Shown: piece after piece, positions 1 through 64,000 of the stretch
Layout of the letters: each line of letters begins with the position of its first letter
Numbering within the stretch: the first letter of the stretch is position 1
Source of the DNA: Deltaproteobacteria bacterium
Lineage (GTDB): Bacteria; Desulfobacterota; DSM-4660; Desulfatiglandales; Desulfatiglandaceae
DNA length: 64,000 nucleotides
NCBI GenBank assembly: GCA_021737785.1
Contig: JAIPDI010000001.1
Location: 124,001 to 188,000, forward strand
Direction of reading: 5' to 3'
The notes under the pieces: model-generated
Told to the model about the DNA's origin: nothing
Seen by the model: the letters and a program-made list of their open reading frames with translations, nothing else
Database searches by the model: none
Position numbers and translations under genes: made by a program

Positions 1-164
1 TTCAGGGCCTCAAATGTGATGGTGGAGCCGTTGGTGGCGCAGTGGCACACGTGACGATTCACCCGGCGAGATGCTCCCGGGATACCGGAGCTGACCGGCT
101 GAATAACCACTTCCGCTTTGCCATCTCCTTTGAGGGTGGTTACAAGACCTTCATTTTGTGGCAT
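1..164 (-). CDS. RseC/MucC-like protein, N-terminal part (cut by window edge)
   Basis: Reading leftward from ATG at 164, the frame gives MPQNEGLVTTLKGDGKAEVV and continues through a Cys-containing segment (HVCHCATNG) to the window edge. The N-terminus resembles the RseC/MucC family: a short start, a GxV..GD..AEV beta-rich stretch, then a Cys cluster. In that family the protein is a small inner-membrane component linked to SoxR reduction or sigma-E control. An AAAGGAG ribosome-binding site lies about nine bases before the ATG. It is the last visible gene of the leftward arsenic/thiol cluster, 117 bp after the MauE-like gene. The membrane segments expected further on lie outside the window, so family assignment rests on the first 55 residues. 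Confidence 0.6.
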   Translation of the reverse strand, partial: MPQNEGLVTTLKGDGKAEVVIQPVSSGIPGASRRVNRHVCHCATNGSTITFEAL

Positions 165-281
165 CCGAACGACTCCTTTTGCTTGGCATGATAATGGCGC
201 CTGGCCCGACAGTGCGTATGCAAGGGACAGCGATACATCACTTGAAAAGCATTCATATCGGCCCGACCCGTGAGGAAATGC

Positions 282-764
282 TCACATCCCCGCCTTCTGT
301 CTCCTTCCCCGAAAGGTGCGAAAAAACAGGTAGAGTGCCGTCAGGAGGAAAAGGCTGTCCCTGAAAACATACCATGACATCGACGTGCTGTCCGTGAGTT
401 GGGTGCTTGTGTGAAAGCACCCGCAGTGAATATCCAGGCCCCGTGCCAAATTGAAGATCACCGCGCCAAAAAAAATGGTCAGGAGCAGCGTCACTATGGA
501 TACGGTTCCTTCCCGGAACAGACCGATCACCAGGAAAGCACCTGTGACAAGCTCCAGCCAGGGAAGAACGATCGCCGTGAGATTGACCAGGGCGTCCGGA
601 AGGATCTGGTAATTATGGACGACCTCTGCAAAGGCCTCGGGATGGGCGATCTTGTCCATGCTTGCGTAAATGAAAACGGCCCCCAGGATCAGACGGGCAA
701 CCAGAACAAGAAGGCCGTCCCGTTTGCACTGGGCCTTGAAAAAATGTGGTTTATCTTCATCCAT
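282..764 (-). CDS. MauE/DoxX-like membrane protein
   Basis: About 160 residues with four predicted membrane helices (VLVARLILGAVFIYAS, LTAIVLPWLELVTGAFLVIG, IVTLLLTIFFGAVIF, DSLFLLTALYLFF) and a conserved GLDIHCGCFH Cys-x-Cys motif, as in MauE/DoxX quinone- or thiol-linked membrane proteins. MauE-type proteins act in disulfide formation or electron transfer across the membrane. The longer open frame begins at 905, but ATG 764 overlaps the end of the CDF gene by eight bases and has a GGAG upstream, so translational coupling is likely. Its place beside CcdA, rhodanese and thioredoxins supports a thiol-redox role. The exact substrate is unknown. Confidence 0.75.
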   Translation of the reverse strand: MDEDKPHFFKAQCKRDGLLVLVARLILGAVFIYASMDKIAHPEAFAEVVHNYQILPDALVNLTAIVLPWLELVTGAFLVIGLFREGTVSIVTLLLTIFFGAVIFNLARGLDIHCGCFHTSTQLTDSTSMSWYVFRDSLFLLTALYLFFRTFRGRRQKAGM

Positions 765-1764
765 TTCCAGCGACTCCGCAAGAATTTTCACAAAGGATCC
801 CGCCATTTCCACATTCCGTGGTCTCGAACTGAAGTACGGGATGGTCGATTCCGAATTCATGAGAGAGTTCATGACGGATAGCCTCAAACAGCCCCCGGGT
901 CTCACTTACGGGTTGATCACTGACCAGCACATGGCATGAAAACGCAGTGCTGTTGGATGAGATCCGCCAGGCATGCAGGTAATGGACCCCCAGGACACCC
1001 GGAATCTTTTCCAGCCGCGCCTTGACCTCGGAAAGATGGAGGTCTTCCGGCGTGGCGTTCATCAGGATATTGCTTGCCCCTTTGACGATGGACCAGCAAT
1101 TCTTGAGAATAAACAGAACAATGAAGATCGAGAGGAGGGGGTCCAGCCAGTACCAGGGCCTGACCAGAAATATCGCCCCGCTGATCAGCACCATGACGGA
1201 GGTCAGGAGGTCGCCCATCATGTGGAGGAAGGCCCCCCGGACGTTGAGGCTGTGCTTTGAATCCCGATGGAGAAGCCAGGCGGAAAGGCCGTTTCCCGCA
1301 ATGCCCACGCCGGCCAGGAGAATGACCACATTCCCAAGTACGGGCTGCGGGCGATAAAACCGTTCCACTGCCCCGTAGACGATGAAGGCCGACGCACCCA
1401 GGAGGATGGCTACGTTTATCAATGCGGCCAGGACCTCCGCACGCTTGTAACCAAAGGTATTTCGGGGCGATGCCCCTTTCTTTCCTATGAGATGTGCAAA
1501 ATATGCGATGAGGATGGCCACGAAATCGCTGAAGTTGTGAGCGGCATCGGAGATAAGGGCCATGCTGTTGGCAACCACGCCCCCGATAATCTGGACAACG
1601 GGGATAATAAAGTTCAGGAGGAGCGTAATCAGCAACCGGGAGCCGCTCGTGTCATCCGCTTCTACTGCCACATGATTGGAGGTCTCGCCAGGGGGGCGGC
1701 CATGGTCCTCTCTTGAAATCTCTTCGAATTTCATGTCCTCTTGGGGACCTGGTTTCTTTTTCAT
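757..1764 (-). CDS. Cation diffusion facilitator (CzcD/ZitB-type metal exporter)
   Basis: 335-residue inner-membrane protein that should exchange a divalent metal (usually Zn, Co or Cd) for protons. Both signature HxxxD metal sites are visible: SDAAHNFSD in helix 2 (about residue 70) and HMMGDLL in helix 5 (about residue 180). Six helices are followed by a soluble C-terminal domain (from about residue 240, ending in a His/Cys-rich tail ECGNGGILCENSCG). The N-terminus carries a charged, His-containing extension of about 40 residues. The start ATG overlaps the stop of the rhodanese gene (TGATG), so the two are coupled. Metal specificity cannot be read from the sequence; the Cys-rich tail hints at soft metals. 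Confidence 0.9.
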   Translation of the reverse strand: MKKKPGPQEDMKFEEISREDHGRPPGETSNHVAVEADDTSGSRLLITLLLNFIIPVVQIIGGVVANSMALISDAAHNFSDFVAILIAYFAHLIGKKGASPRNTFGYKRAEVLAALINVAILLGASAFIVYGAVERFYRPQPVLGNVVILLAGVGIAGNGLSAWLLHRDSKHSLNVRGAFLHMMGDLLTSVMVLISGAIFLVRPWYWLDPLLSIFIVLFILKNCWSIVKGASNILMNATPEDLHLSEVKARLEKIPGVLGVHYLHAWRISSNSTAFSCHVLVSDQPVSETRGLFEAIRHELSHEFGIDHPVLQFETTECGNGGILCENSCGVAGNG

Positions 1765-2297
1765 CAGGAGGTTCTTTCTTTATCGGAAAGTGCATGCCGG
1801 ACCCCATCGGTGGGAAATCCGGCTTCCTTCCATCTCGTCCAGCCGTTCACAAGGACCCTCACGTCTTGATAGCCCAGGGAAATGAGCTCTCTGGCCAGAT
1901 CTGCGCTCAGGGAACACTCCTCCCCATCGCAATAGGTTACGATCCGGGCATCCTCGGGGATAACACCCCAGACGCGGTCCAGCCATGCGTCAAAGGACTG
2001 CCAGGGTATGTTTTGCGCGCACCGGATATGTCCGCGGGCATACGCCTCCGGTGATCGCGCATCCAGGAATACCGCCTCGTCATCCAGGCAAAGCCGCCTG
2101 GCCTCGTCCAGAGATACGATCATGCTGTCGCCCGTATCCGTAGTTAACCGGGCCTCCGGCGACCCGCCGGCCACCAGAGGAAGTCTATCCGATCGGCCTT
2201 GATTCGTCAAAAGGCCCACCGCAGCGGCCAGAAAAATAATGATGAGGGATTGCCGGACGGTCTTCCATATCTTCTTGGAAATTGGTTTGGTTTTCAT
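1764..2297 (-). CDS. Membrane-anchored rhodanese-domain protein
   Basis: 177 residues: an N-terminal membrane anchor or uncleaved signal (about residues 14-32, SLIIIFLAAAVGLLTN) and one rhodanese domain (about 60-165). The active-site loop is YCDGEECSLS, where the second Cys follows the family's C-x4-R/S pattern, preceded by the FLDARSPEAYARGHI motif. Rhodaneses carry persulfide sulfur on this Cys. The predicted position is periplasmic, close to the thioredoxin-like lipoprotein and CcdA encoded upstream, so a role in periplasmic sulfur or thiol chemistry is inferred. Start and stop overlap both neighbours (ATGA with the preceding 75-residue gene, TGATG with the CDF gene). Confidence 0.85.
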   Translation of the reverse strand: MKTKPISKKIWKTVRQSLIIIFLAAAVGLLTNQGRSDRLPLVAGGSPEARLTTDTGDSMIVSLDEARRLCLDDEAVFLDARSPEAYARGHIRCAQNIPWQSFDAWLDRVWGVIPEDARIVTYCDGEECSLSADLARELISLGYQDVRVLVNGWTRWKEAGFPTDGVRHALSDKERTS

Positions 2298-2521
2298 GGA
2301 GTATCTTTTTTGCCTGACTGAAGTACCACGGTTTTCTGATGGATGGGATACACGTCGCCCGCCGGCGGGTCCCTGAAATATTCAAAGCGCCCCAGCTCGG
2401 CGTTCTGACAAGGAAGCGCCTCGGCGATATCCTGGTCCAGGTGCGCGATGCAGTGGAGAGGCTTAAAACTGGGATTGCACTCGGACCGAGAAATCTCTTT
2501 GGTATACCCTTCCAACAACAT
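2294..2521 (-). CDS. Small conserved protein of unknown function
   Basis: 75 residues, soluble. It resembles the N-terminal part of small conserved proteins of strict anaerobes that carry a (S/T)xCNPxxxxxHC motif, here RSECNPSFKPLHCIAHLDQD, followed by a segment that normally reads LPYLNAVLGG and here reads LPCQNAELGR. Those relatives are often labelled (Fe-S)-binding, though I cannot confirm a cluster from two Cys residues. The gene overlaps the rhodanese start by ATGA and follows ccdA by 15 bp, so it belongs to the operon. It could be a shortened version of the family. Confidence 0.6.
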   Translation of the reverse strand: MLLEGYTKEISRSECNPSFKPLHCIAHLDQDIAEALPCQNAELGRFEYFRDPPAGDVYPIHQKTVVLQSGKKDTP

Positions 2522-2536
2522 GACCTCTATCCCCCT

Positions 2537-3247
2537 CTATAAGGAGGAGAAGAACGGATTGATGACAAAATAGGCGCCCAGCAATGCAATCACCGCGCCC
2601 GCCCCCTTTCGGAACCAGTTTCCGGCCCCCTGCCAGGCGCTGTTCTCCATGACCCTTTTCACCGCGGCCGTTGAACTACCCGCCACGACAATGGGCAGAC
2701 AGTGGCCGATGGCGAACAGGAGGATGAACAGGATGCCCGTGGCAATCTGCTTTTGAACCGTGATGATGGCCAGGATGGGGGCGATGAATCCGAAGGTGCA
2801 GGATCCCGAAAGGACCCCATAGGCCAGTCCGAGGACGAATGCGCCCAAGAGACCTTTCAAGTTCAGGCGATAAAGAAGACTTCCGGACATGGAGCACTTT
2901 TCAACGCCCAGCATGCCGAGGGCCACCCAGATCAGGATCAGCCCGATCAGGATCTGCCAGTAGTCCCCCACGTCGCCCAGCATGCGGCCCAGGAGGGCGC
3001 AGATAATACCGATGAGGGCGATGGTAATAAAAAGGCCCGATGTAAAGGCCACAGAATAGAACCCGGCCTCCCTCGGCTTCAGAAGCGTCTGCTGCCCGCC
3101 CACGTACGCCACCATAAGCGGGATGGAGGCCAGGTGGCAGGGGCTGAAGACCACGCTGATCATGCCCCACAAAAAACAGCCCAGGGCGGCGATCATGACA
3201 CCGCCTGCAATCCATTCATTCACGGTCAGGAAGATGCTTTCGAGCAT
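2537..3247 (-). CDS. ccdA: CcdA-type thiol-disulfide membrane transporter
   Basis: 236 residues with six membrane helices. The two redox Cys residues of the family are present: SPCHLASIPL in the first helix and GSCTFGFIAP in the fourth. CcdA/DsbD-beta proteins pass electrons from cytoplasmic thioredoxin to periplasmic thioredoxin-like partners. Two such partners are encoded immediately upstream in the same operon (3269-3688 and 3689-4624), which makes this the likely membrane step of the relay. A cytochrome c maturation role is the usual annotation, but no cytochrome genes are nearby. Confidence 0.9.
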   Translation of the reverse strand: MLESIFLTVNEWIAGGVMIAALGCFLWGMISVVFSPCHLASIPLMVAYVGGQQTLLKPREAGFYSVAFTSGLFITIALIGIICALLGRMLGDVGDYWQILIGLILIWVALGMLGVEKCSMSGSLLYRLNLKGLLGAFVLGLAYGVLSGSCTFGFIAPILAIITVQKQIATGILFILLFAIGHCLPIVVAGSSTAAVKRVMENSAWQGAGNWFRKGAGAVIALLGAYFVINPFFSSL

Positions 3248-3268
3248 TCACGCCCCTCTCTGCATCGG

Positions 3269-3688
3269 CTAGCTCACGCCCATTTTCTTGAAGATTCGGT
3301 CGATGTCCGCCTCGCCCATGAATCCTTCATGGCGGTGGACCTCTTTCCCCTCTTTATCAAAAAAAATCTGAGTGGGGATGGCCCGGATGCCGAACCGTTT
3401 GGCCGGTGCTTTGTCTTTCCAGACATCGATAAAGACGATGGCGGCCTTTCCCCGGTATTTCTTCTCCACCTTTGCCAGGACCGGCACCATCATCTTGCAG
3501 GGGACGCATTCGTCGGCGCCCAGATCCACCATGGTGGGCATCCCCTTGATCGGAACATCGCCGGCCGTCGGCGAATGGGATGCCGGGGATTCGTCGGATG
3601 AACACCCGGAGAGTTGAAGACTCAGCACGCCGATGAAGGCTGCAAGGGCCGCAATACCCAGCACAACGGTCTTGATTCGCTTCTCCAT
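3269..3688 (-). CDS. Thioredoxin-fold lipoprotein
   Basis: 139 residues. The N-terminus is a lipoprotein signal (hydrophobic segment then LQLSGCSS, lipidation Cys near residue 29). The mature part is a thioredoxin fold with active site ECVPCKMM and the cis-Pro loop IRAIPTQIFF. The sequence closely parallels the C-terminal half of the next gene (VDLGADECVPCKMM versus VEFGAAGCVPCDMM), suggesting a local duplication. It probably works in the periplasm as a reductant or oxidant supplied by the adjacent CcdA. Its ATG follows directly on the stop codon of the preceding gene. Confidence 0.9.
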   Translation of the reverse strand: MEKRIKTVVLGIAALAAFIGVLSLQLSGCSSDESPASHSPTAGDVPIKGMPTMVDLGADECVPCKMMVPVLAKVEKKYRGKAAIVFIDVWKDKAPAKRFGIRAIPTQIFFDKEGKEVHRHEGFMGEADIDRIFKKMGVS

Positions 3689-4624
3689 CTACTTGACCCC
3701 CAGTCGCGCCAGTTGCTTCAAGACCTCTTCTTCTGCATAGAATCCCACATGTCGAAAGACCTCTTTCCCGTTCCTGTCAAAAAATGCCTGAACCGGAATC
3801 GAACGGATTCCGAACCGGGCACCCAGGAGCTGGTTCTCCCGCACGTGCACAAAAACCACGTTGAGCGTGTCGTGAAATTTCTTTCTAAGTTTGTCGAGTA
3901 TGGGCTGCATCATATCACATGGGACGCACCCCGCAGCCCCGAATTCGACCAGGGTAGGTTTTCCGGACATGCGTGCCTTGTCCACCGGGTTGTCCCTGGC
4001 CGATTCCGCCTGTTTCTTCACCCAATCCCGGTTGACGCGGATATCCGTCCTCTTGCCCAGGCCCTCAATGCGGGCATCGAGGGCCGCCACCTTTTTCTGC
4101 TCGAGCAGAAAGGGTTCGATGCTCTCCTTGACCTGATCAAAGGGCATGCCGCCGACCATCGCTTTGTTGGTCTCATAAAATGCCTTCATTTCCGCCTCGT
4201 TTACCGTAATGCCGTCCGTGAGACGCTCCACGTACGCCTTCAACATCTCCTCTTTGGGCTGATCAGCAGAAATGCCCATGGACACTGCATCCTGTTTGAT
4301 GAGCATTTCCATGGCCTTCTGTTCCAGCAAAAAGAAGAGATTCTTCTCCAATTCCTTTCGCATCTCAGGAGGCGCTTCTCCAAGTATTTTCCCGGCAAAA
4401 TCCTCCCGGATTTCAACCTGGTAGGCTTGAAGAAGTACATCCTTTTCCATGTCCGTCAGCCTGGCCGATTTTAAGATCCCTGTTGCCAGGCCCGGATAGG
4501 CCTCTTCCACGGTTACGGGAACCGGTTCATCGGCCCCCGCCAATCCTCCCAGGCCTACCATGAGGGGGAAAACCGCCGTCAACACCATAGCCGGCATCCA
4601 CACGCTTTTTTTCCGTATTTTCAT
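3689..4624 (-). CDS. SurA/PpiC-like chaperone region fused to thioredoxin domain
   Basis: 311 residues from ATG 4624 (AAAGGAAA ribosome-binding site; the open frame runs 24 codons further upstream). A signal peptide (residues 1-30, ending near GLAGADE) is followed by a helical SurA-N-like region (about 40-190, with the EAEMKAFYETN.. pattern typical of SurA/PrsA chaperones but without a parvulin domain) and a C-terminal thioredoxin domain (about 215-311) with active site GCVPCDMM and cis-Pro loop IRSIPVQAFF. The combination suggests a periplasmic folding or thiol-transfer factor. It lies between arsM and the thioredoxin lipoprotein, so a role in keeping arsenic-related thiols reduced is possible but inferred. 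Confidence 0.8.
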   Translation of the reverse strand: MKIRKKSVWMPAMVLTAVFPLMVGLGGLAGADEPVPVTVEEAYPGLATGILKSARLTDMEKDVLLQAYQVEIREDFAGKILGEAPPEMRKELEKNLFFLLEQKAMEMLIKQDAVSMGISADQPKEEMLKAYVERLTDGITVNEAEMKAFYETNKAMVGGMPFDQVKESIEPFLLEQKKVAALDARIEGLGKRTDIRVNRDWVKKQAESARDNPVDKARMSGKPTLVEFGAAGCVPCDMMQPILDKLRKKFHDTLNVVFVHVRENQLLGARFGIRSIPVQAFFDRNGKEVFRHVGFYAEEEVLKQLARLGVK

Positions 4625-4643
4625 CCAGTTTCCTTTCTTACCG

Positions 4644-5438
4644 TTAAGATGGCTTGACCGCCAGAATATAGGCGGAAAAAACCACCTTTTCCGCATTGTC
4701 CGCGACGTTCCAGCCTCGAATGATCTCCTCGCTCTGCTCCTTTTGCCGGATGGCGATTGCCTGAAACCCCAGGTCCGACAGAATCCCTTCCACCTCCCCG
4801 GGTGAAATGGCCCCGGCCACTCACCCGGTATAGGCGAGGGGGTTGTCTTGAAGCGCCTTTGGGATTTCTCCGGAGCGGAGGATATCGGAAATAACGATCC
4901 GGCCCCCCGGCTTCAAAACCCGATGAATTTCGCCGAAAACCGCGGTCTTGTCCGGGGAAAGGTTGACGACGCAATTGGAAATGACCACATCCACGGAATT
5001 GTCCTCAACAGGCAGGGCCTCGATCTTTCCCATGCGGAAGTCTACATTGTGGATATTCAGACTTTCGGCGTTGGCCCTGGCTTTCTCAACCATTTCCCCG
5101 GTCATATCCATACCGATCACTTTCCCTGCCGCACCCACCTGCCTGGCCGCCAGAAAGGCATCGAATCCCGCACCGCTGCCGAGGTCCAGCACGATCTCGC
5201 CCGGCTTCAGATCCGCTTTGCCGATGGGATTGCCGCAACCCAGTCCCAGGTTTGCCTCTCCGGGCGCCAGCAGGAGATCCTCATCCTGATAGTCAAGGAT
5301 CCTTCCCATGGCCTGGATGTCTGTGATGAGCGTGGGACCGCCGCAACACGACGAGGCGCCCATGCCGCGCTTCCCTTCTGCGATGGCGGCATATTTTTCT
5401 TTGACCAGCCCATGTATCTCGTTGTCTTCTGGTTTCAT
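4644..5438 (-). CDS. arsM: ArsM-type arsenite methyltransferase, probable selenoprotein (in-frame TGA at 4821-4823)
   Basis: SAM-dependent methyltransferase for As(III). Start ATG 5438 has GGAGG ten bases upstream and gives the family's usual KEKYAAIAEG N-terminus. Visible parts: SSCCGG Cys pair that binds arsenic (about residue 30), SAM motif VLDLGSGAGFDAF (about 82-94), SNCVVNLSP Cys (about 155). A TGA interrupts the frame after LAYTG, exactly where relatives have the conserved arsenic-binding Cys of the YTGC(I/V)AGA motif. After it the frame stays open for 58 codons and keeps family sequence (VAGAISPGEVE, then GFQAIAIRQK) to TAA at 4644. A SECIS-like hairpin follows the TGA. Read with Sec, the protein has 264 residues, the normal length. 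A plain truncation would remove a catalytic residue and conserved tail; nonsense mutation remains the alternative. Confidence 0.8.
4786..4820 (-). promoter_or_regulatory. SECIS-like hairpin downstream of arsM TGA
   Basis: Directly after the TGA (4823-4821, minus strand) there are 13 bases and then a stem TTTCACC (4807-4801), a six-base loop CGGGGA (4800-4795) and the pairing arm GGTGGAA (4794-4788): seven pairs with one G-U. Two further C-G pairs form below an A-G mismatch. The loop begins 21 bases after the TGA and has G at its second and third positions, fitting the bacterial SECIS pattern (short loop with early guanine, within roughly 16-37 bases of UGA). It would recruit SelB inside the coding sequence. 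An overlapping CCGGG/CCCGG stem nearer the TGA is an alternative fold. Confidence 0.6.
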
Positions 5439-5473
5439 GGAATGCACCCTCCGTTGTGCCGGGGACAGGTTGT

Positions 5474-5707
5474 CTAGCTGGTTATCCATGCCTTGATCTC
5501 TTCTTTGGAAGGGACCTTGCCCACACACTTAACCTCCCCGTCCACCACCACCGCCGGCGTCATGAAGACGCCGTGTTTGGCAATGTCCATGACGTCTTTG
5601 ACCTTGCTCACCGTGACATCGACCCCTGCCTCATGTATTGCCTCTTTAACGCGTTTTTCCGTCTGCTCGCATTTGGGACACCCAGGCCCCAATACCTTGA
5701 TTTCCAT
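5474..5707 (-). CDS. Small thioredoxin/glutaredoxin-fold protein (redox-active disulfide protein family)
   Basis: 77 residues starting MEIKVLGPGCPKCEQ, the signature of the small MTH895/TM0996-like thioredoxin family with a CPKC active site (residues 10-13) and the MTPAVVVDGEV cis-Pro segment. No signal peptide, so cytoplasmic. Such proteins often accompany ArsP-type permeases and arsenic methylation genes. It lies 35 bp upstream of the arsM start and is followed in the upstream gene by a closely similar domain (IKVLGPGCVQCDR), indicating duplication. A GGAGAAGG-type ribosome-binding site precedes the ATG. Confidence 0.9.
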   Translation of the reverse strand: MEIKVLGPGCPKCEQTEKRVKEAIHEAGVDVTVSKVKDVMDIAKHGVFMTPAVVVDGEVKCVGKVPSKEEIKAWITS

Positions 5708-5765
5708 AATCCTTCTCCTTTCCGTTTCCCCGTGGCCTTGCGCCTTGGGCCTTACGCCTTGCGCC
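5708..5765 (-). repeat. GCCTTGCGCC-type low-complexity spacer
   Basis: The gap between the two thioredoxin-fold genes is built of imperfect repeats of seven to eight bases (GCCTTGCGCCTT, GGCCTTACGCCTTG and similar). The same motif, read on either strand, occurs at about 19594-19617 and at the right edge of the window (63978-64000). It encodes nothing recognisable. Confidence 0.6.
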
Positions 5766-6281
5766 TTATTCCTTATGCCTTACGCCCTGCGCCTCCATGA
5801 TCCATTCAACCATTTTTGATTTCAGCGGCACCTTGCCCACTGACTTGACCCGGCCGTTGATGAGCAGGGCCGGCGTTCCCATGACCCCGTAACGACCGAT
5901 CTCCTTGATATCCCGAACGTGCTCGATGTCGGCCATGACCCCGGTTTCAGACATGACCTGCATGAGGTCCTGCTCAAGGCGATCGCACTGCACGCACCCC
6001 GGCCCCAAGACCTTGATCTGAATCCCCTCCGGCGTCTCCTCTTGTTCAAAGGGCTTCCCCACATATTTTTTAAATTCTCTGAGAAAGGCCTTACCGTACT
6101 GCCCCCTGACCTTATCAGGAAAATAATTCCGTTTTGCCAGGCGTTGGAGGAGTTCTGCTTCGGCTTCCGGGTCCGGCCTGTCAGCATGCGTCTCGGCCAT
6201 CTCTTCCATGACCGCTTTGAGCCCTATGATGCCCACGCCCGAGCTCCCTACCCTGATCTGCGTCACATCATCCTGTGACAT
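5766..6281 (-). CDS. Thioredoxin-fold protein with N-terminal extension
   Basis: 171 residues from ATG 6281 (GAGAGG seven bases upstream; the frame also has an ATG six codons earlier). Residues 1-85 form a charged helical extension beginning VTQIRVGSSGVGIIGLK and ending in KNYFPDKVRGQYGKAFLREF, a pattern I associate with NAC-like N-termini in arsenic gene clusters of anaerobes. Residues 95-171 are a small thioredoxin domain, IKVLGPGCVQCDR, with MGTPALLINGRV as the cis-Pro region. Cytoplasmic. It lies between the ArsP-like permease and the 77-residue thioredoxin. Electron donor for permease cargo or for ArsM is a reasonable inference. Confidence 0.8.
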   Translation of the reverse strand: MSQDDVTQIRVGSSGVGIIGLKAVMEEMAETHADRPDPEAEAELLQRLAKRNYFPDKVRGQYGKAFLREFKKYVGKPFEQEETPEGIQIKVLGPGCVQCDRLEQDLMQVMSETGVMADIEHVRDIKEIGRYGVMGTPALLINGRVKSVGKVPLKSKMVEWIMEAQGVRHKE

Positions 6282-6463
6282 ACACGTCCTCTCTTTCATT
6301 CACCGCAAAGTGGCAAAGTACGGTAAGGTTTTATCATGTTCAATCCTCTGAAATCTAATCGCGCGCCAGCGCTTGAGTATTTTGATCCTTGCTCTCTCTT
6401 CAAGGATCAAAATCAACCAACAAAAAACTCCCCTTCGCGTTCTTCGCGCCTTCGCGGTGAATC

Positions 6464-7636
6464 TTACCCAGAGATCCAGCCGTAAGTCATGCCCGCGATG
6501 GTACTTAAAATAACAATAATCACGCAAAAGACAGCTGTCTTCTTGACCCCCATGACCCCGCCGATTACCAGCATGTTGGGAAGGGAGAGGGCCGGTCCCG
6601 CAAGAAGGAGACTGAGGGCCGGCCCCTTGCCCATGCCGGATCCGATGAGACCCTGGAGAATGGGCACCTCCGTCAGTGTGGCGAAATACATCAAGGCCCC
6701 GGATACCGACGCAAACAGATTGGCCCACAGGGAATTGCCCCCCACCAGGGATGCCACATAGTGCTCCGGGATCAGAGCCGGATGCCCGGGTCTGCCCAGC
6801 ATAAAGCCCGCCACCAGGACCCCGGCGCCCAGAAGGGGAAAGATCTGTTTCATGAATCCCCAGGTGGACTGGACCCAGGTGGTTCTCTCTTCTTTTACAA
6901 ACCAGCGCTTCAGCATAAAGCCGAGAATAATGAGAAGCCCGGCCGTGATAATCCATTTGGCGGCAAAAACAGCCGGCCAGAACCCGGTGGACCCCGGGGC
7001 AGGTCTTGCAAAGGCGGCAAAAATAAGGATCAGCACCAAGGTCAGCATGAACAGCGCATCCTGGGCCAGGGTGCGGCCTTTCCCCTCTTCCTCCGGGAGG
7101 TAGATCTGCCCGGCTGCCCGCGCCGCATCGTCCTTTCTGAAGATGAAGGCCATGAGAAGGCCGGTGATGACGGCAAACAGGACTGCTCCGATGGCCCTGG
7201 CCAGACCCAGTTCCCACCCTAAAATCCTGGCCGTGAGCACGATGGCCAGCACGTTGATGGCAGGGCCGGAATAGAGGAAGGCCGTTGCCGGGCCGATGCC
7301 CGCTCCCCGCGTATAGATTCCCGCAAACAGGGGCAGCACCGTGCACGAACAGACCGCGAGGACCGTCCCGGATACGGAAGCAACCGAATAAGAAAGGATT
7401 TTCCCGGCCGTGGCCCCGAAATACTTCAGGACCGATGCCTGGGACACAAACACGGCAATGGCGCCGGCAATAAAAAAGGCGGGAATGAGGCAGGTCAGGA
7501 CATGCTCGCGGGCATACTCCTGGAGCATCATGAAGGCCTCGAGGCCCGATCGCCGCACCGTCTCATTCGCCCAGGGGATATAATAGGCGGCCGCAAAAAT
7601 CAGGATGATGTAAATGAGTTTTGTTCTCTCTTTCAA
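6464..7636 (-). CDS. arsP: ArsP/DUF318-type permease
   Basis: 390 residues with about ten membrane helices. The family hallmark AVCSCTVLPLFAGIYTRGAG followed by PATAFLYSGPAINVLA is intact (about residues 95-130), and the second half repeats the fold (GPALSLPNMLVIGG). This permease family includes ArsP, which exports trivalent organoarsenicals. Being in an operon with arsR and an arsM-type methyltransferase makes export of methylated arsenic the best guess; other family members are annotated only as predicted permeases. The start is TTG at 7636 with GGAG ten bases upstream. A 164-bp non-coding gap (6300-6463) with common intergenic CACCGCAAAG/CGCCTTCGCGG sequence follows the gene. Confidence 0.85.
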   Translation of the reverse strand: MKERTKLIYIILIFAAAYYIPWANETVRRSGLEAFMMLQEYAREHVLTCLIPAFFIAGAIAVFVSQASVLKYFGATAGKILSYSVASVSGTVLAVCSCTVLPLFAGIYTRGAGIGPATAFLYSGPAINVLAIVLTARILGWELGLARAIGAVLFAVITGLLMAFIFRKDDAARAAGQIYLPEEEGKGRTLAQDALFMLTLVLILIFAAFARPAPGSTGFWPAVFAAKWIITAGLLIILGFMLKRWFVKEERTTWVQSTWGFMKQIFPLLGAGVLVAGFMLGRPGHPALIPEHYVASLVGGNSLWANLFASVSGALMYFATLTEVPILQGLIGSGMGKGPALSLLLAGPALSLPNMLVIGGVMGVKKTAVFCVIIVILSTIAGMTYGWISG

Positions 7637-7732
7637 TGTTCCGATTCTCCCTTCCTTAGCCGGAACCCGTTGTTTTCCGGCAAGACACCTATAGCCGCAT
7701 TCTTATTCAGCTATATTAAAACCACACCGAAG

Positions 7733-8077
7733 CTATCTTCTGCAGATCTCCTCGCGACAAATGGACGGCAGTTTTTCCAAAAGGGGCGCCACCTGCTCAT
7801 CCTTCTCCAGCCAGTGACGGAGGTTTCCCAAAAGCGCCGCTGCATAAGGGCTGCGGCCCCCGTCTGTCAGGTGATAATTCACCCAAAGACCGTCCTTCCT
7901 GTAATCAACCAGCCCGGCGTCCTCCAGCAATTTCAGGTGTTTTGACACGGTAGGCTGGGCAACCCCCAGGGCGGCCTGCACCTCGCAGACACACATGGAT
8001 TTGTGCTGCAGCATCTTGATGATCTTGACCCGGTTGGGATCGGAAAGCGCCTTCATCACCTTGACAAATGATTTCAT
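7733..8077 (-). CDS. arsR: ArsR-family metalloregulator
   Basis: 114 residues from ATG 8077 (GAGGAT upstream; the open frame extends 27 codons further without a better start). A winged helix-turn-helix (about residues 15-80) contains ALSDPNRVKIIKML, the ArsR metal site MCVCEVQ in the recognition-adjacent helix and QPTVSKHLKLLEDAGLV. The C-terminus ends SICREEICRR, offering more Cys ligands. Proteins with this CVC(E/D) motif leave DNA on binding As(III) or Sb(III). It is the first gene of the leftward cluster and should repress the promoter at 8264-8292. Confidence 0.9.
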   Translation of the reverse strand: MKSFVKVMKALSDPNRVKIIKMLQHKSMCVCEVQAALGVAQPTVSKHLKLLEDAGLVDYRKDGLWVNYHLTDGGRSPYAAALLGNLRHWLEKDEQVAPLLEKLPSICREEICRR

Positions 8078-8244
8078 ACCATATCCTCGGTAAATGTAAT
8101 AGCTGATGGCCACATGTCTGGTAATAAAACCAACTTGTAAAAGCGTCCGCTGCCACAAAGGTCGAGGCTGAGAGCCTCTCTCACAGAGACCTCATGAACT
8201 CTCACTTTCGCCCTTTGGCATTCACTTGCAGTTCGGGTGCCAGA

Positions 8245-8292
8245 CGATATATTCTATTTTAGGAATATAGTCGTTTGACGAGCGCCTGTCAA
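8245..8292 (-). promoter_or_regulatory. arsR promoter with overlapping inverted-repeat operator
   Basis: On the minus strand TTGACA (8292-8287) is followed after 17 bases by TATATT (8269-8264), a near-consensus sigma-70 promoter directed at arsR. The -10 element is one arm of an inverted repeat TATATTC-N8-GAATATA (8248-8269), extended by CGA/GTCG on the outside. This placement suits ArsR-type repression by blocking the -10 region. The predicted leader is about 180 bases and contains a short hairpin GAGGCT-GAG-AGCCTC at 8163-8177. Confidence 0.75.
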
Positions 8293-8427
8293 GGATTTAT
8301 TTTCTTAGAAGCCGGCGGCCGCTTCAAGATGGGTATGGAGAAGCCTGCCTTCCACGGCGAGAGACTCCGGATCGAGGCCTTCCCCGGTGACGCGTTCAAA
8401 TAACATATGATGAGAGACCCGAATCCC

Positions 8428-8456
8428 TTGACATCACAGACCCACCCTTCTATCTT
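8428..8456 (+). promoter_or_regulatory. Putative promoter of the MBL-fold gene
   Basis: TTGACA (8428-8433), 17-base spacer, TATCTT (8451-8456). The predicted transcript would start near 8463 and reach the GGAGGAG ribosome-binding site and ATG at 8522. The rest of the 444-bp gap between arsR and this gene holds the ars promoter and no gene that I can support. Confidence 0.55.
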
Positions 8457-8521
8457 GATTTCCAAGGGAAATTCGAATGAATCTTTCCGGGGGGTTTTAT
8501 TTTCGACAAAACGGAGGAGTT

Positions 8522-9181
8522 ATGGAGCTATTGGATAATCTGCACGTCTTTTCGTGGAACAGCATGACGGCCAACAACTGCAACGCTTATTTCATCGATA
8601 ATGGAAAGAGGATACTGATAGACCCGGGCCATTATCATCTGTTCGATCACGTGCGGGATGAGCTTGACAGGCTTTCCCTCTCCCCTGAAGACATGGATAT
8701 GGTCATTATCACCCACGGCCATCCCGATCATATGGAGGGAGTCAGGATATTTCAAGATACAGATGCGGTGGTGGCTGTCTCATCCCGGGAAATGGAATTC
8801 ATCCAGACCGTCGCCCCCCACTATGGCGCGGCCCTTGGGATCCCCGATTTCGAACCGCAGATTCTGCTCCAGGAAGGGGACCTGAAGGTGGGGGATCTGG
8901 TTTTTGAGGTCATCCATACACCAGGACATTCTCCGGGTTCCATATGCCTCTATTGGCCTGAACGAAAGGTCCTTTTTACAGGCGATGTGGTATTTAACAA
9001 CGGAATCGGGAGGACCGATCTCCCGGGCGGTAACGGCGAGGCTCTCAAGGAGAGCATCCAAAAGATCTCCCGGCTTGATGTGGAGTACCTGCTGACAGGC
9101 CACGGCGATATCGTGTCGGGCAAGGAGGCCGTCCGGGAAAATTTCAAGGCCATCGAGGCCTACTGGTTTGCGTACCTATAG
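8522..9181 (+). CDS. MBL-fold metallohydrolase
   Basis: 219 residues from ATG 8522 (GGAGGAG five bases before; an in-frame ATG at 8477 lacks a site). The metallo-beta-lactamase fold is complete: THGHPDHMEG (HxHxDH, about residues 73-82), HTPGHSPGS (third His), TGDVVF (bridging Asp) and GHGDIVSG (last His). The spacing is that of glyoxalase-II-like or persulfide-dioxygenase-like hydrolases with two metals, but specificity is not determinable. It has its own promoter and is followed 100 bp later by the LysR gene on the same strand. Confidence 0.9.
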   Translation: MELLDNLHVFSWNSMTANNCNAYFIDNGKRILIDPGHYHLFDHVRDELDRLSLSPEDMDMVIITHGHPDHMEGVRIFQDTDAVVAVSSREMEFIQTVAPHYGAALGIPDFEPQILLQEGDLKVGDLVFEVIHTPGHSPGSICLYWPERKVLFTGDVVFNNGIGRTDLPGGNGEALKESIQKISRLDVEYLLTGHGDIVSGKEAVRENFKAIEAYWFAYL

Positions 9182-9281
9182 GTCCCTGGAGAGGAAGTGC
9201 CTAAGGAGAGCGGGGAGCGAGGAGGGGGAAGCTGAAAGCTCAAAGGTGAAAGTAACCATCAACCAGTAACCCGCCAAAGCC

Positions 9282-10217
9282 ATGTCCCATCAAACATCAT
9301 CCATGGATTTTGATCTGCGCCAGCTGGAAATATTCCGGAAGGTGGTGGACCTGAAGAGCTTTTCAAAGGCTGCGGACGCCGTGTTTCTGGTTCAGGCCTC
9401 GGTGAGCGAACGGATCAGCACCCTTGAAAACATGGTCGGGACCCGGCTCCTGGATCGTCTGGGCCGGGAGGTGGTCCCCACCAGGGCCGGTGAACTCCTC
9501 TACAAACACGCGGTCCTCCTTCTGGATATGAAGCGGACAGCGGCCCTGGAGATGGCCGATTTTCTGGGCATCAGACGGGGCGAAATACGTCTTGGCGGGA
9601 GCACCATCCCCGGCGAGTACATCCTGCCCAGGGTGATCGGCCGGTTCTGCCGGGATTACGCTTCTTTGTGGGTAACCTTGACGGTGGGAGATTCCGTCGG
9701 TATCGAAAGCCGGGTCCTGGCCGGGGGCCTTGAGTTGGGCGTGGTGGGTTCCAAAGGGTCCCACAAGAGCCTTATTCAGCATGAACTCTGGAGAGACGAA
9801 CTGGTTCTGGCAGTCCCTGCCGGACACCGCTGGGCCCAAAAAAAGGAGGTCCCTGTGAATGCCCTGAATGAGGAGCCTTTTATCTTCAGGGAACCCGGAT
9901 CAGGCACCTTCAAGATTCTTGACGGCTATCTCCAGTCCGCCGGATCAGCCGGCCTGAGCGCCCTCAAACCGGTTGCATGCTTTGGAACATCGACCGCGAT
10001 AAAGGAAGGGATAAAGGGGGGGCTCGGGATTTCGGTGCTCTCATCAAGGGCCGTGGATACCGAACTCGAGACCGGCATCCTCAAGGCCCTCAGAATCCAG
10101 GGGCTTCCCATGTACCGGAATTTTTTTATGATCAGGGACAGGCGGAGGATCGTATCCCCCCTGTGTCAGGCCTTGATCGACTTCCTGTTAACGACCACTC
10201 GGACGGAAAGAGAATAA
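9282..10217 (+). CDS. LysR-family transcriptional regulator (CysB/CysL-like)
   Basis: 311 residues. An N-terminal winged helix-turn-helix (LRQLEIFRKVVDLKSFSKAA then QASVSERISTLENMVG, about 10-65) is followed by a periplasmic-binding-protein-like effector domain (about 95-300) with GGSTIPGEYILPRVI, as in regulators of sulfur or thiosulfate use. ATG 9282 is used; a second ATG lies seven codons later and neither has a strong ribosome-binding site. The TusA-like selenoprotein gene begins eight bases after its stop, so the two are probably co-transcribed and the effector may be sulfur- or selenium-related. Confidence 0.85.
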   Translation: MSHQTSSMDFDLRQLEIFRKVVDLKSFSKAADAVFLVQASVSERISTLENMVGTRLLDRLGREVVPTRAGELLYKHAVLLLDMKRTAALEMADFLGIRRGEIRLGGSTIPGEYILPRVIGRFCRDYASLWVTLTVGDSVGIESRVLAGGLELGVVGSKGSHKSLIQHELWRDELVLAVPAGHRWAQKKEVPVNALNEEPFIFREPGSGTFKILDGYLQSAGSAGLSALKPVACFGTSTAIKEGIKGGLGISVLSSRAVDTELETGILKALRIQGLPMYRNFFMIRDRRRIVSPLCQALIDFLLTTTRTERE

Positions 10218-10225
10218 CCGCCATT

Positions 10226-10447
10226 ATGCCATTTGACATCATGGACTACAGGGGAGACTGCTGAAAGGCCTATCTGGACATAGGCCTATGTCTCAGGATA
10301 CTCCCCCCGGATAAAACCTTCGAGTTTATTATCGAGAGCGAAAAGCTGGAAAAGGTCAAAAAAGTAATCTCCCACAATCACGGCGAGGTTATCGCAGAGA
10401 TCCCCGCGGATAACGACGTCCGGGTGGAAATTAGAAAAAAGGATTGA
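10226..10447 (+). CDS. TusA/SirA-like small selenoprotein (in-frame TGA at 10262-10264)
   Basis: A 74-codon frame from ATG 10226 to TGA 10447 with an internal TGA as codon 13. It starts MPFDIMDYRGDC, then Sec, then KAYLDIGLCLRILPPDKT and continues FEFIIESEKLEKVKKVI..GEVIAEIPADNDVRVEIRKKD. The layout matches TusA sulfur carriers: D-x-RG, a reactive Cys two residues later, a helix, P-x-D/E-x-T before a beta strand, a second helix and a final beta strand ending IRK. The TGA occupies the position of the active-site Cys of the TusA CPxP motif (the Pro is Lys here). A strong SECIS-like hairpin follows. Standard gene calling would miss the gene, since either half is shorter than usual cut-offs. It follows the LysR stop by eight bases. 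A frameshifted or dead gene is less likely because both sides keep coding character. Confidence 0.75.
10265..10300 (+). promoter_or_regulatory. SECIS-like hairpin in the TusA-like gene
   Basis: Twelve bases after the TGA the palindrome GACATAGGCCTATGTC (10277-10292) forms six pairs closing a GGCC loop that starts 18 bases after TGA, with G at loop positions one and two. The stem extends through CTG/CAG (10274-10276 with 10294-10296, one bulged T) and TAT/ATA (10271-10273 with 10298-10300, one bulged G). Stem length, loop size, loop G and distance all fit bacterial SECIS elements. A competing stem AGGCCTAT/ATAGGCCT (10266-10288) would place the loop too near the TGA. Confidence 0.65.
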
Positions 10448-10701
10448 CGGATTAAGGAATTGAGGCATGCCGGAATGCTGAACTGACAGGATGGCGGCGA
10501 AATTTATGTATCCTGCGCCCAACGCCTTGAGCCTTGCACCCATCTTCAGATTGGGTATTCGCTGCTGAGTGGTGGGTTTCTTTTTTTGTCTCTTTGTGTC
10601 CCTGTGTCTTTGTTTACCCCGTAGCTTCGGAAAATGGTACTGGGGTGTGAGTCGTTTTTTGGAGGTAGTTGTATTGCTTCAGCTCACTTCAGTGAATTCC
10701 C

Positions 10702-12639
10702 CTATTTGACCCGGCTTCCCGCAACCGTCTCGGTGTCCGGGACCAGGAGGTGGAGACCGGACCTGTCCGTGGCGGCCAGGACCATGCCGCGGGACTCCAC
10801 GCCCATCAAGGTCGCCGGCTTCAGGTTGGCCACCAGCAGGACCTCTTTCCCGATCAGGGCCTCTTCGGTATAGTGGCCCTTGAGACCCGCCACCACGGTT
10901 CGTTCTTCGCCGATATCGACGGTCAGCTGTATGAGTTTTTTGGATTCCGGAATCGCCTCGGCCGCCCGTATGACGCCGATCCTCAGATCCATCTTCTGGA
11001 AGTCCTCATAAGAAATCAGGGACGGCTCTCCGGACGATCCCCCGTCTCGGTCCTTGGACGGAGAGGATTTTTTCTCACGCGTTATCGGCGTTGCCGAGGG
11101 TTCCTCCTTCTGCTTCTCTATACGGGGGAAGAGGGAAGACGCCTTTGTCATTGTCCGGGCAGGTCTTTCAGCCCCCCACGTTCTGAGGTCTTGAAGGGTG
11201 ACCTCCTTCCCCTGCTTGGGAAGTCCCAGCTGGCTCTGGATTTTTTCAGCGGATTCGGGGATAAAGGGCCACAGGAGACCGGCGACTATCCTCAGGGTCT
11301 CAAAGATGTGGCAGATCACGGTGGAAAGGCGCTCCTTATCGGACTTTGCCAGAACCCAGGGCGCCATCTCGTCGATGTACTTATTGACCCTGGCAATCAC
11401 CTCCCATACGGCCATGAGGGCCTTGTGCAGGCCCAGGTCCTTCATCAGGTCTTCGTAAGTATCCACCAGTTCGAGAGCGCTTTGTTTCAGGGCCTCATCC
11501 GGTGCATGGGACTTCCCCGAATCCGGCAGGTTTCCCTTGAAATATTTCTGGACCATGGTGAGACTTCGGCTCACAAGGTTGCCCAGGTCATTGGCCAGAT
11601 CCGCATTCAGCCTGGACACCAACGCCTCTTCACTGAACTCGGAATCGAGTCCGAAAACCATCTCCCTCAGGAGAAAATACCGGAACGCATCCAGACCGTA
11701 GATATCCACCAGTTCGAGGGGTCGAACCACGTTTCCCAGGCTCTTGGACATCTTGTCCCGGCTGATATTCCAATACCCGTGCACATTGAGGTGCCGGTAA
11801 GGTTCGATGCCGGCGGACTTGAGCATGCAGGGCCAGTAGATGCCGTGGGGTTTCAGGATGTCCTTGGCAATAACGTGCTGGGCCCACGGCCAGTATGTCT
11901 TAAACCGGCTGCCTGAGGGATACCCCAGCGCCGAAACATAGTTGATGAGCGCGTCAAACCATACGTAAGTCACAAAATTTTCATCAAAGGGAAGGGTAAT
12001 CCCCCATGTCAGGCGCGACTTGGGCCGCGAGATGCAGAGGTCCTCAAGGGGCTCGGACAAGAAAGAGAGGACCTCGTTTTTGTATCGCTCGGGCCGGATG
12101 AAATCCGGATTCGACCGGATGTGATCGATGAGCCATTGCTGATACCGGCTCATCCGGAAAAAGTAATTGGCCTCCTTGATCACCTCGGGCTCGGTCTGAT
12201 GATCAGGACACTTCCCGTCCACCAGTTCCTTTTCCGTGTAGAACCGTTCACAGCCAAAGCAGTAGAGGCCCTCGTACTCGCTGAAATAGATGTCGCCCTT
12301 TTCCTTGACGCGATTCAGGATCAGCCTTACGGTTTCCTGGTGATCCGAGTCCGTGGTCCGGATGAACCGGTTGTATGAGATGTTCAACCTGGGCCAGAGG
12401 TCCCTGAACATCCGGCTGATCCGGTCCACATACGCCTTTGGAGACTGGCCCGATTGTTCAGCGGCCGAAACGATCTTATCCCCATGTTCATCCGTGCCCG
12501 TCAGGAAAAACGTATCCATGCCCGACACCATGTGGAAACGATTCAAGACATCTGCCACAATGGTGGAGTAGGCATGGCCGATATGGGGTTCTGCATTCAC
12601 ATAATAGATGGGGGTGGTGACATAAAATCGTTCGGACAC
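10702..12639 (-). CDS. metG: Methionyl-tRNA synthetase
   Basis: 645 residues, charges tRNA-Met. The HIGH motif appears as EPHIGHAYS (about residue 17), the zinc-binding segment as CFGCERFY..CPDH (about 127-146), and the KMSKS loop as RDKMSKSLGN (about 298). A Pro/Ser/Lys-rich linker (about 510-540) leads to a C-terminal EMAPII-like tRNA-binding domain (FQKMDLRIGVIRAAE onward, 545-645), the form found in dimeric bacterial enzymes. The preceding gene on the same strand (PSP1/RicT) ends 12 bp upstream, so both are likely in one operon with holB. The 254 bp between the selenoprotein gene and this gene's end hold no gene that I can see. Confidence 0.97.
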   Translation of the reverse strand: MSERFYVTTPIYYVNAEPHIGHAYSTIVADVLNRFHMVSGMDTFFLTGTDEHGDKIVSAAEQSGQSPKAYVDRISRMFRDLWPRLNISYNRFIRTTDSDHQETVRLILNRVKEKGDIYFSEYEGLYCFGCERFYTEKELVDGKCPDHQTEPEVIKEANYFFRMSRYQQWLIDHIRSNPDFIRPERYKNEVLSFLSEPLEDLCISRPKSRLTWGITLPFDENFVTYVWFDALINYVSALGYPSGSRFKTYWPWAQHVIAKDILKPHGIYWPCMLKSAGIEPYRHLNVHGYWNISRDKMSKSLGNVVRPLELVDIYGLDAFRYFLLREMVFGLDSEFSEEALVSRLNADLANDLGNLVSRSLTMVQKYFKGNLPDSGKSHAPDEALKQSALELVDTYEDLMKDLGLHKALMAVWEVIARVNKYIDEMAPWVLAKSDKERLSTVICHIFETLRIVAGLLWPFIPESAEKIQSQLGLPKQGKEVTLQDLRTWGAERPARTMTKASSLFPRIEKQKEEPSATPITREKKSSPSKDRDGGSSGEPSLISYEDFQKMDLRIGVIRAAEAIPESKKLIQLTVDIGEERTVVAGLKGHYTEEALIGKEVLLVANLKPATLMGVESRGMVLAATDRSGLHLLVPDTETVAGSRVK

Positions 12640-12650
12640 GGGTTTGTTGG

Positions 12651-13499
12651 TTACTCCTTTTTTGATTTTTTTCGCTTGAACAGCCCCTCTTTCGGCGCGC
12701 CTGAACCGGTCCCAAGCTCCTTGACCGGGATCTCGAGTTCCGTGCCCGAGTCCAGGGTCACGGTCACCGTCTCCTTCATGACGTTTTGCCGGATGACCTT
12801 TCCTTCCCCCTCTTTGGTCATGATCCGTTTCCCGATCTTGGGGAAGTTCTTCTTGATCTTTTCGTAGTACTCATGCTCAAAAGTGAGGCAACACATAAGT
12901 CTCCCGCACATCCCTGATATCTTGTTGGGATTGAGAGAGATGTTCTGTTTCTTGGCCATCTTTATGGTTACCGGATCAAAGGTACTGAGGAAAGAGGTGC
13001 AGCACAAGGGACGGCCGCAGGTCCCCAGTCCACCCACCATCTTGGCCTGATGGCGGACCCCGATCTGTCTCATCTCGATCCGGGTCCTGAATTTTCCCAC
13101 CAGATCCTTGACCAATTGTCTGAAATCGACCCTTCCATCCGCGGTGAAATAGACCACGATCTTACCACCGTCAAAGCGTCTTTCCACCGAGACAAGACGC
13201 ATGGGGAGGGATCGTTCCTTCACCTTCAGGTGGCAGTATTCATATACTTCCTTCTCCAGGCTGCAATCGCTTTCGTACCGTTCAATCTCCTCCCGTGTCG
13301 CCAGGCGAAAGATCTTTTTGAGGTTTTGATCGGCGTCCCCGCCGGTCAGGGTCTGAGGCATGGTGCAGACACAGCCGATGGCAGGGCCTTCTTCGGTGAC
13401 AACCATCACCCTGTCCCCTTTGTTGAGGACAAAGTGACCCGACTCGAAATCATACACCTTTCCATGGGGTCTGAACTGTACACCGACGATTTTATTCAT
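12651..13499 (-). CDS. ricT: PSP1-domain protein (RicT/YaaT-like)
   Basis: 282 residues with the PSP1 C-terminal domain. Family markers are visible: GVQFRPHGKVYDFESG at the start, VYFTADGRVDFRQLVKDL and the Cys-rich GLGTCGRPLCCTSFL followed by KISGMCGRLMCCLTFEHEYY (about 170-215), which in RicT helps hold Fe-S clusters in the Y-complex affecting RNA processing. It sits between holB and metG, the usual order in many bacteria. Soluble, cytoplasmic. Confidence 0.9.
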   Translation of the reverse strand: MNKIVGVQFRPHGKVYDFESGHFVLNKGDRVMVVTEEGPAIGCVCTMPQTLTGGDADQNLKKIFRLATREEIERYESDCSLEKEVYEYCHLKVKERSLPMRLVSVERRFDGGKIVVYFTADGRVDFRQLVKDLVGKFRTRIEMRQIGVRHQAKMVGGLGTCGRPLCCTSFLSTFDPVTIKMAKKQNISLNPNKISGMCGRLMCCLTFEHEYYEKIKKNFPKIGKRIMTKEGEGKVIRQNVMKETVTVTLDSGTELEIPVKELGTGSGAPKEGLFKRKKSKKE

Positions 13500-13617
13500 A
13501 GTTCATTCAAGTGACTAAAGCGAGCTGAAGTGACTAAAATTTAAAGTTCTAAAAGATCGATCGCGCCTTCTTGCCTGTCCGGTCCAATTGACGTCATTAC
13601 TTGACAGGGCGGTCATA

Positions 13618-14649
13618 TCATGTTTCGTTGCTGCAAAGGCTTAGAAGCCTCAGGATTGCGTGTCCCATCACCAGCTGGGCATTTCCCATCCTGCGAAGAT
13701 CCCGGACCGCCTGATCCACGGTCATCAGGCTGGCCGTCAGGTTTTCTATGGTAACGTATCGGGCAGCATCTTTCAAGTGTTCCCGAAAGTCCACATTTGT
13801 GAGCAGATGCTCCGAACCCCCGATTTTGATGATCAAAAGATCCCTGTACCAGCTCCCCCACAGGGCCAGCATTTCCAGCAGCCCCGGTTCGCCGGCCTCC
13901 CCCTTGTCCGATCCCCTCCCCTTTTCTCTGGTGGCCGATTCCATGGCCATTTCCAGGGCGTCTCCTTTGGACAGGCAGGGCAGTTTCAGAAGACGGGAGA
14001 TCCACGCCTCCCTTTTCTCAAAAAACTGATGGTTACTTATCCGAAGGGCGCTTCCCAGGCTTCCGCCCGATGCCTTGGCCGCGATGGTTGCCTTCTGCCG
14101 ATCCAGCTTCTTTTCCGTGACAAGCCAGTCAATCATCGCCTCAACAGGAAGCGGCTGAAAAGGGATCCTCTGGCAACGGGATACGATCGTGGGCAGCAGA
14201 TTCAAAGGTTCGACCGCATTGAGCACCAGGATATTGCCGGGCGGAGGTTCCTCCAGGGTCTTCAGAAAACTATTGGCCGCTTCGCTTGTCACGGCATCGG
14301 CCTGCTGAATAACGCAGACCCTGTATTTTGCCGATACCGGGGCGTAACTGAGCCTCCGGTTGAGTTCTCGTATCTGTTCGATCTTGATATTTTTTCCATC
14401 CGGTGTGATGGAAATAAAGTCCGGGAAATTGCCCCCCGCCATCTGACGGCATGGGGGGCAAATCCCGCAGGCCTCGATGGCTGTCGGCCTCCGGCAGTTC
14501 AGGGCCATGGTCAAGGCTATGGCCGTGCTCGTCTTTCCGATTCCCGGAATCCCGGTAAACAGATAGGCATGGGGAATCCTCTCCTCAGCCATCACCCGCC
14601 TGAAATAGCGTTTGGCCTTTTCCTGGCCTATAATCTCGGAAAACCGCAT
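13618..14649 (-). CDS. holB: DNA polymerase III delta-prime subunit
   Basis: 343 residues. AAA+ clamp-loader fold with Walker A GIPGIGKTSTA (about 34-44), the zinc-binding Cys set ACGICPPCRQM (about 60-70), and the sensor/arginine region TIVSRCQRIPF (about 150-160). It begins MRFSEIIGQEKAKRYF, typical for HolB/DnaX relatives. The delta-prime subunit opens and loads the sliding clamp during replication. It is followed by the PSP1 gene after 118 bp. Confidence 0.93.
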   Translation of the reverse strand: MRFSEIIGQEKAKRYFRRVMAEERIPHAYLFTGIPGIGKTSTAIALTMALNCRRPTAIEACGICPPCRQMAGGNFPDFISITPDGKNIKIEQIRELNRRLSYAPVSAKYRVCVIQQADAVTSEAANSFLKTLEEPPPGNILVLNAVEPLNLLPTIVSRCQRIPFQPLPVEAMIDWLVTEKKLDRQKATIAAKASGGSLGSALRISNHQFFEKREAWISRLLKLPCLSKGDALEMAMESATREKGRGSDKGEAGEPGLLEMLALWGSWYRDLLIIKIGGSEHLLTNVDFREHLKDAARYVTIENLTASLMTVDQAVRDLRRMGNAQLVMGHAILRLLSLCSNET

Positions 14650-14951
14650 CGCAAATAAGTGTTTGAAATGAGCTAAAATACCTGATGATCACACAGAGCC
14701 GCAGAGTCCGCAAAGAAAAGCATCAACATCTATGCCCTTAGGGGCCTCGCAATCGACAACATGCTGTAAGAAAACAAAAGCCGATTTTTCATGGCGCGGT
14801 CCCTGAAAATAGTCCCTGTAGTTAAGAAATTTTCCAAAAAATCAGAAAACCGGTCCTCTTTGTGTCTTTGCCTGCCCTGTGAAACCTTTCTTTGCCGTTG
14901 TTTCACCGGGGTGCCTTTGTGTAAGATATTTATGGCTGTGGCGGTGCCGCG
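14650..14951 (-). other. Gap without recognised features (holB to tmk)
   Basis: About 300 bp lying upstream of holB and downstream of tmk on the minus strand. It has AT-rich patches and the common phrase CACAGAGCCGCAGAGTCCGCAAAG. I see no gene, strong hairpin or clear promoter. Confidence 0.5.
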
Positions 14952-15593
14952 TCAGGAACTGCTTTCTCTCAGATGGGGGCGAACGTGCTCCAAAATGATC
15001 TCCTCCAGCTCGTTTTCCCCGAGCGCGCCGTCCACCACCACAAACCGATCCGGCTCCTTTTCCGCCATTAGGAGATATCCCTTTCGAACGGCCGCATGAA
15101 ACTCTGTGTTTTCCTTTTCAAACCGGTCCTGGCCAGGGTCCTCAAGGGAGGCATTTCTCTTCAACGCCCTTGCAATGCCCACCTCCACCGGGCAGTCGAT
15201 GAGCAACGTCAGATCGGGCGTGATCCCGAAGGAGGCCTTTTGGTTCAGGAATCGGATCATCTCGAGGTCCTGGCCCCTGGCATAACCTTGATAAACCGTG
15301 GTGGCATCGAAAAACCGATCGCATATCACCCACTGTCCTCGGACCAGGGCGGGCCGGATCACCAGTTCCATGTGCAAGGCCCTGTCCGCCTCATAGAGAA
15401 ACAGCTCGGAAAGGGGGGGCAGGTCCTGATGGTCCTGGTCCAGAAGTATATGCCTGATCTTCTGGCCGATGGCCGTCCCTCCAGGTTCCCGCGTAAGAAT
15501 GCATGCCGTCCCCAGATGTTGCAGCCGGGCTGCAAGGCGTCTGGCCTGGGTGGACTTCCCGCACCCCTCTATCCCTTCAAAGGTTATAAACAA
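14952..15593 (-). CDS. tmk: Thymidylate kinase
   Basis: 213 residues; phosphorylates dTMP to dTDP. The P-loop FEGIEGCGKSTQARR is at residues 4-18, the DRF-type motif at ICDRFFDATTVYQG (about 93-106), and the TREPGGT substrate motif at about 36-42. The lid has the expected basic residues (RALKRNASLEDPGQDRFE). It lies downstream of the carboxyltransferase gene but separated from it by a terminator-like hairpin. Confidence 0.95.
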   Translation of the reverse strand: MFITFEGIEGCGKSTQARRLAARLQHLGTACILTREPGGTAIGQKIRHILLDQDHQDLPPLSELFLYEADRALHMELVIRPALVRGQWVICDRFFDATTVYQGYARGQDLEMIRFLNQKASFGITPDLTLLIDCPVEVGIARALKRNASLEDPGQDRFEKENTEFHAAVRKGYLLMAEKEPDRFVVVDGALGENELEEIILEHVRPHLRESSS

Positions 15594-15612
15594 GCCTGCT
15601 CTCCAGGGGCCA

Positions 15613-15644
15613 TTAAAAAACTGTCCCGCCTGCCGGCGGGACAG
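15613..15644 (-). terminator. Rho-independent terminator after the carboxyltransferase gene
   Basis: Read leftward, a perfect ten-base stem CTGTCCCGCC/GGCGGGACAG with a four-base loop (15644-15621) is followed by six T residues. It ends the 15672-17165 transcript 28 bases after the stop codon and sits just before the tmk start. Confidence 0.85.
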
Positions 15645-15671
15645 AACGGACGCTCCCCATGCTTCGTCCTA

Positions 15672-17165
15672 TTATGCGGTCTTGCACACCTGCTCGATGG
15701 CCGCGGCCATGGCCGCATCCTCTTTCCGGATATCTTCCAGGGTCTTGGGTTTGACCGAGGCCGGCCTTTCCTCCAAACCATATTTCCATTTCAGGAACTT
15801 CTCCCCGGTATTGGGATAGAGGGCATAGATAAGGAGATCAAAATCGTCTTTAGCCAGGTCCCCGATCTTTTTTCGATCCCCTTCCAGTTCAGGCTCCAGG
15901 TAATCGGCCGCGCGGCCGGTGACAGGGGTCTGGCCCCGCTTATATCCCTTCAGAACCTTTTCCTGGATCTCGGGATCCACCGGTATGGGGGTCTTGCCGT
16001 AAAGCCCGTAAACCAGGTCTTTCACCTCATTGGTGACCATCTTGTATCTCCCGAACAGGACATTCAATACCGCCTGCACGCCCACAATCTGGCTGGTTGG
16101 GGTCACCAGGGGGGGCATACCCAATTCCTTCCGGGTCACCGCCACCTCTTTATACACCTCCGGCAGGCGGTCCAGGGCCTTGGCCTCGGAAAGCTGACTC
16201 ACCAGATTTGAGATCATCCCGCCGGGCACCTGGTGCGCCAGGACGCCTGTATCGATCACCGACATCCGATTTTTCGCCAGGTAATCCCGGTATTTGGGTG
16301 CTATGCTCTCTATATAGTCGCCCAACTCCAGCAGGAGGCTCAAATCAAGTCCCGTATCCCTGACCGTTTCGTAAAGGGTTGCAGCGATCGGCTCGACAGC
16401 CGGCTGCGATGTCCTCAGGGCAAAGGGGGCCAGGCATGTATCCACGATATCCACCCCCGCCTTGATGGCCTCCAGATAGACCATGGAGGCCATTCCGCTG
16501 GTATAATGGGTGTGGAGGTGAATGGGGATGGAGACCACCTTTTTGAGTTCCGTAATGATCTTGGCGATATCAAAGGGCGCCATAATGCCGGCCATATCTT
16601 TCAGACAGAGGGTATCGGCCCCCATCTCCTGGATCTCTTTTCCCTTGCTGACGTAGTATTCCAGATTGAACACCTCGCCGCCCATCCGCCTCTGGGTCAG
16701 CGAATAGCAGATGGTGCCCTGAAAGTGCTTGCCGTTGGCCTTGATCCGCTCCACAACGGTCTGGAAGTTACGGAAATCATTAAGGGCGTCGAAGACCCGG
16801 AAGACATCCATGCCGGCCTCGCAGGCCTTGTCCACGAACAATCTGGCCACATCGTCCGCGTAATTCCGGTACCCCACCAGGTTCTGGCCCCTCAGGAGCA
16901 TGGAAAAAGGGGTTTTCCTGATATGTTTTTTCAAGGTCCGGATCCGGTCAAAGGGGTCCTCGCCCAGAAACCGGTGCATGGTGTCAAAGGTCGCTCCCCC
17001 CCATACCTCCATGGCCCAGAAGCCCACGCTGTCCATCTTCTCGGCAATGGGAATCATGTCCTCGGTCCGCATTCGGGTGGCCAGGAGGGATTGATGACCG
17101 TCCCTGAAGGTGTTGTCCTGAATCTTGAGCGGGTTTTTAGCCCCCTCTTCCAAAAAAGGGTCCAT
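15672..17165 (-). CDS. Pyruvate/oxaloacetate carboxyltransferase (carboxylase subunit B)
   Basis: 497 residues. The HMGL-like carboxyltransferase barrel (about 10-300) shows the family start QDNTFRDGHQSLLATRM, metal ligands in HLHTHYTSGMASM and the LCLKDMAGIM motif. A conserved C-terminal PYC/OADA domain follows (about 300-470). No biotin-attachment (AMKM) domain is present at the C-terminus, so biotin carrier and carboxylase must be separate proteins, as in two-subunit pyruvate carboxylases or oxaloacetate decarboxylase. The product is carboxyl transfer between biotin and pyruvate. It is monocistronic, ended by the terminator at 15613-15644. Confidence 0.92.
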   Translation of the reverse strand: MDPFLEEGAKNPLKIQDNTFRDGHQSLLATRMRTEDMIPIAEKMDSVGFWAMEVWGGATFDTMHRFLGEDPFDRIRTLKKHIRKTPFSMLLRGQNLVGYRNYADDVARLFVDKACEAGMDVFRVFDALNDFRNFQTVVERIKANGKHFQGTICYSLTQRRMGGEVFNLEYYVSKGKEIQEMGADTLCLKDMAGIMAPFDIAKIITELKKVVSIPIHLHTHYTSGMASMVYLEAIKAGVDIVDTCLAPFALRTSQPAVEPIAATLYETVRDTGLDLSLLLELGDYIESIAPKYRDYLAKNRMSVIDTGVLAHQVPGGMISNLVSQLSEAKALDRLPEVYKEVAVTRKELGMPPLVTPTSQIVGVQAVLNVLFGRYKMVTNEVKDLVYGLYGKTPIPVDPEIQEKVLKGYKRGQTPVTGRAADYLEPELEGDRKKIGDLAKDDFDLLIYALYPNTGEKFLKWKYGLEERPASVKPKTLEDIRKEDAAMAAAIEQVCKTA

Positions 17166-17489
17166 GTAAAACCTCCGTGATGGTTGTGATGAATCAATAC
17201 AAAAGGGATCGGTTAACCAAGGATCCCCAAAAACAATCTGTGCCGGACGTGATATGGTTTGAAATATATGGCAATTTCAATCCAATGGTCAAGGGAATTC
17301 ATGTCAGCTTCGCCCCATGGCACAGAGAGGTTCCACCAAAGATTCCAAAGCCGATTGCCTTGCCTGAAGGATGATGTTATCCTGATCCGCATTCATGCAG
17401 GGTTTCGATATTTATGTTTACGGTTCAAGGCATTTTTAATTGTTAATCGTCAGCCGTCGATTTTAATTGAGGGGAGGTCATTTCCGATC
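17166..17489. other. Divergent intergenic region (carboxyltransferase / xseA)
   Basis: About 320 bp between divergent genes. It should carry promoters for both, but no element is clear enough to call. The xseA frame remains open backward to 17259 without a start that has a ribosome-binding site, so this stretch is considered non-coding. Confidence 0.4.
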
Positions 17490-18833
17490 GTGTCCGAGAC
17501 ACCCGACGGCCCCAGGATCTACACCGTCAGCCAGCTTACCGAGGCGATACAGGGGCTCCTTGAAGAACAATTTGATTTTGTGTGGGTGGAGGGGGAAATA
17601 TCCAATTTCAGAGCCCCGGCCTCCGGACACTACTATATGGTGATAAAAGACGACACGGCCCAGATGCGCGCGGTCATGTTCCGCCTTCAGGCCCGGTATC
17701 TCAGATTCCTTCCCGAAGACGGCATGAAGGTGATTGCCCAGGGAAGAGTCAGCATCTATGCCCCCAGGGGGGAATACCAGATCGTCCTCGATTATCTTGA
17801 ACCGCTGGGCGCGGGCGCACTGGCCCTGGCCTTTGAACAGGTCAAGCAGAAACTGGCCCAAGAGGGCCTCTTTGACCCGGCGGTCAAGAAGCCCCTCCCC
17901 TTCCTCCCCAAAAAGGTGGTTGTCATCACCTCCCCCACCGGGGCGGCCATCCACGATTTTCTAAAGATCATCCGCAGACGGTTTGCCAACATCGAAATTC
18001 TCATCGTTCCGGTCAGGGTCCAGGGGGATCAGGCATGCGAAGAGATGGTAACGGCCCTCGACCTGGTCAATCGCGAACTGATCGCGGATGTGATTGTCCT
18101 GACCCGGGGGGGCGGTTCCCTGGAAGATCTTTGGGCCTTTAACCAGGAGGCGCTTGCACGTGCCATCCGGCGTTCCCGGATCCCGGTCGTTTCCGCCGTG
18201 GGACACGAAATCGATCTGACCATCTCCGATCTTGCGGCAGATGTCAGGGCCCCCACGCCGTCTGCGGCCGCGGAACTGCTGGCCGCCGAAAAGGAAGGTC
18301 TCATCAACTGCCTCAATCAGGCCGGCACCCGACTCGTTTCAGCCATGGGATTAACCATCAGACGCCGTGCCGATGAGCTGAACCGTCTGAAGAACCGGAT
18401 TCAGGACCCTAAGAAGCGGTTGACCAACCTCTGGATGCGGCTGGATGAGCTTCACGGCCGACTCATCCGCCTGACGCAGCAGATCATCCGGGAGCGGCAG
18501 GCGGGACTCTCATCGGAGATGCGCGCACTGCGCCTTCATTCTCCGGTCAACAGAATACGAACCAGGGAGCAACAGCTTGGGTTCCAGGTGGACAGACTTT
18601 TCCGGGGTATCGAGCGAAAGCTCAGAGAGGCCGCCATGAAGCGCTCCCTCATGGAAAGACGGATCACGGACCTGAGCCCCCTGTCGGTCCTCAAACGGGG
18701 ATACAGCATCGCCCTCAAACTGCCTGAAAGACAGGTTCTGAAGGCCGCTTCGGCTGTAAAAAAGGAGGACCGGATAGAGGTCCTCCTAGGGGAAGGGGGA
18801 TTGGAATGCCGGGTCGAAACAGTGAAACCGTAA
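17490..18833 (+). CDS. xseA: Exodeoxyribonuclease VII large subunit
   Basis: 447 residues from GTG 17490, which follows GGGGAGG and gives the usual N-terminus (PRIYTVSQLTEAIQGLLEE). The OB-fold domain (about 10-115: FVWVEGEISNFRAPASGHYY) and catalytic domain (about 125-340: VVITSPTGAAIHDFLKI, LTRGGGSLEDLWAFN, PVVSAVGHEIDLTISDLAADVRAPTPSAAAE) are complete, and a coiled coil fills the C-terminal part. The enzyme degrades single-stranded DNA together with XseB. No xseB gene follows it here. Confidence 0.96.
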   Translation: MSETPDGPRIYTVSQLTEAIQGLLEEQFDFVWVEGEISNFRAPASGHYYMVIKDDTAQMRAVMFRLQARYLRFLPEDGMKVIAQGRVSIYAPRGEYQIVLDYLEPLGAGALALAFEQVKQKLAQEGLFDPAVKKPLPFLPKKVVVITSPTGAAIHDFLKIIRRRFANIEILIVPVRVQGDQACEEMVTALDLVNRELIADVIVLTRGGGSLEDLWAFNQEALARAIRRSRIPVVSAVGHEIDLTISDLAADVRAPTPSAAAELLAAEKEGLINCLNQAGTRLVSAMGLTIRRRADELNRLKNRIQDPKKRLTNLWMRLDELHGRLIRLTQQIIRERQAGLSSEMRALRLHSPVNRIRTREQQLGFQVDRLFRGIERKLREAAMKRSLMERRITDLSPLSVLKRGYSIALKLPERQVLKAASAVKKEDRIEVLLGEGGLECRVETVKP

Positions 18834-18925
18834 CCGAACATGTTTGATAGAAAATCAGCCACAGTATGGCGGGGACTTAGCCTGGGGATCACAAGATTTT
18901 GCAGCCATATTGCGGAAATTCCGGA

Positions 18926-19183
18926 TCATCGGACATGAGGAAAAGTTGGTTTGTCAGGGCTTGCGCTATCAATGGCATTTATTTCGGCATCGTCATTCAG
19001 AAAATCATCCGGGATATTGATTTTCCCTTTTAGCAAACCCAATTTGCGTTTTGCTTTCGGCTTATGCGCCACTAATTCAACCAGGGGCAGATTATTCTTT
19101 GCGATAATCACTTTTTCGCCGTGATACGCCATATCGATGAGTTTCGAAAGATTTGTTTTCGCCTCAGAGACGTTGACAATCAT
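18926..19183 (-). CDS. Phd/YefM-family antitoxin without a partner toxin
   Basis: 85 residues from ATG 19183 (GGAGGG just upstream). The N-terminus MIVNVSEAKTNLSKLIDMA and following IIAKNNLPLVELV are typical of Phd/YefM DNA-binding antitoxins; the middle (GLLKGKINIPDDFLNDD) is the toxin-binding part seen in antitoxins paired with VapC-type PIN toxins. The last 15 residues diverge from the usual ending and no PIN toxin gene follows in the 92 bp to xseA. It therefore looks like an orphan antitoxin, left after toxin loss. Confidence 0.8.
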   Translation of the reverse strand: MIVNVSEAKTNLSKLIDMAYHGEKVIIAKNNLPLVELVAHKPKAKRKLGLLKGKINIPDDFLNDDAEINAIDSASPDKPTFPHVR

Positions 19184-19405
19184 TTCACCCTCCAATTAAT
19201 GATAGAAATGATTCAAGTATATCCATTTAGACCAGGTTGGTCAATGGGGTACTTCCAACTGGGATCCTCAGTTTTATAAAGGGATATTTGCTGGTGTAGG
19301 CGTGGGTGTCGCCCCTTTGGATCTGCGCCGTCGGATAGCGGAGTCATAGGGGGGACTGCGGAAAATTTCTACGGAACCCTTCAATGGGGAATCTACTGAT
19401 TTTAC

Positions 19406-19481
19406 TGGAGCCACCGTGCGGAATCGAACCGCAGACATCCTCATTACGAGTGAGGTGCTCTACCAACTGAGCTACGGTGGC
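19406..19481 (-). tRNA. tRNA-Thr (anticodon CGT)
   Basis: Minus-strand cloverleaf: acceptor GCCACCG/CGGTGGC, D arm GCTC..GAGC, anticodon stem CCTCA/TGAGG with loop CTCGTAA (anticodon CGT, reads ACG), T arm TGCGG/CCGCA with TTCGATT loop. Discriminator T and an encoded CCA complete 76 bases. Confidence 0.97.
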
Positions 19482-19673
19482 GCGAGATTTAACGGGTGCA
19501 ATATAGTTGCTTTTTGACCGGATGTCCATTAATTTCTGTGGCGAAATGTTCGGAATCCGGAGTCGCACGAGAGGAGCGACCAAAGAGCCGCAAGGCATGA
19601 GGCGCAAGGCGCAAGGCGTTCTCCGGCAACCAGAATCGAGCAGCCCATAACCGGCTTTATCCGAGGATAACCC

Positions 19674-20393
19674 ATGAAATCCCCCGAAGATTACATCATC
19701 TTTCCACTGGATGTGCCATCCTGCGATCAGGCCATCTCATTTGTCGAAACACTGAACGGCCATGTGGGCCTGTTCAAGGTGGGCCTGGAATTATTCATCG
19801 CCCAGGGCCCTGACCTGCTCCGGGAAATACGCAAAAGGACGACCGCGGGGATCTTTCTCGATCTCAAGCTCCACGACATCCCCGCCACGGTCCGAAGGGC
19901 ATTCCTGGCGGCGAGCCTGCACCGGCCACAGTTTGTGACCGTGCATTGCGACGAGGGGGACGGCGTCCTGGAAGACGTGGCCCGGGAGAACCCCGGCAAC
20001 ACCGGCATATTGGGCGTCACCGTGCTGACGAGCCTGGATCGGGAAAAACTGAGGAAATCGGGATATGCGGAAGAATACGCGGAAGATATCTCCGAACTGG
20101 TCCTGTTGAGGGCGCGCATGGCAAAGGCGGCAGGGTGCCGGGGCGTGGTATGCTCCGGCCTGGAGGCGGCCAGGGTCAGGCAAGAGATCGGTCCGGATTT
20201 GATTATTGTGACGCCGGGGATTCGACCCGCCTGGACCGTGGTGGACCGGGATGACCAGAAGCGGATCGTCACGCCCGCAGATGCAATCCGGAACGGTTCC
20301 GATTATGTGGTCATCGGCCGCCCCATCCGGGATGCCGCATCTCCCCGGGATGCGGCCAAGCGGGTGGCCGGGGAAATCGCGTCAGCGCTTTGA
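19674..20393 (+). CDS. pyrF: Orotidine 5'-phosphate decarboxylase
   Basis: 239 residues; last step of UMP synthesis. The catalytic FLDLKLHDIPATV (Lys-Asp pair, about 62-74) and the phosphate-binding VTPGIRP and GSDYVVIGRPI motifs (about 180-215) are present. It starts at ATG 19674 and its end overlaps the convergent thioesterase gene by 12 bp. The GCGCAAGGC-rich repeat precedes it at about 19594-19617. Confidence 0.96.
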   Translation: MKSPEDYIIFPLDVPSCDQAISFVETLNGHVGLFKVGLELFIAQGPDLLREIRKRTTAGIFLDLKLHDIPATVRRAFLAASLHRPQFVTVHCDEGDGVLEDVARENPGNTGILGVTVLTSLDREKLRKSGYAEEYAEDISELVLLRARMAKAAGCRGVVCSGLEAARVRQEIGPDLIIVTPGIRPAWTVVDRDDQKRIVTPADAIRNGSDYVVIGRPIRDAASPRDAAKRVAGEIASAL

Positions 20394-20837
20394 GGTAAGC
20401 CTGTCCCTGTGTACGGCCATGAGGGTCACCATGGCCTTGGCCGCCAGGGTTTCTGATCCATCCAGGCGATCGAAGACCTCCGACTCCGCGATGATGACCT
20501 GTTTTCCTTCCCTGATAATCCTGGAGCGACAGACCAGTGCATTGCCGTGGGCCGGTCTCAAGAAGTTGATCTTAAATTCAATGGTCAGGATCTGGTACTC
20601 TTCGGCAACCGTTGTAAATGCGGCATATCCGGCCGTATGATCCGCCATGGTGGCCATCACTCCTGCGTGGATAAAGCCGTCCTGCTGCCGGTGATGGGGC
20701 TCGATCTTCACCCTTGACTCAAAAAATCCCCGCTGAACCGTCTCAGCCTCCAGCTGACAGTATTCTGTAAACCCACAGCTGTAATCCCGCGCCAGGAAGG
20801 CTGCCCTCTCTTCAGAAATCTCCTCTACCATCTCCAT
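20382..20837 (-). CDS. PaaI-type hotdog-fold thioesterase
   Basis: 151 residues with one hotdog domain. The motif HHRQQDGFIHAGVMATMADHTAGYAA contains the usual HxGxxxxxxD-type active-site helix; ILTIEFKINFLRPA is the central strand. Proteins of this kind hydrolyse acyl- or aryl-CoA esters; the substrate here is unknown. It is convergent with pyrF, with overlapping 3' ends. Confidence 0.9.
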   Translation of the reverse strand: MEMVEEISEERAAFLARDYSCGFTEYCQLEAETVQRGFFESRVKIEPHHRQQDGFIHAGVMATMADHTAGYAAFTTVAEEYQILTIEFKINFLRPAHGNALVCRSRIIREGKQVIIAESEVFDRLDGSETLAAKAMVTLMAVHRDRLTSKR

Positions 20838-20940
20838 GCCTCTATAAAGCGGTTGATATCGAGCCGAAACAACCTATATGCCCGGCTTCTCTCTTCCGTG
20901 TCGATTTTATTATAGCACCTTACTCGCTGGTCTTCTGGCA

Positions 20941-21105
20941 TGAAAAACAAGAAAACATGGCTCATCCTTCCACTGCACGTTTACCCTTCCGTCATTCCGG
21001 CACGGTTTTGGCCGGAATCCAGAAAACCGGCGGACTGGATTCCGGCTAAGGGCATGCCGGAATGACGGGACAGCACACGGCCGTTTTGGTTGCGGTTATC
21101 CGCTT
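20941..21105 (+). repeat. REP-like repeat element, copy 1
   Basis: About 165 bp built around facing CGTCATTCCGGC / GCCGGAATGACGG arms with internal GGCCGGAATCCAG / CTGGATTCCGGC arms. The core 20990-21070 is nearly identical to copy 2 at 24411-24491, and similarity continues into flanks (TTCC.CTGCAC.TTTAC on the left, TTTTGGTTGCG.TTATCCG on the right). It fills most of the 496-bp gap between the thioesterase gene and the AMMECR1 gene; the rest shows no gene. Confidence 0.85.
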
Positions 21106-21333
21106 CAGGGCCCCTCTGGAAATCGTTTCTATAACCATTATCCTTTCAAGTCAATAGTCACCTGTTCGGCCGCAGGTGCAGCCGGCCGGAAAAAACGCCT
21201 TGTAAAGAATGGAAAAAGGTTCCGGTTTGACGCTCCCGGAATTTTGTCATATACTCGAAATATCGTTTGGAATCCATGTAGCGTCCCTTTGGAGAGCATC
21301 TGTTATTTGAGGTGCATCGGGCATGAGCATAAA

Positions 21334-22077
21334 ATGAATAATCGATATGTGATGCTGCTGATCCTGCTGATGGTTCAACTTCCGTTCTTGACGACTGCCG
21401 ACGGCAATGACAGACCCTTGAAAATATCGAACACCACCTCGCTGACCGCCCTGGATCAGGAAAAGTCTCGGTTGGATCAAGAAAGGGTAAAGGAGAAAGA
21501 CATGACCGACATGGAAAAATTGACCGAAGAGCAGGGAAAATATCTCTTGGAGGAGGCCCGGAAGACCATCCAGCAGGCCCTTATGGGCGACAGGGAACAA
21601 ACCGCGGACGATGTCCGTCTGGATCCGATTTTCAACCAACGAAGAGGGACCTTTGTGACCCTGACCATCGGAGGCAATCTGAGGGGCTGCATCGGGCATA
21701 TCATCCCGCAGGAATCGTTGATCGATGGCATCCGGATAAACGCCATCAACGCCGCATTCAAAGACCCCCGGTTCAGGCCCCTCGATCAGGAAGAGTGGAA
21801 ACGGATCAGGATCGAGATCAGCATCCTGACCGATCCGAAACCCCTGTCCTATTCAGATGCGGATGATCTCTTAAGAAAACTGAGATCCGGCATTGACGGC
21901 GTTATCCTCAAAAAGGGATACCACCAGTCCACATTCCTTCCCCAGGTCTGGGACCAGTTACCTCAAAAAGAGGAATTCCTGAACCACCTCTGCCTCAAGG
22001 CGGGTCTCGATGGGGACGAATGGAAAAAGGGAACACTGGAGGTGTCCACCTACCAGGCCCAGGCCTTTGAGGAGTAA
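21334..22077 (+). CDS. amrA: AMMECR1-domain protein (AmmeMemoRadiSam system protein A)
   Basis: 247 residues from ATG 21334; the first 20 residues (YVMLLILLMVQLPFLTTADG) look like a signal peptide. An alternative start at ATG 21502, with GGAGAAAG upstream, would give a cytoplasmic 191-residue form that begins at the domain itself. The AMMECR1 domain (about residues 60-240) contains GTFVTLTIGGNLRGCIGHI with the LRGCIG motif, and later RIEISILTDPKPL and GVILKKGYHQSTFLPQVWDQLP. The domain's chemistry is not established. The same strand encodes the AmrS radical SAM protein 2.5 kb on, but no Memo-domain gene lies between them. Confidence 0.88.
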   Translation: MNNRYVMLLILLMVQLPFLTTADGNDRPLKISNTTSLTALDQEKSRLDQERVKEKDMTDMEKLTEEQGKYLLEEARKTIQQALMGDREQTADDVRLDPIFNQRRGTFVTLTIGGNLRGCIGHIIPQESLIDGIRINAINAAFKDPRFRPLDQEEWKRIRIEISILTDPKPLSYSDADDLLRKLRSGIDGVILKKGYHQSTFLPQVWDQLPQKEEFLNHLCLKAGLDGDEWKKGTLEVSTYQAQAFEE

Positions 22078-22161
22078 GGGGTTCCCGCTGCAGCGGGATT
22101 AAGAGGCTCAGGGGAGTATGGATCGGCACCTTGTTTTTAATGGAGAGGAGCGGCCAGGCCG

Positions 22162-24261
22162 GTGAACCTGAAGCGTTTGATCGTCTGGAGCATCATCGGG
22201 ACCGGCATATCCTCCGTCACGACCCAGCTCCTCACCATCCGGGAGTTTCTGACCCAGTTCAGCGGAAATGAAATCACCATCTCCCTGTTGATATTCTGCT
22301 GGCTCATGGTGACAGGGATGGGGGCATTTGCCGCAAAATTCCTGAAACGGGATTCAATAACGGCCTACACCCTCCTCCTTCTCATCATCGCCTTCTGGCC
22401 TCTTGTGCAGATGATCGGCATCCGGGAGTTCAGGGAGATCTTCTTCACCCACGGCGTTTCCCCGGGATTTTATTCCATACTTTTCTATATCCTGCTCACC
22501 ATCTCCCCCTATTGTCTCCTTACCGGATTTATTCTTCCCTATTCCCAATATGTTCTCAACAGGGCGGAGTATCCCTTTGATAGCGGCGATCTCTATGTCA
22601 CCGACAGCATCGGCGACATCTCAGGGGGGGCGATTTTCAGTTTCATCCTGGTCTACTGGCTCAAGCCCTTCGCCATCATTGCCGTTACATCGTCCCTCCT
22701 GATCCTGATCGCCCTCCTTGTTCTGTTACGCCGGAAGCGGCCCTTTATGCTGGCGGCCGCCCTGTCGGCCTGCTCCCTGTTTTATCTTTTTTCATTCAGT
22801 CCCCGTTTCGAGACATCCACCCTTGCCGGACAATACGGCAACATCGTCCAATACATCGAGTCTCCATATGGGAGGATTGTTATTACAAAAGAAGCGCGTC
22901 AATATACCTTCTGGGAATCCGGACTCCCGCTCTACTCGGATTCGAATATCATTGAAAGCGAGGAAAAGGTGCACTATCCCCTTTCCCAGTTGGACCGAAC
23001 GGATCAGTTACTGCTGATTTCAGGGGGCCTGGGACAGACCCTTAAGGAGGTCTCCAAGTACGGGCCTGCCCATATTGACTATGTGGAACTGGATCCCGCT
23101 CTGACCGGCGCGGCCGAGGAGTTAGGCATCATCGAAAAATCTCCTTCCCTCTCCATCATCCATACCGATGCAAGACGGTATATAAAAAAGACACCAAAGA
23201 CATATGACGCCATACTCGTCGACCTCCCCGATCCGGACACCTTTCAGCTCAACCGGTTCTTCACGCACGAGTTCTTTGCCCTTGCCAAACGGGTTCTCAG
23301 AAAGGGGGGGCTCCTTTGCCTCCATCTGGACTACTCGTCCAACTACCTGAGCGAAATTCGAAAACAGAAACTCTCCACCCTTTACAACACCGCTCAGGGG
23401 CGATTTCAACATGTCCTGATCGTTCCGGGTGAGCAGGCCTATTTTCTCATGAGCGACAGGGAGTTGGATCCCGATATCCCATCGCTTCTCAAGGAAAAAG
23501 GGATTTCCACCGCCTACATAGAAGGGTTTTTTTACGGCAATGTGACCGGCGACAGGATGACACAACTCCGCAACAGTCTGGACAAAAACGAACCGCTAAA
23601 CACCGATTTTGCGCCGAGGCTGATGCATATCGTATTTCAGGAGTGGCTGATCCGCCACGGCGCCCATCCGGGCTATTTTTTTGCGGCCATCCTGGGACTT
23701 ACCCTCCTCTATCTTGCATTTATGAAAAAGGCGGAATATATGCTGTTTTCAACAGGATTCGCCACAATGGGGATGGAGATGCTCATTATATTTGCCTTTC
23801 AGGTGATTTACGGCTACATCTATCTCGAAATCGGGGCCATTATCACGGCATTTCTGTTAGGACTCCTCCCCGGGGCCATGGCCGGTCAGCGCTGGCGGGC
23901 CGGGCTGGGGCTTCGGACAGCCGTCTCGGAAACGATACTTTTGTCCTTATTGATTCTCTTTTTTTTGTGGGTTTCATATCTCAAGGCCGAGCCTCACCCC
24001 CTCCACTTTCTCCTGTTCTGTTTTGTTTTTTCCTTTTTTTCAGGCTTCCAGTTTCCGGTTGCAGCAGAAATCATCGGGGAAGAGACAAGCCCGGCAGCAG
24101 GCTGTCTTGCAGCTGACCTGTGCGGGGCGGCTGCCGGCACCCTGGCCACGGGAACGCTCCTCATCCCCCTGTGCGGAATCCGTGTGGCCGCGGTTTTTTT
24201 GATCCTTGTGAAAATTTCGAGTATGATGCTTATCTTTTTGAGAAGGTACGCCGGGGTCTGA
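22162..24261 (+). CDS. Spermidine-synthase-like domain embedded in a polytopic membrane protein
   Basis: 699 residues from GTG 22162. Residues about 1-215 contain seven or so membrane helices; 225-490 form a Rossmann methyltransferase-like domain resembling spermidine synthase (LLISGGLGQTLKE, IDYVELDPALTGAA, IIHTDARRYIKK, DAILVDLPDPDTFQLNRFFT); 500-699 form seven more helices. The domain matches the SpeE fold, but the catalytic DxD is LPDP here, so polyamine synthesis is uncertain. Membrane SpeE-like proteins of this shape are common and uncharacterised. Its position between the AMMECR1 and AmrS genes suggests a functional link. Confidence 0.85.
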   Translation: MNLKRLIVWSIIGTGISSVTTQLLTIREFLTQFSGNEITISLLIFCWLMVTGMGAFAAKFLKRDSITAYTLLLLIIAFWPLVQMIGIREFREIFFTHGVSPGFYSILFYILLTISPYCLLTGFILPYSQYVLNRAEYPFDSGDLYVTDSIGDISGGAIFSFILVYWLKPFAIIAVTSSLLILIALLVLLRRKRPFMLAAALSACSLFYLFSFSPRFETSTLAGQYGNIVQYIESPYGRIVITKEARQYTFWESGLPLYSDSNIIESEEKVHYPLSQLDRTDQLLLISGGLGQTLKEVSKYGPAHIDYVELDPALTGAAEELGIIEKSPSLSIIHTDARRYIKKTPKTYDAILVDLPDPDTFQLNRFFTHEFFALAKRVLRKGGLLCLHLDYSSNYLSEIRKQKLSTLYNTAQGRFQHVLIVPGEQAYFLMSDRELDPDIPSLLKEKGISTAYIEGFFYGNVTGDRMTQLRNSLDKNEPLNTDFAPRLMHIVFQEWLIRHGAHPGYFFAAILGLTLLYLAFMKKAEYMLFSTGFATMGMEMLIIFAFQVIYGYIYLEIGAIITAFLLGLLPGAMAGQRWRAGLGLRTAVSETILLSLLILFFLWVSYLKAEPHPLHFLLFCFVFSFFSGFQFPVAAEIIGEETSPAAGCLAADLCGAAAGTLATGTLLIPLCGIRVAAVFLILVKISSMMLIFLRRYAGV

Positions 24262-24365
24262 GCCAACGCCCGGCCCTGATTAGCGAAACATGAAGGCCGG
24301 GAGATGGGCCCCTTCAATCCAATCCTGAACCCAATTTAGGCCCTTATTGCCAGGTTTTCTGTCGT

Positions 24366-24528
24366 GAATAACAAGAAAATACAGCCATTCTTCCGCTGCA
24401 CCTTTACACCTCCGTCATTCCGGCACGGTTTTGGCCGGAATCCAGAAAACCGGCGGACTGGATTCCGGCTAAGGGCATGCCGGAATGACGGGAAAGCACC
24501 AGCTGTTTTGGTTGCGATTATCCGCCTT
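24366..24528 (+). repeat. REP-like repeat element, copy 2
   Basis: Same element and orientation as 20941-21105, with an almost identical 80-bp core. It occupies the gap between the membrane protein gene and amrS and ends 14 bp before the amrS start, so any amrS promoter would have to lie within or before it. Confidence 0.85.
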
Positions 24529-24541
24529 AGAGGAAATACAA

Positions 24542-25774
24542 ATGATATTGCCCGATAACCATCCGGCCGCGCCACCCTTCGACCGTTCAACGTCCCCCAA
24601 ATTGATGACCCGCAAGGAATTTCTCAAGACAGCCGGCCTGGGTGCTTCGGCATTTCTCTGTGCAGGTGCCGGTTACGGGTTCTTGCGGAAAAAGAGCGAT
24701 ATGGGAGAGAGCATCAAGGGGCACATCTTCAAGAATGATGCCCCTGAAGCAGCGTGGAAATGGTCAATCGAGGGATTTTACTATACCACGCACGGAAAGG
24801 CTGTCCGATGTGAGGTATGTCCGAACCACTGTTTTCTTGAACCGGGCGACAGGAGCATCTGCCGGTCAAAGGTCAATATCGGGGGGAAGCTTTACTCCCT
24901 TGCCTACGGGGACCCGTGCACGGCCCATGTGGACCCCATCGAGAAAAAGCCCCTTAATCATTTTCATCCCAACTCGCTTGTCTTTTCCATCGCTGCCACC
25001 GGCTGCAATTTCAGGTGCCTCAACTGCCAGAACTGGGAAATCTCCCAGAAAAAGCCCGAAGAGGTGAGGCACATGGAGCTGTTTCCGGAACAGGCGGTCC
25101 AGGAGGCCAAAAAACGACGGATCCCGTCCATCGCCTATACCTATTCAGAACCCATCACCTATTATGAATACATGTGCGATACGGCCAGACTGGCCAGGGC
25201 GGCGGGCATCCGGAATGTTCTGGTTTCAAACGGTTACATCAACCGTGAGCCGCTTCTGCGGCTCTGCAAATACCTGGACGCCGCCAATGTGAACCTGAAG
25301 TCCTTTGACAACGATATCTATGGCGCCCTCAACGGCGGGACCCTCCAGCCGGTCTTGAACACCTTCAAGACCCTCCATGAACAGGGGGTGTGGTTTGAGA
25401 TGACGACCCTGGTGGTGCCCACCTATGTGGACGATCCCGAGATGATCCGGCGCATGTGCGGGTGGATACTCAAGGAGCTGGGGCCGGGCTATCCCCTCCA
25501 TCTTCTCCGGTTTTTTCCACAGTACAAGCTCACGCGGCTGCCGGCCACGCCCATTACAACCCTTGAAAAACTTCGGGACATCGCCCTTCAGGAGGGAATC
25601 CATTATGTCTACCTGGGCAATGTGCCCGGCCACGAGGGGACCCAGACCTACTGCCCCCAATGCCGCAAGGTCATCGTAAAGCGGAACGGCTATCTGATCG
25701 ATACGGTCAACCTGAAAGAGGGCCGGTGCACCTTCTGCGGCACGTCGATTACCGGGAGATGGGGAGAGGTTTAG
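24542..25774 (+). CDS. amrS: AmrS-type radical SAM protein (AmmeMemoRadiSam)
   Basis: 410 residues from ATG 24542 with GAGGAAA upstream. An N-terminal export-like segment TRKEFLKTAGLGASAFLCAG (about 22-41) resembles a Tat signal with a single mismatch (RK for RR). The radical SAM domain carries the CxxxCxxC cluster CNFRCLNCQNWEIS (about 155) and the YTYSEPITYYEY segment; the N-terminal Cys set CEVCPNHCFLEPGDRSICRS is the usual AmrS feature, and CPQC/CTFCG near the C-terminus suggests another metal site. Function of this family is still open; relatives of pyruvate-formate-lyase activases. It follows the AMMECR1 and SpeE-like genes on the same strand. Confidence 0.9.
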   Translation: MILPDNHPAAPPFDRSTSPKLMTRKEFLKTAGLGASAFLCAGAGYGFLRKKSDMGESIKGHIFKNDAPEAAWKWSIEGFYYTTHGKAVRCEVCPNHCFLEPGDRSICRSKVNIGGKLYSLAYGDPCTAHVDPIEKKPLNHFHPNSLVFSIAATGCNFRCLNCQNWEISQKKPEEVRHMELFPEQAVQEAKKRRIPSIAYTYSEPITYYEYMCDTARLARAAGIRNVLVSNGYINREPLLRLCKYLDAANVNLKSFDNDIYGALNGGTLQPVLNTFKTLHEQGVWFEMTTLVVPTYVDDPEMIRRMCGWILKELGPGYPLHLLRFFPQYKLTRLPATPITTLEKLRDIALQEGIHYVYLGNVPGHEGTQTYCPQCRKVIVKRNGYLIDTVNLKEGRCTFCGTSITGRWGEV

Positions 25775-25788
25775 GGGGCTTCGAGTGG

Positions 25789-25899
25789 TTAGTCTCCATC
25801 CAAGTCGTTGTTCTCCTGATCAGACAGGGATTGGGCGCCTTTCTGCTGGAGTTTTTCCCGGGGGCGATCCTGCAAAGGGATGTCGGAAATTCTTTTCAT
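25789..25899 (-). pseudogene. radC N-terminal fragment
   Basis: A 36-codon minus-strand frame begins MKRISDIPLQDRPREKL and continues QQKGAQSLSDQE, matching the canonical N-terminus of RadC (IKDIP..RPREKL...G...LSD.EL), then ends in unrelated residues and TAA. The rest of radC is absent. It differs from the intact radC at 48091-48834, whose N-terminus is of another type. Confidence 0.6.
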
Positions 25900-26006
25900 G
25901 GAATCCTATCATCTTTTTCCGTCCGGGTCCGGCCTTCACGATAGCTGCGTATGCTATTGTTCCAGGCAGTTTATGCTGATGCGGCCTAACCCGACTTGGT
26001 CAGCCC

Positions 26007-26492
26007 TCATTCTCCCGCTTCGGAAATGAGCAATCGGACAACGGAATCGGAGAGATACAATCCTGCATCCGTAAGCGATTTGACCCCGTCTTTCACTGAA
26101 TGAATCAAACCGCGTCGTTTGGCAAGAACCAGAAGGGCGCCGGTGCCTAAGGTCGGAATTCCAAAGGCCTTGGCACATCTGCGTGCGGCAAGATCATCCA
26201 CAAGCGCTCTGGCGCCGGGGTTTTCCAGGGCATACGAAAACACCGCAGATTCCCCATTTCCCAGGTTCCAGGCAGCTACAGGAAGAGTGATCCCCACCTT
26301 TTTCCTGATGACCCATTCTGTCCGGGGCAGTGATATCCTTGCGGCGTCATCCATTTTCCCAGGCAGGACCTCAGCGTATACCTGTTCAGGTACGATGACT
26401 TTCCTGAAGAGCTTCGGAATTAAGTCCGCCTGCCCGCTTCTGAAAAGAACGATCAGAGGGGAACTGTTCACCACAACATTTTCAATCCGCAT
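26007..26492 (-). CDS. DUF3368 PIN-like toxin
   Basis: 161 residues from ATG 26492. The N-terminus IENVVVNSSPLIVLFRSGQ, with Asn in place of the first PIN-domain Asp, is usual for DUF3368. Later acidic residues GNGESAVFSYA and ARALVDDLAARRCAKAFGIPTLGTGALLVLAKRRGLI follow the family pattern. DUF3368 proteins are putative ribonuclease toxins regularly preceded by a UPF0175 antitoxin, as here, where the genes overlap by 11 bp. Confidence 0.88.
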   Translation of the reverse strand: MRIENVVVNSSPLIVLFRSGQADLIPKLFRKVIVPEQVYAEVLPGKMDDAARISLPRTEWVIRKKVGITLPVAAWNLGNGESAVFSYALENPGARALVDDLAARRCAKAFGIPTLGTGALLVLAKRRGLIHSVKDGVKSLTDAGLYLSDSVVRLLISEAGE

Positions 26493-26736
26493 CAGCGAGT
26501 TCCTCGCGGAGTTGTTCCGGGCTAATCTGCAATGGAGACACACTGGCCTCTGATAACGCATCTATGAATTCAGATCTGGAAAGACCTGCGATCTCCGCCC
26601 CTTTGTTTTGTGAAATCCTGCCCAGTTCATACCATTTAATAGCTGCGGCAATCCGCATTTGCCGGGTGAACTCCTTTGGGTCCGCGTGGAGAGCTGAGAA
26701 TACGGTTTCGGGCAATTCCATGATCAGTGTTGTCAC
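26482..26736 (-). CDS. UPF0175-family antitoxin
   Basis: 84 residues from GTG 26736, chosen because AAGGAGG lies six bases upstream. Typical UPF0175 body: ELPETVFSALHADPKEFTRQ, then AAAIKWYELGRISQNKGAEI and AGLSRSEFIDALS, a small DNA-binding helix-turn-helix of the AbrB/RHH-like class. It is coupled to the downstream DUF3368 toxin. A second, damaged copy of its C-terminal two thirds lies at 27138-27419. Confidence 0.88.
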   Translation of the reverse strand: MTTLIMELPETVFSALHADPKEFTRQMRIAAAIKWYELGRISQNKGAEIAGLSRSEFIDALSEASVSPLQISPEQLREELADAD

Positions 26737-26750
26737 GGTGTACCTCCTTA

Positions 26751-26831
26751 TCATTCCGGATGCATTGGTTGCAGAGAGTTGGCCCCATAAAGGTGGATGA
26801 TCGGTCCGGCATCACAAACGATGGTTCTCAT
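26751..26831 (-). pseudogene. Truncated PIN-domain (DUF3368-like) toxin start
   Basis: A 26-codon frame reads MRTIVCDAGPIIHLYGANSL and stops six residues later. The first 14 residues are the classic start of PIN/DUF3368 toxins (T-I-V-x-D-A/T-x-P-I-I-H-L). Its ATG overlaps the stop of the ribbon-helix-helix antitoxin (ATGA), the normal coupling of such pairs. The remaining 120 or so codons are gone, replaced by the next antitoxin gene whose ribosome-binding site begins right after the stop. Confidence 0.7.
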
Positions 26832-27031
26832 TGGCCAGCATGGGCCTCATTCTTGGCCCACGCAATGTCTTCGCAGGCAAAACGCTCCATCAGGTCAACC
26901 CGGTTGCGCCGGATGAATTCCGAAATCGCCGCCACAACAACGTCCGGTTCAGACATGAAGAAACCGGAGCGAACATAATCGTGAATTTGCTCGGCCAGAT
27001 GGTCCGGAACGGTGATTGATAATGTTTTCAA
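26828..27031 (-). CDS. Ribbon-helix-helix (ParD-like) antitoxin
   Basis: 67 residues from TTG 27031, with GGGGAGG upstream. The sequence KTLSITVPDHLAEQIHDYV followed by SEPDVVVAAISEFIRRNR is a ribbon-helix-helix domain with a beta strand and two helices, as in ParD/CopG antitoxins. Its partner toxin is the truncated frame at 26751-26831, so it is now an orphan antitoxin, possibly repressing its own promoter only. Confidence 0.8.
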   Translation of the reverse strand: MKTLSITVPDHLAEQIHDYVRSGFFMSEPDVVVAAISEFIRRNRVDLMERFACEDIAWAKNEAHAGQ

Positions 27032-27137
27032 TTGACGATACCTCCCCTTGTCAAGATCACATAACTATTATTTATCATTTTTTGGAGTAACCCTCAAGCT
27101 CCGCCACTCCCTCCTTCCTTGAACTTAACCATTGTCT

Positions 27138-27419
27138 TCACGGAGTTCCCAATCCCTTTCCGTCCGCATCGGCCAGCTCCTCGCGGAGTTGTTCCGGGCT
27201 AATCTGCAACGGAGACACACTGGCCTAGGATAGCGCATCCATGAATTCAGATCTGGAAAGACCTGAGATCTCAGCCCCTTCATTCTGTGAAATCCTGCCC
27301 AGTTCATACCATTTAATAGCTGCGGCAATCCGCCCCAGATCCGCCTCTGCAGCCCGAACAACATATTTCTCAATCGAAAACACGGGACTGGCACAGATGC
27401 ACTGATTCCTCACAACCAT
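27138..27419 (-). pseudogene. Duplicated, broken UPF0175 antitoxin gene
   Basis: 27165-27333 is a near copy of 26488-26656. It encodes AAAIKWYELGRISQNEGAEI and SGLSRSEFMDALS, then a TAG (27225-27227) where the intact copy has GAG, and continues in frame ASVSPLQISPEQLREELADA to a TGA at 27138. The N-terminal third is replaced by unrelated sequence. Partial duplication plus an amber mutation make this a pseudogene. Confidence 0.8.
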
Positions 27420-27510
27420 TCCCTTAAAACCATACTTATCCGGAGAAACCTAAAAACCTTAGAACGTCCCCGTCTGTCTAACGTCTGTCTCCTATCCGCC
27501 TTCGAAACCC

Positions 27511-27650
27511 AATGCGGATAACCGCAACCAAGATCCAGTGTGCTGTCCCGTCATTCCGGCATGCCCTTGGCCGGAATCCTCGCCATCGTATTTCTGGATT
27601 CCGGCTAAAACCGAGCCGGAATGACGGAAGGTTAAACCTGCAATTCCATC
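27511..27650 (-). repeat. REP-like repeat element, copy 3 (inverted)
   Basis: Inverse orientation relative to the copies at 20941 and 24366: GCGGATAACCGCAACC on the left, CCGTCATTCCGGCATGCCCT, a diverged middle, and GCCGGAATGACGG on the right (about 27607-27625). It occupies most of the 339-bp gap between the broken antitoxin gene and the DUF2442 gene; the remainder has no visible gene. Confidence 0.75.
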
Positions 27651-27758
27651 GTGAGGGTTGTCATAGCGCACATCTTCTGCTCTCATTTCAGACTATTCAT
27701 AGGGAAGAATAGCCACCATCTTCCCTTGGCGTGCTCTACTGCAAGCTCAAATGCGGTA

Positions 27759-28082
27759 CTATTTGTTATGGTCAAAATCCGCCTGAGACTCAGCAACGCC
27801 GATTGGGATACGATCGGTTTCCCAGTCAGAGCTGTCCAGGATTTCGGAAACGGGTTCGCTGTCCATATAGAGCGTATCCGGACAAAGGTCCTGACCGTCC
27901 CTCCACTGGATGCTGCCCAGGAAGACCTTCACTGAGTTAAAATTCTTCAGCGCCCGAAGTTCCTTGAATACCCCCTTTTCAAGATAGGGTTTCACATCAA
28001 AGCGTCTGGTTTCTCCATTCTCGAAGACGATGGTGAGGGTATAATCCGGATTAGGGCGTACCGATTTGACTCTGGGGTTCAT
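27759..28082 (-). CDS. DUF2442-domain protein
   Basis: 107 residues. VKSVRPNPDYTLTIVFENGE, then RRFDVKPYLEKGVFKELRAL and SIQWRDGQDLCPDTLYMDS are the usual conserved blocks of DUF2442. Members are small proteins commonly encoded next to DUF4160 proteins and suspected to form toxin-antitoxin-like pairs. The C-terminal 20 residues extend beyond the domain. It follows a shortened DUF4160 gene by 11 bp. Confidence 0.85.
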   Translation of the reverse strand: MNPRVKSVRPNPDYTLTIVFENGETRRFDVKPYLEKGVFKELRALKNFNSVKVFLGSIQWRDGQDLCPDTLYMDSEPVSEILDSSDWETDRIPIGVAESQADFDHNK

Positions 28083-28093
28083 GGATTCACCTC

Positions 28094-28279
28094 CTATCGG
28101 AGCGGATCAATCGGAAAAACAGTCTCTCCCTGGCTTGCCAGCTCCCAATCAGCCATCAATTCCTCTCTATGCAGCTCGATCCAGGCAGCCACAAGCTTCA
28201 GTTTTCCTGCAGGGATGGCCCCTTCGCCAGGAGCTGATACTGTGTCCGGCACATATTGGTTCTCTGCACGCTTATCCAT
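28094..28279 (-). pseudogene. Truncated DUF4160 protein
   Basis: 61 codons. The C-terminal half, GKLKLVAAWIELHREELMAD followed by WELASQGE, is typical of DUF4160, but the N-terminal half with the HHPPHFHA-type His motif is missing and replaced by an unrelated stretch. It may still be translated, but lacks the domain's conserved His residues. Its normal partner DUF2442 follows. Confidence 0.6.
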
Positions 28280-28373
28280 GATCTCAAATAGTCTGGTATG
28301 TCAGGTGAAAGAAGCAGGTATCGGAATTCACAACATTCCCGGCCTATTTAGTGATTTGTAGTCTCGCATAATT

Positions 28374-28775
28374 TTATGGATTGGATTTTATCAAGGGCCG
28401 GAGTTGTTCTATAAGCTGTTCACATTCATTCAACTGGGTCTCTACGTAAGTCGGCTCAAAAGAAATGAAGACCATATAATCCCCCTCCTGCCGATCCTCA
28501 AAAAGCTGATCATAGAGCCGGCCCCATTTCCGCTCAAGCCGACCGGGCTTGATGAATTGCTGATGAAACGCTGCGCGTACCCCGGAATGCTTTCTGAAAA
28601 ACAAATTGTGCGCCATTAACAACGCCGATGCCGCATAAAAGGCCGCATAGTAAATCCGATTTATTGCAAAGGTTAAAGATCCTGCTTCAAATTCTCGCCG
28701 AGCAGCGGATAGGCTTTCTTCTGCCTTTTCAAACCAGAATGCGATAACAGCGGAGCGTTTCTCCTGATTGTTCAT
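28374..28775 (-). CDS. HEPN-domain protein (HEPN/MNT toxin-antitoxin)
   Basis: 133 residues, all helical. It starts with a helix FWFEKAEESLSAARREFEAG followed by AINRIYYAAFYAASALLMA and the segment FRKHSGVRAAFHQQFIK; this order matches HEPN toxins, though the Rx4-6H catalytic motif is not as clear as in active RNases. HEPN proteins pair with minimal nucleotidyltransferases, and the MNT gene lies directly upstream with an ATGA overlap. In known pairs the MNT modifies HEPN by AMPylation. Confidence 0.85.
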   Translation of the reverse strand: MNNQEKRSAVIAFWFEKAEESLSAARREFEAGSLTFAINRIYYAAFYAASALLMAHNLFFRKHSGVRAAFHQQFIKPGRLERKWGRLYDQLFEDRQEGDYMVFISFEPTYVETQLNECEQLIEQLRPLIKSNP

Positions 28776-29107
28776 AGACGTATCCCATCTCTAATGATCT
28801 CGTCTCTCAGTGGGAGCACGGATAACATCCCCGTTTCCCAGGAGTCTTGATCCACTACCAGCGTGCTGAAGTTGGTCCCGAACTCCAAATTGACATCAAA
28901 AACAATGTCTGTAATTTCGTGGCGTTTGAAGCGGGAAATGGGTTCAGAGACCACGATCATCAGGTCGAAGTCTGACTCCTCATGTGCCTCCCCTCTCGCA
29001 GCAGAACCGTACAGCACAAAATCCACCACGTGAAATGCCGCCGTCACCTTTGCCTTGATTTGGCGTAACGCTTCAGATTCTCTCTCCGAAAGCATCATTT
29101 CAGCCAT
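28772..29107 (-). CDS. Minimal nucleotidyltransferase (MNT antitoxin)
   Basis: 111 residues with the nucleotidyltransferase signature GSAARGEAHEESDFDLMIVV (GSx10DxD, about 36-55) and a third acidic residue in VFDVNLEFGTNFSTLVVD. It is the likely antidote of the HEPN protein encoded next, probably by adding AMP. The 450-bp region upstream holds two TTTACAT inverted repeats and a MITE-like element and no gene. Confidence 0.9.
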   Translation of the reverse strand: MAEMMLSERESEALRQIKAKVTAAFHVVDFVLYGSAARGEAHEESDFDLMIVVSEPISRFKRHEITDIVFDVNLEFGTNFSTLVVDQDSWETGMLSVLPLRDEIIRDGIRL

Positions 29108-29282
29108 TTAACGCCTCCTTTTTTTGGCAGTGTATTGGACCTTTGCTTTGCAGCTTGCTCTCCCATTCATAGTGAGGCCCAGTACGGTTCGATAAAGCGA
29201 ACTTGGTTACTTTTGTGCCTTTCATTTCCGAACCAGAAGACGACATCCGGGCAATTCACCAACCCAAAACAATGGCCCGGCT

Positions 29283-29350
29283 CTTTACATGCCCCGGCCT
29301 TAATGTAAAGAAAACCCACTCAATTTTACATGAAATATCTGAGATGTAAA
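29283..29350. repeat. Two consecutive TTTACAT-N12-ATGTAAA inverted repeats
   Basis: CTTTACAT (29283-29290), 12 bases, ATGTAAAG (29303-29310); then TTTACAT (29325-29331), 12 bases, ATGTAAA (29344-29350). Both pairs have identical spacing and lie 15 bp apart, upstream of the MNT gene and touching the left end of the MITE-like element. They could be operators or remnants of another repeat family. Confidence 0.7.
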
Positions 29351-29353
29351 GTC

Positions 29354-29498
29354 GATGGTCTCGTAAAAAGTCAGGAAATGTCATTTTTCGTCATTCCGGC
29401 GAAGGCCGGAATCCAGTCCCGCAACAGCGGGATTCAATCAGTTACAAAACCCATGGACCCCGTTTTTCAACGGGGTGACGACTTTTTACGAATGCATC
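29354..29498. mobile_element. MITE-like element, copy 1
   Basis: 145 bp with terminal inverted repeats: GATG-N3-TCGTAAAAAGTC at the left and its inverse at the right (inner 12 bp perfect). The interior has nested hairpins (CGTCATTCCGGCGAAGGCCGG region, CCCGCAACAGCGGG, ACCCCGTTTTTCAACGGGGT). No coding capacity. A second copy with very few differences lies at 56542-56686. Flanks AAAGTC/AAAGTT may be a worn target duplication. Confidence 0.85.
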
Positions 29499-29559
29499 AA
29501 AGTTGATTGGAATACGCTCACAGCCCCTCTTTCTTGATGTTCCCTGCTGCGACAGCATC

Positions 29560-30372
29560 TCAAATTCCGGTCAACTCACCGACTCGCGAATAAGGGATCA
29601 AAGCGCCAGTTGGCAACTGTTTCCAGATTTCTTCTTGATGTGCGGCCTTGTAGACATCCTCATCATTTGGAAACCGTTCAGCCACCTTATCGATGATACG
29701 GAATTCTTCAGCCGAAAGGGGCTCGGCATCGTTCCCATTAGCGTCCTTAATCGGTTTAACGAGGTCCCTATAGTTGTTCAATTGTGGTCCATAGGGAAGC
29801 GCAGCGTAACTGGCTCCTGTCAACCCTTTTCCGAGGTGTCGAAAGGCAAGCATATCAACGTACCACAAATATTTTGCCAAAAACAAAAACTTATCCCCTG
29901 CTTTGAGCAATCGCCTGCCGAGTTCTCTCTCTAATGTCACAGCGACGAGTTTAATCCTGGGCAAATTCATTTTCCGATTGCCGGTATAGTTGTCCGAATG
30001 GGTGTTGCACTCCAATGCGATCCGCAAGGCCTGGTCCATGGACTTGCTCTGAACCAGGCCCGTTTCCCAGCGTTTAACACTGGCTATCCCCACGTTCATG
30101 GCATCCGCTAATTGCTGTTGCGTCAGACTCTTTGTCTCGCGTAGAGACTTGATTTCCCGGCTGGTCAAAAGCCCGACTTTCTCACGGTAGCTGTCCGCAA
30201 TAGCGCATTGTACAGCTCCGGCGGTTTGTACTGTCCCCGCCTCAAGCCCGCAGACCGGGCACACAAAGAGGTCTGCCTTATACTCAATATCAACGCCTTT
30301 GAACGTTTTCTTTTTGCACAGTTGTTTAAGCGCCATTGGGCCATGTCCCTTAGGGCAAGGTATGATTTTCAT
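29560..30372 (-). CDS. HTH antitoxin with Panacea (DUF4065) domain
   Basis: 270 residues from ATG 30372 (GAGGAG six bases upstream). Residues 1-60 are a zinc-binding, MqsA-like N-terminus (CPKGHGPM, CPVCGLEA); 70-125 an XRE helix-turn-helix (LTQQQLADAMNVGIASVKRW); 140-270 a Panacea domain (AKYLWYVDMLAFRHLGKGLT, YGPQLNNYRDLV). Panacea proteins act as antitoxins against diverse toxins in PanAT modules, with specificity in the Panacea domain. The preceding 81-residue protein is its probable partner. It ends 62 bp from the MITE-like element. Confidence 0.85.
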   Translation of the reverse strand: MKIIPCPKGHGPMALKQLCKKKTFKGVDIEYKADLFVCPVCGLEAGTVQTAGAVQCAIADSYREKVGLLTSREIKSLRETKSLTQQQLADAMNVGIASVKRWETGLVQSKSMDQALRIALECNTHSDNYTGNRKMNLPRIKLVAVTLERELGRRLLKAGDKFLFLAKYLWYVDMLAFRHLGKGLTGASYAALPYGPQLNNYRDLVKPIKDANGNDAEPLSAEEFRIIDKVAERFPNDEDVYKAAHQEEIWKQLPTGALIPYSRVGELTGI

Positions 30373-30493
30373 GCTGACTCCTCTATGGGGCGGTCCTGAT
30401 GAAGGGACACCAACCAAAGTGCCTTTCGGTTAAGGCAAATTTGAAATAGACCCTGCATCTGAAACGAAGGCTGCCCACCACGAAGAAAAAAAG

Positions 30494-30739
30494 CTACAAG
30501 CCTTGGATCTCCTTCTTATAAGACCGTTGCGGCGGATGCGACCCGGCATATTGAATCACTGACATTTTCTCCAGGAGTTCCCCGAGCACCTCCAGCAGTT
30601 CACTCCCGATATCATACCCAAGTTCAATGGCATCTTCCGCGATCACGTCCGGATCGATCAGAAAAATGTCCGCGCGCCGAACTGCTGCTCTGGCATCTCG
30701 CAACTTCCCAAACAATTCTTTATTGGATGGTCTTACCAT
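30494..30739 (-). CDS. Small protein, probable toxin or partner of the Panacea antitoxin
   Basis: 81 residues, mostly helical and acidic in the middle (KLRDARAAVRRADIFLIDPD, then ELGYDIGSELLEVLGELLEK), ending YAGSHPPQRSYKKEIQGL. I recall similar proteins encoded ahead of MqsA/Panacea-type antitoxins but cannot assign an activity. The gene lies 121 bp upstream of the Panacea gene on the same strand. The promoter at 30742-30769 is so close that transcription may begin inside or at the start codon; translation would then be leaderless or start later. Confidence 0.6.
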   Translation of the reverse strand: MVRPSNKELFGKLRDARAAVRRADIFLIDPDVIAEDAIELGYDIGSELLEVLGELLEKMSVIQYAGSHPPQRSYKKEIQGL

Positions 30740-30741
30740 TT

Positions 30742-30769
30742 ATTATGGTATCAATTGATACTTTGTCAA
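30742..30769 (-). promoter_or_regulatory. Promoter with palindromic operator for the Panacea module
   Basis: Minus strand: TTGACA (30769-30764), 16-base spacer, CATAAT (30747-30742). The spacer contains a perfect 14-bp palindrome GTATCAATTGATAC (30761-30748), well placed for autorepression by the HTH antitoxin. The -10 ends two bases before the ATG of the 81-residue gene, and the -35 lies two bases from the last, degenerate CRISPR repeat. Confidence 0.7.
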
Positions 30770-30771
30770 GG

Positions 30772-33303
30772 GTTTTGTCCCCTCATTGGGATAAATAACG
30801 GGCGGGATCGTGGGCGCGGCGGCGATCGCCATGATCTCATAACCCCTCATGGGGATAGATAACTATGGCCTTAATTGACTGCCCGGATTGTGGAAGAAAC
30901 TCATAACCCCTCATGGGGATAGATAACCATGCAACTCCGATGCCCCCAAAAGTGCTATCCAACCTCATAACCCCTCATGGAAATAGATAACCCGCAGGCT
31001 GGTCAAGGACTACCGGGCCACCGACTTCCTCATAACCCCTCATGGGGATAGATAACCAAGGAAGCCTACCCGGACGAGTACGCGGCTACGATCTCATAAC
31101 CCCTCATGGGGATAGATAACGAGGGTATGAATTCCAAGTGCCCTGCTTGTTCTCGTACTCATAACCCCTCATGGGGATAGATAACCCCCTCCCCCCGTTT
31201 GCCGTGATACCTCGTATTTGTCTCATAACCCCTCATGGGGATAGATAACTGGGTGATCCCCTGGACGGCCCGGTCCATGTCTGCCTCATAACCCTTCATG
31301 GGGATAGATAACCATTGTGGGCAAAACCAGCAAATGCAAATCCCGCATCTCATAACCCCTCATGGGGATAGATAACTGGAATAGCTCAACCCTGTATTAC
31401 AAGGGGGACATCTCATAACCCCTCATGGGGATAGATAACCCGTGACGACGGCGACATCGTCATCAACCTGCAAGTCTCATAACCCCTCATGGGGATAGAT
31501 AACTGGGCTGATCGTACCGATCCATAAGCGCGGCGATGAACTCATAACCCCTCATGGGGATAGATAACGGTGCTGGACATAGGCATCTATGCCGAGGCCA
31601 AGGACTCATAACCCCTCATGGGGATAGATAACAGTACACGGCCCAGAGCGCGGCCCACACCGTGACCTGCTCATAACCCCTCATGGGGATAGATAACCAT
31701 GCATCCCGATCATGACCTTTTTCAAATAGTTATCTCATAACCCCTCATGGGGATAGATAACCGGCGACCCGCTGGCATCCAACAGCAACTATCACGGCTC
31801 ATAACCCCTCATGGGGATAGATAACGGGCACCAAGAGCAAGGGCAAAATGTCCGAGCAGCGCTCATAACCCCTCATGGGGATAGATAACGATTGTCATGG
31901 CCGGGGATACGTTCGATTCCCGGATCTCATAACCCCTCATGGGGATAGATAACGCGGACCCCGCCCCGCTGGAGGGCCAGGAGCTGGGGCTCATAACCCC
32001 TCATGGGGATAGATAACGCCTGGCAATTTACATCGTCGCCCGCGTCAAAATATCTCATAACCCCTCATGGGGATAGATAACGTTTTTCTCCATCCGGTCG
32101 ATGGTGGCCGCGATTTTCTCATAACCCCTCATGGGGATAGATAACAAGAACTATGCGGACGGGGACCGGCGCATTATCAATCTCATAACCCCTCATGGGG
32201 ATAGATAACCATCAACACCGAACAGGACGAAGACACTTCCCTGTTCTCATAACCCCTCATGGGGATAGATAACTGGACCCGGTCAAAGAGGCCAACGGTA
32301 AAAAGATCGACTCATAACCCCTCATGGGGATAGATAACAATCCCGGAAGGCCACCGGCCCATATACCTGGACAACTCATAACCCCTCATGGGGATACATA
32401 ACGGCCACCCGGGGCAAGCGATCGTCGATGGTGGAGGCCTCATAACCCCTCATGGGGATAGATAACTCTGTACTACGAAGCCGGTCAGGACCTGGTCAGC
32501 ATCTCATAACCCCTCATGGGGATAGATAACGGGATCCTCGCCCGGCGTCACGGTAACTGACTCCTCCTCATAACCCCTCATGGGGATAGATAACCGGCCT
32601 TGCGGGTGCAGATGTCCACGGCCCCGGTGATCTCATAACCCCTCATGGGGATAGATAACCTGGCGTGAGGACGGTGACGGCCTTGTTTTCGACGTCTCAT
32701 AACCCCTCATGGGGATAGATAACGTTGCTCCGGCTCACGTCCAGGTCGTCGGCAATGGGCTCATAACCCCTCATGGGGATAGATAACGAGAAAGATGGCG
32801 ATCATAAACAGGCTCATGTACGCCTCATAACCCCTCATGGGGATAGATAACGTGTGCGTGGAGCTGATTTTCTGGCTCGGATATGCAGCTCATAACCCCT
32901 CATGGGGATAGATAACCGGTGCTGCCGGGCTGGCCGGGTCGCTGTTCGGCGACTCATAACCCCTCATGGGGATAGATAACCGATATTATTTGACGTTCCT
33001 GGTGAAGGTTGCACGATCTCATAACCCCTCATGGGGATAGATAACGCTGTTGGACGCAGCGGCCCAGAGCCTGGGATCCGTCTCATAACCCCTCATGGGG
33101 ATAGATAACGCAAGCAAGGCCGGGAAATAGCCGCTGAGATTGGCGTCTCATAACCCCTCATGGGGATAGATAACGATCGACGGCGGCTGGGAGCCGACCG
33201 ATACCATCAACTCATAACCCCTCATGGGGATAGATAACCGGACGGAACCCATTGCACCTCAATTTGATGTTGCATCTCATAACCCCTCATGGGGATAGAT
33301 AAC
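30772..33303 (-). CRISPR. Type I-D CRISPR array, 40 repeats and 39 spacers
   Basis: The 28-bp repeat reads on the plus strand from CTCATAA through the hairpin CCCCTCATGGGG to ATAGATAAC; spacers are 35-37 bp, mostly 36. The leftmost repeat (30772-30799) is degenerate, keeping only its right two thirds. Single variants occur at 30964 (GG to AA in the stem), 31285 (C to T in the stem) and 32375 (AGATAAC to ACATAAC). Degeneracy on the left marks that side as the old, trailer end, so the leader should be on the right next to cas2 and the array is probably read leftward with the cas operon. A caution: read rightward the repeat ends in AAC, the more usual 3' handle ending. Confidence 0.98.
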
Positions 33304-33426
33304 CCTTCATTTCATTGGCTTTTTCCGCTAGAATCGGGCAAGGGGAGGCTAAAACCATTCGCTATCCCAATAAGAGTTACGTCATCCCACAGACACCAAA
33401 CCTTCTTTCCAGATCGAAGTCAAAAT
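33304..33426 (-). promoter_or_regulatory. Probable CRISPR leader
   Basis: 123 bp between the rightmost repeat and the cas2 stop codon, the cas-proximal side of the array and opposite to the degenerate repeat. No gene is present. I cannot identify a clear promoter, so the function is inferred from position. Confidence 0.5.
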
Positions 33427-33729
33427 CTACAGCACACCAAAATCTGTTGAATGGGAATTGTCTCTGCATTGCTTTGCCTCCCCTTTGCCGCTTTCCCTTT
33501 TCACAAAATGGACGACATCGACGTTTTTCCGATTGGCTGCCGTCACCTCCGTAACCCGTTCTCCCGGTTGCAAAAGTCGGCTTATAGAACGTCGCAGTTC
33601 GATCAGCTTGGCTTCCGACAGATCACCGCTGAAAACTGAATACTGTATATGATCCAGGTATTTTCGGAGCAGCTTTTTGAACTTTTCCGTACGTTTAGCT
33701 TCAACATCATAGGTCATTAGAACATACAT
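33427..33729 (-). CDS. cas2: CRISPR adaptation protein Cas2
   Basis: 100 residues. It starts MYVLMTYDVEAKRTEKFKKL, the ferredoxin-like first strand with the conserved Asp after Y, and continues YSVFSGDLSEAKLIELRRSI, the RNase-like Cas2 core. With Cas1 (and Cas4) it inserts new spacers at the leader end. The stop of cas1 is two bases upstream of its start. The last 20 residues (GEAKQCRDNSHSTDFGVL) extend beyond the usual fold. Confidence 0.95.
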   Translation of the reverse strand: MYVLMTYDVEAKRTEKFKKLLRKYLDHIQYSVFSGDLSEAKLIELRRSISRLLQPGERVTEVTAANRKNVDVVHFVKRESGKGEAKQCRDNSHSTDFGVL

Positions 33730-33731
33730 GT

Positions 33732-34700
33732 TTAAAGTCTTCGCTTGAAGGATTCATACTCGGCGATCCCCATGACATGCCGTTCCAAATTTAGGGCTTC
33801 CCGATAAACCCACTCCCGGTAGGTACGCTTTTGGACGGTCTCCTCCAATCGGCCCGAAAACTGTTCAGCCACATGTCGACGCCCCAACTCCGTGAGCAGA
33901 CAAACGCCGTCGTGCTGTTCAAACCAATTATCCTTGATCATTCTCTTCCGGGTCATCCGAAAGATCAACACGTCTGTAAACAAAGGCTTAAACGGTTCCG
34001 ACAAATCCAGACTGAGAGACGAGCGACCGTTTCCGGGGGCGTGCAGCCAGCTCAAGCTCCCGTCCAAGTGGGTCTTGCAGGTCTCGTGACGCACGACAGC
34101 GTAGGTCATTTGGTTCAGGAATGAAATCAAACAGTTGATCGGATTATTCGGCGGACGACGAACCCGCCGTCCGAAATCGAGGCCTGGATCTATATGCCGC
34201 CATGCGGCGTAATACTGTTGGTGCAGTTGGCCTTCCATACCCATTAAGCCGGGTGGATCGGGTGCCTTCCCGATCCTCTCCATGAGCGCATCCATCTGTT
34301 GGACTGCGCTGTTCACCCCCATCTCGCCCCGATATCGATAATACAGCAAATTGGCACGCATGTTGTGCCCTGCTCCCCGGACCAGCTCCCGTGCAATTCC
34401 CATCCGTTCCGATGGATCGAGAATGGACCTGGCCTGTTCCAATTTCACGCGGCCAGACGCGCTCTGGTCAATAGGTTCGAACGCTCCCTTGAAATAGCCA
34501 TAATAATCAAACACGGAGATACGTACACCATTGGCGCCGCATAGACACAGTAGCCGTGAATTCAACCTGCTTTCCGACATGAGGACGATATGGCGGATCT
34601 TTTCAATCGGAAACGGTCGTGCCTCCCCGTTCACTGAAATGAACAGGGTGTTCTCTTTCCGTTTCAGGACCGCATCGCGGGAGACGAAAAGGGTTTCCAC
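33732..34700 (-). CDS. cas1: CRISPR integrase Cas1
   Basis: 322 residues from GTG 34700 (AAAGG nine bases upstream); the open frame extends 44 codons further into cas4 but with sequence unlike Cas1. Beta-rich N-terminal domain (VETLFVSRDAVLKRKENTLF) and helical catalytic domain with the metal ligands in LMGMEGQLHQQYY (Glu), LSWLHAPGNGRSSLSLDLSE (His, and Asp/Glu). These are the canonical E-H-D set. Adaptation enzyme of the I-D system. Confidence 0.96.
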   Translation of the reverse strand: METLFVSRDAVLKRKENTLFISVNGEARPFPIEKIRHIVLMSESRLNSRLLCLCGANGVRISVFDYYGYFKGAFEPIDQSASGRVKLEQARSILDPSERMGIARELVRGAGHNMRANLLYYRYRGEMGVNSAVQQMDALMERIGKAPDPPGLMGMEGQLHQQYYAAWRHIDPGLDFGRRVRRPPNNPINCLISFLNQMTYAVVRHETCKTHLDGSLSWLHAPGNGRSSLSLDLSEPFKPLFTDVLIFRMTRKRMIKDNWFEQHDGVCLLTELGRRHVAEQFSGRLEETVQKRTYREWVYREALNLERHVMGIAEYESFKRRL

Positions 34701-34717
34701 CTCAGATATCCTTTCCT

Positions 34718-35260
34718 TTACTCGAATCCACAAAAACCCGACAAAGAGCAGGTATCGCAAAGTCGGATTCGCGTTGCCTGTGGGGGCGCTTCCAAACGGG
34801 CGAGTTCCTCCAGCCGCTCCGAGGCCCGCCATAGCGATTCAAGGCGATTTGCATCCAACGGGACCTCCCGTCCTCGCCGGGTGGACAGGACGTGCGTCAC
34901 GGCCCGCCATCCCTTCCCGGTGGCGATGGAGAGCATCACGGCATAAAAGGCCGTCTGGTTGTCGGATGCCTCAACTGCACCGCCTGTTCCCTTGTTTTCA
35001 TAAACGATGCGATCATCCCAATTGATCCGGTCAGGGGCAAGGCCCATCAGTCCTTCGACCGAATGATCCCTGGCATAACTCGATTGGTGCTTGGCCGTCC
35101 CCGTAGCTACCCTGGCGTGCCACTGGGCGAAATTGATCCCGTGAAAATACATCCAAGCGCGCCGTTCGCACAGAGTAACATGCTGGAAATGTAGCCCATG
35201 GAGTCCCAGCCGTTCGACACGCTCATAAAATGGTTCCGCACGAATCCACCGCCATCTCAT
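34718..35260 (-). CDS. cas4: CRISPR-associated exonuclease Cas4
   Basis: 180 residues. RecB-like nuclease with the Fe-S Cys set split as usual: one Cys in LCERRAWMYFHG (about residue 31) and three in CDTCSLSGFCG near the C-terminus. Nuclease residues D and ExK are visible in INWDDRIVYENKGTGG. Cas4 trims pre-spacers and helps select the PAM. Its start overlaps the cas3' gene end by 38 bp. Confidence 0.93.
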   Translation of the reverse strand: MRWRWIRAEPFYERVERLGLHGLHFQHVTLCERRAWMYFHGINFAQWHARVATGTAKHQSSYARDHSVEGLMGLAPDRINWDDRIVYENKGTGGAVEASDNQTAFYAVMLSIATGKGWRAVTHVLSTRRGREVPLDANRLESLWRASERLEELARLEAPPQATRIRLCDTCSLSGFCGFE

Positions 35261-37193
35261 CGGTCACCACCAGTCCCGTCAGCCGGACAAGGGTTTCGGT
35301 CGCAGCCATAGCCTCTGGATGTTTTTCCCATGCGAGGGCCCCCAGACCCCTTGCATCACGAAAAGCCCGACACCAACTATCGATTAGAAAGGCATCGTCA
35401 TCCAATTCCGCTACGTATTCAGTATGGGGGAATCGGACCCGGCGATTTGCTTTGATGAACTGCGGACGGTCCAAGAGGCTGTCGCCCAAGGTCCCCCGAA
35501 TATGCACCTCCTCCTGGCCATCCTCGCCCATCACAACCGGAAATCGATCCAAGATGTCGGTGTTGCGACGCAGCCAGATCTCGGATGCGCGCCATTTTTC
35601 ACCGGATCCGTCAACCACTCGCACACCTTTATCGATATCCCGAAGCGTGCGGGCCTCTTCTTCGAATCGGTCGCACCAATCCTTGACGATCGGCCCGATT
35701 CGAGCATCCGTTTCCATCTTTCGAACTTTCCTAATCAAGGCGAAAACCGCCTTGGCCGGTTGCGGCTGAAACTCCTTCAGGTGCTTCCAGCGATGACCCT
35801 GGTTGCTGAAGTGTCCCATCAATACATTCCAGAAGAGACCCGCCGAATAAGCTGCCTGGTTGGGCAAATTGCCGAAATAGCGCCTTCCATCTTGAGGGCG
35901 ATCTTTAAATCGCTGCCGCATTTGACGGCTCAACGTCTCTGTCAAATCATTAATGCTAAGTCTTTCACCACTGTGGGCTGAAATCCATTTTTCCAATGAA
36001 ACGAACCAAGAGTATTGGTTGCGAAAATCGTCGTCAATCCGGACGATCACCCGGCCATCGTGGTCGCCCCTTGCAGCCCGGCCGTATCGCTGAAGGAAAT
36101 TGAGCGGCTCAAAACCCGGCTCCATGAACAATAAGTTAGCCCGAAAAGTTACCCCCATTTCTACGCTGGCCGTGGCGATCAGCATGTCGAATTGTTCAGG
36201 GAGGTTATTCCGACCGGCCGAAAAATAATCAGGATGAGCGATGTTGATCCTTGAGTCGTCAATGCTGTCGATGAGAAGAACTCGGCCTTCCGGAAGCCCT
36301 GCTGCCCTCAGCATCGCCTCCAGTTTAGGCAAATCCCGCTGAAGGTCGGCCAGCCGATTGTAAATCACGACCACCTGACGGTCCAACCGAATCTCTTCGC
36401 GGATGGCCGCGGTTTCACTGTGAAGCAAAGAGACCATGTCCCCGCAATCCCGGAGCGAGAGCTGAACATGGCCATGGACGGGCCGCCCAGTGGAAGTCAA
36501 AGTCTCCTTCAGATGAACGATCTGACTGTCTGGAATCTCGATCCGACGAAGGACGGCCTGGATATCCAGCGGAGTGGCAGACAAGAAACTGACTCGTGCC
36601 CGGCTTCCGGGATATTCAGTGGCCAATTTGGCGAAGACCGCGGCTAGCCCGAATCCTCTCGGGGCGATGGTGTGGAATTCGTCAAAGACAATATGCTCAA
36701 ATTGATTGAGTATCTCAAAGACGCCCATGTCGGTCTGGCCTTTTTCCCTTCTCCGTCTCAATAGCAAATGACTCACGACTTCGGGCACTGCAACGATCAT
36801 TTCACCGCCTTCGAGAGCGATATTAAGCCCAGATATCTCGCGGACCCGGCGTGCGCCCACGTTTGTTTCACCACCGGCCTTCAATGCTTCAGTGGCGTCG
36901 GAGGTCCAAAGGGCCAGCTTTTGCGTTGCCGCTTCTGCCCGCCATCCTGCGTCCCGAATCAGGGATTCGTGCAGTCCTGCAATAAGATTTTGGGCCAATC
37001 GCCGCGTAGGTACGACAAAGAGAATGCGTTCGCCCGCCATCATGGCCCGCTGGAATGCATAACTCTTGCCGGCCCCTGTGGGCGCATCGGCGATTCGAAC
37101 CTTCTCCTGCCGGTTCAGCAGTTCCTGCTGCAGCGGAGAGAGTCCGGATTCCGGATCACTCTCCACGCAATGCCTCGAAATAGTCACATCCAT
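35223..37193 (-). CDS. cas3: Cas3' helicase of the type I-D system
   Basis: 656 residues, superfamily 2 helicase without an HD nuclease domain, as expected for type I-D where HD is on Cas10d. Walker A APTGAGKSYAF (about 40), motif Ia VVPTRRLAQNLIAG, DEFH box IVFDEFHTIAPRG (about 170), SFLSATPLD motif III, and the C-terminal RecA domain with ATASVEMGVTFRAN and QRYGRAARGDHDGRV (motif VI). It unwinds target DNA for degradation. In most described I-D loci cas3' is the first gene; here it follows csc1. Its start overlaps the end of csc1 by 10 bp. Confidence 0.93.
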   Translation of the reverse strand: MDVTISRHCVESDPESGLSPLQQELLNRQEKVRIADAPTGAGKSYAFQRAMMAGERILFVVPTRRLAQNLIAGLHESLIRDAGWRAEAATQKLALWTSDATEALKAGGETNVGARRVREISGLNIALEGGEMIVAVPEVVSHLLLRRRREKGQTDMGVFEILNQFEHIVFDEFHTIAPRGFGLAAVFAKLATEYPGSRARVSFLSATPLDIQAVLRRIEIPDSQIVHLKETLTSTGRPVHGHVQLSLRDCGDMVSLLHSETAAIREEIRLDRQVVVIYNRLADLQRDLPKLEAMLRAAGLPEGRVLLIDSIDDSRINIAHPDYFSAGRNNLPEQFDMLIATASVEMGVTFRANLLFMEPGFEPLNFLQRYGRAARGDHDGRVIVRIDDDFRNQYSWFVSLEKWISAHSGERLSINDLTETLSRQMRQRFKDRPQDGRRYFGNLPNQAAYSAGLFWNVLMGHFSNQGHRWKHLKEFQPQPAKAVFALIRKVRKMETDARIGPIVKDWCDRFEEEARTLRDIDKGVRVVDGSGEKWRASEIWLRRNTDILDRFPVVMGEDGQEEVHIRGTLGDSLLDRPQFIKANRRVRFPHTEYVAELDDDAFLIDSWCRAFRDARGLGALAWEKHPEAMAATETLVRLTGLVVTDEMAVDSCGTIL

Positions 37194-37825
37194 TGGATCA
37201 CTTCCATTGCCGCATCATCGAGTTCCATAGGGGGAGTCAATTGCATGGAATGGAGGCAGTACCGCTCCACCGACAATTCACGGTCGAACATGGCAGCAGT
37301 GGCAGCATTGAGGCGGACCGGTTCGTTGCCTTCCGCCCTTTTCAACAGCACCATGCCGTTGCGGTGCAGCCCCACACGAATAACGATTTCAGCCTGCCCT
37401 GACGCATCAAAAGGATCGAAGCCCTCCAGCCCAAATACTGCGCCCTTGAACTTCTGTTCCGGAGGGACTTCCTGGACATGGAAGAAATCCTTCAAGTTAC
37501 CCTTTTTGGCCACGTCCTGGATCTTGCGCTGGAGTCCGGCCTCAGCGTCCAGGTTCAATCGGCGAGTTAATGGAGGCAGTAGCAGAGGATGTTCCGTGAT
37601 GAACACAGATGTCCGATACGGCATGGCGGCAAGATGATGGCGGTAGTTTTTGGGGGGAAGGCCCAGTCGGGCCGCAGTCATGCCCAGAGCGGCAGCCAAC
37701 GCAAAAGCGGCCGCCCGGTCTCCGATCAATTCGGGAAGAGTGGCTGTGCCGCCTTGAACCATCAGGCTGTGGTAGCAAAACGGCGACAGGGTCCTTGCCA
37801 TCACTGGAATTGCCTTGATAGTCAT
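37184..37825 (-). CDS. csc1: Csc1, Cas5-type subunit of type I-D Cascade
   Basis: 213 residues. Residues such as ARTLSPFCYHSLMVQGGTAT, YRTSVFITEHPLLLPPLTRR and FGLEGFDPFDASGQAEIVIRVG match the layout of Csc1 (Cas5d/Cas5 group), which binds the 5' handle of the crRNA. Identification leans on gene order next to Csc2 and Cas10d as well as on sequence. Start overlaps the csc2 stop (ATGA). Confidence 0.85.
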   Translation of the reverse strand: MTIKAIPVMARTLSPFCYHSLMVQGGTATLPELIGDRAAAFALAAALGMTAARLGLPPKNYRHHLAAMPYRTSVFITEHPLLLPPLTRRLNLDAEAGLQRKIQDVAKKGNLKDFFHVQEVPPEQKFKGAVFGLEGFDPFDASGQAEIVIRVGLHRNGMVLLKRAEGNEPVRLNAATAAMFDRELSVERYCLHSMQLTPPMELDDAAMEVIQWM

Positions 37826-38835
37826 GATGATTTCCCCGTACCGAACCAGCTGTCGAACAGTTCCGCCACTTTGGGCGCGGCCTTGATATATTGATCCTTC
37901 AACTCGGGATCATCCGCTTCGAACCGTTCCACCAGGTTGCGTTGATAAGCCTGGGCTTCGTCGGGTCCCATGGCCGCTTCATGGAGAGGTGACAGCAACT
38001 CGTGGAGCTTTTCAGTCACCACGTTGGGACTCTTCAGGTCTAAGCCCTTTCCGGTCATGGCCTTTACCACCTCGTAAGGAGATGTCTCGGCCCTCTCAAA
38101 CCGACTGCCATAGAGTCCCACCAGACGGGAATGGATGTTGACGCCGGTGATGGAGGTCTGCCCGCCATAGGAACCGGCAAGCCCCATGGAGAGCAGCAGG
38201 TGGTCCAGTCCTTCCAGAGGCAGCACCTTGCCCCGAGTGGACAGGACCTGCACCATCAAGGTCCCCGGCAGGATGAAATAGCGGGTAAACAGATGTTCGC
38301 TGTTCTTCTTGCTTTCGGCATCGAACAAAGTGCCGTCCTCCATGGCCCGATTGTGAAAGCTTTCATCCACACACAGATGTTTAGGCAAAAGGCTCAGCCC
38401 GTCGGAATAGTTTACTCCGGCCCGCACCGGCAGAATCCGCGTGTCATGGGTGGTGGAATCGCCGAAAACCAGAGTATTCAGATCATAGGCGTCCGACGGC
38501 TTCTGATCCTTGCGGAGGATCGTCTTGTTCTGAGGCAGTCGTCCCCCAACCCCATAAGCGCGGAGAATTTGAAGGCCGCGGCCTTTTTCCGGATATTTAA
38601 ATTTGTTGGGAACAGCGCGAACGTAAGGCTCATCCAAAACCTCAATATCCGTAATTTCCTGCTCCGCATTCCGGAACACCACCGGGGCGATGGCTTCCCG
38701 GATCACTACAAGATTGATGCACCCAAGGTTTTTTAGCGCTGGATGGATATATTCATCTTTCTTGCCCTTGCTTTCGCTAGGGCTGGCCGTCACCAATAAG
38801 TCGATGTTGCCCAGATAAGGGATAAATCGTTTCAT
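37822..38835 (-). CDS. csc2: Csc2, Cas7-type backbone subunit of type I-D Cascade
   Basis: 337 residues. N-terminus FIPYLGNIDLLVTASPSESK, then LGCINLVVIREAIAPVVFRN, YGVGGRLPQNKTILRKDQKP, SEHLFTRYFILPGTLMVQVL and GLAGSYGGQTSITGVNIHSR are characteristic of Csc2, the RRM-fold subunit that multimerises along the crRNA. Start overlaps the cas10d stop by four bases. Confidence 0.93.
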   Translation of the reverse strand: MKRFIPYLGNIDLLVTASPSESKGKKDEYIHPALKNLGCINLVVIREAIAPVVFRNAEQEITDIEVLDEPYVRAVPNKFKYPEKGRGLQILRAYGVGGRLPQNKTILRKDQKPSDAYDLNTLVFGDSTTHDTRILPVRAGVNYSDGLSLLPKHLCVDESFHNRAMEDGTLFDAESKKNSEHLFTRYFILPGTLMVQVLSTRGKVLPLEGLDHLLLSMGLAGSYGGQTSITGVNIHSRLVGLYGSRFERAETSPYEVVKAMTGKGLDLKSPNVVTEKLHELLSPLHEAAMGPDEAQAYQRNLVERFEADDPELKDQYIKAAPKVAELFDSWFGTGKSS

Positions 38836-39260
38836 TCGTTATCCTCCTTTTGGATGTTATTCCGATTTTCATTCACACGGTCATGATGCGTTTTCAAGAA
38901 AGCCATGCGGTAGATGCTGGAAAGAATCCGTCGACTTTTCTGGGTGGGACTTTTGCCGGCCAAGACCCCAAACCAGACATCGTTGACGAACAGTTCGGCC
39001 ACCGCGAGGCAATTATCGATGAAACCTTTATCCTTCCATGCCTTGTTTTTCCGAATCAGGTTGGTCTCCAGTTCCCCCGCGATCGCATAGCCGAGGGATG
39101 CGGCGTCCTCCTGTCCGATGCGGCGTGCCTCGTTGGCGGTATCCAGGCAAATCTTGAAAACCATCAATTCTTCATTGGCCGAGGCCGCGCTGCCAGGGTT
39201 TCTCTGAATGCCGGCCGCGGCCCTACCTAACCTCACCAATGCACCATCTTGTTCATTCAT
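38832..39260 (-). CDS. cas11d: Cas11d small subunit, internal translation product of cas10d
   Basis: ATG 39260 lies in frame inside cas10d (codon 814) and is preceded by GGAGGATGAAGGACTC, which offers GGAGG 11 bases and AAGGA three bases before it. It would give 142 helical residues (NEQDGALVRLGRAAAGIQRN onward), the size of a Cascade small subunit. In type I-D systems a separate small subunit, Cas11d, is known to be translated from within cas10d, so this is expected biology. The exact start here is inferred from sequence only. Confidence 0.65.
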   Translation of the reverse strand: MNEQDGALVRLGRAAAGIQRNPGSAASANEELMVFKICLDTANEARRIGQEDAASLGYAIAGELETNLIRKNKAWKDKGFIDNCLAVAELFVNDVWFGVLAGKSPTQKSRRILSSIYRMAFLKTHHDRVNENRNNIQKEDNE

Positions 39261-41699
39261 GAGTCCTTCATCCTCCATACAATTAGTGAATTCCAAATAT
39301 AAACGGTTTGACAACGCAGACCTTTTTTCCTCACGATCCTTCAAATGGCACCACGCGAGGCACATGGCACCAAACCGAGTCCTATTCCCGGCATACTGCA
39401 TGAGCACCTCATATCCCAGACCGTTGGTTTCGAGCAGATCGGACGCCATGTGAAGCCGATCAAGGGCAAGTGGAAGTTGTTCCAGATACAATCCGTTATC
39501 GCCTAGAAGTTCCACTAAAACCCGGGGCATGGCATCGAAATAAAAATACTCTTTCCGAAGGATAGGCAGGCCACGAAACAGATGAATTGGGCGCCCCAAG
39601 CGCCGGGCGGCGGTGATCAGCATCCGAAGAAAATCGACTTGCCCCTTAAGGGTTTCGGGAATCCTTTCCAGGCGGGCCATTCGGTGGCGACCCTGATATG
39701 CTTCTATTCCCTTCAGAACCCGACCCTTTTTCATCTCATATCGGGTCAGATCATAAAGGGACATGGCCCCCATGGCCCGGTCTTCGGTCAAACCGAGGCC
39801 ACCAAACAGTCCGCTGGTGGTAGGAGATGAAATCAGCGTGGGCACCCCGCTTTCTCTTCCACCCTGAATTTCGTGAACGTCCGATCTCATTCTATGTTCC
39901 GCTATGGAGGTGAACCCGACATTGGTGTGAGACTTTTCTGAGGTGATCAGTTCGGGACGTCCCTCCCGGCCGGAAAAAGCCGAAACCTTGACACCGTAGA
40001 GCCCGGATGCCTGATTGATGGTGCATTTAAAATCCACTGGTTCATCCGTGAAAAGACATCGCCCTTCCGCGGACTCATCTTCTGCAACAACCCGTGTGCC
40101 GGCCAGCAGACGCGCCAGGCGGTTTCGGACACCGTCGACCACTGCGGCGCCTTCTCTCTGGATAAATTGGTTCAGGCCAGGAGATTGACCCTGACCTTCC
40201 AGCCATTTTTGTAACAGGCAAGCATCACTCTCCCATATCCGCTCAAGAACACCACCGTCTTCTGTGGCCAGGGCGACAGCCCACAAGGCCGTCACAGTCC
40301 GGCGGGAGGTGTCGTCTGAGATATTGGCGATCCAGTGTGGGCGCTCCATATTAACAGCAACCAATAGTTGGTTTTCCCGTTCAGTGGGTTGTAAAACACC
40401 GTTCTTGGGTTTCGCGTTCACCTTCAGATTAAGCAGCAGCACCAGATGGGCAGCGAGGTAAAGCCACTCTCTGTCGCTTGGCTCAATGCCGTCGAAGGAC
40501 GCATAGAGCGTCGTCAAGGCACCAGTGGGATTTTTCGGCCATACCGGCGCCAGTCCGATATCCGACAGCAGATCCTTGAGCAACGGTTTCAGTGAATCTC
40601 TCAATTCGTTTTTGATCTTGAACAAATCTGTGAGATCTTTGGACGTCAGTCGATTTACAATGAATTCTATCATCTCTTCGTGCGTGGGCTGGCCTTCATA
40701 GAGGGAAGGGACCCCTCGGTTGGAGACATCAAGCCTCATTTTGAAAGGGAGGTGATGACACAGTCGATCCAGCGCACTCGTCACGATATCATTGTACGAA
40801 GACTCCGGAATCAGCACAAACAAATGGCCATCCTGATGGACTTCAATCAATGGGGGCATCCCTGCCAGTTCCAGGCTCATGAGCGACAGCCATCGCTGGA
40901 GTTCATCCAGGAGAAACGGATGGTGCGGATCGAAAATATGAATAGCCTTCCAATTTCTTAAAATATCCGTGTGAAGACAGCTTTGATCGCTGGAAAGCAG
41001 GCGGATAACACCTTCCAAGCCACCTGTTTCGGGCTCGGTCGAAAGCCATGTACCGTCCAACCGGTCAGCAAGTCGCACATAAAGGGGAAGGGACTCGTAT
41101 TCACGGGGGGGTAATTCATCCGGGGGCGTTCGATGGGCCTGGGTGGCTTCCACCTTCTCCAACAGATATCGAAGCGCATCAGGAGTCAGTGAAGCGTCAA
41201 CGGCCCCCAGAAATGCATGGATGCCGTACCGAGCCATCCTTTCTGAGACCATGTCCGTTTCCAATGGCGCGTTTCTCTTCAATTGGAGATCCTTGTCCAG
41301 ATCATGGCAGAAGCCGATGACCGCCAGCACGCACAACCGCTGTTCCAGAACACTCGGGTCCATCTCAGGATTCTGGCACATCCAATCCAGTGCAGCCAAC
41401 GTAATGGCCCCTCGGGCGACGGAAAGAAGATGATCGAGCATACTTACGTTAGAAAACTTGCTGTAAATGTCTTGCTTTTCTTGGGTTGGGGCTATCCCCC
41501 CCTTGCCGCTGATAGACATTAAACGCGGAATTCTGGGATCGATCATGAATTTATTTTCCACTTTCTTCCGCGTCTCTTCACCCAACGGCCCACCCAAACG
41601 ATCATTAATCACATGGCGCTCGACCACTTCGGCTAAAAAGCGTCTGTAAACCGACGCGGCTATCTGGGACGCGGTTTCCCCCCACTCCTTTTGGATCAT
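38832..41699 (-). CDS. cas10d: Cas10d (Csc3) large subunit with HD nuclease domain
   Basis: 955 residues from ATG 41699, which overlaps the cas6 stop as ATGA (the frame is open 11 codons further). The N-terminal HD domain is recognisable in VIGFCHDLDKDLQLKRNAPL (about residue 130), the nuclease that in type I-D takes the place of Cas3 HD. The middle is a degenerate palm-like Cas10 region, and a helical C-terminal part contains the small-subunit-like domain. A likely internal start at 39260 would make that part a separate protein. It recognises the PAM and, with Cas3', degrades the target. Confidence 0.93.
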   Translation of the reverse strand: MIQKEWGETASQIAASVYRRFLAEVVERHVINDRLGGPLGEETRKKVENKFMIDPRIPRLMSISGKGGIAPTQEKQDIYSKFSNVSMLDHLLSVARGAITLAALDWMCQNPEMDPSVLEQRLCVLAVIGFCHDLDKDLQLKRNAPLETDMVSERMARYGIHAFLGAVDASLTPDALRYLLEKVEATQAHRTPPDELPPREYESLPLYVRLADRLDGTWLSTEPETGGLEGVIRLLSSDQSCLHTDILRNWKAIHIFDPHHPFLLDELQRWLSLMSLELAGMPPLIEVHQDGHLFVLIPESSYNDIVTSALDRLCHHLPFKMRLDVSNRGVPSLYEGQPTHEEMIEFIVNRLTSKDLTDLFKIKNELRDSLKPLLKDLLSDIGLAPVWPKNPTGALTTLYASFDGIEPSDREWLYLAAHLVLLLNLKVNAKPKNGVLQPTERENQLLVAVNMERPHWIANISDDTSRRTVTALWAVALATEDGGVLERIWESDACLLQKWLEGQGQSPGLNQFIQREGAAVVDGVRNRLARLLAGTRVVAEDESAEGRCLFTDEPVDFKCTINQASGLYGVKVSAFSGREGRPELITSEKSHTNVGFTSIAEHRMRSDVHEIQGGRESGVPTLISSPTTSGLFGGLGLTEDRAMGAMSLYDLTRYEMKKGRVLKGIEAYQGRHRMARLERIPETLKGQVDFLRMLITAARRLGRPIHLFRGLPILRKEYFYFDAMPRVLVELLGDNGLYLEQLPLALDRLHMASDLLETNGLGYEVLMQYAGNRTRFGAMCLAWCHLKDREEKRSALSNRLYLEFTNCMEDEGLMNEQDGALVRLGRAAAGIQRNPGSAASANEELMVFKICLDTANEARRIGQEDAASLGYAIAGELETNLIRKNKAWKDKGFIDNCLAVAELFVNDVWFGVLAGKSPTQKSRRILSSIYRMAFLKTHHDRVNENRNNIQKEDNE

Positions 41700-42424
41700 C
41701 GTCCCACCCCCTTTTCCACCAAGCCGATGCACCCAAAACCAAAGCGATTTTTTTCGCCGATTCCCGCGTACCAGGCCAAGCGGAGATCTTCTTCGGCACC
41801 CTGGAGAACCAAGGGGACGCGCATGCCTATGACGAAGCTTTTTCGGCCGTCCGCAAACTCTTTGAGCGGTATCAGCGAGTCGTGTTTCTGGTTGCAGCGG
41901 ACATAAAGTCGATCAGGCTCAACCTTAAGCTGAACCGGACGATCCGCCACTCTTGAAAGCCGCGCACTCACCGCGGAACTCAAGTCCACCTCGTTCACAT
42001 GTGATACCCATTGCCGCTTGCTGTTTTCCTTTCGGGACACGGCCAGAGGCGAAAGCATGACCACGCCCAGAGATGTCAGACCCGGTGCGATAGGGTCGGG
42101 GTCGATTCGCACTTCTGCAGCGGAAAAGTCAACGGCTTCGCCCGTAGCCGCCCTTGCATGCCGGATATCGGCTGGGTCCATCTCCGACAGCCAGGTCCCT
42201 AATTGCGGATCCGGGCTACCGACCACAAGGGTATGCACCTTGTTCCCTTCTTTCTGACGCCATCCCAGAGCAGCGAAATGCCACATGCCGGCATTTGGGC
42301 CGACCACTGCTTCTGCGGGGGCTCCTCCAGCTGTCCAAGCATTGACCAGGGCGTCATGAAGGGTATCGATATTGCGATAGTCAACGCTTTTCCTTTTTGG
42401 TAATGTGATTCGGACGCGATGCAT
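41696..42424 (-). CDS. cas6: Cas6 crRNA endoribonuclease
   Basis: 242 residues with two ferredoxin-like halves and the Gly-rich loop near the C-terminus, WYAGIGEKNRFGFGCIGLV (GxGxxxxxGxG). It cuts the repeat transcript at the base of the CCCC/GGGG hairpin. The ATG has AGGAGG nine bases upstream. It is the first gene of the leftward cas operon, whereas in the usual I-D order cas6 lies after csc1. A candidate catalytic His is not obvious from position alone. Confidence 0.9.
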   Translation of the reverse strand: MHRVRITLPKRKSVDYRNIDTLHDALVNAWTAGGAPAEAVVGPNAGMWHFAALGWRQKEGNKVHTLVVGSPDPQLGTWLSEMDPADIRHARAATGEAVDFSAAEVRIDPDPIAPGLTSLGVVMLSPLAVSRKENSKRQWVSHVNEVDLSSAVSARLSRVADRPVQLKVEPDRLYVRCNQKHDSLIPLKEFADGRKSFVIGMRVPLVLQGAEEDLRLAWYAGIGEKNRFGFGCIGLVEKGVGR

Positions 42425-42457
42425 GGTGATGTCCTCCTGTTTTTATGTTTCGAAAAT

Positions 42458-42487
42458 ACCATAGGCGATGGCAGAAATGAGAGTCAA
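42458..42487 (-). promoter_or_regulatory. Putative cas operon promoter
   Basis: Minus strand TTGACT (42487-42482), 18 bases, TATGGT (42463-42458), with the cas6 ATG 34 bases beyond the -10. It lies within the first codons of one possible start of the divergent WYL gene, 24 bp from the large palindrome. Confidence 0.4.
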
Positions 42488-43328
42488 GAAAAAAGAAGGA
42501 CCTATAAGGAATAAACATGTCAAGAAACTTGACATGTTTATGCTCGCTCGGTTTGAGTTTATCGAGACGCGGCTATTCTGGGGGGAGGGCCTTAGAGCCA
42601 GCGACCTAGCCGAAGCCTTCGGGATCACACGACAATCGGCTCAGACCACTATCGATGATTACCGGCGCCGACATCCCCGACAAATGCGATATGATCCGAA
42701 ACGCAAAAGACATGTTCCCGAAGATTCTTTTTCGCCAAGCTATATTCGGACTGCACCGATTCGTTTTCTCGATTACCTCCGAGGGCAAACGCTTGCCGGG
42801 TTTTACAGGGAAGAGCGAGGGTGGAGCGACATAGAACTGACCGATGTGGACAGATTACTGCGACCAGAGTTGCCTCTGGAAACTATCAGAACGGTTCTTT
42901 CTGCGCTGCTGCGGAAACAGGTAGTTCAAATCAATTACCGCAGCAAAAACCTAGAATCCCTGACGGTCCGGTCCATATCGCCAAATCACTTGGTTTTTGC
43001 CGAGGATCGTTATCACTTGCGGGCCTACTGCCACCAGAAACAGTATTTTCTTGATTTCGTTCTCTCGAGGATTTTGTGGGCGGAAATTACAAACGAGGAG
43101 TGGGTGTCTTCTGCAGAGGACAAGATATGGAATACATTTACTACATTACGATTTCGTCCAAACCCGAAATTACCTATGGAAACCCAGGACGCGGTGTTGA
43201 AGAACTATGAAACCCAGGAAAGTGGGTATCGGATAGTGAGATGTCGAGAAGCGCTGGCGTATTACATTAAACGAAAACTCCTTTCTTCCAACAATAAGTA
43301 TGGCACTCCGCTGTGGGAAGAAGTATAA
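42468..43328 (+). CDS. WYL-domain transcriptional regulator of the CRISPR-Cas locus
   Basis: 286 residues from ATG 42468; no start in this region has a good ribosome-binding site, and ATG 42534 or 42540 (23 or 25 codons in) give the N-terminus that looks most natural, FMLARFEFIETRLFWGEGLR. An N-terminal helix-turn-helix (LRASDLAEAFGITRQSAQTT) is followed by a WYL domain (about 150-235: VVQINYRSKNLESLTVRSIS, PNHLVFAEDRYHLRAYC). WYL domains bind nucleic acids or nucleotides. In Synechocystis a WYL protein (sll7009) negatively regulates a type I-D locus; this gene has the matching divergent position, so control of cas expression is inferred. Confidence 0.88.
   Translation: MAEMRVKKKEGPIRNKHVKKLDMFMLARFEFIETRLFWGEGLRASDLAEAFGITRQSAQTTIDDYRRRHPRQMRYDPKRKRHVPEDSFSPSYIRTAPIRFLDYLRGQTLAGFYREERGWSDIELTDVDRLLRPELPLETIRTVLSALLRKQVVQINYRSKNLESLTVRSISPNHLVFAEDRYHLRAYCHQKQYFLDFVLSRILWAEITNEEWVSSAEDKIWNTFTTLRFRPNPKLPMETQDAVLKNYETQESGYRIVRCREALAYYIKRKLLSSNNKYGTPLWEEV
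42511..42541. promoter_or_regulatory. Perfect 14-bp inverted repeat at the WYL regulator start
   Basis: Arms ATAAACATGTCAAG and CTTGACATGTTTAT around a central AAA, 31 bp in all with no mismatch. It overlaps the start codons at 42534 and 42540 and lies about 50 bp upstream of the putative cas promoter -10. A binding site for the WYL protein, controlling both directions, is the simplest reading. A hairpin in the mRNA is the alternative. Confidence 0.75.
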
Positions 43329-43441
43329 GTCCTTGCGTGAGACGGGGCTAATTTAATCATCTAGGTATACCGGCATTTTTGCCAGGCGTGAATCTGATCG
43401 GCACACATCTCCTCTATGCGACAGTCTCGATGGTCCTGCCA

Positions 43442-44017
43442 TCAACCCTCCGTTTTCCTGGATCGCTTGCCATACCGACCTTTGGGTTCATTGACCTCGA
43501 AGCCGATCTTTTTTCTCGGTTTTTCTGGTAGCGTCATGAGCTGCCGGATGGCCTCGAAGATCATCTGAATCTGTTCATCGTGATCTGTGATGCGATTTTC
43601 GAGATCGCTGACTTTGGCAGCAAGTTCCTTGTGGGTGGCCAAGATTTCCCTCAATCTTACAAATGCCCTCATGATCTCTATATTTACCTCTATCGCTCGT
43701 CTGCTCCTAAGGACACTTGAAAGCATGGCAACCCCCTGCTCTGTAAAAGCCATCGGCCTATATCGCGAGCCTCCCCAACCATCGGAACTTGAGGTCACAA
43801 TTTGTGACCTCAAGTTTATAACCTCTTGAGATGTGAGTATAAACATGAAATCCGAAGGGAACCTATCCGGATTTCTTTTCACTGCCTGCTTCAGACTCTT
43901 TGTTTCAATGCCATATAATTCGGCCAAGTCTTTATCCAGCATAACCTTCAGGCCACGTATAACGAAAATGGAGTTCTCGATGATTTCAATTTGAACCGGG
44001 GATCTTCTTCTCGGCAT
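43442..44017 (-). CDS. ORF6N-domain (phage antirepressor-like) protein
   Basis: 191 residues. The ORF6N domain occupies residues 10-95 (IFVIRGLKVMLDKDLAELYG, then KQAVKRNPDRFPSDFMFILT and RYRPMAFTEQGVAMLSSVLR), as in phage-derived antirepressor or KilA-like regulators that are common on bacterial chromosomes. A coiled coil follows (LATHKELAAKVSDLENRITD), ending in a basic tail. Cytoplasmic DNA-binding protein; target unknown. It begins the region of defence and phage remnants. Confidence 0.88.
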   Translation of the reverse strand: MPRRRSPVQIEIIENSIFVIRGLKVMLDKDLAELYGIETKSLKQAVKRNPDRFPSDFMFILTSQEVINLRSQIVTSSSDGWGGSRYRPMAFTEQGVAMLSSVLRSRRAIEVNIEIMRAFVRLREILATHKELAAKVSDLENRITDHDEQIQMIFEAIRQLMTLPEKPRKKIGFEVNEPKGRYGKRSRKTEG

Positions 44018-44099
44018 TTTTCAACTCCTCGATTATCCGGCTGTCTGCCCACACCCCAATGTGTTGGCCTTGACCTCCTTGATCGCCTTGTGTGGGTTA

Positions 44100-44327
44100 T
44101 CAACCCCCGCCTTCCAAATCCGTGCAGTCACCATGCCGCAGATCGAATTCTTCCCCGGCCTTCCAGCTTTGAATACCAGGGCGTGCATCCAGCCATTCGG
44201 CAATCCGCTTGAACCTGTCATCAGGGTTGTCGGAACGTCGGCCCAGCTCCACGACAAAACTGAGTTTCTCTGCGGTCTCGCACCCGCCGCAGCAACATCC
44301 GCTGGCCTCGATGGCTGCATCAATAGA
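44100..44327 (-). pseudogene. Coding remnant without start codon
   Basis: A 75-codon frame after a TAA has no ATG but reads like protein: SGCCCGGCETAEKLSFVVEL then RFKRIAEWLDARPGIQSWKA and FDLRHGDCTDLEGGG. I do not recognise it. Lack of a start suggests the 3' end of a lost gene. The next stretch, 44331-44608, has nothing that I can support. Confidence 0.3.
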
Positions 44328-44608
44328 TTATGGAGTGCGCGTCTTTTCTGATGGGTGGGTCCATGGGGTCCATGCTCTTATGCCTCTTTCCTCTATGAGT
44401 TGTCCCCCTCTCAATTAGACTCCGCTGTGCGCCCTCGGGTGCTGATAAAAACGAACGGCCGGCAGACTAATCCCACTCTGCCAAACAAAAACACCCCTCG
44501 GTAGAGTAACCCAAAGGCGTCTGATGATGACCTGGGCAAGCTGAACCGCCCTTTTGGACGGATTGCCGGGTCCTGTTCATTCCTTTTCCCCCCGGCGCAC
44601 CACGGCGT

Positions 44609-45067
44609 TTAGTTCCCGCTCAATGGTATCAACCGCGGGAAGACTGAGACGGAGAGACTTGGGCAGGGCGCGTGTAAACCGGGTGCGCCAAAAGGATCCT
44701 TCAACGACTGTTGGGCAAGATCGGACTGCGGAGCCGGCAATGTTCGCGCGAAATTGGTAACCGCCTTGCCCTTTCGGGCGTGAAGGTCGGAATCAATTTG
44801 AAGGGCCAGGACATCCCGCGACCAGCCATGCTCGACCGCGGCCTCGGCATACCAGAGGCGGGCGGCGGTATTTTTGACTTTCTGAAGAAGAACAACATGA
44901 TGCCCCCACGGCAAGCGCGTCACGGCCAGGGGCAGGGGGCATGAAGCGATTTGTCTCACGCGCTGTGCGACGATTTCGCTTTCCGATTGTCGCACAGCCC
45001 GTGCGACGATTCCCGAATCATCCAGCCAAGCCAGGTAATTCATCCGGGAGATCTGAGAAGGCGGCAT
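44609..45067 (-). pseudogene. DUF1016/YhcG-like nuclease fragment
   Basis: The segment LPWGHHVVLLQKVKNTAARL, WYAEAAVEHGWSRDVLALQI and KGKAVTNFARTLPAPQSDLA is the conserved DUF1016 (YhcG) core, here about residues 50-125. After QQSLKDPF the family sequence breaks off (normally Y-N-F-D-F-L) and the PD-(D/E)xK nuclease half is missing. The first 45 residues are not from this family. It is a truncated, fused relic. Confidence 0.7.
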
Positions 45068-45216
45068 CCACGCTCGCGGGGAGTTCCTTATCTATGAACC
45101 GTTCCACCTCCTCCCGTCTGGCCGCGAACAGGCGATAGATCGCGAAATCCAGATCCGCCGTATCCAGTTGAAAACAGAGCACGAAGATGCTCCTGAAACC
45201 GCTCAAGTCCACTCAT
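45018..45216 (-). pseudogene. N-terminal fragment of an adenine-specific DNA methylase, frameshifted
   Basis: ATG 45216 with a strong AGGAGGGTGAC starts MSGLERFQEHLRALF; continuing in the next frame gives QLDTADLDFAIYRLFAARRE and EVERFIDKELPAS. Joined, these match the N-terminus of site-specific DNA methylases (EHLRALFQLDTADLDFGIYR pattern). An extra T in a TTTT run breaks the frame, and the gene stops after about 65 codons. It directly joins the DUF1016 fragment. Confidence 0.65.
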
Positions 45217-45253
45217 GTCACCCTCCTGACGGGATTCTGTCTTTCACCATCGC

Positions 45254-45640
45254 TCACTGGCTCCCCGAGCCTTTTCCGTTGGCTGATCCGGACTTTGGGA
45301 TCCAGAATTTGCAGCCCTCGTCCACAATGTTTCTCGGGATATCCTTGTTGGGTCTGCCAATCTTACTAAAATAGGTGCAAGTGCCAAAAAAATTATTCCC
45401 TGCGATTTGCTGATACTTGCATGTCCAGCAAGATTTTTTTTCGGGAATTCCCCGGGCTTTCGATACCCGGCCCTTTTCATCCTTGTATTCAAGGAGAAGG
45501 TCATTATCGATGCCCTTGGACACATCCAGGCTTGCGGCGCCGGTCGCGTCCTTTTCTACGGTGGGTGGGGATGGAATGGTGTTTATACTAAGGAGCCTTC
45601 TTTTTCCGTTGGAATCAGTCCCCCGCGAGCACAATGGGCT
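45254..45640 (-). pseudogene. Cys-rich segment and remnant downstream of a broken ATPase
   Basis: The frame gives LLLEYKDEKGRVSKARGIPE, possibly from the middle of the ATPase gene, then a Cys-rich stretch SCWTCKYQQIAGNNFFGTC ending in DEGCKFWIPKSG. The spacing C-x2-C-x13-C suggests a metal site. I do not know the family. The frame has no good start and appears to be the remains of two genes joined. Confidence 0.4.
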
Positions 45641-46007
45641 CTCCTGTCCTGAACTGCCAGAACAACGTCTTCCATAGTACCCCCATCCATTCCCCGACAA
45701 CTCCCAGGCCCCGCCAGAGATTGACTCTCAAGGCCAGTTGCGGGTTGAGGACGCCTATATGGAGGAACAGGCCTTCGAGGACCGCGGTTTTTCCAACGCC
45801 ATTGATGCCCGTGATGAGGTTCACACGGCTGAAAGGCCCTATCTCAAGGAACTCGAAACCCCGGAAATGGTTTATTTCGAATCTTGTGTATTGCAAGGCG
45901 GGACTGACCGGTCTTGAGGGAGGTGAGTATGGGACCGCAGCCTCTCCAATTCCCGATGATCTCTTCTTGGGCTTCTGTTGTTTCTTGCCTGCAGGTCGCT
46001 TATTCAT
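45615..46007 (-). pseudogene. Truncated AAA ATPase (SMC/RecF-like N-terminal part)
   Basis: 130 codons. RFEINHFRGFEFLEIGPFSR then NLITGINGVGKTAVLEGLFL contains the Walker A of AAA_15/RecF-like ATPases often found in defence systems. The gene stops at VLAGD, long before the Walker B and signature regions. The first 40 residues are Lys/Pro-rich. It is a truncated gene. Confidence 0.7.
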
Positions 46008-46319
46008 GATGTCTCTCCCCTCTGAAAAGCCTTAGAGCCCAAACCTATAGAATGACCATCTTGAATATCGCTTAACTCAGTGGTCCTTCTTAACGCAACT
46101 GTCTGTCTCAAGTCAAGAACTCGCCAGACTCATGGAAGTGTAGCTGGTCTGTTGAGGTCCAAATCAAACGGCGTTTCACCTCTGGTTGTTTCAACCTCCT
46201 GAATTTGACAGGTTATTCCCGTGCGATTAACCTCTGAACCCCGTAAACGGTTACGATCACTGCTATTTGATCCAAAACCCAAGCGTCTTCTGTCTGCATC
46301 GGCAAGGGAGACATAGGCA
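46008..46319. other. Gap without recognised features
   Basis: 312 bp between the ATPase remnant and the HigA-like gene. A 67-codon minus frame overlaps the antitoxin end but has no recognisable sequence. I see no repeat or RNA gene. Confidence 0.4.
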
Positions 46320-46670
46320 TCATTTCTTATCATAAACAGGCGTCGCTTCAGCTACGGCTGCCTGGCCGGAAGCGTCTCTTCGTCGGATATCCACGTGGAC
46401 GGTCGCTCCGAGTACCGCTGCAATACGGCGCAGCATGCTCAGGGAGTGACCTTCATAGGAAGGGGATTCGAGGCGACTGATCTGCTGTTGAGAGGTCCCC
46501 ACTTTTTGGGCCAGTTCCTTTTGGGACAGTCCTGCCTCCTTGCGTAAGGCAGCCAATTTCATAGCCACGTCCCAGGCTTCACCCGCCCTTTCGAAACGGT
46601 CCCTGAACTCGGCGTCTCCCAGTTGTTCATCAAGATATCTGTCAAAATTGGTTTTGCCGTTGCGTTTCAT
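46320..46670 (-). CDS. higA: HigA-like XRE antitoxin
   Basis: 116 residues from ATG 46670, coupled to the toxin stop by ATGA. The helix-turn-helix LRKEAGLSQKELAQKVGTSQ then QQISRLESPSYEGHSLSMLR is a standard XRE domain (about 45-95), with an N-terminal helix that would contact the toxin. The order toxin-then-antitoxin is that of HigBA. It should repress its own operon through the palindrome at 47031-47044. Confidence 0.9.
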   Translation of the reverse strand: MKRNGKTNFDRYLDEQLGDAEFRDRFERAGEAWDVAMKLAALRKEAGLSQKELAQKVGTSQQQISRLESPSYEGHSLSMLRRIAAVLGATVHVDIRRRDASGQAAVAEATPVYDKK

Positions 46671-47020
46671 TGGGTAAACCTCGCGTGCCAATCGCGCTTT
46701 CTATCCAGAGCAACCTTCCGATCTCCGGGGGCAATGCTTCTGGCCTTGTTTCGAACCCCGTGCAGTATGATAATCCTCTTCCCTTTTGAAAAGAAATAGA
46801 GCATCCGTGAATTCAACTTGCCCACGTGTCTGAGTTCAAAGAGATTATCCCCGATGGGCTTGGAAAGGGGCGGCTTATGGTAACCCCTGTTTCGAAGTTT
46901 GGCCATGCCGGCCATCAACGCCGCAAAGTCACCCGGGTCGGATTGCTTTAACCCGTCCAAGAAGTCTTGAACCGGGCATGCCCCGGAGCGGGTTTCATAG
47001 AATTCTATGGCAAATTCCAT
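46667..47020 (-). CDS. higB: RelE/HigB-family toxin (phage Gp49-like)
   Basis: 117 residues. EFYETRSGACPVQDFLDGL, LRNRGYHKPPLSKPIGDNLF, ELRHVGKLNSRMLYFFSKGK and RIIILHGVRNKARSIAPGDR follow the Gp49/HigB pattern (DUF891), an mRNA-cleaving toxin on the ribosome. Conserved basic residues in the last strands are present. It is followed by its antitoxin with overlapping codons. Confidence 0.9.
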   Translation of the reverse strand: MEFAIEFYETRSGACPVQDFLDGLKQSDPGDFAALMAGMAKLRNRGYHKPPLSKPIGDNLFELRHVGKLNSRMLYFFSKGKRIIILHGVRNKARSIAPGDRKVALDRKRDWHARFTQ

Positions 47021-47030
47021 TGGAAGTCAA

Positions 47031-47044
47031 CATCAATATTGATG
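47031..47044. promoter_or_regulatory. Palindrome upstream of higB
   Basis: CATCAATATTGATG, a perfect 14-bp palindrome, ends 11 bp before the higB start codon. Position and symmetry suit an operator bound by the HigA-like protein. Confidence 0.6.
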
Positions 47045-47164
47045 TAATAGGGATGGTCTGGTTAATACGACCTGTAACAGCTTGATCAAGAAAGCGTTGC
47101 CTTTGGTCGCCCGCCTCAAGGCAGAGATCTTTCAATCCTCCCTTCTTGCCGATGTCTGGAAGGA

Positions 47165-48100
47165 TCATGGCGCGGTTCCTATATCGCACCCCCGAACCCG
47201 CAATTCAGGGATCATCAGGCCCAGGATCAGCCGCAGGGTCGGGTAGTCAACCGGCTTGAAGGCCCCCCGGTAGGCCGCCACGGCCGCACACCCGCATCGG
47301 GAACAGTCGGCCGTGTCCCCATAGGTGCAGGCCTTGGGGTGGCCATTTGACTTGAAACAGCGAATATGGCGGCTCACCGGGCAGTCGGCGTAGCGGTTCC
47401 ACTTGAAAAAATCACCTGTGGTCAGCAGCTGGCGGGCCATGGCAGGCGTAAAGCCGATCTTCTCCCCATATCTTTTCCGCAGGGAGAGCAGTTTCATCAC
47501 CAGCCGGTCCCTCTCCTTTAGAGGGATGAAGAGGTCTGAATCGTCCGTGCTCCGGTCAGGCGTGTAAAAGGAAAATCCGATCCCCTTAACCGGCAGTTTC
47601 ATCATGTGGCGCGCAAACTCGTTCAGGCTGTCCTGATTGAGCCTGGAGATGGTCATATGGATGATGGGGGGCTGAGGCGCCGTTTTCAGGTGCTCCACGG
47701 CCCTGGCATACACGCCCCTCCCCCGGATGCTGTCGTTGAGGTCCTCGGGACCGTCCAGGGAAAGTATCCACTGCACATTTCGCAGCAATGGGAAGCCGTT
47801 CATCCCGTTGGTAAAGGCCAGCGTCGCATCGAATATTTCCCCTGCGACCCGGCACACCTCGGGCCGGAGCGTGGGTTCCCCTCCGTACAGGATGGCCGCG
47901 GCCAGACCGCTTGCCCGAAGGGCCTTAAGGAACGCGATCATCCGGCCGTCATCCAGTTCAGCGGGATGGTCCTGCTTCCACCAGTAACAGTGACGGCACT
48001 TGAGATTGCATCGATGCGTAATATCGACGGCGACTGTGGTGGGGAGACGCGTCAGGACCCATTTGGCCAGTATCAGCAGCTTTCCGGGGGTCAGGAGCAT
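47165..48100 (-). CDS. Radical SAM protein with C-terminal Cys cluster (SPASM-like)
   Basis: 311 residues. The radical SAM cluster is ITHRCNLKCRHCYWW (CxxxCxxC, about 27-41), the GGE motif is ILYGGEPTLRPE. The C-terminal Cys set (CPVSRHIRC, CTYGDTADCSRCGCAAV, about 245-290) indicates an auxiliary Fe-S cluster. Peptide- or cofactor-modifying enzymes have this build, but no precursor peptide gene is visible nearby. Its start overlaps the radC end by 10 bp, hinting at co-expression. Confidence 0.88.
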   Translation of the reverse strand: MLLTPGKLLILAKWVLTRLPTTVAVDITHRCNLKCRHCYWWKQDHPAELDDGRMIAFLKALRASGLAAAILYGGEPTLRPEVCRVAGEIFDATLAFTNGMNGFPLLRNVQWILSLDGPEDLNDSIRGRGVYARAVEHLKTAPQPPIIHMTISRLNQDSLNEFARHMMKLPVKGIGFSFYTPDRSTDDSDLFIPLKERDRLVMKLLSLRKRYGEKIGFTPAMARQLLTTGDFFKWNRYADCPVSRHIRCFKSNGHPKACTYGDTADCSRCGCAAVAAYRGAFKPVDYPTLRLILGLMIPELRVRGCDIGTAP

Positions 48101-48834
48101 GGCGTCTGCGCGTTGAATTTGCTTTCATATTCATTGACAAAGCGCCGGATGATCCCCTGGTCTGCAAAACTGTAGTAGGTGTTGTTCCCGATGATGATAT
48201 GATCCAGGACCTGAACCGTCAACACCCTGGCGGCCCAGACCAGGTCTCTGGTCAGCCGCTGGTCCTCGGGTGAGGGGGATGGATCCCCTGAAGGATGGTT
48301 ATGCACAAACACGAGGGAGGCGGCCTTATACTCCAAGGCCATGGAAAGGACCTCGCGCGGGTAGACCGCGCTTCCCGTGAGGCCCCCCTTAAAGAGATCG
48401 TGGTCCGCAATCAGCTCGTTCTTGCGCGTCAGGAAGAGAACTTTAAAGACCTCTCTCTTGAGGTCCCGCAGGGAATGAAACAAATAGTCGAAAACCGCCT
48501 GGGAAGAACCGAAAAACATCTTCCCGGAAATCCTGTCCTTGAGATACCGGTTGGCCACCTGATGCACCAGACCCAGATAGAGGGCATTCTTGGGGCCGAT
48601 CCCTTTTATCCCGGTTAACTGCTCCAGGGGAGCCGACAACACCCCTGAAAGATTGCCGAATGTCTTAAGGGCCAGGCGGGCCGGAAGCTTCTGATCGCCC
48701 CTCGGGGTCCCCAGGGTCAAGAGAAACTCAATGACCTCTTCATCGCTGAATCTCTCGATACCGCCCTCCAGAAACCGCTGCCGCAATCTCTCCCGATGGC
48801 CGGTGCCCCGTTTTTGCCAGTCTTCCTTATCCAT
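48091..48834 (-). CDS. radC: RadC/JAB-domain protein
   Basis: 247 residues. A helix-hairpin-helix region (LTGIKGIGPKNALYLG, about 85-100) precedes the JAB/MPN metalloprotease-like domain (about 125-235) with KVLFLTRKNELIADHDLFKG, the metal-binding FVHNHPSGDPSPSPEDQRLT and VLDHIIIGNNTYYSFADQG. The family's DNA-repair role is unproven; its MPN motif HxH-x7-D is intact here. Separate from the radC remnant at 25789-25899. Confidence 0.93.
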   Translation of the reverse strand: MDKEDWQKRGTGHRERLRQRFLEGGIERFSDEEVIEFLLTLGTPRGDQKLPARLALKTFGNLSGVLSAPLEQLTGIKGIGPKNALYLGLVHQVANRYLKDRISGKMFFGSSQAVFDYLFHSLRDLKREVFKVLFLTRKNELIADHDLFKGGLTGSAVYPREVLSMALEYKAASLVFVHNHPSGDPSPSPEDQRLTRDLVWAARVLTVQVLDHIIIGNNTYYSFADQGIIRRFVNEYESKFNAQTPCS

Positions 48835-49198
48835 TCCTTCCCCCGCGGCACTCGAGACGCCCGTGTATCAAGGCACCCGTTAAGATTCTGCATCCGTACT
48901 CCCGCTTGCGGGACAACTTCCGGAAAAATTCGTGGGTCCTGTTGGTTAACCCTGTAAAATAATATCTGTGTGTGCCTTCACGTCTTTGCATGAGATATTC
49001 CGGATCACGGCTATGCCGTTGATTGTATCAAAGACCTGGAAAAATTCAAGAAGAAGGTTGTTGTATGAAGAAGGGTGCTTATCATTGTCCCTGTCGCAAA
49101 TCCTCCGTATAAAAAGATTGAAGGGGGAGCGACAGTGTGATATGGTGTATTAATTTGTAAAAATACATATCATTTCATCCAGGAGATACCACCCCCTC
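48835..49198. other. Divergent intergenic region (radC / phospholipase-like gene)
   Basis: About 360 bp. It has a small hairpin CCCGCTTGCGGG near 48902 and an AT-rich stretch just before the downstream gene (49140-49180), probably with its promoter. No gene is supported. Confidence 0.4.
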
Positions 49199-50065
49199 AT
49201 GTTATTTGTTGTAAAAGTAGTTGTGTTTGCTGTCGGTTATCTCATCATCCATCTCTTAGACGCGAAATGCGCCCTCGCCTGGGGGCCCGGCGTCCATACC
49301 GCATTGGCCCTCAACTCGCTCAATTCCGCCAGTCTCCTCCTTCCCTCTGTGGCCCAGGTCATCACCTCATTTCCCATCGAATACATATACGGCTGCCTGT
49401 CCGCCGATTTTTTCATCGGAAAAGGGAAAAAAACCTACAAGAAAAATCCGCATACCTGGGAGGGCGGTTTCAAATTTCTGCGCGGGGCCAAAGATGACCG
49501 TGAGACAGCCTATGCCCTTGGATTTCTCTCTCATCTGGCGGCCGACGTCATTGCCCACAATTTTTTTATCCCCAATCTCTTAAGCGCCTACCCGGGAAGG
49601 GGAAAGATGGGCCATCTATTTTGGGAGATCCGGGCGGATTATCGGATCGGCGCGGCCTACACAAGGATCGCCAGGGGCATACTGGATATGGACCATCAAA
49701 TCTGCGACGACCTTCTCAAGCTGATCGGAGGGAAGCGGAAAAACGGTTTCAAGGCCGGAAAGGGCTTTTTTGCCCAGACCGTCAAGTTTTCCGACCGTAT
49801 TTGTACCACGCGGGAACTTTTTTTTGAAACCCGTGTGGTCCGGTGGCGCCATTTTCACGGATATCTGGCCCTCATGCTGGGTCTTTCCCGCAGCCTGGCA
49901 AACGATTTCCTGAAACATCCCGAAACCTCGGTTTGCCTGCTGCACGACCCTATGGGCACGCACAATCTGCTTCTGGCAAAAAAGAAACAGGCCTTTCCAA
50001 GATTTTTCAGAAATCCTCGCCCTGTCCGACGGTTCGACGTAGACAAAAACCTTCTTTCCCTATGA
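49199..50065 (+). CDS. Zinc-dependent phospholipase C-like protein
   Basis: 288 residues. A signal-like N-terminus (VVKVVVFAVGYLIIHLLDA) is followed by WGPGVHTALALNSL, where the Trp and His resemble the N-terminal zinc ligands of the zinc-dependent phospholipase C/S1-P1 nuclease fold. More ligands are plausible in CLSADFFIGKGKKT and GFLSHLAADVIAHNFFIPN (HxxxD..H). Members of this family in anaerobes are uncharacterised; membrane-lipid hydrolysis is the fold-based guess. The stop overlaps mutL by ATGA. Confidence 0.8.
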   Translation: MLFVVKVVVFAVGYLIIHLLDAKCALAWGPGVHTALALNSLNSASLLLPSVAQVITSFPIEYIYGCLSADFFIGKGKKTYKKNPHTWEGGFKFLRGAKDDRETAYALGFLSHLAADVIAHNFFIPNLLSAYPGRGKMGHLFWEIRADYRIGAAYTRIARGILDMDHQICDDLLKLIGGKRKNGFKAGKGFFAQTVKFSDRICTTRELFFETRVVRWRHFHGYLALMLGLSRSLANDFLKHPETSVCLLHDPMGTHNLLLAKKKQAFPRFFRNPRPVRRFDVDKNLLSL

Positions 50066-51792
50066 ATACGATCCGAATCCTCTCCGAAACATTGGCCTCC
50101 CAGATCGCGGCCGGAGAGGTGGTGGACCGGCCCGCCTCTGTTGTGCGGGAATTGACGGACAACAGTATTGACGCGGGTGCGGACCGGATCGTGGTCACCA
50201 TTGAAAACGGGGGCAAACGACGCATCAGGGTCAGCGATAACGGTCTCGGCATGTCCAAAGATGATCTCTTGTTGTGCGTGGAAAGGCATGCCACAAGCAA
50301 GATTCGAACGGCATCCGACTTGCTGAGCGTCCGATCTCTGGGTTTCCGGGGAGAGGCCCTTCCCAGTATCGCCGCGGTCGCCCGCATCCAAATCACCTCT
50401 CTGCCCCAGGGCCTCCTGACAGGACACAGCCTCAGGATTTCGGGGGGAAAACTACTGGAGATAAAGGAGACGGGCGCCCCTCCGGGGACGATTGTCGATG
50501 TCAAGGACCTCTTCTTCAACATCCCGGCGAGACGGAAGTTCCTCCGTGCCGTGCGGACGGAGACGGATCACATCGTGGACAGCCTCTCCCGGATTGCCAT
50601 GCCGTTTCCAGGGATCACCTTCAGACTGGATGACGGCACTCGGAATGTGATCCACCTCCCTGCATCTGAAGACACCCGTGACCGTATCTCCGGATTGATG
50701 GGCCGAAAGACGGCAGAGGCCATGGTGACGGGGGAGGAAAAAGAGGGTGATCTCTCCATCAGAGTCTATGCAGCGCCCCCGGATTTCGCAAGAAGCAGGG
50801 GCGATCGCCTTTATGTATATGTCAACGGCAGGAACATCAGAGACCGGCTCGTGACAAAGGCGATCATGGAGGGATACGGCCGGCGCCTCATGAAGGGCCA
50901 ATACCCCCAGGTGGTGATGTTTATTGATATCGATCCGTTGGAGATCGACGTCAATGTCCATCCGACCAAGCAGGAAATCCGATTTCGCAACGCCTCCAGG
51001 ATATTCCGGGCCATTGTGTCCGCTGTTGGAAAAAGTCTCGACAGCTCGCCTCAACCCTTTTCGAGGCAGGGGGTTTTGGACCGTGCAATCCCCTTTGAGC
51101 GGGTATCTTCACCCGCTGTTTCAGAACCTCCCTGGGAGTATTCTCCAGGACCCGCGTGGACAGAGACCCTGTCTCGGCCGGTATTGGCCGGGCCGTCCCC
51201 CGATTCGGCCATGGTCCCCACCGGGCCGAGAATCATCGGGCAGTTGGGACATACCTATATCCTGTGCGAAACCTCGAACGGGCTCATGATCGTGGATCAA
51301 CACGCGGCCCATGAACGGATCGTATATGAACATCTCAAGAAATCCCTTGCTGCCGAAAAAATAGAGATGCAGGCACTCCTGATCCCTCACGAGCTGGAAC
51401 TCTCCACAAAGGAAACCCGGGTAATGCTGGAAAAGGGGGAGGGGTTGCGCAGATTCGGGCTTGACTTTGACCACTTCGGCGGCAACACCTTTTTATTGAC
51501 GGCGGTTCCGGCCCTGCTGAGGAACGTGGACTGGCAGTCCTTCGTGTCCGAGCTGGTCATAAAATTGACAGAGGACGTTCCTGATGAAAGCACCCTGTTC
51601 GACGCCTGCATCACTCTGATGGCCTGCCACGGTGCTATCCGGGCCGGGCAGCGATTGAACCTTGAAGAAATGGACCGGCTCCTGGCTGAATTGGGAGAGA
51701 TGGACCTCCCCACCAACTGCCCTCACGGAAGACCCATATCCAGGCAGTTTACCTATTATGAGATGGAAAAACTGTTTAAGCGGGCGGTGTAA
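50062..51792 (+). CDS. mutL: DNA mismatch repair protein MutL
   Basis: 576 residues from ATG 50062, overlapping the preceding stop. GHKL ATPase domain: SQIAAGEVVDRPASVVRELT, NSIDAGADRI, DNGLGMSKDDL, ATSKIRTASDLLSVRSLGFR and GEALPSIAAVA. Transducer domain with HPTKQEIRFR. C-terminal dimerisation domain (about 395-576) includes DQHAAHERIVYE and ACHGAIRAGQRL, with CPHGRP near the end; an endonuclease DQHAxxERIxYE motif is present, so this is a nicking MutL. The next gene is miaA, the common bacterial pairing. Confidence 0.97.
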   Translation: MNTIRILSETLASQIAAGEVVDRPASVVRELTDNSIDAGADRIVVTIENGGKRRIRVSDNGLGMSKDDLLLCVERHATSKIRTASDLLSVRSLGFRGEALPSIAAVARIQITSLPQGLLTGHSLRISGGKLLEIKETGAPPGTIVDVKDLFFNIPARRKFLRAVRTETDHIVDSLSRIAMPFPGITFRLDDGTRNVIHLPASEDTRDRISGLMGRKTAEAMVTGEEKEGDLSIRVYAAPPDFARSRGDRLYVYVNGRNIRDRLVTKAIMEGYGRRLMKGQYPQVVMFIDIDPLEIDVNVHPTKQEIRFRNASRIFRAIVSAVGKSLDSSPQPFSRQGVLDRAIPFERVSSPAVSEPPWEYSPGPAWTETLSRPVLAGPSPDSAMVPTGPRIIGQLGHTYILCETSNGLMIVDQHAAHERIVYEHLKKSLAAEKIEMQALLIPHELELSTKETRVMLEKGEGLRRFGLDFDHFGGNTFLLTAVPALLRNVDWQSFVSELVIKLTEDVPDESTLFDACITLMACHGAIRAGQRLNLEEMDRLLAELGEMDLPTNCPHGRPISRQFTYYEMEKLFKRAV

Positions 51793-51802
51793 GCGGAAGA
51801 TC

Positions 51803-52738
51803 ATGTCCAACGAGAGGCGGCCCAAGATCGTTGTTATTGCAGGCCCGACCGCCAGCGGCAAGAGCGGGTTCGCGGTAAGCCTGGCCCATTCCCTGTCCGG
51901 AGAAATCGTCAACGCGGACTCCATGCAGGTCTATCAGGGGATGGACATCGGCACGGCCAAGCCGACCCCGGAGGAACAAGGGGGAATCCCGCACCACCTC
52001 TTGGATGTCGTCCGTCCCGATGAGCCCTTCAACGCGGCCATCTATCGATCCAAGGCCCTCTCCGCCGTCACCGACATCTGTTCAAGAGGGAAGCCATGCC
52101 TTGTGGTGGGCGGCACCGGGCTTTACATCCGCGCCCTTGTCGGCGGGCTCATGAAGGCCCCGCCGTCGGACCCGACCGTGAGGGAGGCATTATGCAGGGA
52201 ATGCGACCTGAGTGGACCCGCGAGACTCCATGAAAGATTAACAGGCCTTGACCCTCAATGCGCTGCCGCGATCCATCCCAACGACCGGATACGAATCATC
52301 AGGGCCCTCGAGATTATTCATATTTCCGATCGCCTTTCTTCCGATATCATGAAAGGACACGGATTTAGAGAGCCGTCCCTGGACGCCTTGAAGATCTGCC
52401 TGAATGTGGATAGGGAAACCCTCTACCATCGGATCGACAAAAGAACCGTGAAAATGGCGGACATGGGACTCCTGGAGGAGACCCGGCATCTTCTGGAAAA
52501 GGGCTATTCCCCTGACCTCAGACCGATGAAGGCGATCGGCTACCGGCATATGGTCCGTCATTTGAAGGGGGAATGGTCCTTTGAAGAGGCCATTCACACC
52601 CTCAAAAGAGATACCCGCCGATACGCCAAGCGACAATTTACCTGGTTCAGGGCGGAACCGGAGGTCATATGGATTGACCCTGACGGGATAGATGTGGTAT
52701 TGGAGCAGATTGAATTATTTCTATCTGAAAACGCTTGA
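51803..52738 (+). CDS. miaA: tRNA dimethylallyltransferase
   Basis: 311 residues from ATG 51803, 10 bp after mutL. P-loop VIAGPTASGKSGFAVSLAHS, INADSMQVYQGMDIGTAKPT-like block (here VNADSMQVYQGMDIGTAKPT), LVVGGTGLYIRALVGG and KRDTRRYAKRQFTWFR are all family blocks. It adds dimethylallyl to A37 of tRNAs reading UNN codons. Confidence 0.96.
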   Translation: MSNERRPKIVVIAGPTASGKSGFAVSLAHSLSGEIVNADSMQVYQGMDIGTAKPTPEEQGGIPHHLLDVVRPDEPFNAAIYRSKALSAVTDICSRGKPCLVVGGTGLYIRALVGGLMKAPPSDPTVREALCRECDLSGPARLHERLTGLDPQCAAAIHPNDRIRIIRALEIIHISDRLSSDIMKGHGFREPSLDALKICLNVDRETLYHRIDKRTVKMADMGLLEETRHLLEKGYSPDLRPMKAIGYRHMVRHLKGEWSFEEAIHTLKRDTRRYAKRQFTWFRAEPEVIWIDPDGIDVVLEQIELFLSENA

Positions 52739-52832
52739 CCTTTCTGCTTTTATTTTCTAAGGCATAGGGGGCAATGCATTGCCGGAACACCCAACATCGG
52801 TCCCGGGATGGCCTTTCACTGGAGGAATTCTG

Positions 52833-53423
52833 ATGGATGTCATCAATTGTCACATTCTTCGCACAATGATTGCGCTTTTTTTCTTGGCGCCTTTCTTTTT
52901 CATGGGCTGTTCACCCCAGCCGAGGAATCCTGAAAATGTGTTAGACACCCCGGAACATCATGTATCCAGCGGCATGAAACTGCTCCATAAAAATTATCTG
53001 TTTGATGCCAAAAGGGAATTCGAACTGGCCCTGCAACTTGATCCCGACTTCTCTGAGGCCCATCAGGGCTTGGGGCTGACCTACGGGAGGGAAAACAAAT
53101 TCGGGCCTGCCCTCGAATCCATGGGGATGGCCAGGGACACGGCAGCGAATGACAGGCAAAAAGCCCTGGCTTATGTGGGGTTTATGCGTCTTTATACCAT
53201 GGAGCAGAAAGACCGGTGGCTGGACAGGGTGAGGGCTCGGTTTTCTGATGCATTGCAATGCCAGGAGGACCTGCCCGATGCATACTTCTATATGGGTATT
53301 GCATACAAGAAGGCCGATCGACCGTTGGAGGCAGAGAAGGCATTTAAAAAGGTCTTGGAAATCAATAACGGACTCGTCCTGGAATCTGATAATGAACTCA
53401 AGTCATTGTCGCCTTCCAGATAG
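52833..53423 (+). CDS. TPR-repeat lipoprotein
   Basis: 196 residues from ATG 52833, with GGAGG eight bases before it. The signal ends in PFFFMGCSPQP (lipobox, lipidation Cys near residue 27). Three to four TPR units follow: AKREFELALQLDPDFSEAHQ, GLTYGRENKFGPALESMGMA and AYFYMGIAYKKADRPLEAEK. An envelope scaffold or assembly factor. It is followed after one base by the next periplasmic protein gene, with which it likely works. Confidence 0.85.
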   Translation: MDVINCHILRTMIALFFLAPFFFMGCSPQPRNPENVLDTPEHHVSSGMKLLHKNYLFDAKREFELALQLDPDFSEAHQGLGLTYGRENKFGPALESMGMARDTAANDRQKALAYVGFMRLYTMEQKDRWLDRVRARFSDALQCQEDLPDAYFYMGIAYKKADRPLEAEKAFKKVLEINNGLVLESDNELKSLSPSR

Positions 53424-53424
53424 C

Positions 53425-54654
53425 ATGTTGACGGATCAGAATCGCAGGGTGTTTGTGGGGCATCAAAAAAATAGTGGCGGCAGATCCGCTGTAAGGCTTC
53501 GAGGAAACGCCCTTTTCCTCTTTTTTTTATCCTTTTCCCTCTTTTTCCTCCCTTTTTGCCGTGCCCAGGCCGAAGAGACTCCCAAACCCGGTGAACTCCT
53601 GGCTATCGGCGATGCCGATGTTATCAAGGGAAATTCGGCCCTGGCGAAAAAAACCGCCATTGCCCAGGCATTGATGAAGGGCGTGGAAGACTATATTGTT
53701 CACCTGCTCGGAAGCCGGAGGGCCGTCAGTCATTTTGAGCGTCTCGCCCAGGAAATCATACCCGCGGCCCGGGAAGAAGTTGAAAATTTTCATATCCTGG
53801 CGGAACAGCAGTCTGATGGCAGGTACAAGGTCCTCCTGAGACTCAGGGTGAATGAAGAGGCCATACGGGAACAGCTCCAATCGGCCGGGGTTCTCCTGGC
53901 GGAAGCCTCCCCCATCAACGTGCTCTTTCTGGTCTCTGAAAGCAGGGACGGAGACATCTCTTACTGGTGGAAAGACACGGAAAAAGATCCGAGCCTGCGC
54001 CCTGTGGAGCTTGCGCTCCATAAGGTCTTTCAGAACAGAGGGTTCACCCCTGTCAACCGCATCCTGAGCGCTCCGGACGCCGGCCGTCTTACCGGCCTCA
54101 CATCACCTGACCTTCAAGACAAGGATATCCTGAAATGGGGAAGGCTCTTCTCAGCCGATGTGGTCGTCTTCGGCAATTGCACTGTCAACAACGGGGAAGA
54201 GATCTCCCTGACCCTAAAGGCAATTGATGTGTCTCAGGGAATCCAGGTCTGCCAGGAATCCATTGCTGACCAGATGACGGCGGCTTCGAGGGGCTCAGAT
54301 TCGCTCGTCACAGCCCTCGAAGAGGTGGTGAACCGGGCGGCCGCCACCTTTTGCCCGTGCATCAAAGGGAGCTTTGTGAGCGGTGGCGGAGGAATCCTCC
54401 CGCTGACGGTCACACTGGCGGGGATGAAGATGCCAAAGGAGTTCTGGCGCTTCAGCGATTTCCTCAAAGAGGAGGTCGTGGGGGTAATCTCCGTGATTCC
54501 GTCCAGGATCCAAGGCAATACCATGTCTGCGACCGTGGAATTTCAGGGGGATCGGGATACCTTTATCCACCGGATCCTGACCCATCCAAAGCGTCCATTC
54601 CCGTTGCGTTTCGATCCGATTGAACAGGAAGCAGTCATTTTTAACCTTGAGTAA
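53425..54654 (+). CDS. Periplasmic protein with FlgT-like N-terminal region
   Basis: 409 residues from ATG 53425. A signal peptide occupies about residues 25-48 (LFLFFLSFSLFFLPFCRAQA). The region GDADVIKGNSALAKKTAIAQ to GRYKVLLRLRVNEEAI (about 60-150) resembles the N-terminal domain of FlgT and LPP20-like proteins. The middle (180-300) has the alpha/beta pattern of a small-molecule or partner-binding domain (SADVVVFGNCTVNNGEEISL). No flagellar genes are present here, so a flagellar role is not indicated. The preceding TPR lipoprotein and the downstream CsgG-like protein suggest an outer-membrane-associated assembly. Confidence 0.7.
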   Translation: MLTDQNRRVFVGHQKNSGGRSAVRLRGNALFLFFLSFSLFFLPFCRAQAEETPKPGELLAIGDADVIKGNSALAKKTAIAQALMKGVEDYIVHLLGSRRAVSHFERLAQEIIPAAREEVENFHILAEQQSDGRYKVLLRLRVNEEAIREQLQSAGVLLAEASPINVLFLVSESRDGDISYWWKDTEKDPSLRPVELALHKVFQNRGFTPVNRILSAPDAGRLTGLTSPDLQDKDILKWGRLFSADVVVFGNCTVNNGEEISLTLKAIDVSQGIQVCQESIADQMTAASRGSDSLVTALEEVVNRAAATFCPCIKGSFVSGGGGILPLTVTLAGMKMPKEFWRFSDFLKEEVVGVISVIPSRIQGNTMSATVEFQGDRDTFIHRILTHPKRPFPLRFDPIEQEAVIFNLE

Positions 54655-54663
54655 TCCGATGTC

Positions 54664-55215
54664 ATGACCATCCCCAACCTGATCACCACGCTACGCATCA
54701 TCCTGGTCCCCATTTTCATTATCTACCTGATAAATGAGAGATTCCTGGAGGCCCTGACGGTTTTTGTGCTGGCCGGTCTGAGCGACGGCATAGACGGCCT
54801 GTTGGCCAGGCTCCTCAACCAGAAAAGCAGGCTGGGGGCCTTTCTCGATCCGCTGGCGGACAAATTCCTTCTCATTGCCGCCTTTGTGGTCCTTGCCTTC
54901 AGGGGGTTCATCCCCGCCTGGCTGGCGGTTACGGTCATCACCCGGGATATCCTGATCCTCTTGGGGGTATTGATATTGTTCTTAACCAAACAGAACATCG
55001 TTATCCACCCATCGATAGTAAGCAAGATAACCACCTGTCTCCAACTCGGGACGGTCTTTCTGGTGCTTGCCGGGAATCATTTTCATCTTTTTTCAAAGGC
55101 CATTCCCATTATTTATGTCGTCACCGGGGTATTGACCATCGCATCGGGACTTCATTATATGCGGTCCTGGTTCCAGATGATGGGTGAAGGATCTCCGGAC
55201 AATGATGCGCCCTGA
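54664..55215 (+). CDS. pgsA: CDP-diacylglycerol-glycerol-3-phosphate 3-phosphatidyltransferase
   Basis: 183 residues, about five membrane helices. The CDP-alcohol phosphotransferase signature is complete: SDGIDGLLARLLNQKSRLGA then FLDPLADK (D-x2-DG-x2-AR-x8-G-x3-D-x3-D, about 36-63). It makes phosphatidylglycerophosphate. It follows the preceding stop by 7 bp and converges with the CsgG-like gene. Confidence 0.93.
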   Translation: MTIPNLITTLRIILVPIFIIYLINERFLEALTVFVLAGLSDGIDGLLARLLNQKSRLGAFLDPLADKFLLIAAFVVLAFRGFIPAWLAVTVITRDILILLGVLILFLTKQNIVIHPSIVSKITTCLQLGTVFLVLAGNHFHLFSKAIPIIYVVTGVLTIASGLHYMRSWFQMMGEGSPDNDAP

Positions 55216-55228
55216 AAATAATTCACTC

Positions 55229-56143
55229 CTACTTCATGACGGTCATCCCCTTGGCAATGCCGCTTCCCTGGACCGCCCTGCAGATGGCGATCTTCTCCTT
55301 TACCGTTACCACTTCGATCGTTCCGGCCTTCTCCATGCTCTGGTCCAGCACCTCGCCGGTCTGCGGGTCCCGCAGGATCTCGGTCCTCCCCACCTGGAAG
55401 GTCTGGCCCGCGCTGACGCCCTCTCTGGTCCCCCGGTTGATGTATACCCTGTCCCCCTTGACCAGGATCACGGTCCCTGTCCATGGAATCTCCGAAAGCT
55501 TGGCCGTAAGGAAACCCACCGCCTCATCGACCGCCTGCTCCACGGCCTTGCCCGCGTTGGTCTTTTTGAAGCCGCCCAGGTCCCCTGAAAACCCATGGCG
55601 GGAAACCCCTACGGAGAGACCCGTATCCGAAACCTTGCCGTAGCATTTCTTGGAGGCCAGCACCTGCCCTGTGCTTGAATCGACGACATAGATTACGGTG
55701 TTGATTTCAGCCATGCTCGTTCCGGCCCCGAGCCGGATACCGGCAAAACCGATACCGCCTCCACCCCCTTCGGTAGCCTCGGCAAAATGGGTGATATCGC
55801 CCTTGACCAGCAGTTGGGCCGGGGTCATCTGCCCGGTGACCACCGTCTTCCCGCCGCCGGCCGTCCTTCCGCTGGCCGCCAGGTCCTGCTCCTCCATGGC
55901 CTCCCCCCGCATGTCCTTCTCGCCCAGGACGATGAATCTCCCGGTCTGGGCAAGGCTGTCCGTGAGTACGGCACCCCAGGCGTCTCCCAGATCCCACTGG
56001 CCGCTCCAGTTGGAACGGTTTTCGAACTTGGAAACCATGATGCTGTACCGAAGCCCCCCTTCGGCGGCAAGCGCCGATACACAGGGAACGAATATTCCCG
56101 CACAAAAGAAGACGATCATGAAAATACATCTTTTTCGAAACAT
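55229..56143 (-). CDS. CsgG-family outer-membrane lipoprotein-like protein
   Basis: 304 residues. A signal peptide (MIVFFCAGIFVPCVSALA) precedes a CsgG/HfaB-like domain (about 30-190): SIMVSKFENRSNWSGQWDLG, then LTDSLAQTGRFIVLGEKDM, GDITHFAEATEGGGGGIGF and NTVIYVVDSSTGQVLASKKC. The C-terminal part (about 215-304: VILVKGDRVYINRGTREGVS) is a beta-rich domain common in such bacterial proteins. CsgG forms a curli-secretion channel, but no curli genes are here; many relatives have unknown envelope roles. Confidence 0.85.
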   Translation of the reverse strand: MFRKRCIFMIVFFCAGIFVPCVSALAAEGGLRYSIMVSKFENRSNWSGQWDLGDAWGAVLTDSLAQTGRFIVLGEKDMRGEAMEEQDLAASGRTAGGGKTVVTGQMTPAQLLVKGDITHFAEATEGGGGGIGFAGIRLGAGTSMAEINTVIYVVDSSTGQVLASKKCYGKVSDTGLSVGVSRHGFSGDLGGFKKTNAGKAVEQAVDEAVGFLTAKLSEIPWTGTVILVKGDRVYINRGTREGVSAGQTFQVGRTEILRDPQTGEVLDQSMEKAGTIEVVTVKEKIAICRAVQGSGIAKGMTVMK

Positions 56144-56541
56144 TTTAGACCTCCTTGGTGGTTGTTTTCGGTTTCACAGACTTCTGCCTGCATCACCATT
56201 TTCCCCCGCCCGGGCCAATCCGATGGTTGGGCAGGGGATACAGGCAGGGCCGAAGCACGCCGGCCCGGCCCCCCGACCAGATTTCTTACATTATAATTGC
56301 CCTGGTTTCAATTGATTTTGGACAGGATCGGTGGAGTATAAGAGGAAAGCCACCCCTTGTCAAAGACCAATAATTTCCATATATTTTACAGGAGGCAACT
56401 CATCGGGCAGTCGACTTTCCGTGTAAATTGAAGAGACCTCCCTTGCATAAGTCCACCGGGGGGAAAGACTTTTTTTGGTTTAAAACAGATGATGATCTGT
56501 TATAAATAGGGGCGAAAGATCAATTTATACACATGAATTTT
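56144..56541. other. Intergenic region upstream of the YitT-like gene
   Basis: About 400 bp. It holds a short perfect inverted repeat AACAGAT-GATG-ATCTGTT (56484-56501) with TATAAATAG next to it, which may be a promoter/operator for the rightward gene. No coding sequence is apparent. The MITE-like element follows immediately. Confidence 0.4.
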
Positions 56542-56686
56542 GATGGTCTCGTAAAAAATCAGGAAATGTCATTTTTCGTCATTCCGGCGAAAGCCGGAAT
56601 CCAGTCCCGCAACAGCGGGATTCAATCAGTTACAAAACCTCTGGACCCCGTTTTTCAACGGGGTGACGACTTTTTGCGAATGCATC
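56542..56686. mobile_element. MITE-like element, copy 2
   Basis: 145 bp, almost the same as 29354-29498, with the GATG-N3-TCGTAAAAA-type left end and GACTTTTTGCGAATGCATC right end. It is flanked by AATTTT on both sides, a clean target duplication. The right end lies 13 bp before the start codon of the YitT-like gene, so the element separates that gene from its original upstream region. Confidence 0.88.
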
Positions 56687-56699
56687 AATTTTAAAAACC

Positions 56700-57551
56700 A
56701 TGGCGGAACCTGCAAAAAAAATCATCTGGAATCTTTTTCTCATGGCAACGGGGAGCGTCATCTGCTGTGTCGCCGTAAACGGGATACTGATTCCGCAGAA
56801 GTTCTTCGGGGCGGGATTTACAGGCCTTTCCATCCTGATTTATTACCTCTTTGATTCCATCCCCCTGTCTTTACTCTATCTTGCCCTTAATGTGCCCTTG
56901 TTTGCCCTTGGGTGGGTGTACGTTGGCCGCCGGTTTTTCCTTTACAGCATCGCGGGCATGTTCTTTTTCACGGCTGCCCTTCAGTGGACACAGGTGGTCA
57001 TCCCGATCCAGGACAAGATCCTGAGCAGCATTCTCGCCGGCATCTTCATGGGGGTCGGGTCCGGGACCATTCTGCGTTCCCTCGGTTCGGCAGGAGGACT
57101 CGATATCCTCTCCGTCATCCTGCTCAAGCGCTTTTCAATCCGACTGGGCACGACCATCCTCACCTTCAACAGCGCCATTCTCATGGTCGGCGCCTTTCTT
57201 ATTTCACTGGAAGGCGCGCTGTATACCCTTATATACGTTTATGTAAATTCCTTTATCGTCAATTTCGTGGTTACGGGTCTCAGCCAGAGGAGGACCGTCC
57301 TCATTATCTCCCGTGAATGGGAAAAAATCTCCAGGGAGATCATGGAACGGATTCAAAGGGGGGTCACCCATGTGAACGGCCGGGGAGGGTTCACGGGAGA
57401 AGAGATACAGCTCCTTTACACTGTGGTCAGCTTCCGGGAAGTGCCCAGGCTCAAACAGATCGCCAGAGGCATCGACCCGAACGTATTTCTGGTGGTGTCG
57501 GATACCCTCGAAGTCGTCGGAACCCGGATCGGTAATCAACCCCACTGGTGA
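56700..57551 (+). CDS. YitT-family membrane protein (DUF161 and DUF2179)
   Basis: 283 residues. Five or six membrane helices (about 10-195) include NGILIPQKFFGAGFTGLSIL and GSGTILRSLGSAGGLDILSV, the repeated YitT motif; the cytoplasmic C-terminal DUF2179 domain (about 205-283) shows GVTHVNGRGGFTGEEIQLLY. Substrate unknown; some relatives are proposed transporters. Its native 5' region has been displaced by the MITE copy. Confidence 0.9.
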   Translation: MAEPAKKIIWNLFLMATGSVICCVAVNGILIPQKFFGAGFTGLSILIYYLFDSIPLSLLYLALNVPLFALGWVYVGRRFFLYSIAGMFFFTAALQWTQVVIPIQDKILSSILAGIFMGVGSGTILRSLGSAGGLDILSVILLKRFSIRLGTTILTFNSAILMVGAFLISLEGALYTLIYVYVNSFIVNFVVTGLSQRRTVLIISREWEKISREIMERIQRGVTHVNGRGGFTGEEIQLLYTVVSFREVPRLKQIARGIDPNVFLVVSDTLEVVGTRIGNQPHW

Positions 57552-57600
57552 GATCCCGAAAATCAATGGCGTTTATTAACATAGATGGGGAGGTGAAAGA

Positions 57601-58023
57601 ATGGAAGACTATGATTTCTTTGAAGATGACGACTATGCCATAGACATAGAGATGCTGCCCGGAGATGAGCGACAGAAAGAGATCCTCACGTGGCTTATGG
57701 ATTCGCCCCTTGCAGAATCCCTCGAGGGCGGCAGCGCCGGCGACTTCTTCATCCGCCGGGGCGCTCCTGTCCGTCTGAAAGGCGGGTTCATTGTGGAGGC
57801 CGTGTCATGGCTGGACAGCGAGGGCTTTGATGAAAGCCTCCTGATCGAAGGGTATACCGTGTCCACCGACTTTCTTGATCACGCCGGGGGTGAAATCATG
57901 ATCTTCAGAAAGAGGGAGGTGATCGATGCCCCGTTCGAATTCGAGGACCTGTCTTCATTTTCAGCTGACGACATGGAGGATTTTCCAGGCGCCCCGGGCA
58001 ATCCGGACGACATCCCATTTTGA
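57601..58023 (+). CDS. Acidic hypothetical protein
   Basis: 140 residues, strongly acidic at both ends (EDYDFFEDDDYAIDIEMLPG at the start; FEFEDLSSFSADDMEDFPG near the end). The middle is a mixed alpha/beta region (GDFFIRRGAPVRLKGGFIVE). GGGAGG-type ribosome-binding site. I do not recognise the family. It follows the YitT-like gene by 49 bp and may be co-transcribed with it. Confidence 0.7.
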   Translation: MEDYDFFEDDDYAIDIEMLPGDERQKEILTWLMDSPLAESLEGGSAGDFFIRRGAPVRLKGGFIVEAVSWLDSEGFDESLLIEGYTVSTDFLDHAGGEIMIFRKREVIDAPFEFEDLSSFSADDMEDFPGAPGNPDDIPF

Positions 58024-58080
58024 CGGGGAAGTCCATATCCGGGATTGGGGCATCAGGGGATGGGAAAGGTCGATAGGGGA

Positions 58081-59457
58081 TTATGAATTGGGCATGGGTT
58101 CCTCTTTTACCGCAGACGCGGCCACGGCGGCCATGACGGCTGCGCCCTTTCCGGATCCGTCCTTGGAATGGACCAGCCTTATTTTTTCAGCCGTTTCGCC
58201 GTACAGTTCCTTGAGGACATCCGTCATCCGGGTTTCAAATCCGGGATATTTTTCAAAGAGGGACCCGTCTATGGCCACTGTGTGCACCTCCCTCGGTTCC
58301 GGGTCCATCCAGGCGATCACCGCTGAAACGGCCGCTGCGCTGAGCCTTGCCGATCTGGCGGCAACCAATTGGCACACATGTTTCAGGAAGGCTCTATCGT
58401 CAAGCGTGGCGTTTGATATCCCCCTGGTATTAAAAAATCCTTCCACCTCGCGCAGATCTGTTGTTCCATCCCTTTCAATCAGGGACATGTGCTCTGTCTT
58501 CAGGCTGTCTCTTTCCCCGAAACTCTCAACGGCCCCGGGGGCGTTTGAAAATATGAGGCCGCGCGCTATCGCATCGACTAAAACATGCCTGGTGATTTCA
58601 CCCAGATACATACCGGACACCATCTTCTCAAAATACATGGCGCCCGGATTGACCGAAGCCTCATCCAACCGGGTATCGTAGGATGTCCGCCTGACCTTAT
58701 CAAAATTGCCCCATTCCATATTGACGATCATATGCCCTTCAGGGTGTACTCCTTTCAGCTTCCGGATATTGGATCGCTTTTCCCGGTAACAGGCGTTTGT
58801 TCCGGTACCCAGTATAACCCCCAGATCACAGGTAGGATCCTTATAAGCTCTGGCCATCAGAGTGCCCACCGTATCATTGGCAAGGGCGGTGACGGTGATG
58901 TCACGGATCCTCTTCCTCCTCAATGCCTGGTTCAGGAGCGTCACGATGTCCTTCCCTTCCACACCTGTGGACGTAAAGCCTTTTGTCCAGACAATCAGCT
59001 CACCTGCGGCAATATCCGTCTGTTCCACAGGAAAGGAAAAGGTAAAGGCGAGGTCATAGGCCCTTTTTCTGTCCATATTATTCCGGGCCAGAAAGAGGTC
59101 AATACACCCGGCAATAAAATCAAAGAGCTGCACTCCTGTCCCTTGCATCACTTTTTTCTGAATGGCAAACTTACTGACGGCCAGGATATCTATCTCCCCT
59201 TTTCCGTCAAGTTCGACTGCAAGCACTCTAAAGTTGCTGCCGCCCAGATCCAGTGCGATGAATCGCCCCTTTTCACTTCCCGTGGGTCTGTCCACATATG
59301 AAGGCAGCATCTTCAGGGAACTCTCATGGCCGAGAAGCCCTTTCTCCATTTCAGCATGAAAGTCTTTGATCACTCCCTTGATATCGGTGAGTGAGATCGA
59401 AAAAAGCTTTTCTGCATAGGATAAAAATGCTTCACCGGGAGGCGGCGAGACTGTCAT
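58081..59457 (-). CDS. Eukaryote-type hexokinase
   Basis: 458 residues, phosphorylates hexoses with ATP. The motifs are those of the eukaryotic hexokinase family, not of bacterial ROK or glucokinase: FIALDLGGSNFRVLAVEL (phosphate 1), FTFSFPVEQTDIAAGELIVW then TKGF (sugar binding), ANDTVGTLMA (catalytic Asp), GVILGTGTNACY (phosphate 2) and IVNMEWGNFD. Length matches a single hexokinase unit. Such genes occur sporadically in bacteria and suggest past transfer. It is monocistronic and convergent with the preceding gene. Confidence 0.93.
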   Translation of the reverse strand: MTVSPPPGEAFLSYAEKLFSISLTDIKGVIKDFHAEMEKGLLGHESSLKMLPSYVDRPTGSEKGRFIALDLGGSNFRVLAVELDGKGEIDILAVSKFAIQKKVMQGTGVQLFDFIAGCIDLFLARNNMDRKRAYDLAFTFSFPVEQTDIAAGELIVWTKGFTSTGVEGKDIVTLLNQALRRKRIRDITVTALANDTVGTLMARAYKDPTCDLGVILGTGTNACYREKRSNIRKLKGVHPEGHMIVNMEWGNFDKVRRTSYDTRLDEASVNPGAMYFEKMVSGMYLGEITRHVLVDAIARGLIFSNAPGAVESFGERDSLKTEHMSLIERDGTTDLREVEGFFNTRGISNATLDDRAFLKHVCQLVAARSARLSAAAVSAVIAWMDPEPREVHTVAIDGSLFEKYPGFETRMTDVLKELYGETAEKIRLVHSKDGSGKGAAVMAAVAASAVKEEPMPNS

Positions 59458-59575
59458 CTGGATGACTCCATCTGTATCCCTGTCAAGAGTGGTTCCTTTC
59501 CATTAATATGGTTCTCATCGTCCTGTCGATTAATATCCTGGGGCGATTGTTCGACCATTCAAATGAGCTCAGGCC

Positions 59576-60004
59576 TCAGGCATTGGACGCCTTGGGCGGA
59601 CTGACAATGGCGCGACCCTCCAGAACCATGGTCCCGTCCTGATTGACACAGGTGGTTCGCACCGTTACGCGGTTCTTCTGATCCATGATCTCGATGATCT
59701 CCACCCTGGCGGTAATGGTGTCGCCGATATGAACGGGCGCCAGAAAATCGAGTTCCTGCCGGATATAGATGGTCCCCGGTCCAGGCAGGCTCACGCCCAG
59801 CAGTCCTGAAATAAACCCGGCCGTCAGCATGCCCTGGGCGATCCGGGTCTTGAAATAGGTCTTTTCGGCATAGACTTCATTGAGGTGTGCCGGGTTGAAA
59901 TCGCCGGTGATCCCCGCATAAAGATAAATGTCCGATTCCGAGATGGTTTTTCCAAATTCAGCTGTTTCACCAATCCTCAGCTGATCGATTGTCTTCCCGA
60001 TCAT
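59576..60004 (-). CDS. MaoC-type (R)-specific enoyl-CoA hydratase
   Basis: 142 residues from ATG 60004 (a G-rich ribosome-binding site upstream; the frame is open 17 codons further). Hotdog fold with the hydratase motif YAGITGDFNPAHLNEVYAEK, where Asp and His are catalytic, and the RIAQGMLTAGFISGLLG segment. It hydrates trans-2-enoyl-CoA to the (R)-3-hydroxy form. Pathway here is unknown. Confidence 0.92.
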   Translation of the reverse strand: MIGKTIDQLRIGETAEFGKTISESDIYLYAGITGDFNPAHLNEVYAEKTYFKTRIAQGMLTAGFISGLLGVSLPGPGTIYIRQELDFLAPVHIGDTITARVEIIEIMDQKNRVTVRTTCVNQDGTMVLEGRAIVSPPKASNA

Positions 60005-60323
60005 GACGCCCCCTTTCCTCCACATAGACTCAAATAACCATATGGAACTTGACAATATGCGTCAAGACAAAACAGAAAGACGATTCAACGATACGTCTTG
60101 ACGGCGCATCGTTAAATTGGGTAAGCTTTACTTCTTCCCCTCAGACATGATCGCGATGGGTGGAAGCCCATGGGGGGCCAGGGGAAGGGTCACAAGGCGC
60201 ACGTGTCGGGACGAAACCCGGAGAAACGGCCCCCGCGCTGAAGGGCCAGATCCGGGTGGGCCCCATGAATCAGACGCGCACAGACCCGGCAACCCTGACG
60301 GGCATCGAAAGAAAGGTTCCGAT
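60005..60323. other. Divergent region with nested inverted repeats
   Basis: About 320 bp between divergent genes. GCGTCAAGAC (60060-60069) pairs with GTCTTGACGG (60095-60104), and inside or overlapping it AACGATACG pairs with CGCATCGTT (60088-60114, one mismatch). The region to 60323 is open in the cyclase frame but has no natural start. Confidence 0.5.
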
Positions 60324-61886
60324 ATGACAGGCATGACCCGGAGAGAATCCTTCCGCCTCAAAAACAGGATGCTCTTTGCCAATATCATCTCCAACGCCGT
60401 CGGGGTGGTCGTGGTCCTCTTCCTGATACAGCGTACAGGGCTTTCCTCCGTGTTATCCGAGGCTCAGAACGTGATGCGAATCGTTCACATGATTTTTCAG
60501 CCATTCGCGTTCATCGTGCCGGTCATCCTGGTCATATGGTACGAACACCCCATACGCAGGCACATTAATCAAGAACAGAGAGGCCACGAAGTCTCCTTTG
60601 AGAGCCTGAGCCGGGCACGGCGCAGGCTGCTCAACGAGCCTTTCGTCCTCATCGCTATCGATTTCGGGATGTGGCTGCTGGCCGGGATTGTATATCCCTC
60701 AGGCCTGTGGATCTCCGGCGCCCCGCATGCCGTCATCCGTCAGCCTTTTTTCATGAGCCTTTTTATCGGTTTAATCACGACGGCCGTCGCATTTTTCGTC
60801 CTGGAGCACGTCCTCCAGCGGGTACTGGTGCCGCACTTCTTCCCCCAAGGCGGCCTCTATATGACCCCCAAAACCCTCCGCATCCGTATCAGCACGCGCA
60901 TCGGCGCCCTTATCTTCGCCGCCAATCTGGTCCCCTTCTTTGCCATTCTCAATATTGCCGCAGGAACGCTTCACAGTGGCGGAGATGCGACGCAGATTCT
61001 GGCGGAGTTGCGGTCCACCCTCTTCATCAACGCCATCCTGTTTATGCTCGTCGGCATCTGGCTGGCCTACCTGGTGAGCGGCAATTTGAAACGGCCGCTG
61101 GAGGACATCATCCGGGTCCTCCAGAAGGTCCGGAACGGGCACTTTGACAAAAAGGTCCGGGTGACATCCAATGACGAGATCGGCTATACCGGTGATTCCA
61201 TCAACGACATGACCGACGGGTTGAACGAGCGGGACCTGATCAAGGATACGTTCGGCAAGTATGTGGCCGAAGAGGTGAGAGACGAGGTCCTCTCCGGCCG
61301 CACCCCTTTGGACGGCGAAAAAAAGGAGGTGACCATCCTCTTTTCCGACCTGAGAGACTTTACCCCCATGACAGAACAGAACGATCCCAAACTGGTCATC
61401 CAACTCATGAACGCCTACTTCAAGGAGATGGCCGAGGCCATTAAGGAAGAGGGAGGGCTGGTTCTTCAGTTCATCGGCGACGAGATCTATGCGGTTTTCG
61501 GGGCCCCGATCTATCGAGAGGACCATGCTGTGCGGGCCTTCAGGGCAGGGTTGAAGATGAGACGCCGGCTGACGGGGCTCAACAGGCAGTTTGAAGAAAA
61601 GGGCTGGCCCAGCCTGCGGCACGGCATCGGCATCCATACAGGGGAGGCCCTTGCCGCCAATATCGGGAGCCCGGACCGGTTGTCCTATCTCCTGGTGGGG
61701 GATACCATCAACCTGGCTTCGAGACTTCAGTCCTTGACCAGAAAAGCAGGGACCGATATGATCATATCGGCGACGACCCATGCCTGCCTGGACCCTGAAG
61801 AGCGCAAGGCCGTTTCATTGAAACGATTGGAAAATGTATCCGTAAAAGGAAAGAGCAAACCGGTCGAGGCCTTTGCCGTTCTTTAG
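60324..61886 (+). CDS. Membrane-bound adenylate cyclase (class III, HAMP)
   Basis: 520 residues from ATG 60324. Two sets of membrane helices (about 20-70 and 110-170, 205-260), then a HAMP linker (SGNLKRPLEDIIRVLQKVRN, about 255-310) and a class III cyclase domain (about 330-515): KEVTILFSDLRDFTPMTEQN gives the first metal Asp, QFIGDEIYAVFGAPIYREDH the second, GIGIHTGEALAANIGSPDRL and YLLVGDTINLASRLQSLTRK complete the site. It would make cAMP (or cGMP) in response to an unknown membrane signal. Confidence 0.92.
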   Translation: MTGMTRRESFRLKNRMLFANIISNAVGVVVVLFLIQRTGLSSVLSEAQNVMRIVHMIFQPFAFIVPVILVIWYEHPIRRHINQEQRGHEVSFESLSRARRRLLNEPFVLIAIDFGMWLLAGIVYPSGLWISGAPHAVIRQPFFMSLFIGLITTAVAFFVLEHVLQRVLVPHFFPQGGLYMTPKTLRIRISTRIGALIFAANLVPFFAILNIAAGTLHSGGDATQILAELRSTLFINAILFMLVGIWLAYLVSGNLKRPLEDIIRVLQKVRNGHFDKKVRVTSNDEIGYTGDSINDMTDGLNERDLIKDTFGKYVAEEVRDEVLSGRTPLDGEKKEVTILFSDLRDFTPMTEQNDPKLVIQLMNAYFKEMAEAIKEEGGLVLQFIGDEIYAVFGAPIYREDHAVRAFRAGLKMRRRLTGLNRQFEEKGWPSLRHGIGIHTGEALAANIGSPDRLSYLLVGDTINLASRLQSLTRKAGTDMIISATTHACLDPEERKAVSLKRLENVSVKGKSKPVEAFAVL

Positions 61887-61922
61887 TTGAAAAAAGTTGT
61901 CTCCAACCAGAGTCTCGGTTCT

Positions 61923-62639
61923 TCACCACCGCACACGCATCATCAGGCCCAGGTCACACGGCTGAAGAGAAAATGACACCCTTTTCGCCGAACGGTCCAG
62001 AACCATCGCCTGATATTTTTCCCAGTCCTCCTCGGGCCCGGCCGGTTGGGCCAGGATATAGATCTCACCGCCCAGAAAACCGGACCCCGCGCTGATGGCC
62101 CCGGCCGTGGCATCTCCGGCGGCGCCGGTGGCCACACCCACCCCGGCATTCAATACCAGGTTCACAAGATGGTAGACCCAGTCATGTCGCTCCGTTGCCC
62201 GAACAGCGTTCCCATACAGGAGGTCCTCTGCCGCACCCAGTTTGGCCAGTTTTTCAGCGCGGGTCTCCTCCGGCATCCCGCGGATCGGATCGGCCCCGTA
62301 ACGTGCCTCTAACGGCCGGAAAAGGAGATCCGCTACGCCGAGGCCCGCCAGCCCGGCCTGGGAGGCAAAATTGACACGGTCAGAGGTTTCGTCGGTGAGC
62401 CCTGCGGCCAGGCTGAGGCCCACCACGGCCCCGCTGTTGACGACCATCCAGGACCAGTACCATATCTCGCCATGGCGTTTGTGTGCGTCCAGCCGCTCCT
62501 CAATGTAACGGATACGTTTCTCTATTACCGCGTCTGAGAGCGTGACACTATCCATTTCCACCCTGTGCGGAGGTGTGGCACAGGCAGTTACATACATAAC
62601 GAGAACCCCAACCAGAACCCCTACCCTGGCATGCCCCAC
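61923..62639 (-). CDS. Lipoprotein of unknown function
   Basis: 238 residues. Lipobox VMYVTACATPP at residues 14-24. The rest has a helix (IRYIEERLDAHKRHGEIWYW), then several weakly hydrophobic Gly/Ala-rich stretches (NSGAVVGLSLAAGLTDETS, LNAGVGVATGAAGDATAGAI) of the kind that insert in or line the outer membrane. I do not recognise the family. It ends 37 bp from the convergent cyclase gene. Confidence 0.75.
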   Translation of the reverse strand: MGHARVGVLVGVLVMYVTACATPPHRVEMDSVTLSDAVIEKRIRYIEERLDAHKRHGEIWYWSWMVVNSGAVVGLSLAAGLTDETSDRVNFASQAGLAGLGVADLLFRPLEARYGADPIRGMPEETRAEKLAKLGAAEDLLYGNAVRATERHDWVYHLVNLVLNAGVGVATGAAGDATAGAISAGSGFLGGEIYILAQPAGPEEDWEKYQAMVLDRSAKRVSFSLQPCDLGLMMRVRW

Positions 62640-62699
62640 ATGAAACCTCCGTGACAGTAACGGGTCTATCCCCTAACCGGACCGCACCGGTCCGGCCGG

Positions 62700-63959
62700 T
62701 TATGAGATTCCTTCCAACACCGCAAGCCGCAAGGTGTTGAGCCCGATCACCGCGCCTCTTGTCCGCAGGGTCAAAGGATCACCCCCCATTTCCCACGAAA
62801 AGGTCTTGGCGATCCCCTCGCCTGCGGCCGCTGCGCACCCTTTCACCACAGGATGGGTGCCCTGATTTTCTTCAACAAACCCCAAAATTGCAAGACCCAC
62901 ATCCGCTCCGCCCTTCTCCCTCACCCGGTGGGCCAGGTCCAGGGCGGATTCCGGTCCGGCAACGACCCGGTCCTGACCGAGATATTCCGCCACACGTCCC
63001 GGATCCGGGATAACGCAGCTCTGGCGCAGCCGCGACCCGGGGACGGCAAAAAGCCGTTCTGCTGCCAGCCCGCCGGTAAAGGTCTCCAGGAGGGCCAGGG
63101 TAAGCCCTCTCAGGCGCAGCAGCGAATGGATCACACCTTCAAGGGTGTCGTCGCCCTGGCCGAAGATCTTACTCCCCAGTCGGGACCGGATCTCGGCCGC
63201 CACCGGATCAATCAAGGCGGCTACCGCCTTATCTCCGGCCGCCACCGCCGCAATCCGGATCTTGATCTCCCCCTGAGCCGCCAGGAGCCCCACTTCAGGG
63301 TTCTCGCCCGGTTTAATGAGGTCCTGAATCAGCCTGTCCACCCCGCTTTCCCCCAGGCCCACCACCTTCAACACCTGATAGCTGACCCGGTGGTCCAGAA
63401 GATTAAACCGGTTCCGGATCCAGGGCAACACCTCGTGGGTCATGAGGTACCTGAGTTCCCTCGGGACCCCGGGGAGGCAAATGACCGGTCGTTGCGCGAT
63501 CTGCGTAATAAACGCGGGGGCCGTGCCCACCGGGTTGGATATGGCGATGCTGCCGGCCGGGACATAGGCCTGTCTCCGGTTGTTTTCAGGCATTTCATAG
63601 CCGTATCGACGAAACATCCCCACGATCTCGTCCATGAGGGTCTGCCGGTATTCGAGATCCACCCCGGCCACTGAGCACACCGCCTCCCGGGTCAGATCAT
63701 CCAGCGTCGGTCCAAGACCCCCTGTGGTGATCACCAGATCGCACCGGCCGGCCGCAGAACGGATCACCTTCTGCATTTCATCCATCCGGTCGCCCACCGT
63801 TGTCCTGAAGCGGACGGCAATACCCAGGCCGGACATTTCACGGGCCAGATAGACCGTATTGGTGTCTTCAATCTGGCCTAACAGCAACTCACTCCCGATG
63901 GTGATAATTTCGCATGTGGGAGCGTTGCCTGAATCGGTTCCGAATGAATTACCCCCCAT
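62700..63959 (-). CDS. CinA-like protein: molybdopterin-binding domain plus degenerate PncC domain
   Basis: 419 residues from ATG 63959 (GGAGG upstream). Residues 10-180 form the MoCF/COG1058 domain (EIITIGSELLLGQIEDTNTV, DLVITTGGLGPTLDDLTREA, AFITQIAQRPVICLPGVPRE), an ADP-ribose-type pyrophosphatase in CinA. A linker domain follows (190-260). The last 150 residues align with the PncC nicotinamide-nucleotide amidase, but the catalytic ESCTGG reads ETFTGG, the Tyr/Lys segment (TYSNEAK) is replaced by IPDPGRV and the GxAGPxGG loop is missing. Amidase activity is therefore unlikely. Confidence 0.88.
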   Translation of the reverse strand: MGGNSFGTDSGNAPTCEIITIGSELLLGQIEDTNTVYLAREMSGLGIAVRFRTTVGDRMDEMQKVIRSAAGRCDLVITTGGLGPTLDDLTREAVCSVAGVDLEYRQTLMDEIVGMFRRYGYEMPENNRRQAYVPAGSIAISNPVGTAPAFITQIAQRPVICLPGVPRELRYLMTHEVLPWIRNRFNLLDHRVSYQVLKVVGLGESGVDRLIQDLIKPGENPEVGLLAAQGEIKIRIAAVAAGDKAVAALIDPVAAEIRSRLGSKIFGQGDDTLEGVIHSLLRLRGLTLALLETFTGGLAAERLFAVPGSRLRQSCVIPDPGRVAEYLGQDRVVAGPESALDLAHRVREKGGADVGLAILGFVEENQGTHPVVKGCAAAAGEGIAKTFSWEMGGDPLTLRTRGAVIGLNTLRLAVLEGIS

Positions 63960-63977
63960 GCCTGCGGGTCCCTCCTC

Positions 63978-64000
63978 ACACCTCACGCCTTGCGCCTCAC
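63978..64000. repeat. CTCACGCCTTGCGCC-type spacer at window edge
   Basis: The last 23 bp begin another run of the CACCTCACGCCTTGCGCCT repeat seen at 5708-5765 and about 19594-19617. It lies just upstream of the CinA-like gene and runs out of the window. Confidence 0.5.

Follow-up and report, generated by a model that had tools for sequence, protein, structure and literature searches.

Introduction

Arsenite methyltransferase (ArsM) is counted among the experimentally verified prokaryotic selenoproteins (PMC9312934; PMC13188914), and PMC9312934 credits the verification to Fomenko et al. 2007. Eight arsenite S-adenosylmethyltransferases with selenocysteine (Sec), all of the PRK11873 family, were reported in the Global Ocean Sampling set in 2008 (PMC2398784), and a later review gives the Sec motif of ArsM as UxxG (PMC13188914). 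Selenoproteins of the ArsM type form an established family, and the principle was known before this work. Since reviews and ocean data already include Sec ArsM, the gene described here, located in a 64,000-nucleotide stretch of DNA (hereafter, the window), is a well-supported further member of this family.

The Sec arsenite methyltransferases represented by WP_011987699.1 (NF008823/PRK11873) belong to the same family as the window protein; by motif, the UxxG of the later review compares with UVAG in the window. The window gene comes from a different organism, and its relatives are found in Thermodesulfobacteriota/Desulfobacterales MAGs. The Global Ocean Sampling sequences are marine reads of the same PRK11873 (PMC2398784), likened here by family name. 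The multi-Sec fusions ArsM_DUF2284_UU and ArsM_AhpD_UU (NF041536 and NF041537) share an ArsM domain with UxxG (PMC13188914). Neither a DUF2284 nor an AhpD domain is fused to ArsM in the window gene, which scores far below the cut-offs of both fusion families (153.7 bits compared to 575 for ArsM_DUF2284_UU and 163 bits compared to 510 for ArsM_AhpD_UU). CmArsM of Cyanidioschyzon merolae (4fr0, 4fsd, and 4kw7) shares with the window protein its fold (Z 22.3) and the arsenic-ligand positions, and human AS3MT (8xt7) shares the fold of the window model with Z 18.0. Both enzymes have Cys where the window protein has its predicted Sec, and their C-terminal regions are longer.

Results

The window gene is a full-length arsM frame with one internal TGA

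When TGA is translated as U, the minus-strand frame 5438-4644 (Table 1) encodes a single 264-residue ArsM whose only interruption is codon 206. The TGA lies in the context YTG-U-VAGAISPGEV and is followed by 58 codons. The read-through product matched the NF008823 arsenite methyltransferase profile with 325.6 bits (curated cut-off, 263 bits). Because the match spans profile positions 3 to 268 of 272, the segment after the TGA is family sequence, as the initial annotation had asserted for these 58 codons.

Table 1. Features of the arsM locus in window coordinates.
Feature	Coordinates	Strand	Description	Evidence
arsM CDS	4644..5438	minus	264 codons, one in-frame TGA, TAA stop 4646-4644	translation, NF008823, model vs 4fr0
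TGA codon 206	4823-4821	minus	read as selenocysteine (predicted); CmArsM Cys224 equivalent	ungapped block vs 4kw7/4fr0, homologue columns
SECIS-like hairpin	4788..4807	minus	7 pairs, loop CGGGGA 4800-4795	covariation, Sec vs Cys comparison
ArsE/MTH895-family thioredoxin-like	5474..5707	minus	77 aa	TIGR00412 108.1 bits, cut-off 62
Second ArsE/MTH895-family thioredoxin-like	5766..6299	minus	177 aa	TIGR00412 84.1 bits
ArsP_1-family permease	6464..7636	minus	candidate trivalent methylated arsenic exporter	PF03773 E 1.9e-72
ArsR/SmtB metalloregulator	7733..8158	minus		NF033788 94.9 bits, cut-off 55
Thioredoxin-domain protein	3689..4696	minus	directly downstream of arsM	PF00085
Thioredoxin	3269..3688	minus		PF00085, TIGR01068
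DsbD/CcdA-type protein	2537..3247	minus	transmembrane electron-transfer protein	PF02683

Among solved structures, ArsM enzymes were the best sequence matches for the window protein. In an ungapped alignment block, residues 156 and 206 correspond to CmArsM Cys174 and Cys224; residue 68 aligns with Cys72, and Cys31/32 is invariant in the N-terminal segment. All four conserved ArsM Cys/Sec positions (CmArsM Cys44, 72, 174, and 224) are present, the threshold having been set at ≥3. According to PMC3877260, which cites earlier work, Cys72, Cys174, and Cys224 of CmArsM bind arsenic, and the C174A and C224A variants have no activity on As(III) or MAs(III). Since residue 206 aligns with the arsenic ligand Cys224, the TGA takes the place of a catalytic ligand, which bears out the earlier placement of a single TGA at the conserved arsenic-binding Cys. 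In a structure model made with 14 homologues as input, block pLDDT was ~79 to 97 from residue 201 to the end, and the model superimposed on CmArsM 4fr0 with an rmsd of 2.5 over 212 residues, up to the model's own C-terminus. Judged by these sequence criteria, the window gene is an ArsM-family arsenite methyltransferase, for which S-adenosylmethionine (SAM)–dependent methylation of As(III) is predicted.

A search of the source genome revealed no second ArsM, the remaining matches being weak generic methyltransferases. The closest plasmid homologues of the window ArsM were <60% identical. Six candidates for further Sec genes in the window were tested, and none had family sequence on both sides of its TGA.

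The neighborhood of arsM suggests a link to arsenic

On the strand of arsM, the genes for ArsR, the ArsP_1 permease, and the two ArsE/MTH895 proteins are upstream, and those for the thioredoxin-domain protein, the thioredoxin, and the DsbD/CcdA-like protein are downstream. The gene order from ArsR to the DsbD-like protein is kept in the relative L051, and parts of it are kept in most close Sec relatives. In most Sec relatives whose flanking sequence is long enough, arsM has an ArsE-like gene next to it, and copies of the ArsP_1 permease, 80 to 93% identical, lie upstream of arsM in relatives. Also found downstream of arsM are a rhodanese, a zinc-type cation diffusion facilitator (CDF), and a MauE/DoxX-type protein. 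The two ArsE/MTH895 genes are consecutive (5474-6299, minus strand) and 43% identical over the domain, one of them having an N-terminal extension of ~90 residues. The listed start of the thioredoxin-domain gene 3689-4696 (minus strand) overlaps the end of arsM by ~50 bases. Since the L051 copy of this gene starts after its arsM ends, the true start probably lies further inside the listed frame, after the arsM stop.

We infer the substrate of the enzyme from its family and its neighbors. An ArsM-family Sec methyltransferase acting mainly on something other than arsenite, e.g., on antimonite or on selenium or mercury species, would also account for the gene. The ArsP_1-type permease, which scores below the cut-offs of both the SO_0444 Cu/Zn and the SaoE subfamilies, may have another cargo, and the CDF and rhodanese genes in the same stretch would suit such a substrate too. 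However, the protein scores above the arsenite methyltransferase cut-off and retains all four conserved ArsM Cys/Sec positions, and we therefore regard a different main substrate as unlikely.

The TGA is conserved at one codon and is followed by sequence under selection

A contig scan with the window protein as single query returned only two close relatives; a search of 60 related genomes yielded 11 more ArsM copies with one TGA, and a phylum-wide search added others. Homologues were aligned at the TGA column, as the initial annotation had proposed. Among the resulting 67 loci, the column is occupied by TGA in 23 (22 when a duplicate copy is left out; the window gene is included in the count) and by a Cys codon, TGC or TGT, in the remaining 44; TAA, TAG, or a codon for another residue was found in none of the 67. 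In total, 21 homologues from other genomes have TGA at the codon 206 column. Several TGAs inside matches from the phylum fell off the Sec column once aligned. The closest relatives have TGA, and not the TAA or TAG that would have spoken against the selenoprotein reading. Two of them, L051 (85 to 86% identical to the window gene) and L052 (75%), belong to MAGs that were named separately and are labeled Thermodesulfobacteriota and Desulfobacterales.

In comparisons of the window gene with six relatives, dN/dS was 0.09 to 0.16 after the TGA and 0.05 to 0.16 before it. Purifying selection is as strong after the TGA as before, and so a dead tail is removed as an explanation. These results bear on the possibility that the TGA is a real stop, leaving either a decaying pseudogene or a truncated methyltransferase of 205 residues. 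Such a reading agrees with the mechanically listed open reading frame, which, when translated with the standard code, stops at the TGA. It would leave unexplained why TGA recurs at one codon across many families, with TAA and TAG never found there, and why selection is equal after it. The truncated form would also lack the equivalent of Cys224, which is needed for both methylation steps of CmArsM (PMC3877260, citing earlier work), in a genome without an intact second ArsM copy. A genuine stop at codon 206 is thus very improbable.

A conserved SECIS-like hairpin follows the TGA in Sec homologues

In bacterial SECIS elements, the apical loop lies ~16 to 37 nt after the UGA, and G is found in the first two bases of the loop. 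The seven-pair hairpin described in the initial annotation is present, with strand 4807-4801 paired with 4794-4788, and it agrees with this rule: the first base of the CGGGGA loop is base 21 after the TGA. Within the main clade of Sec homologues, 99.2% of cells in the stem columns can pair, compared to 53 to 60% when partners are slid by one to three columns. Two of the seven pairs change on both sides, from U-A to C-G in four sequences and from A-U to G-C in two. Six such cells were observed compared to 1.3 in shuffles, and the covariation score was not reached by any shuffle. In both A-U to G-C cases, Val GTG is replaced by Ala GCG and the Ser codon TCA by TCG; pairing is therefore kept across an amino acid change. 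Of the 22 Sec homologues, 21 have stems of ≥6 pairs, compared to 2 of the 44 Cys homologues (P = 8e-11, with the relatedness of the sequences ignored).

The folding energy of the hairpin was not unusual compared to dinucleotide shuffles (z +0.68), which may be expected for so small an element. Folding energy did not stand out under synonymous recoding either, so that both energy tests were weak or uninformative, and recoding of the window sequence gave an equal stem in ~10% of trials. The informative tests are a rule that combines the length of the stem with the position of the loop and a G in it, and the pair counts over homologues. Together, covariation and the contrast between Sec and Cys homologues support the proposed reading of the hairpin as a putative bacterial SECIS element.

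The source genome encodes a complete Sec system

Absence of the Sec machinery from the genome would have counted against the proposal. SelA (616.9 bits), SelB (397.4 bits), SelD (372.9 bits), and a tRNA-Sec gene with anticodon TCA were all found. The selD gene (G000:C15:44295-45221) has an in-frame TGA within GSG-U-ASKL, at the known Sec position of this enzyme, which makes SelD a predicted selenoprotein as well. A second Rfam tRNA-Sec match over the cut-off (G000:C81:316-392) was identified as tRNA-Trp by ARAGORN, which supports a single tRNA-Sec gene in the genome. SelB was found in 21 of the 22 genomes counted as Sec-ArsM genomes, one of which, G397, was so counted by TGA count alone. No SelB match was obtained in G004, an 84% complete genome that has an ArsM TGA. 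Nearly all tested genomes of the phylum have SelB. Since these include most genomes with Cys ArsM, the machinery alone does not decide between Sec and Cys.

Reading of the TGA as Trp, Cys, or a near-cognate amino acid, and not as Sec, would likewise result in a full-length protein. Yet Cys and TGA alternate at one catalytic column, the SECIS-like hairpin is nearly confined to homologues with TGA, the Sec system is complete, and SelD itself uses TGA. Moreover, several homologous arsM genes end in TGA as an ordinary stop. There is accordingly very little probability of such a read-through. An artifact converting TGC or TGT to TGA, which could be suspected since only one draft assembly, in 96 contigs, underlies the window, has a negligible chance and is for practical purposes excluded, because the same TGA occurs in independent assemblies, including those of L051 and L052.

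Discussion

Our analysis makes it highly probable that the gene encodes a Sec-containing arsenite SAM methyltransferase, and it supports the earlier interpretation of this ArsM as a selenoprotein, the TGA being conserved and the machinery complete. We propose that the 264-residue enzyme would arise when UGA 206 is read as Sec with the help of SelB, tRNA-Sec, and the nearby downstream hairpin. As(III) would be bound by Cys68, Cys156, and Sec206, the equivalents of CmArsM Cys72, Cys174, and Cys224, and methylated from SAM. Reduction of the enzyme or of its substrate is probably the task of the neighboring ArsE-like and thioredoxin proteins, and methylated As(III) probably leaves the cell through the ArsP-type permease, under the control of ArsR. 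The idea of export of the methylated form is put forward because Campylobacter jejuni ArsP exports MAs(III), not arsenite (PMC6205960); by this analogy, the gene cluster suggests that the methylated As(III) produced by the predicted Sec enzyme is destined for export and that the thioredoxin-like proteins serve as reductants.

Under the standard code, arsM is cut just before its catalytic residue. Surveys of arsenic cycling may therefore wrongly score ArsM as inactive or absent in many Thermodesulfobacteriota genomes. Sec at this position could change the affinity and redox chemistry of arsenic methylation, as the initial annotation had suggested. The 22 Sec and 44 Cys homologues differing at one arsenic ligand form a ready comparison for studying the role of selenium at an arsenic site.

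The window gene is one of 18 Sec sequences, drawn from several families, that form a starred clade in a tree built without the Sec site. L090 is an uncertain 19th member of this main clade, and L094, L095, and L096 are placed elsewhere. On this tree, two switches between Cys and Sec are required; only one of them is forced by starred branches, and long branches lead to the odd members. More than one gain of Sec is suggested. A broader scenario, which we put forward tentatively and consider somewhat doubtful, is that, within the phylum, Sec at the Cys224 position had more than one origin or was repeatedly refitted with a new SECIS (in the main clade, L090, L094, and L095/L096) and that the main clade represents a fixed ArsR-ArsP-ArsE-ArsM(Sec)-thioredoxin cluster, a specialized selenol-based route of arsenic methylation and export in anaerobes.

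L090, L094, L095, and L096 (from genomes G174, G401, G279, and G409) are divergent ArsM genes with TGA at the same column and hairpins unlike those of the main clade. The hairpins of L090, of L094, and of L095 with L096 are of unrelated sequence; they lie at roughly the same position, and each has a G among the first two loop bases.

Follow-up and report, generated by a model that had tools for sequence, protein, structure and literature searches.

The window analysed here (the whole 64,000-nucleotide stretch of DNA, from a sulfate-reducing bacterium) contains, on its plus strand, a small gene which, in the absence of protein or ribosome-profiling data, we regard as very likely to encode a SECIS-directed selenoprotein. 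The gene and the features that bear on it are:

8477-9181, plus strand: MBL-fold hydrolase (Pfam Lactamase_B, 8.4e-33), often directly upstream of the LysR gene in the window's clade
9282-10217, plus strand: LysR regulator, NCBIfam NF040786 (LysR_Sec_metab, selenium metabolism-associated), 259.2 bits against a cut-off of 250
10226-10447, plus strand: gene for a predicted Sec-containing TusA-like protein, 73 codons plus stop, based on homologue searches and an AlphaFold model
10262-10264, plus strand: codon 13, a TGA very likely read as selenocysteine (U13), invariant in relatives found by TGA-free queries
10276-10293, plus strand: SECIS element of 7 bp, with arms GGACATA (10276-10282) and TATGTCT (10287-10293) enclosing the loop GGCC (10283-10286)

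When the TGA at codon 13 is decoded as Sec, the frame yields a 73-residue protein (MPFDIMDYRGDCUKAYLDIGLCLRILPPDKTFEFIIESEKLEKVKKVISHNHGEVIAEIPADNDVRVEIRKKD) closed by a terminal TGA, with Cys12 (10259-10261) vicinal to U13, as the original prediction had proposed on the basis of the window. Across the family, the neighbourhood of U13 reads CU-x-[GA] in place of CPxP. The LysR open reading frame ends 8 nt upstream of the small gene's ATG, and metG lies on the opposite strand, convergent with the small gene.

Elsewhere in the window, a minus-strand frame at 4644-5528 encodes the arsenite methyltransferase ArsM and runs through a TGA at 4821-4823 (NPLAYTGUVAGAI); this is the window's second selenoprotein gene and comes from a known family. 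A CRISPR array with 39 or more repeats (CTCATAACCCCTCATGGGGATAGATAAC) extends from 30836 to about 33300 and is followed, at 33732-42424, by cas1, a cas3-like helicase gene and four adjoining open reading frames, for which no NCBIfam match was found.

Whole-genome searches with the protein identified carriers in 32 of the 85 genomes of the class (one, G043, by a partial match only); every carrier has a single in-frame TGA, and in no case does Cys take its place. A 30-member profile gave 27 matches in 395 genomes of the phylum, all TGA-bearing, of which the weakest (L064) matches only in part and by chance; a 74-member profile gave 31 matches to E<=3.6e-12, again with one in-frame TGA each, followed by a gap to the next matches at E 2e-4. 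None of these searches demanded a TGA in the query, and a result this uniform lies far beyond chance. A codon-blind DNA pattern found TGA in 19 of 21 matches, the remaining two being unrelated sequences. Beyond the phylum, the evidence is limited to a TGA-bearing DNA pattern scanned across about 85,000 species genomes, which returned 112 stretches, 103 of them family members, a set biased by design; among the true members, the titles examined are of Desulfobacterota type or are MAG titles with loose names, whereas chance accounts for a few of the matches. Cultivated carriers include Desulfogranum japonicum and Desulfacinum hydrothermale.

The original prediction had suggested comparing codon 13 in other Desulfobacterota for Cys or TGA: among the 395 phylum genomes it is always TGA, no close homologue has Cys at the Sec position, and Cys is found there in distant TusA proteins only. 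Pairs of Cys- and TGA-bearing homologues are a usual criterion by which selenoproteins are discovered, and are not a requirement for being one. R9, D11, C12 and U13 are invariant across the family, the one exception being a Glu at D11 in a close relative outside the diverse set. C22 was ruled out as a partner for Sec, as Arg occupies that position in most of the wider family.

Two distinct subfamilies (e.g., UKGYKDVRLRL and UWGFKDVRARL) occur together in several genomes of Desulfobulbaceae type, as in the pairs L069/L138, L071/L102, L072/L132, L124/L127 and L125/L141. A decayed remnant of the selenoprotein gene (L223, in G043) retains its TGA and lies downstream of an intact LysR_Se gene. We also observed dsrA in 31 of the 32 carriers of the class as against 31 of the 53 non-carriers (Fisher p 9e-5), a correlation we reject as evidence, being confounded by phylogeny, with one family lacking nearly both.

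In the window's clade, the codons of DYRGDC show 0.085 differences per codon at first positions, 0.0 at second and 0.487 at third positions, which is near-silent variation, and the TGA shows zero differences, against a saturated level of about 0.7 at all codon positions in an upstream control. Upstream of the TGA, codon variation is confined almost wholly to third positions, and both sides of the TGA are therefore coding. Homologues starting only after the TGA, or a lack of conservation in codons 1-12, would have refuted the original prediction; neither was found, and DYRGDC is conserved. The window's genome contains both SelB (397 bits) and tRNA-Sec (73.6 bits), and SelB was present in all 18 distant carriers tested. 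SelB was uninformative as a discriminator inside the class, because nearly all class genomes have it.

The SECIS stem starts 11 nt after the TGA and the GGCC loop 18 nt after it; the predicted loop position and the CTG/CAG extension of the stem were both confirmed in the window. The E. coli fdhF element likewise has its upper stem-loop 11 nt after the UGA. All seven pairs, closing a 4-nt loop, are formed in 104 of 114 members. In a set of 74 diverse members, pairing occurs in 98.6 percent of cells, compared with 22 to 59 percent when the stem is slid, and six of the seven pairs show both-sided (compensatory) changes. Synonymous sites favour pairing far beyond codon usage (three of them with z of 12.8, 12.6 and 20.9, values inflated by relatedness), and RNAalifold recovers the same stem unaided. 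Folding of the region as a single sequence gave no significant result (z only -1.05); the conserved stem is revealed by alignment, not by a single-sequence fold. The minimum-energy fold of the window sequence is a competing AGGCCTAT/ATAGGCCT hairpin over the SECIS, at 10266-10287, which is shared by some relatives and is not conserved across the family.

Computation thus shows an invariant TGA, coding on both sides of it, a covarying stem at a fixed 11-nt distance and a Sec machinery in the genome, and on these four grounds the selenoprotein claim held; the presence of Sec in the product is predicted, and does not come from isolated protein.

AlphaFold models from two different subfamilies (pLDDT 91.7 and 96.7) have the TusA order of elements, and in both of them helix 1 starts at the Cys12-Sec13 pair, where the catalytic Cys of TusA sits. 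In Foldseek, the models match YeeD/TsuB of the YeeE-YeeD complex best among PDB entries, and TusA and SirA-like entries rank lower. L11 methylases score as well, and on its own the fold match therefore does not decide the question. Using hhalign against four TusA sequences (that of E. coli and three from the window's genome), we obtained E 1.7e-4 at a probability of 49 percent, with U13 placed on E. coli TusA Cys19; a narrower profile alone reached a probability of only 6 percent. Pfam gave weak TusA matches in 14 of 30 members (best E 0.0017), and five examined matches just below the family were all TusA-type proteins. The window protein alone fell below the PF01206 gathering score, with no TusA match in Pfam and nothing usable in NCBIfam or Pfam, a profile search of PDB sequences returned chance matches only and no relative, and the CPxP motif is absent from the family.

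Based on these observations, we consider a TusA fold and TusA kinship highly likely, as predicted by model, and call the family TusA-like rather than a TusA orthologue because the canonical CPxP is missing. The earlier description of a TusA-like protein with Sec at the TusA Cys position held with that qualification. In all likelihood the family is a new member of the TusA superfold, one that is Sec-only, and its sulfur transfer activity is inferred only.

In 24 of the 30 class loci, the small gene is immediately preceded on its own strand by an orthologue of the LysR gene; one further locus has the orthologue on the other side, and two of the loci without a linked LysR are cut by contig ends. 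The gap to the small gene is -11 to +10 nt in many loci, each of the 20 linked LysR proteins that were scanned is matched by NF040786, and the LysR of the window is the only one in its genome over that cut-off. In the other subfamilies the LysR is not linked, and most of the wider family is without it; LysR_Se also exceeds the cut-off in 21 genomes that were chosen for the search on account of having no intact small gene, one of them being the genome with the decayed remnant. These two observations rule out LysR as an obligate partner. The prediction that the small gene has its own LysR was therefore only partly upheld: the neighbour is real, and the linkage is conserved in the window's clade only. 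No linked partner protein recurs throughout the family, and the carrier role discussed below is therefore not shown. In a Syntrophobacter-type subfamily (L052, L054, L104 and L118), a gene for a CbiK cobaltochelatase-like protein, so named by by-eye resemblance only, lies downstream on the same strand.

The overall explanation that fits best, and which we hold to be likely, is a genuine selenoprotein of a new TusA-fold family that serves as a Cys-Sec chalcogen carrier or relay. Taken by itself, the carrier role is inferred without chalcogen-transfer data, and as the best-supported function it could as readily prove wrong as right. Under this proposal, Sec13 would act as the nucleophile, accepting an oxidising equivalent or a chalcogen atom (in the form R-Se-S or R-Se-Se); Cys12 would resolve the loaded Sec13 via a selenenylsulfide, and the cargo would pass to a partner protein. 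With the small gene last in an MBL-fold - LysR_Se - SeTusA set in the window's clade, its supply would probably be tuned to selenium status by the LysR. A bolder reading, toward which we are rather more sceptical than not, is that sulfidogens possess, in a Sec-fixed family without Cys orthologues, a relay dedicated to selenium or sulfur and controlled by a selenium-responsive LysR; the trafficking unit of the original prediction likewise remains an inference.

The simplest alternative is that the TGA is an ordinary stop that closes a 12-residue peptide, with non-coding sequence or a decayed gene beyond it. Standard gene calling would indeed stop there, and one genome does hold the decayed remnant described above, but an invariant TGA flanked by conserved protein sequence in more than 100 genomes, together with near-silent variation and a covarying stem, all but excludes this reading.

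The main rival accepts the selenoprotein and makes it a thiol-selenol oxidoreductase or peroxide-reducing protein that has reused the TusA fold and lost CPxP. The replacement of CPxP by CU-x-[GA] speaks for it, as does a 2026 review (PMC13188914) in whose view the majority of uncharacterised selenoproteins are probably redox proteins; on the other hand, neither a CxxU or UxxC motif nor a linked reductase gene is present, and the fold is typical of carriers. We find this possibility a serious one, though rather less likely than not. It has also to be considered that the protein, which cannot be made without Sec, is a reporter whose amount signals selenium sufficiency to the adjacent LysR_Se. 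The Sec-only nature of the family and the tight coupling to the LysR gene at many loci are consistent with such a role, but LysR_Se occurs without the small gene, the LysR is absent beside most of the family, and the effector proposed for HrsM, the archaeal orthologue, is selenophosphate (PMC5322559), all of which leaves the reporter model unlikely.

The carrier reading of a TusA-fold selenoprotein concerns a family that appears, in our judgement, likely to be undescribed. No TusA or SirA selenoprotein is among the 119 families of the 2026 review (PMC13188914), no model in NCBIfam 20.0 matches the family, and the literature searched contains no description of it; preprints and most subscription journals were outside the scope of that search, and an earlier report is not excluded. 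The finding would add to the 119-family list a selenoprotein family with a TusA fold, which is unrepresented there. According to the deep-Sep paper (PMC12013277), Cys homologues seem to exist for every known selenoprotein, and its filter may drop those that have none; the apparent lack of Cys orthologues here is an absence of the very signal that current finders use, and more Sec-only families may be hidden. The position of the gene beside the only over-cut-off LysR_Se of its genome offers a testable handle on selenium sensing or movement, an open question in the literature.

Among known systems, the vicinal CU selenoproteins (SaoC, SaoL, HgcA and KCU-star) share the Cys-Sec pair (PMC13188914), but are assigned to other families and domain models. 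The linked regulator is by score a member of LysR_Se / HrsM (NF040786), whereas the relevant sections of the paper defining LysR_Se (PMC5322559) mention no linked selenoprotein of this kind. YedF (TIGR03527), a TusA-DsrE protein, likewise ties a TusA-type domain to selenium metabolism (PMC5322559), but carries Cys together with a DsrE domain and CPxP; the window's genome contains a separate YedF-like gene (L178). While the new family differs from the TusA / SirA family (PF01206), including YeeD/TsuB, in having Sec for Cys, a vicinal Cys-Sec pair, no CPxP and a Pfam score below gathering, it resembles that family in its predicted beta-alpha-beta-alpha-beta-beta fold, its length of about 70 residues and the placement of the catalytic residue where helix 1 begins.
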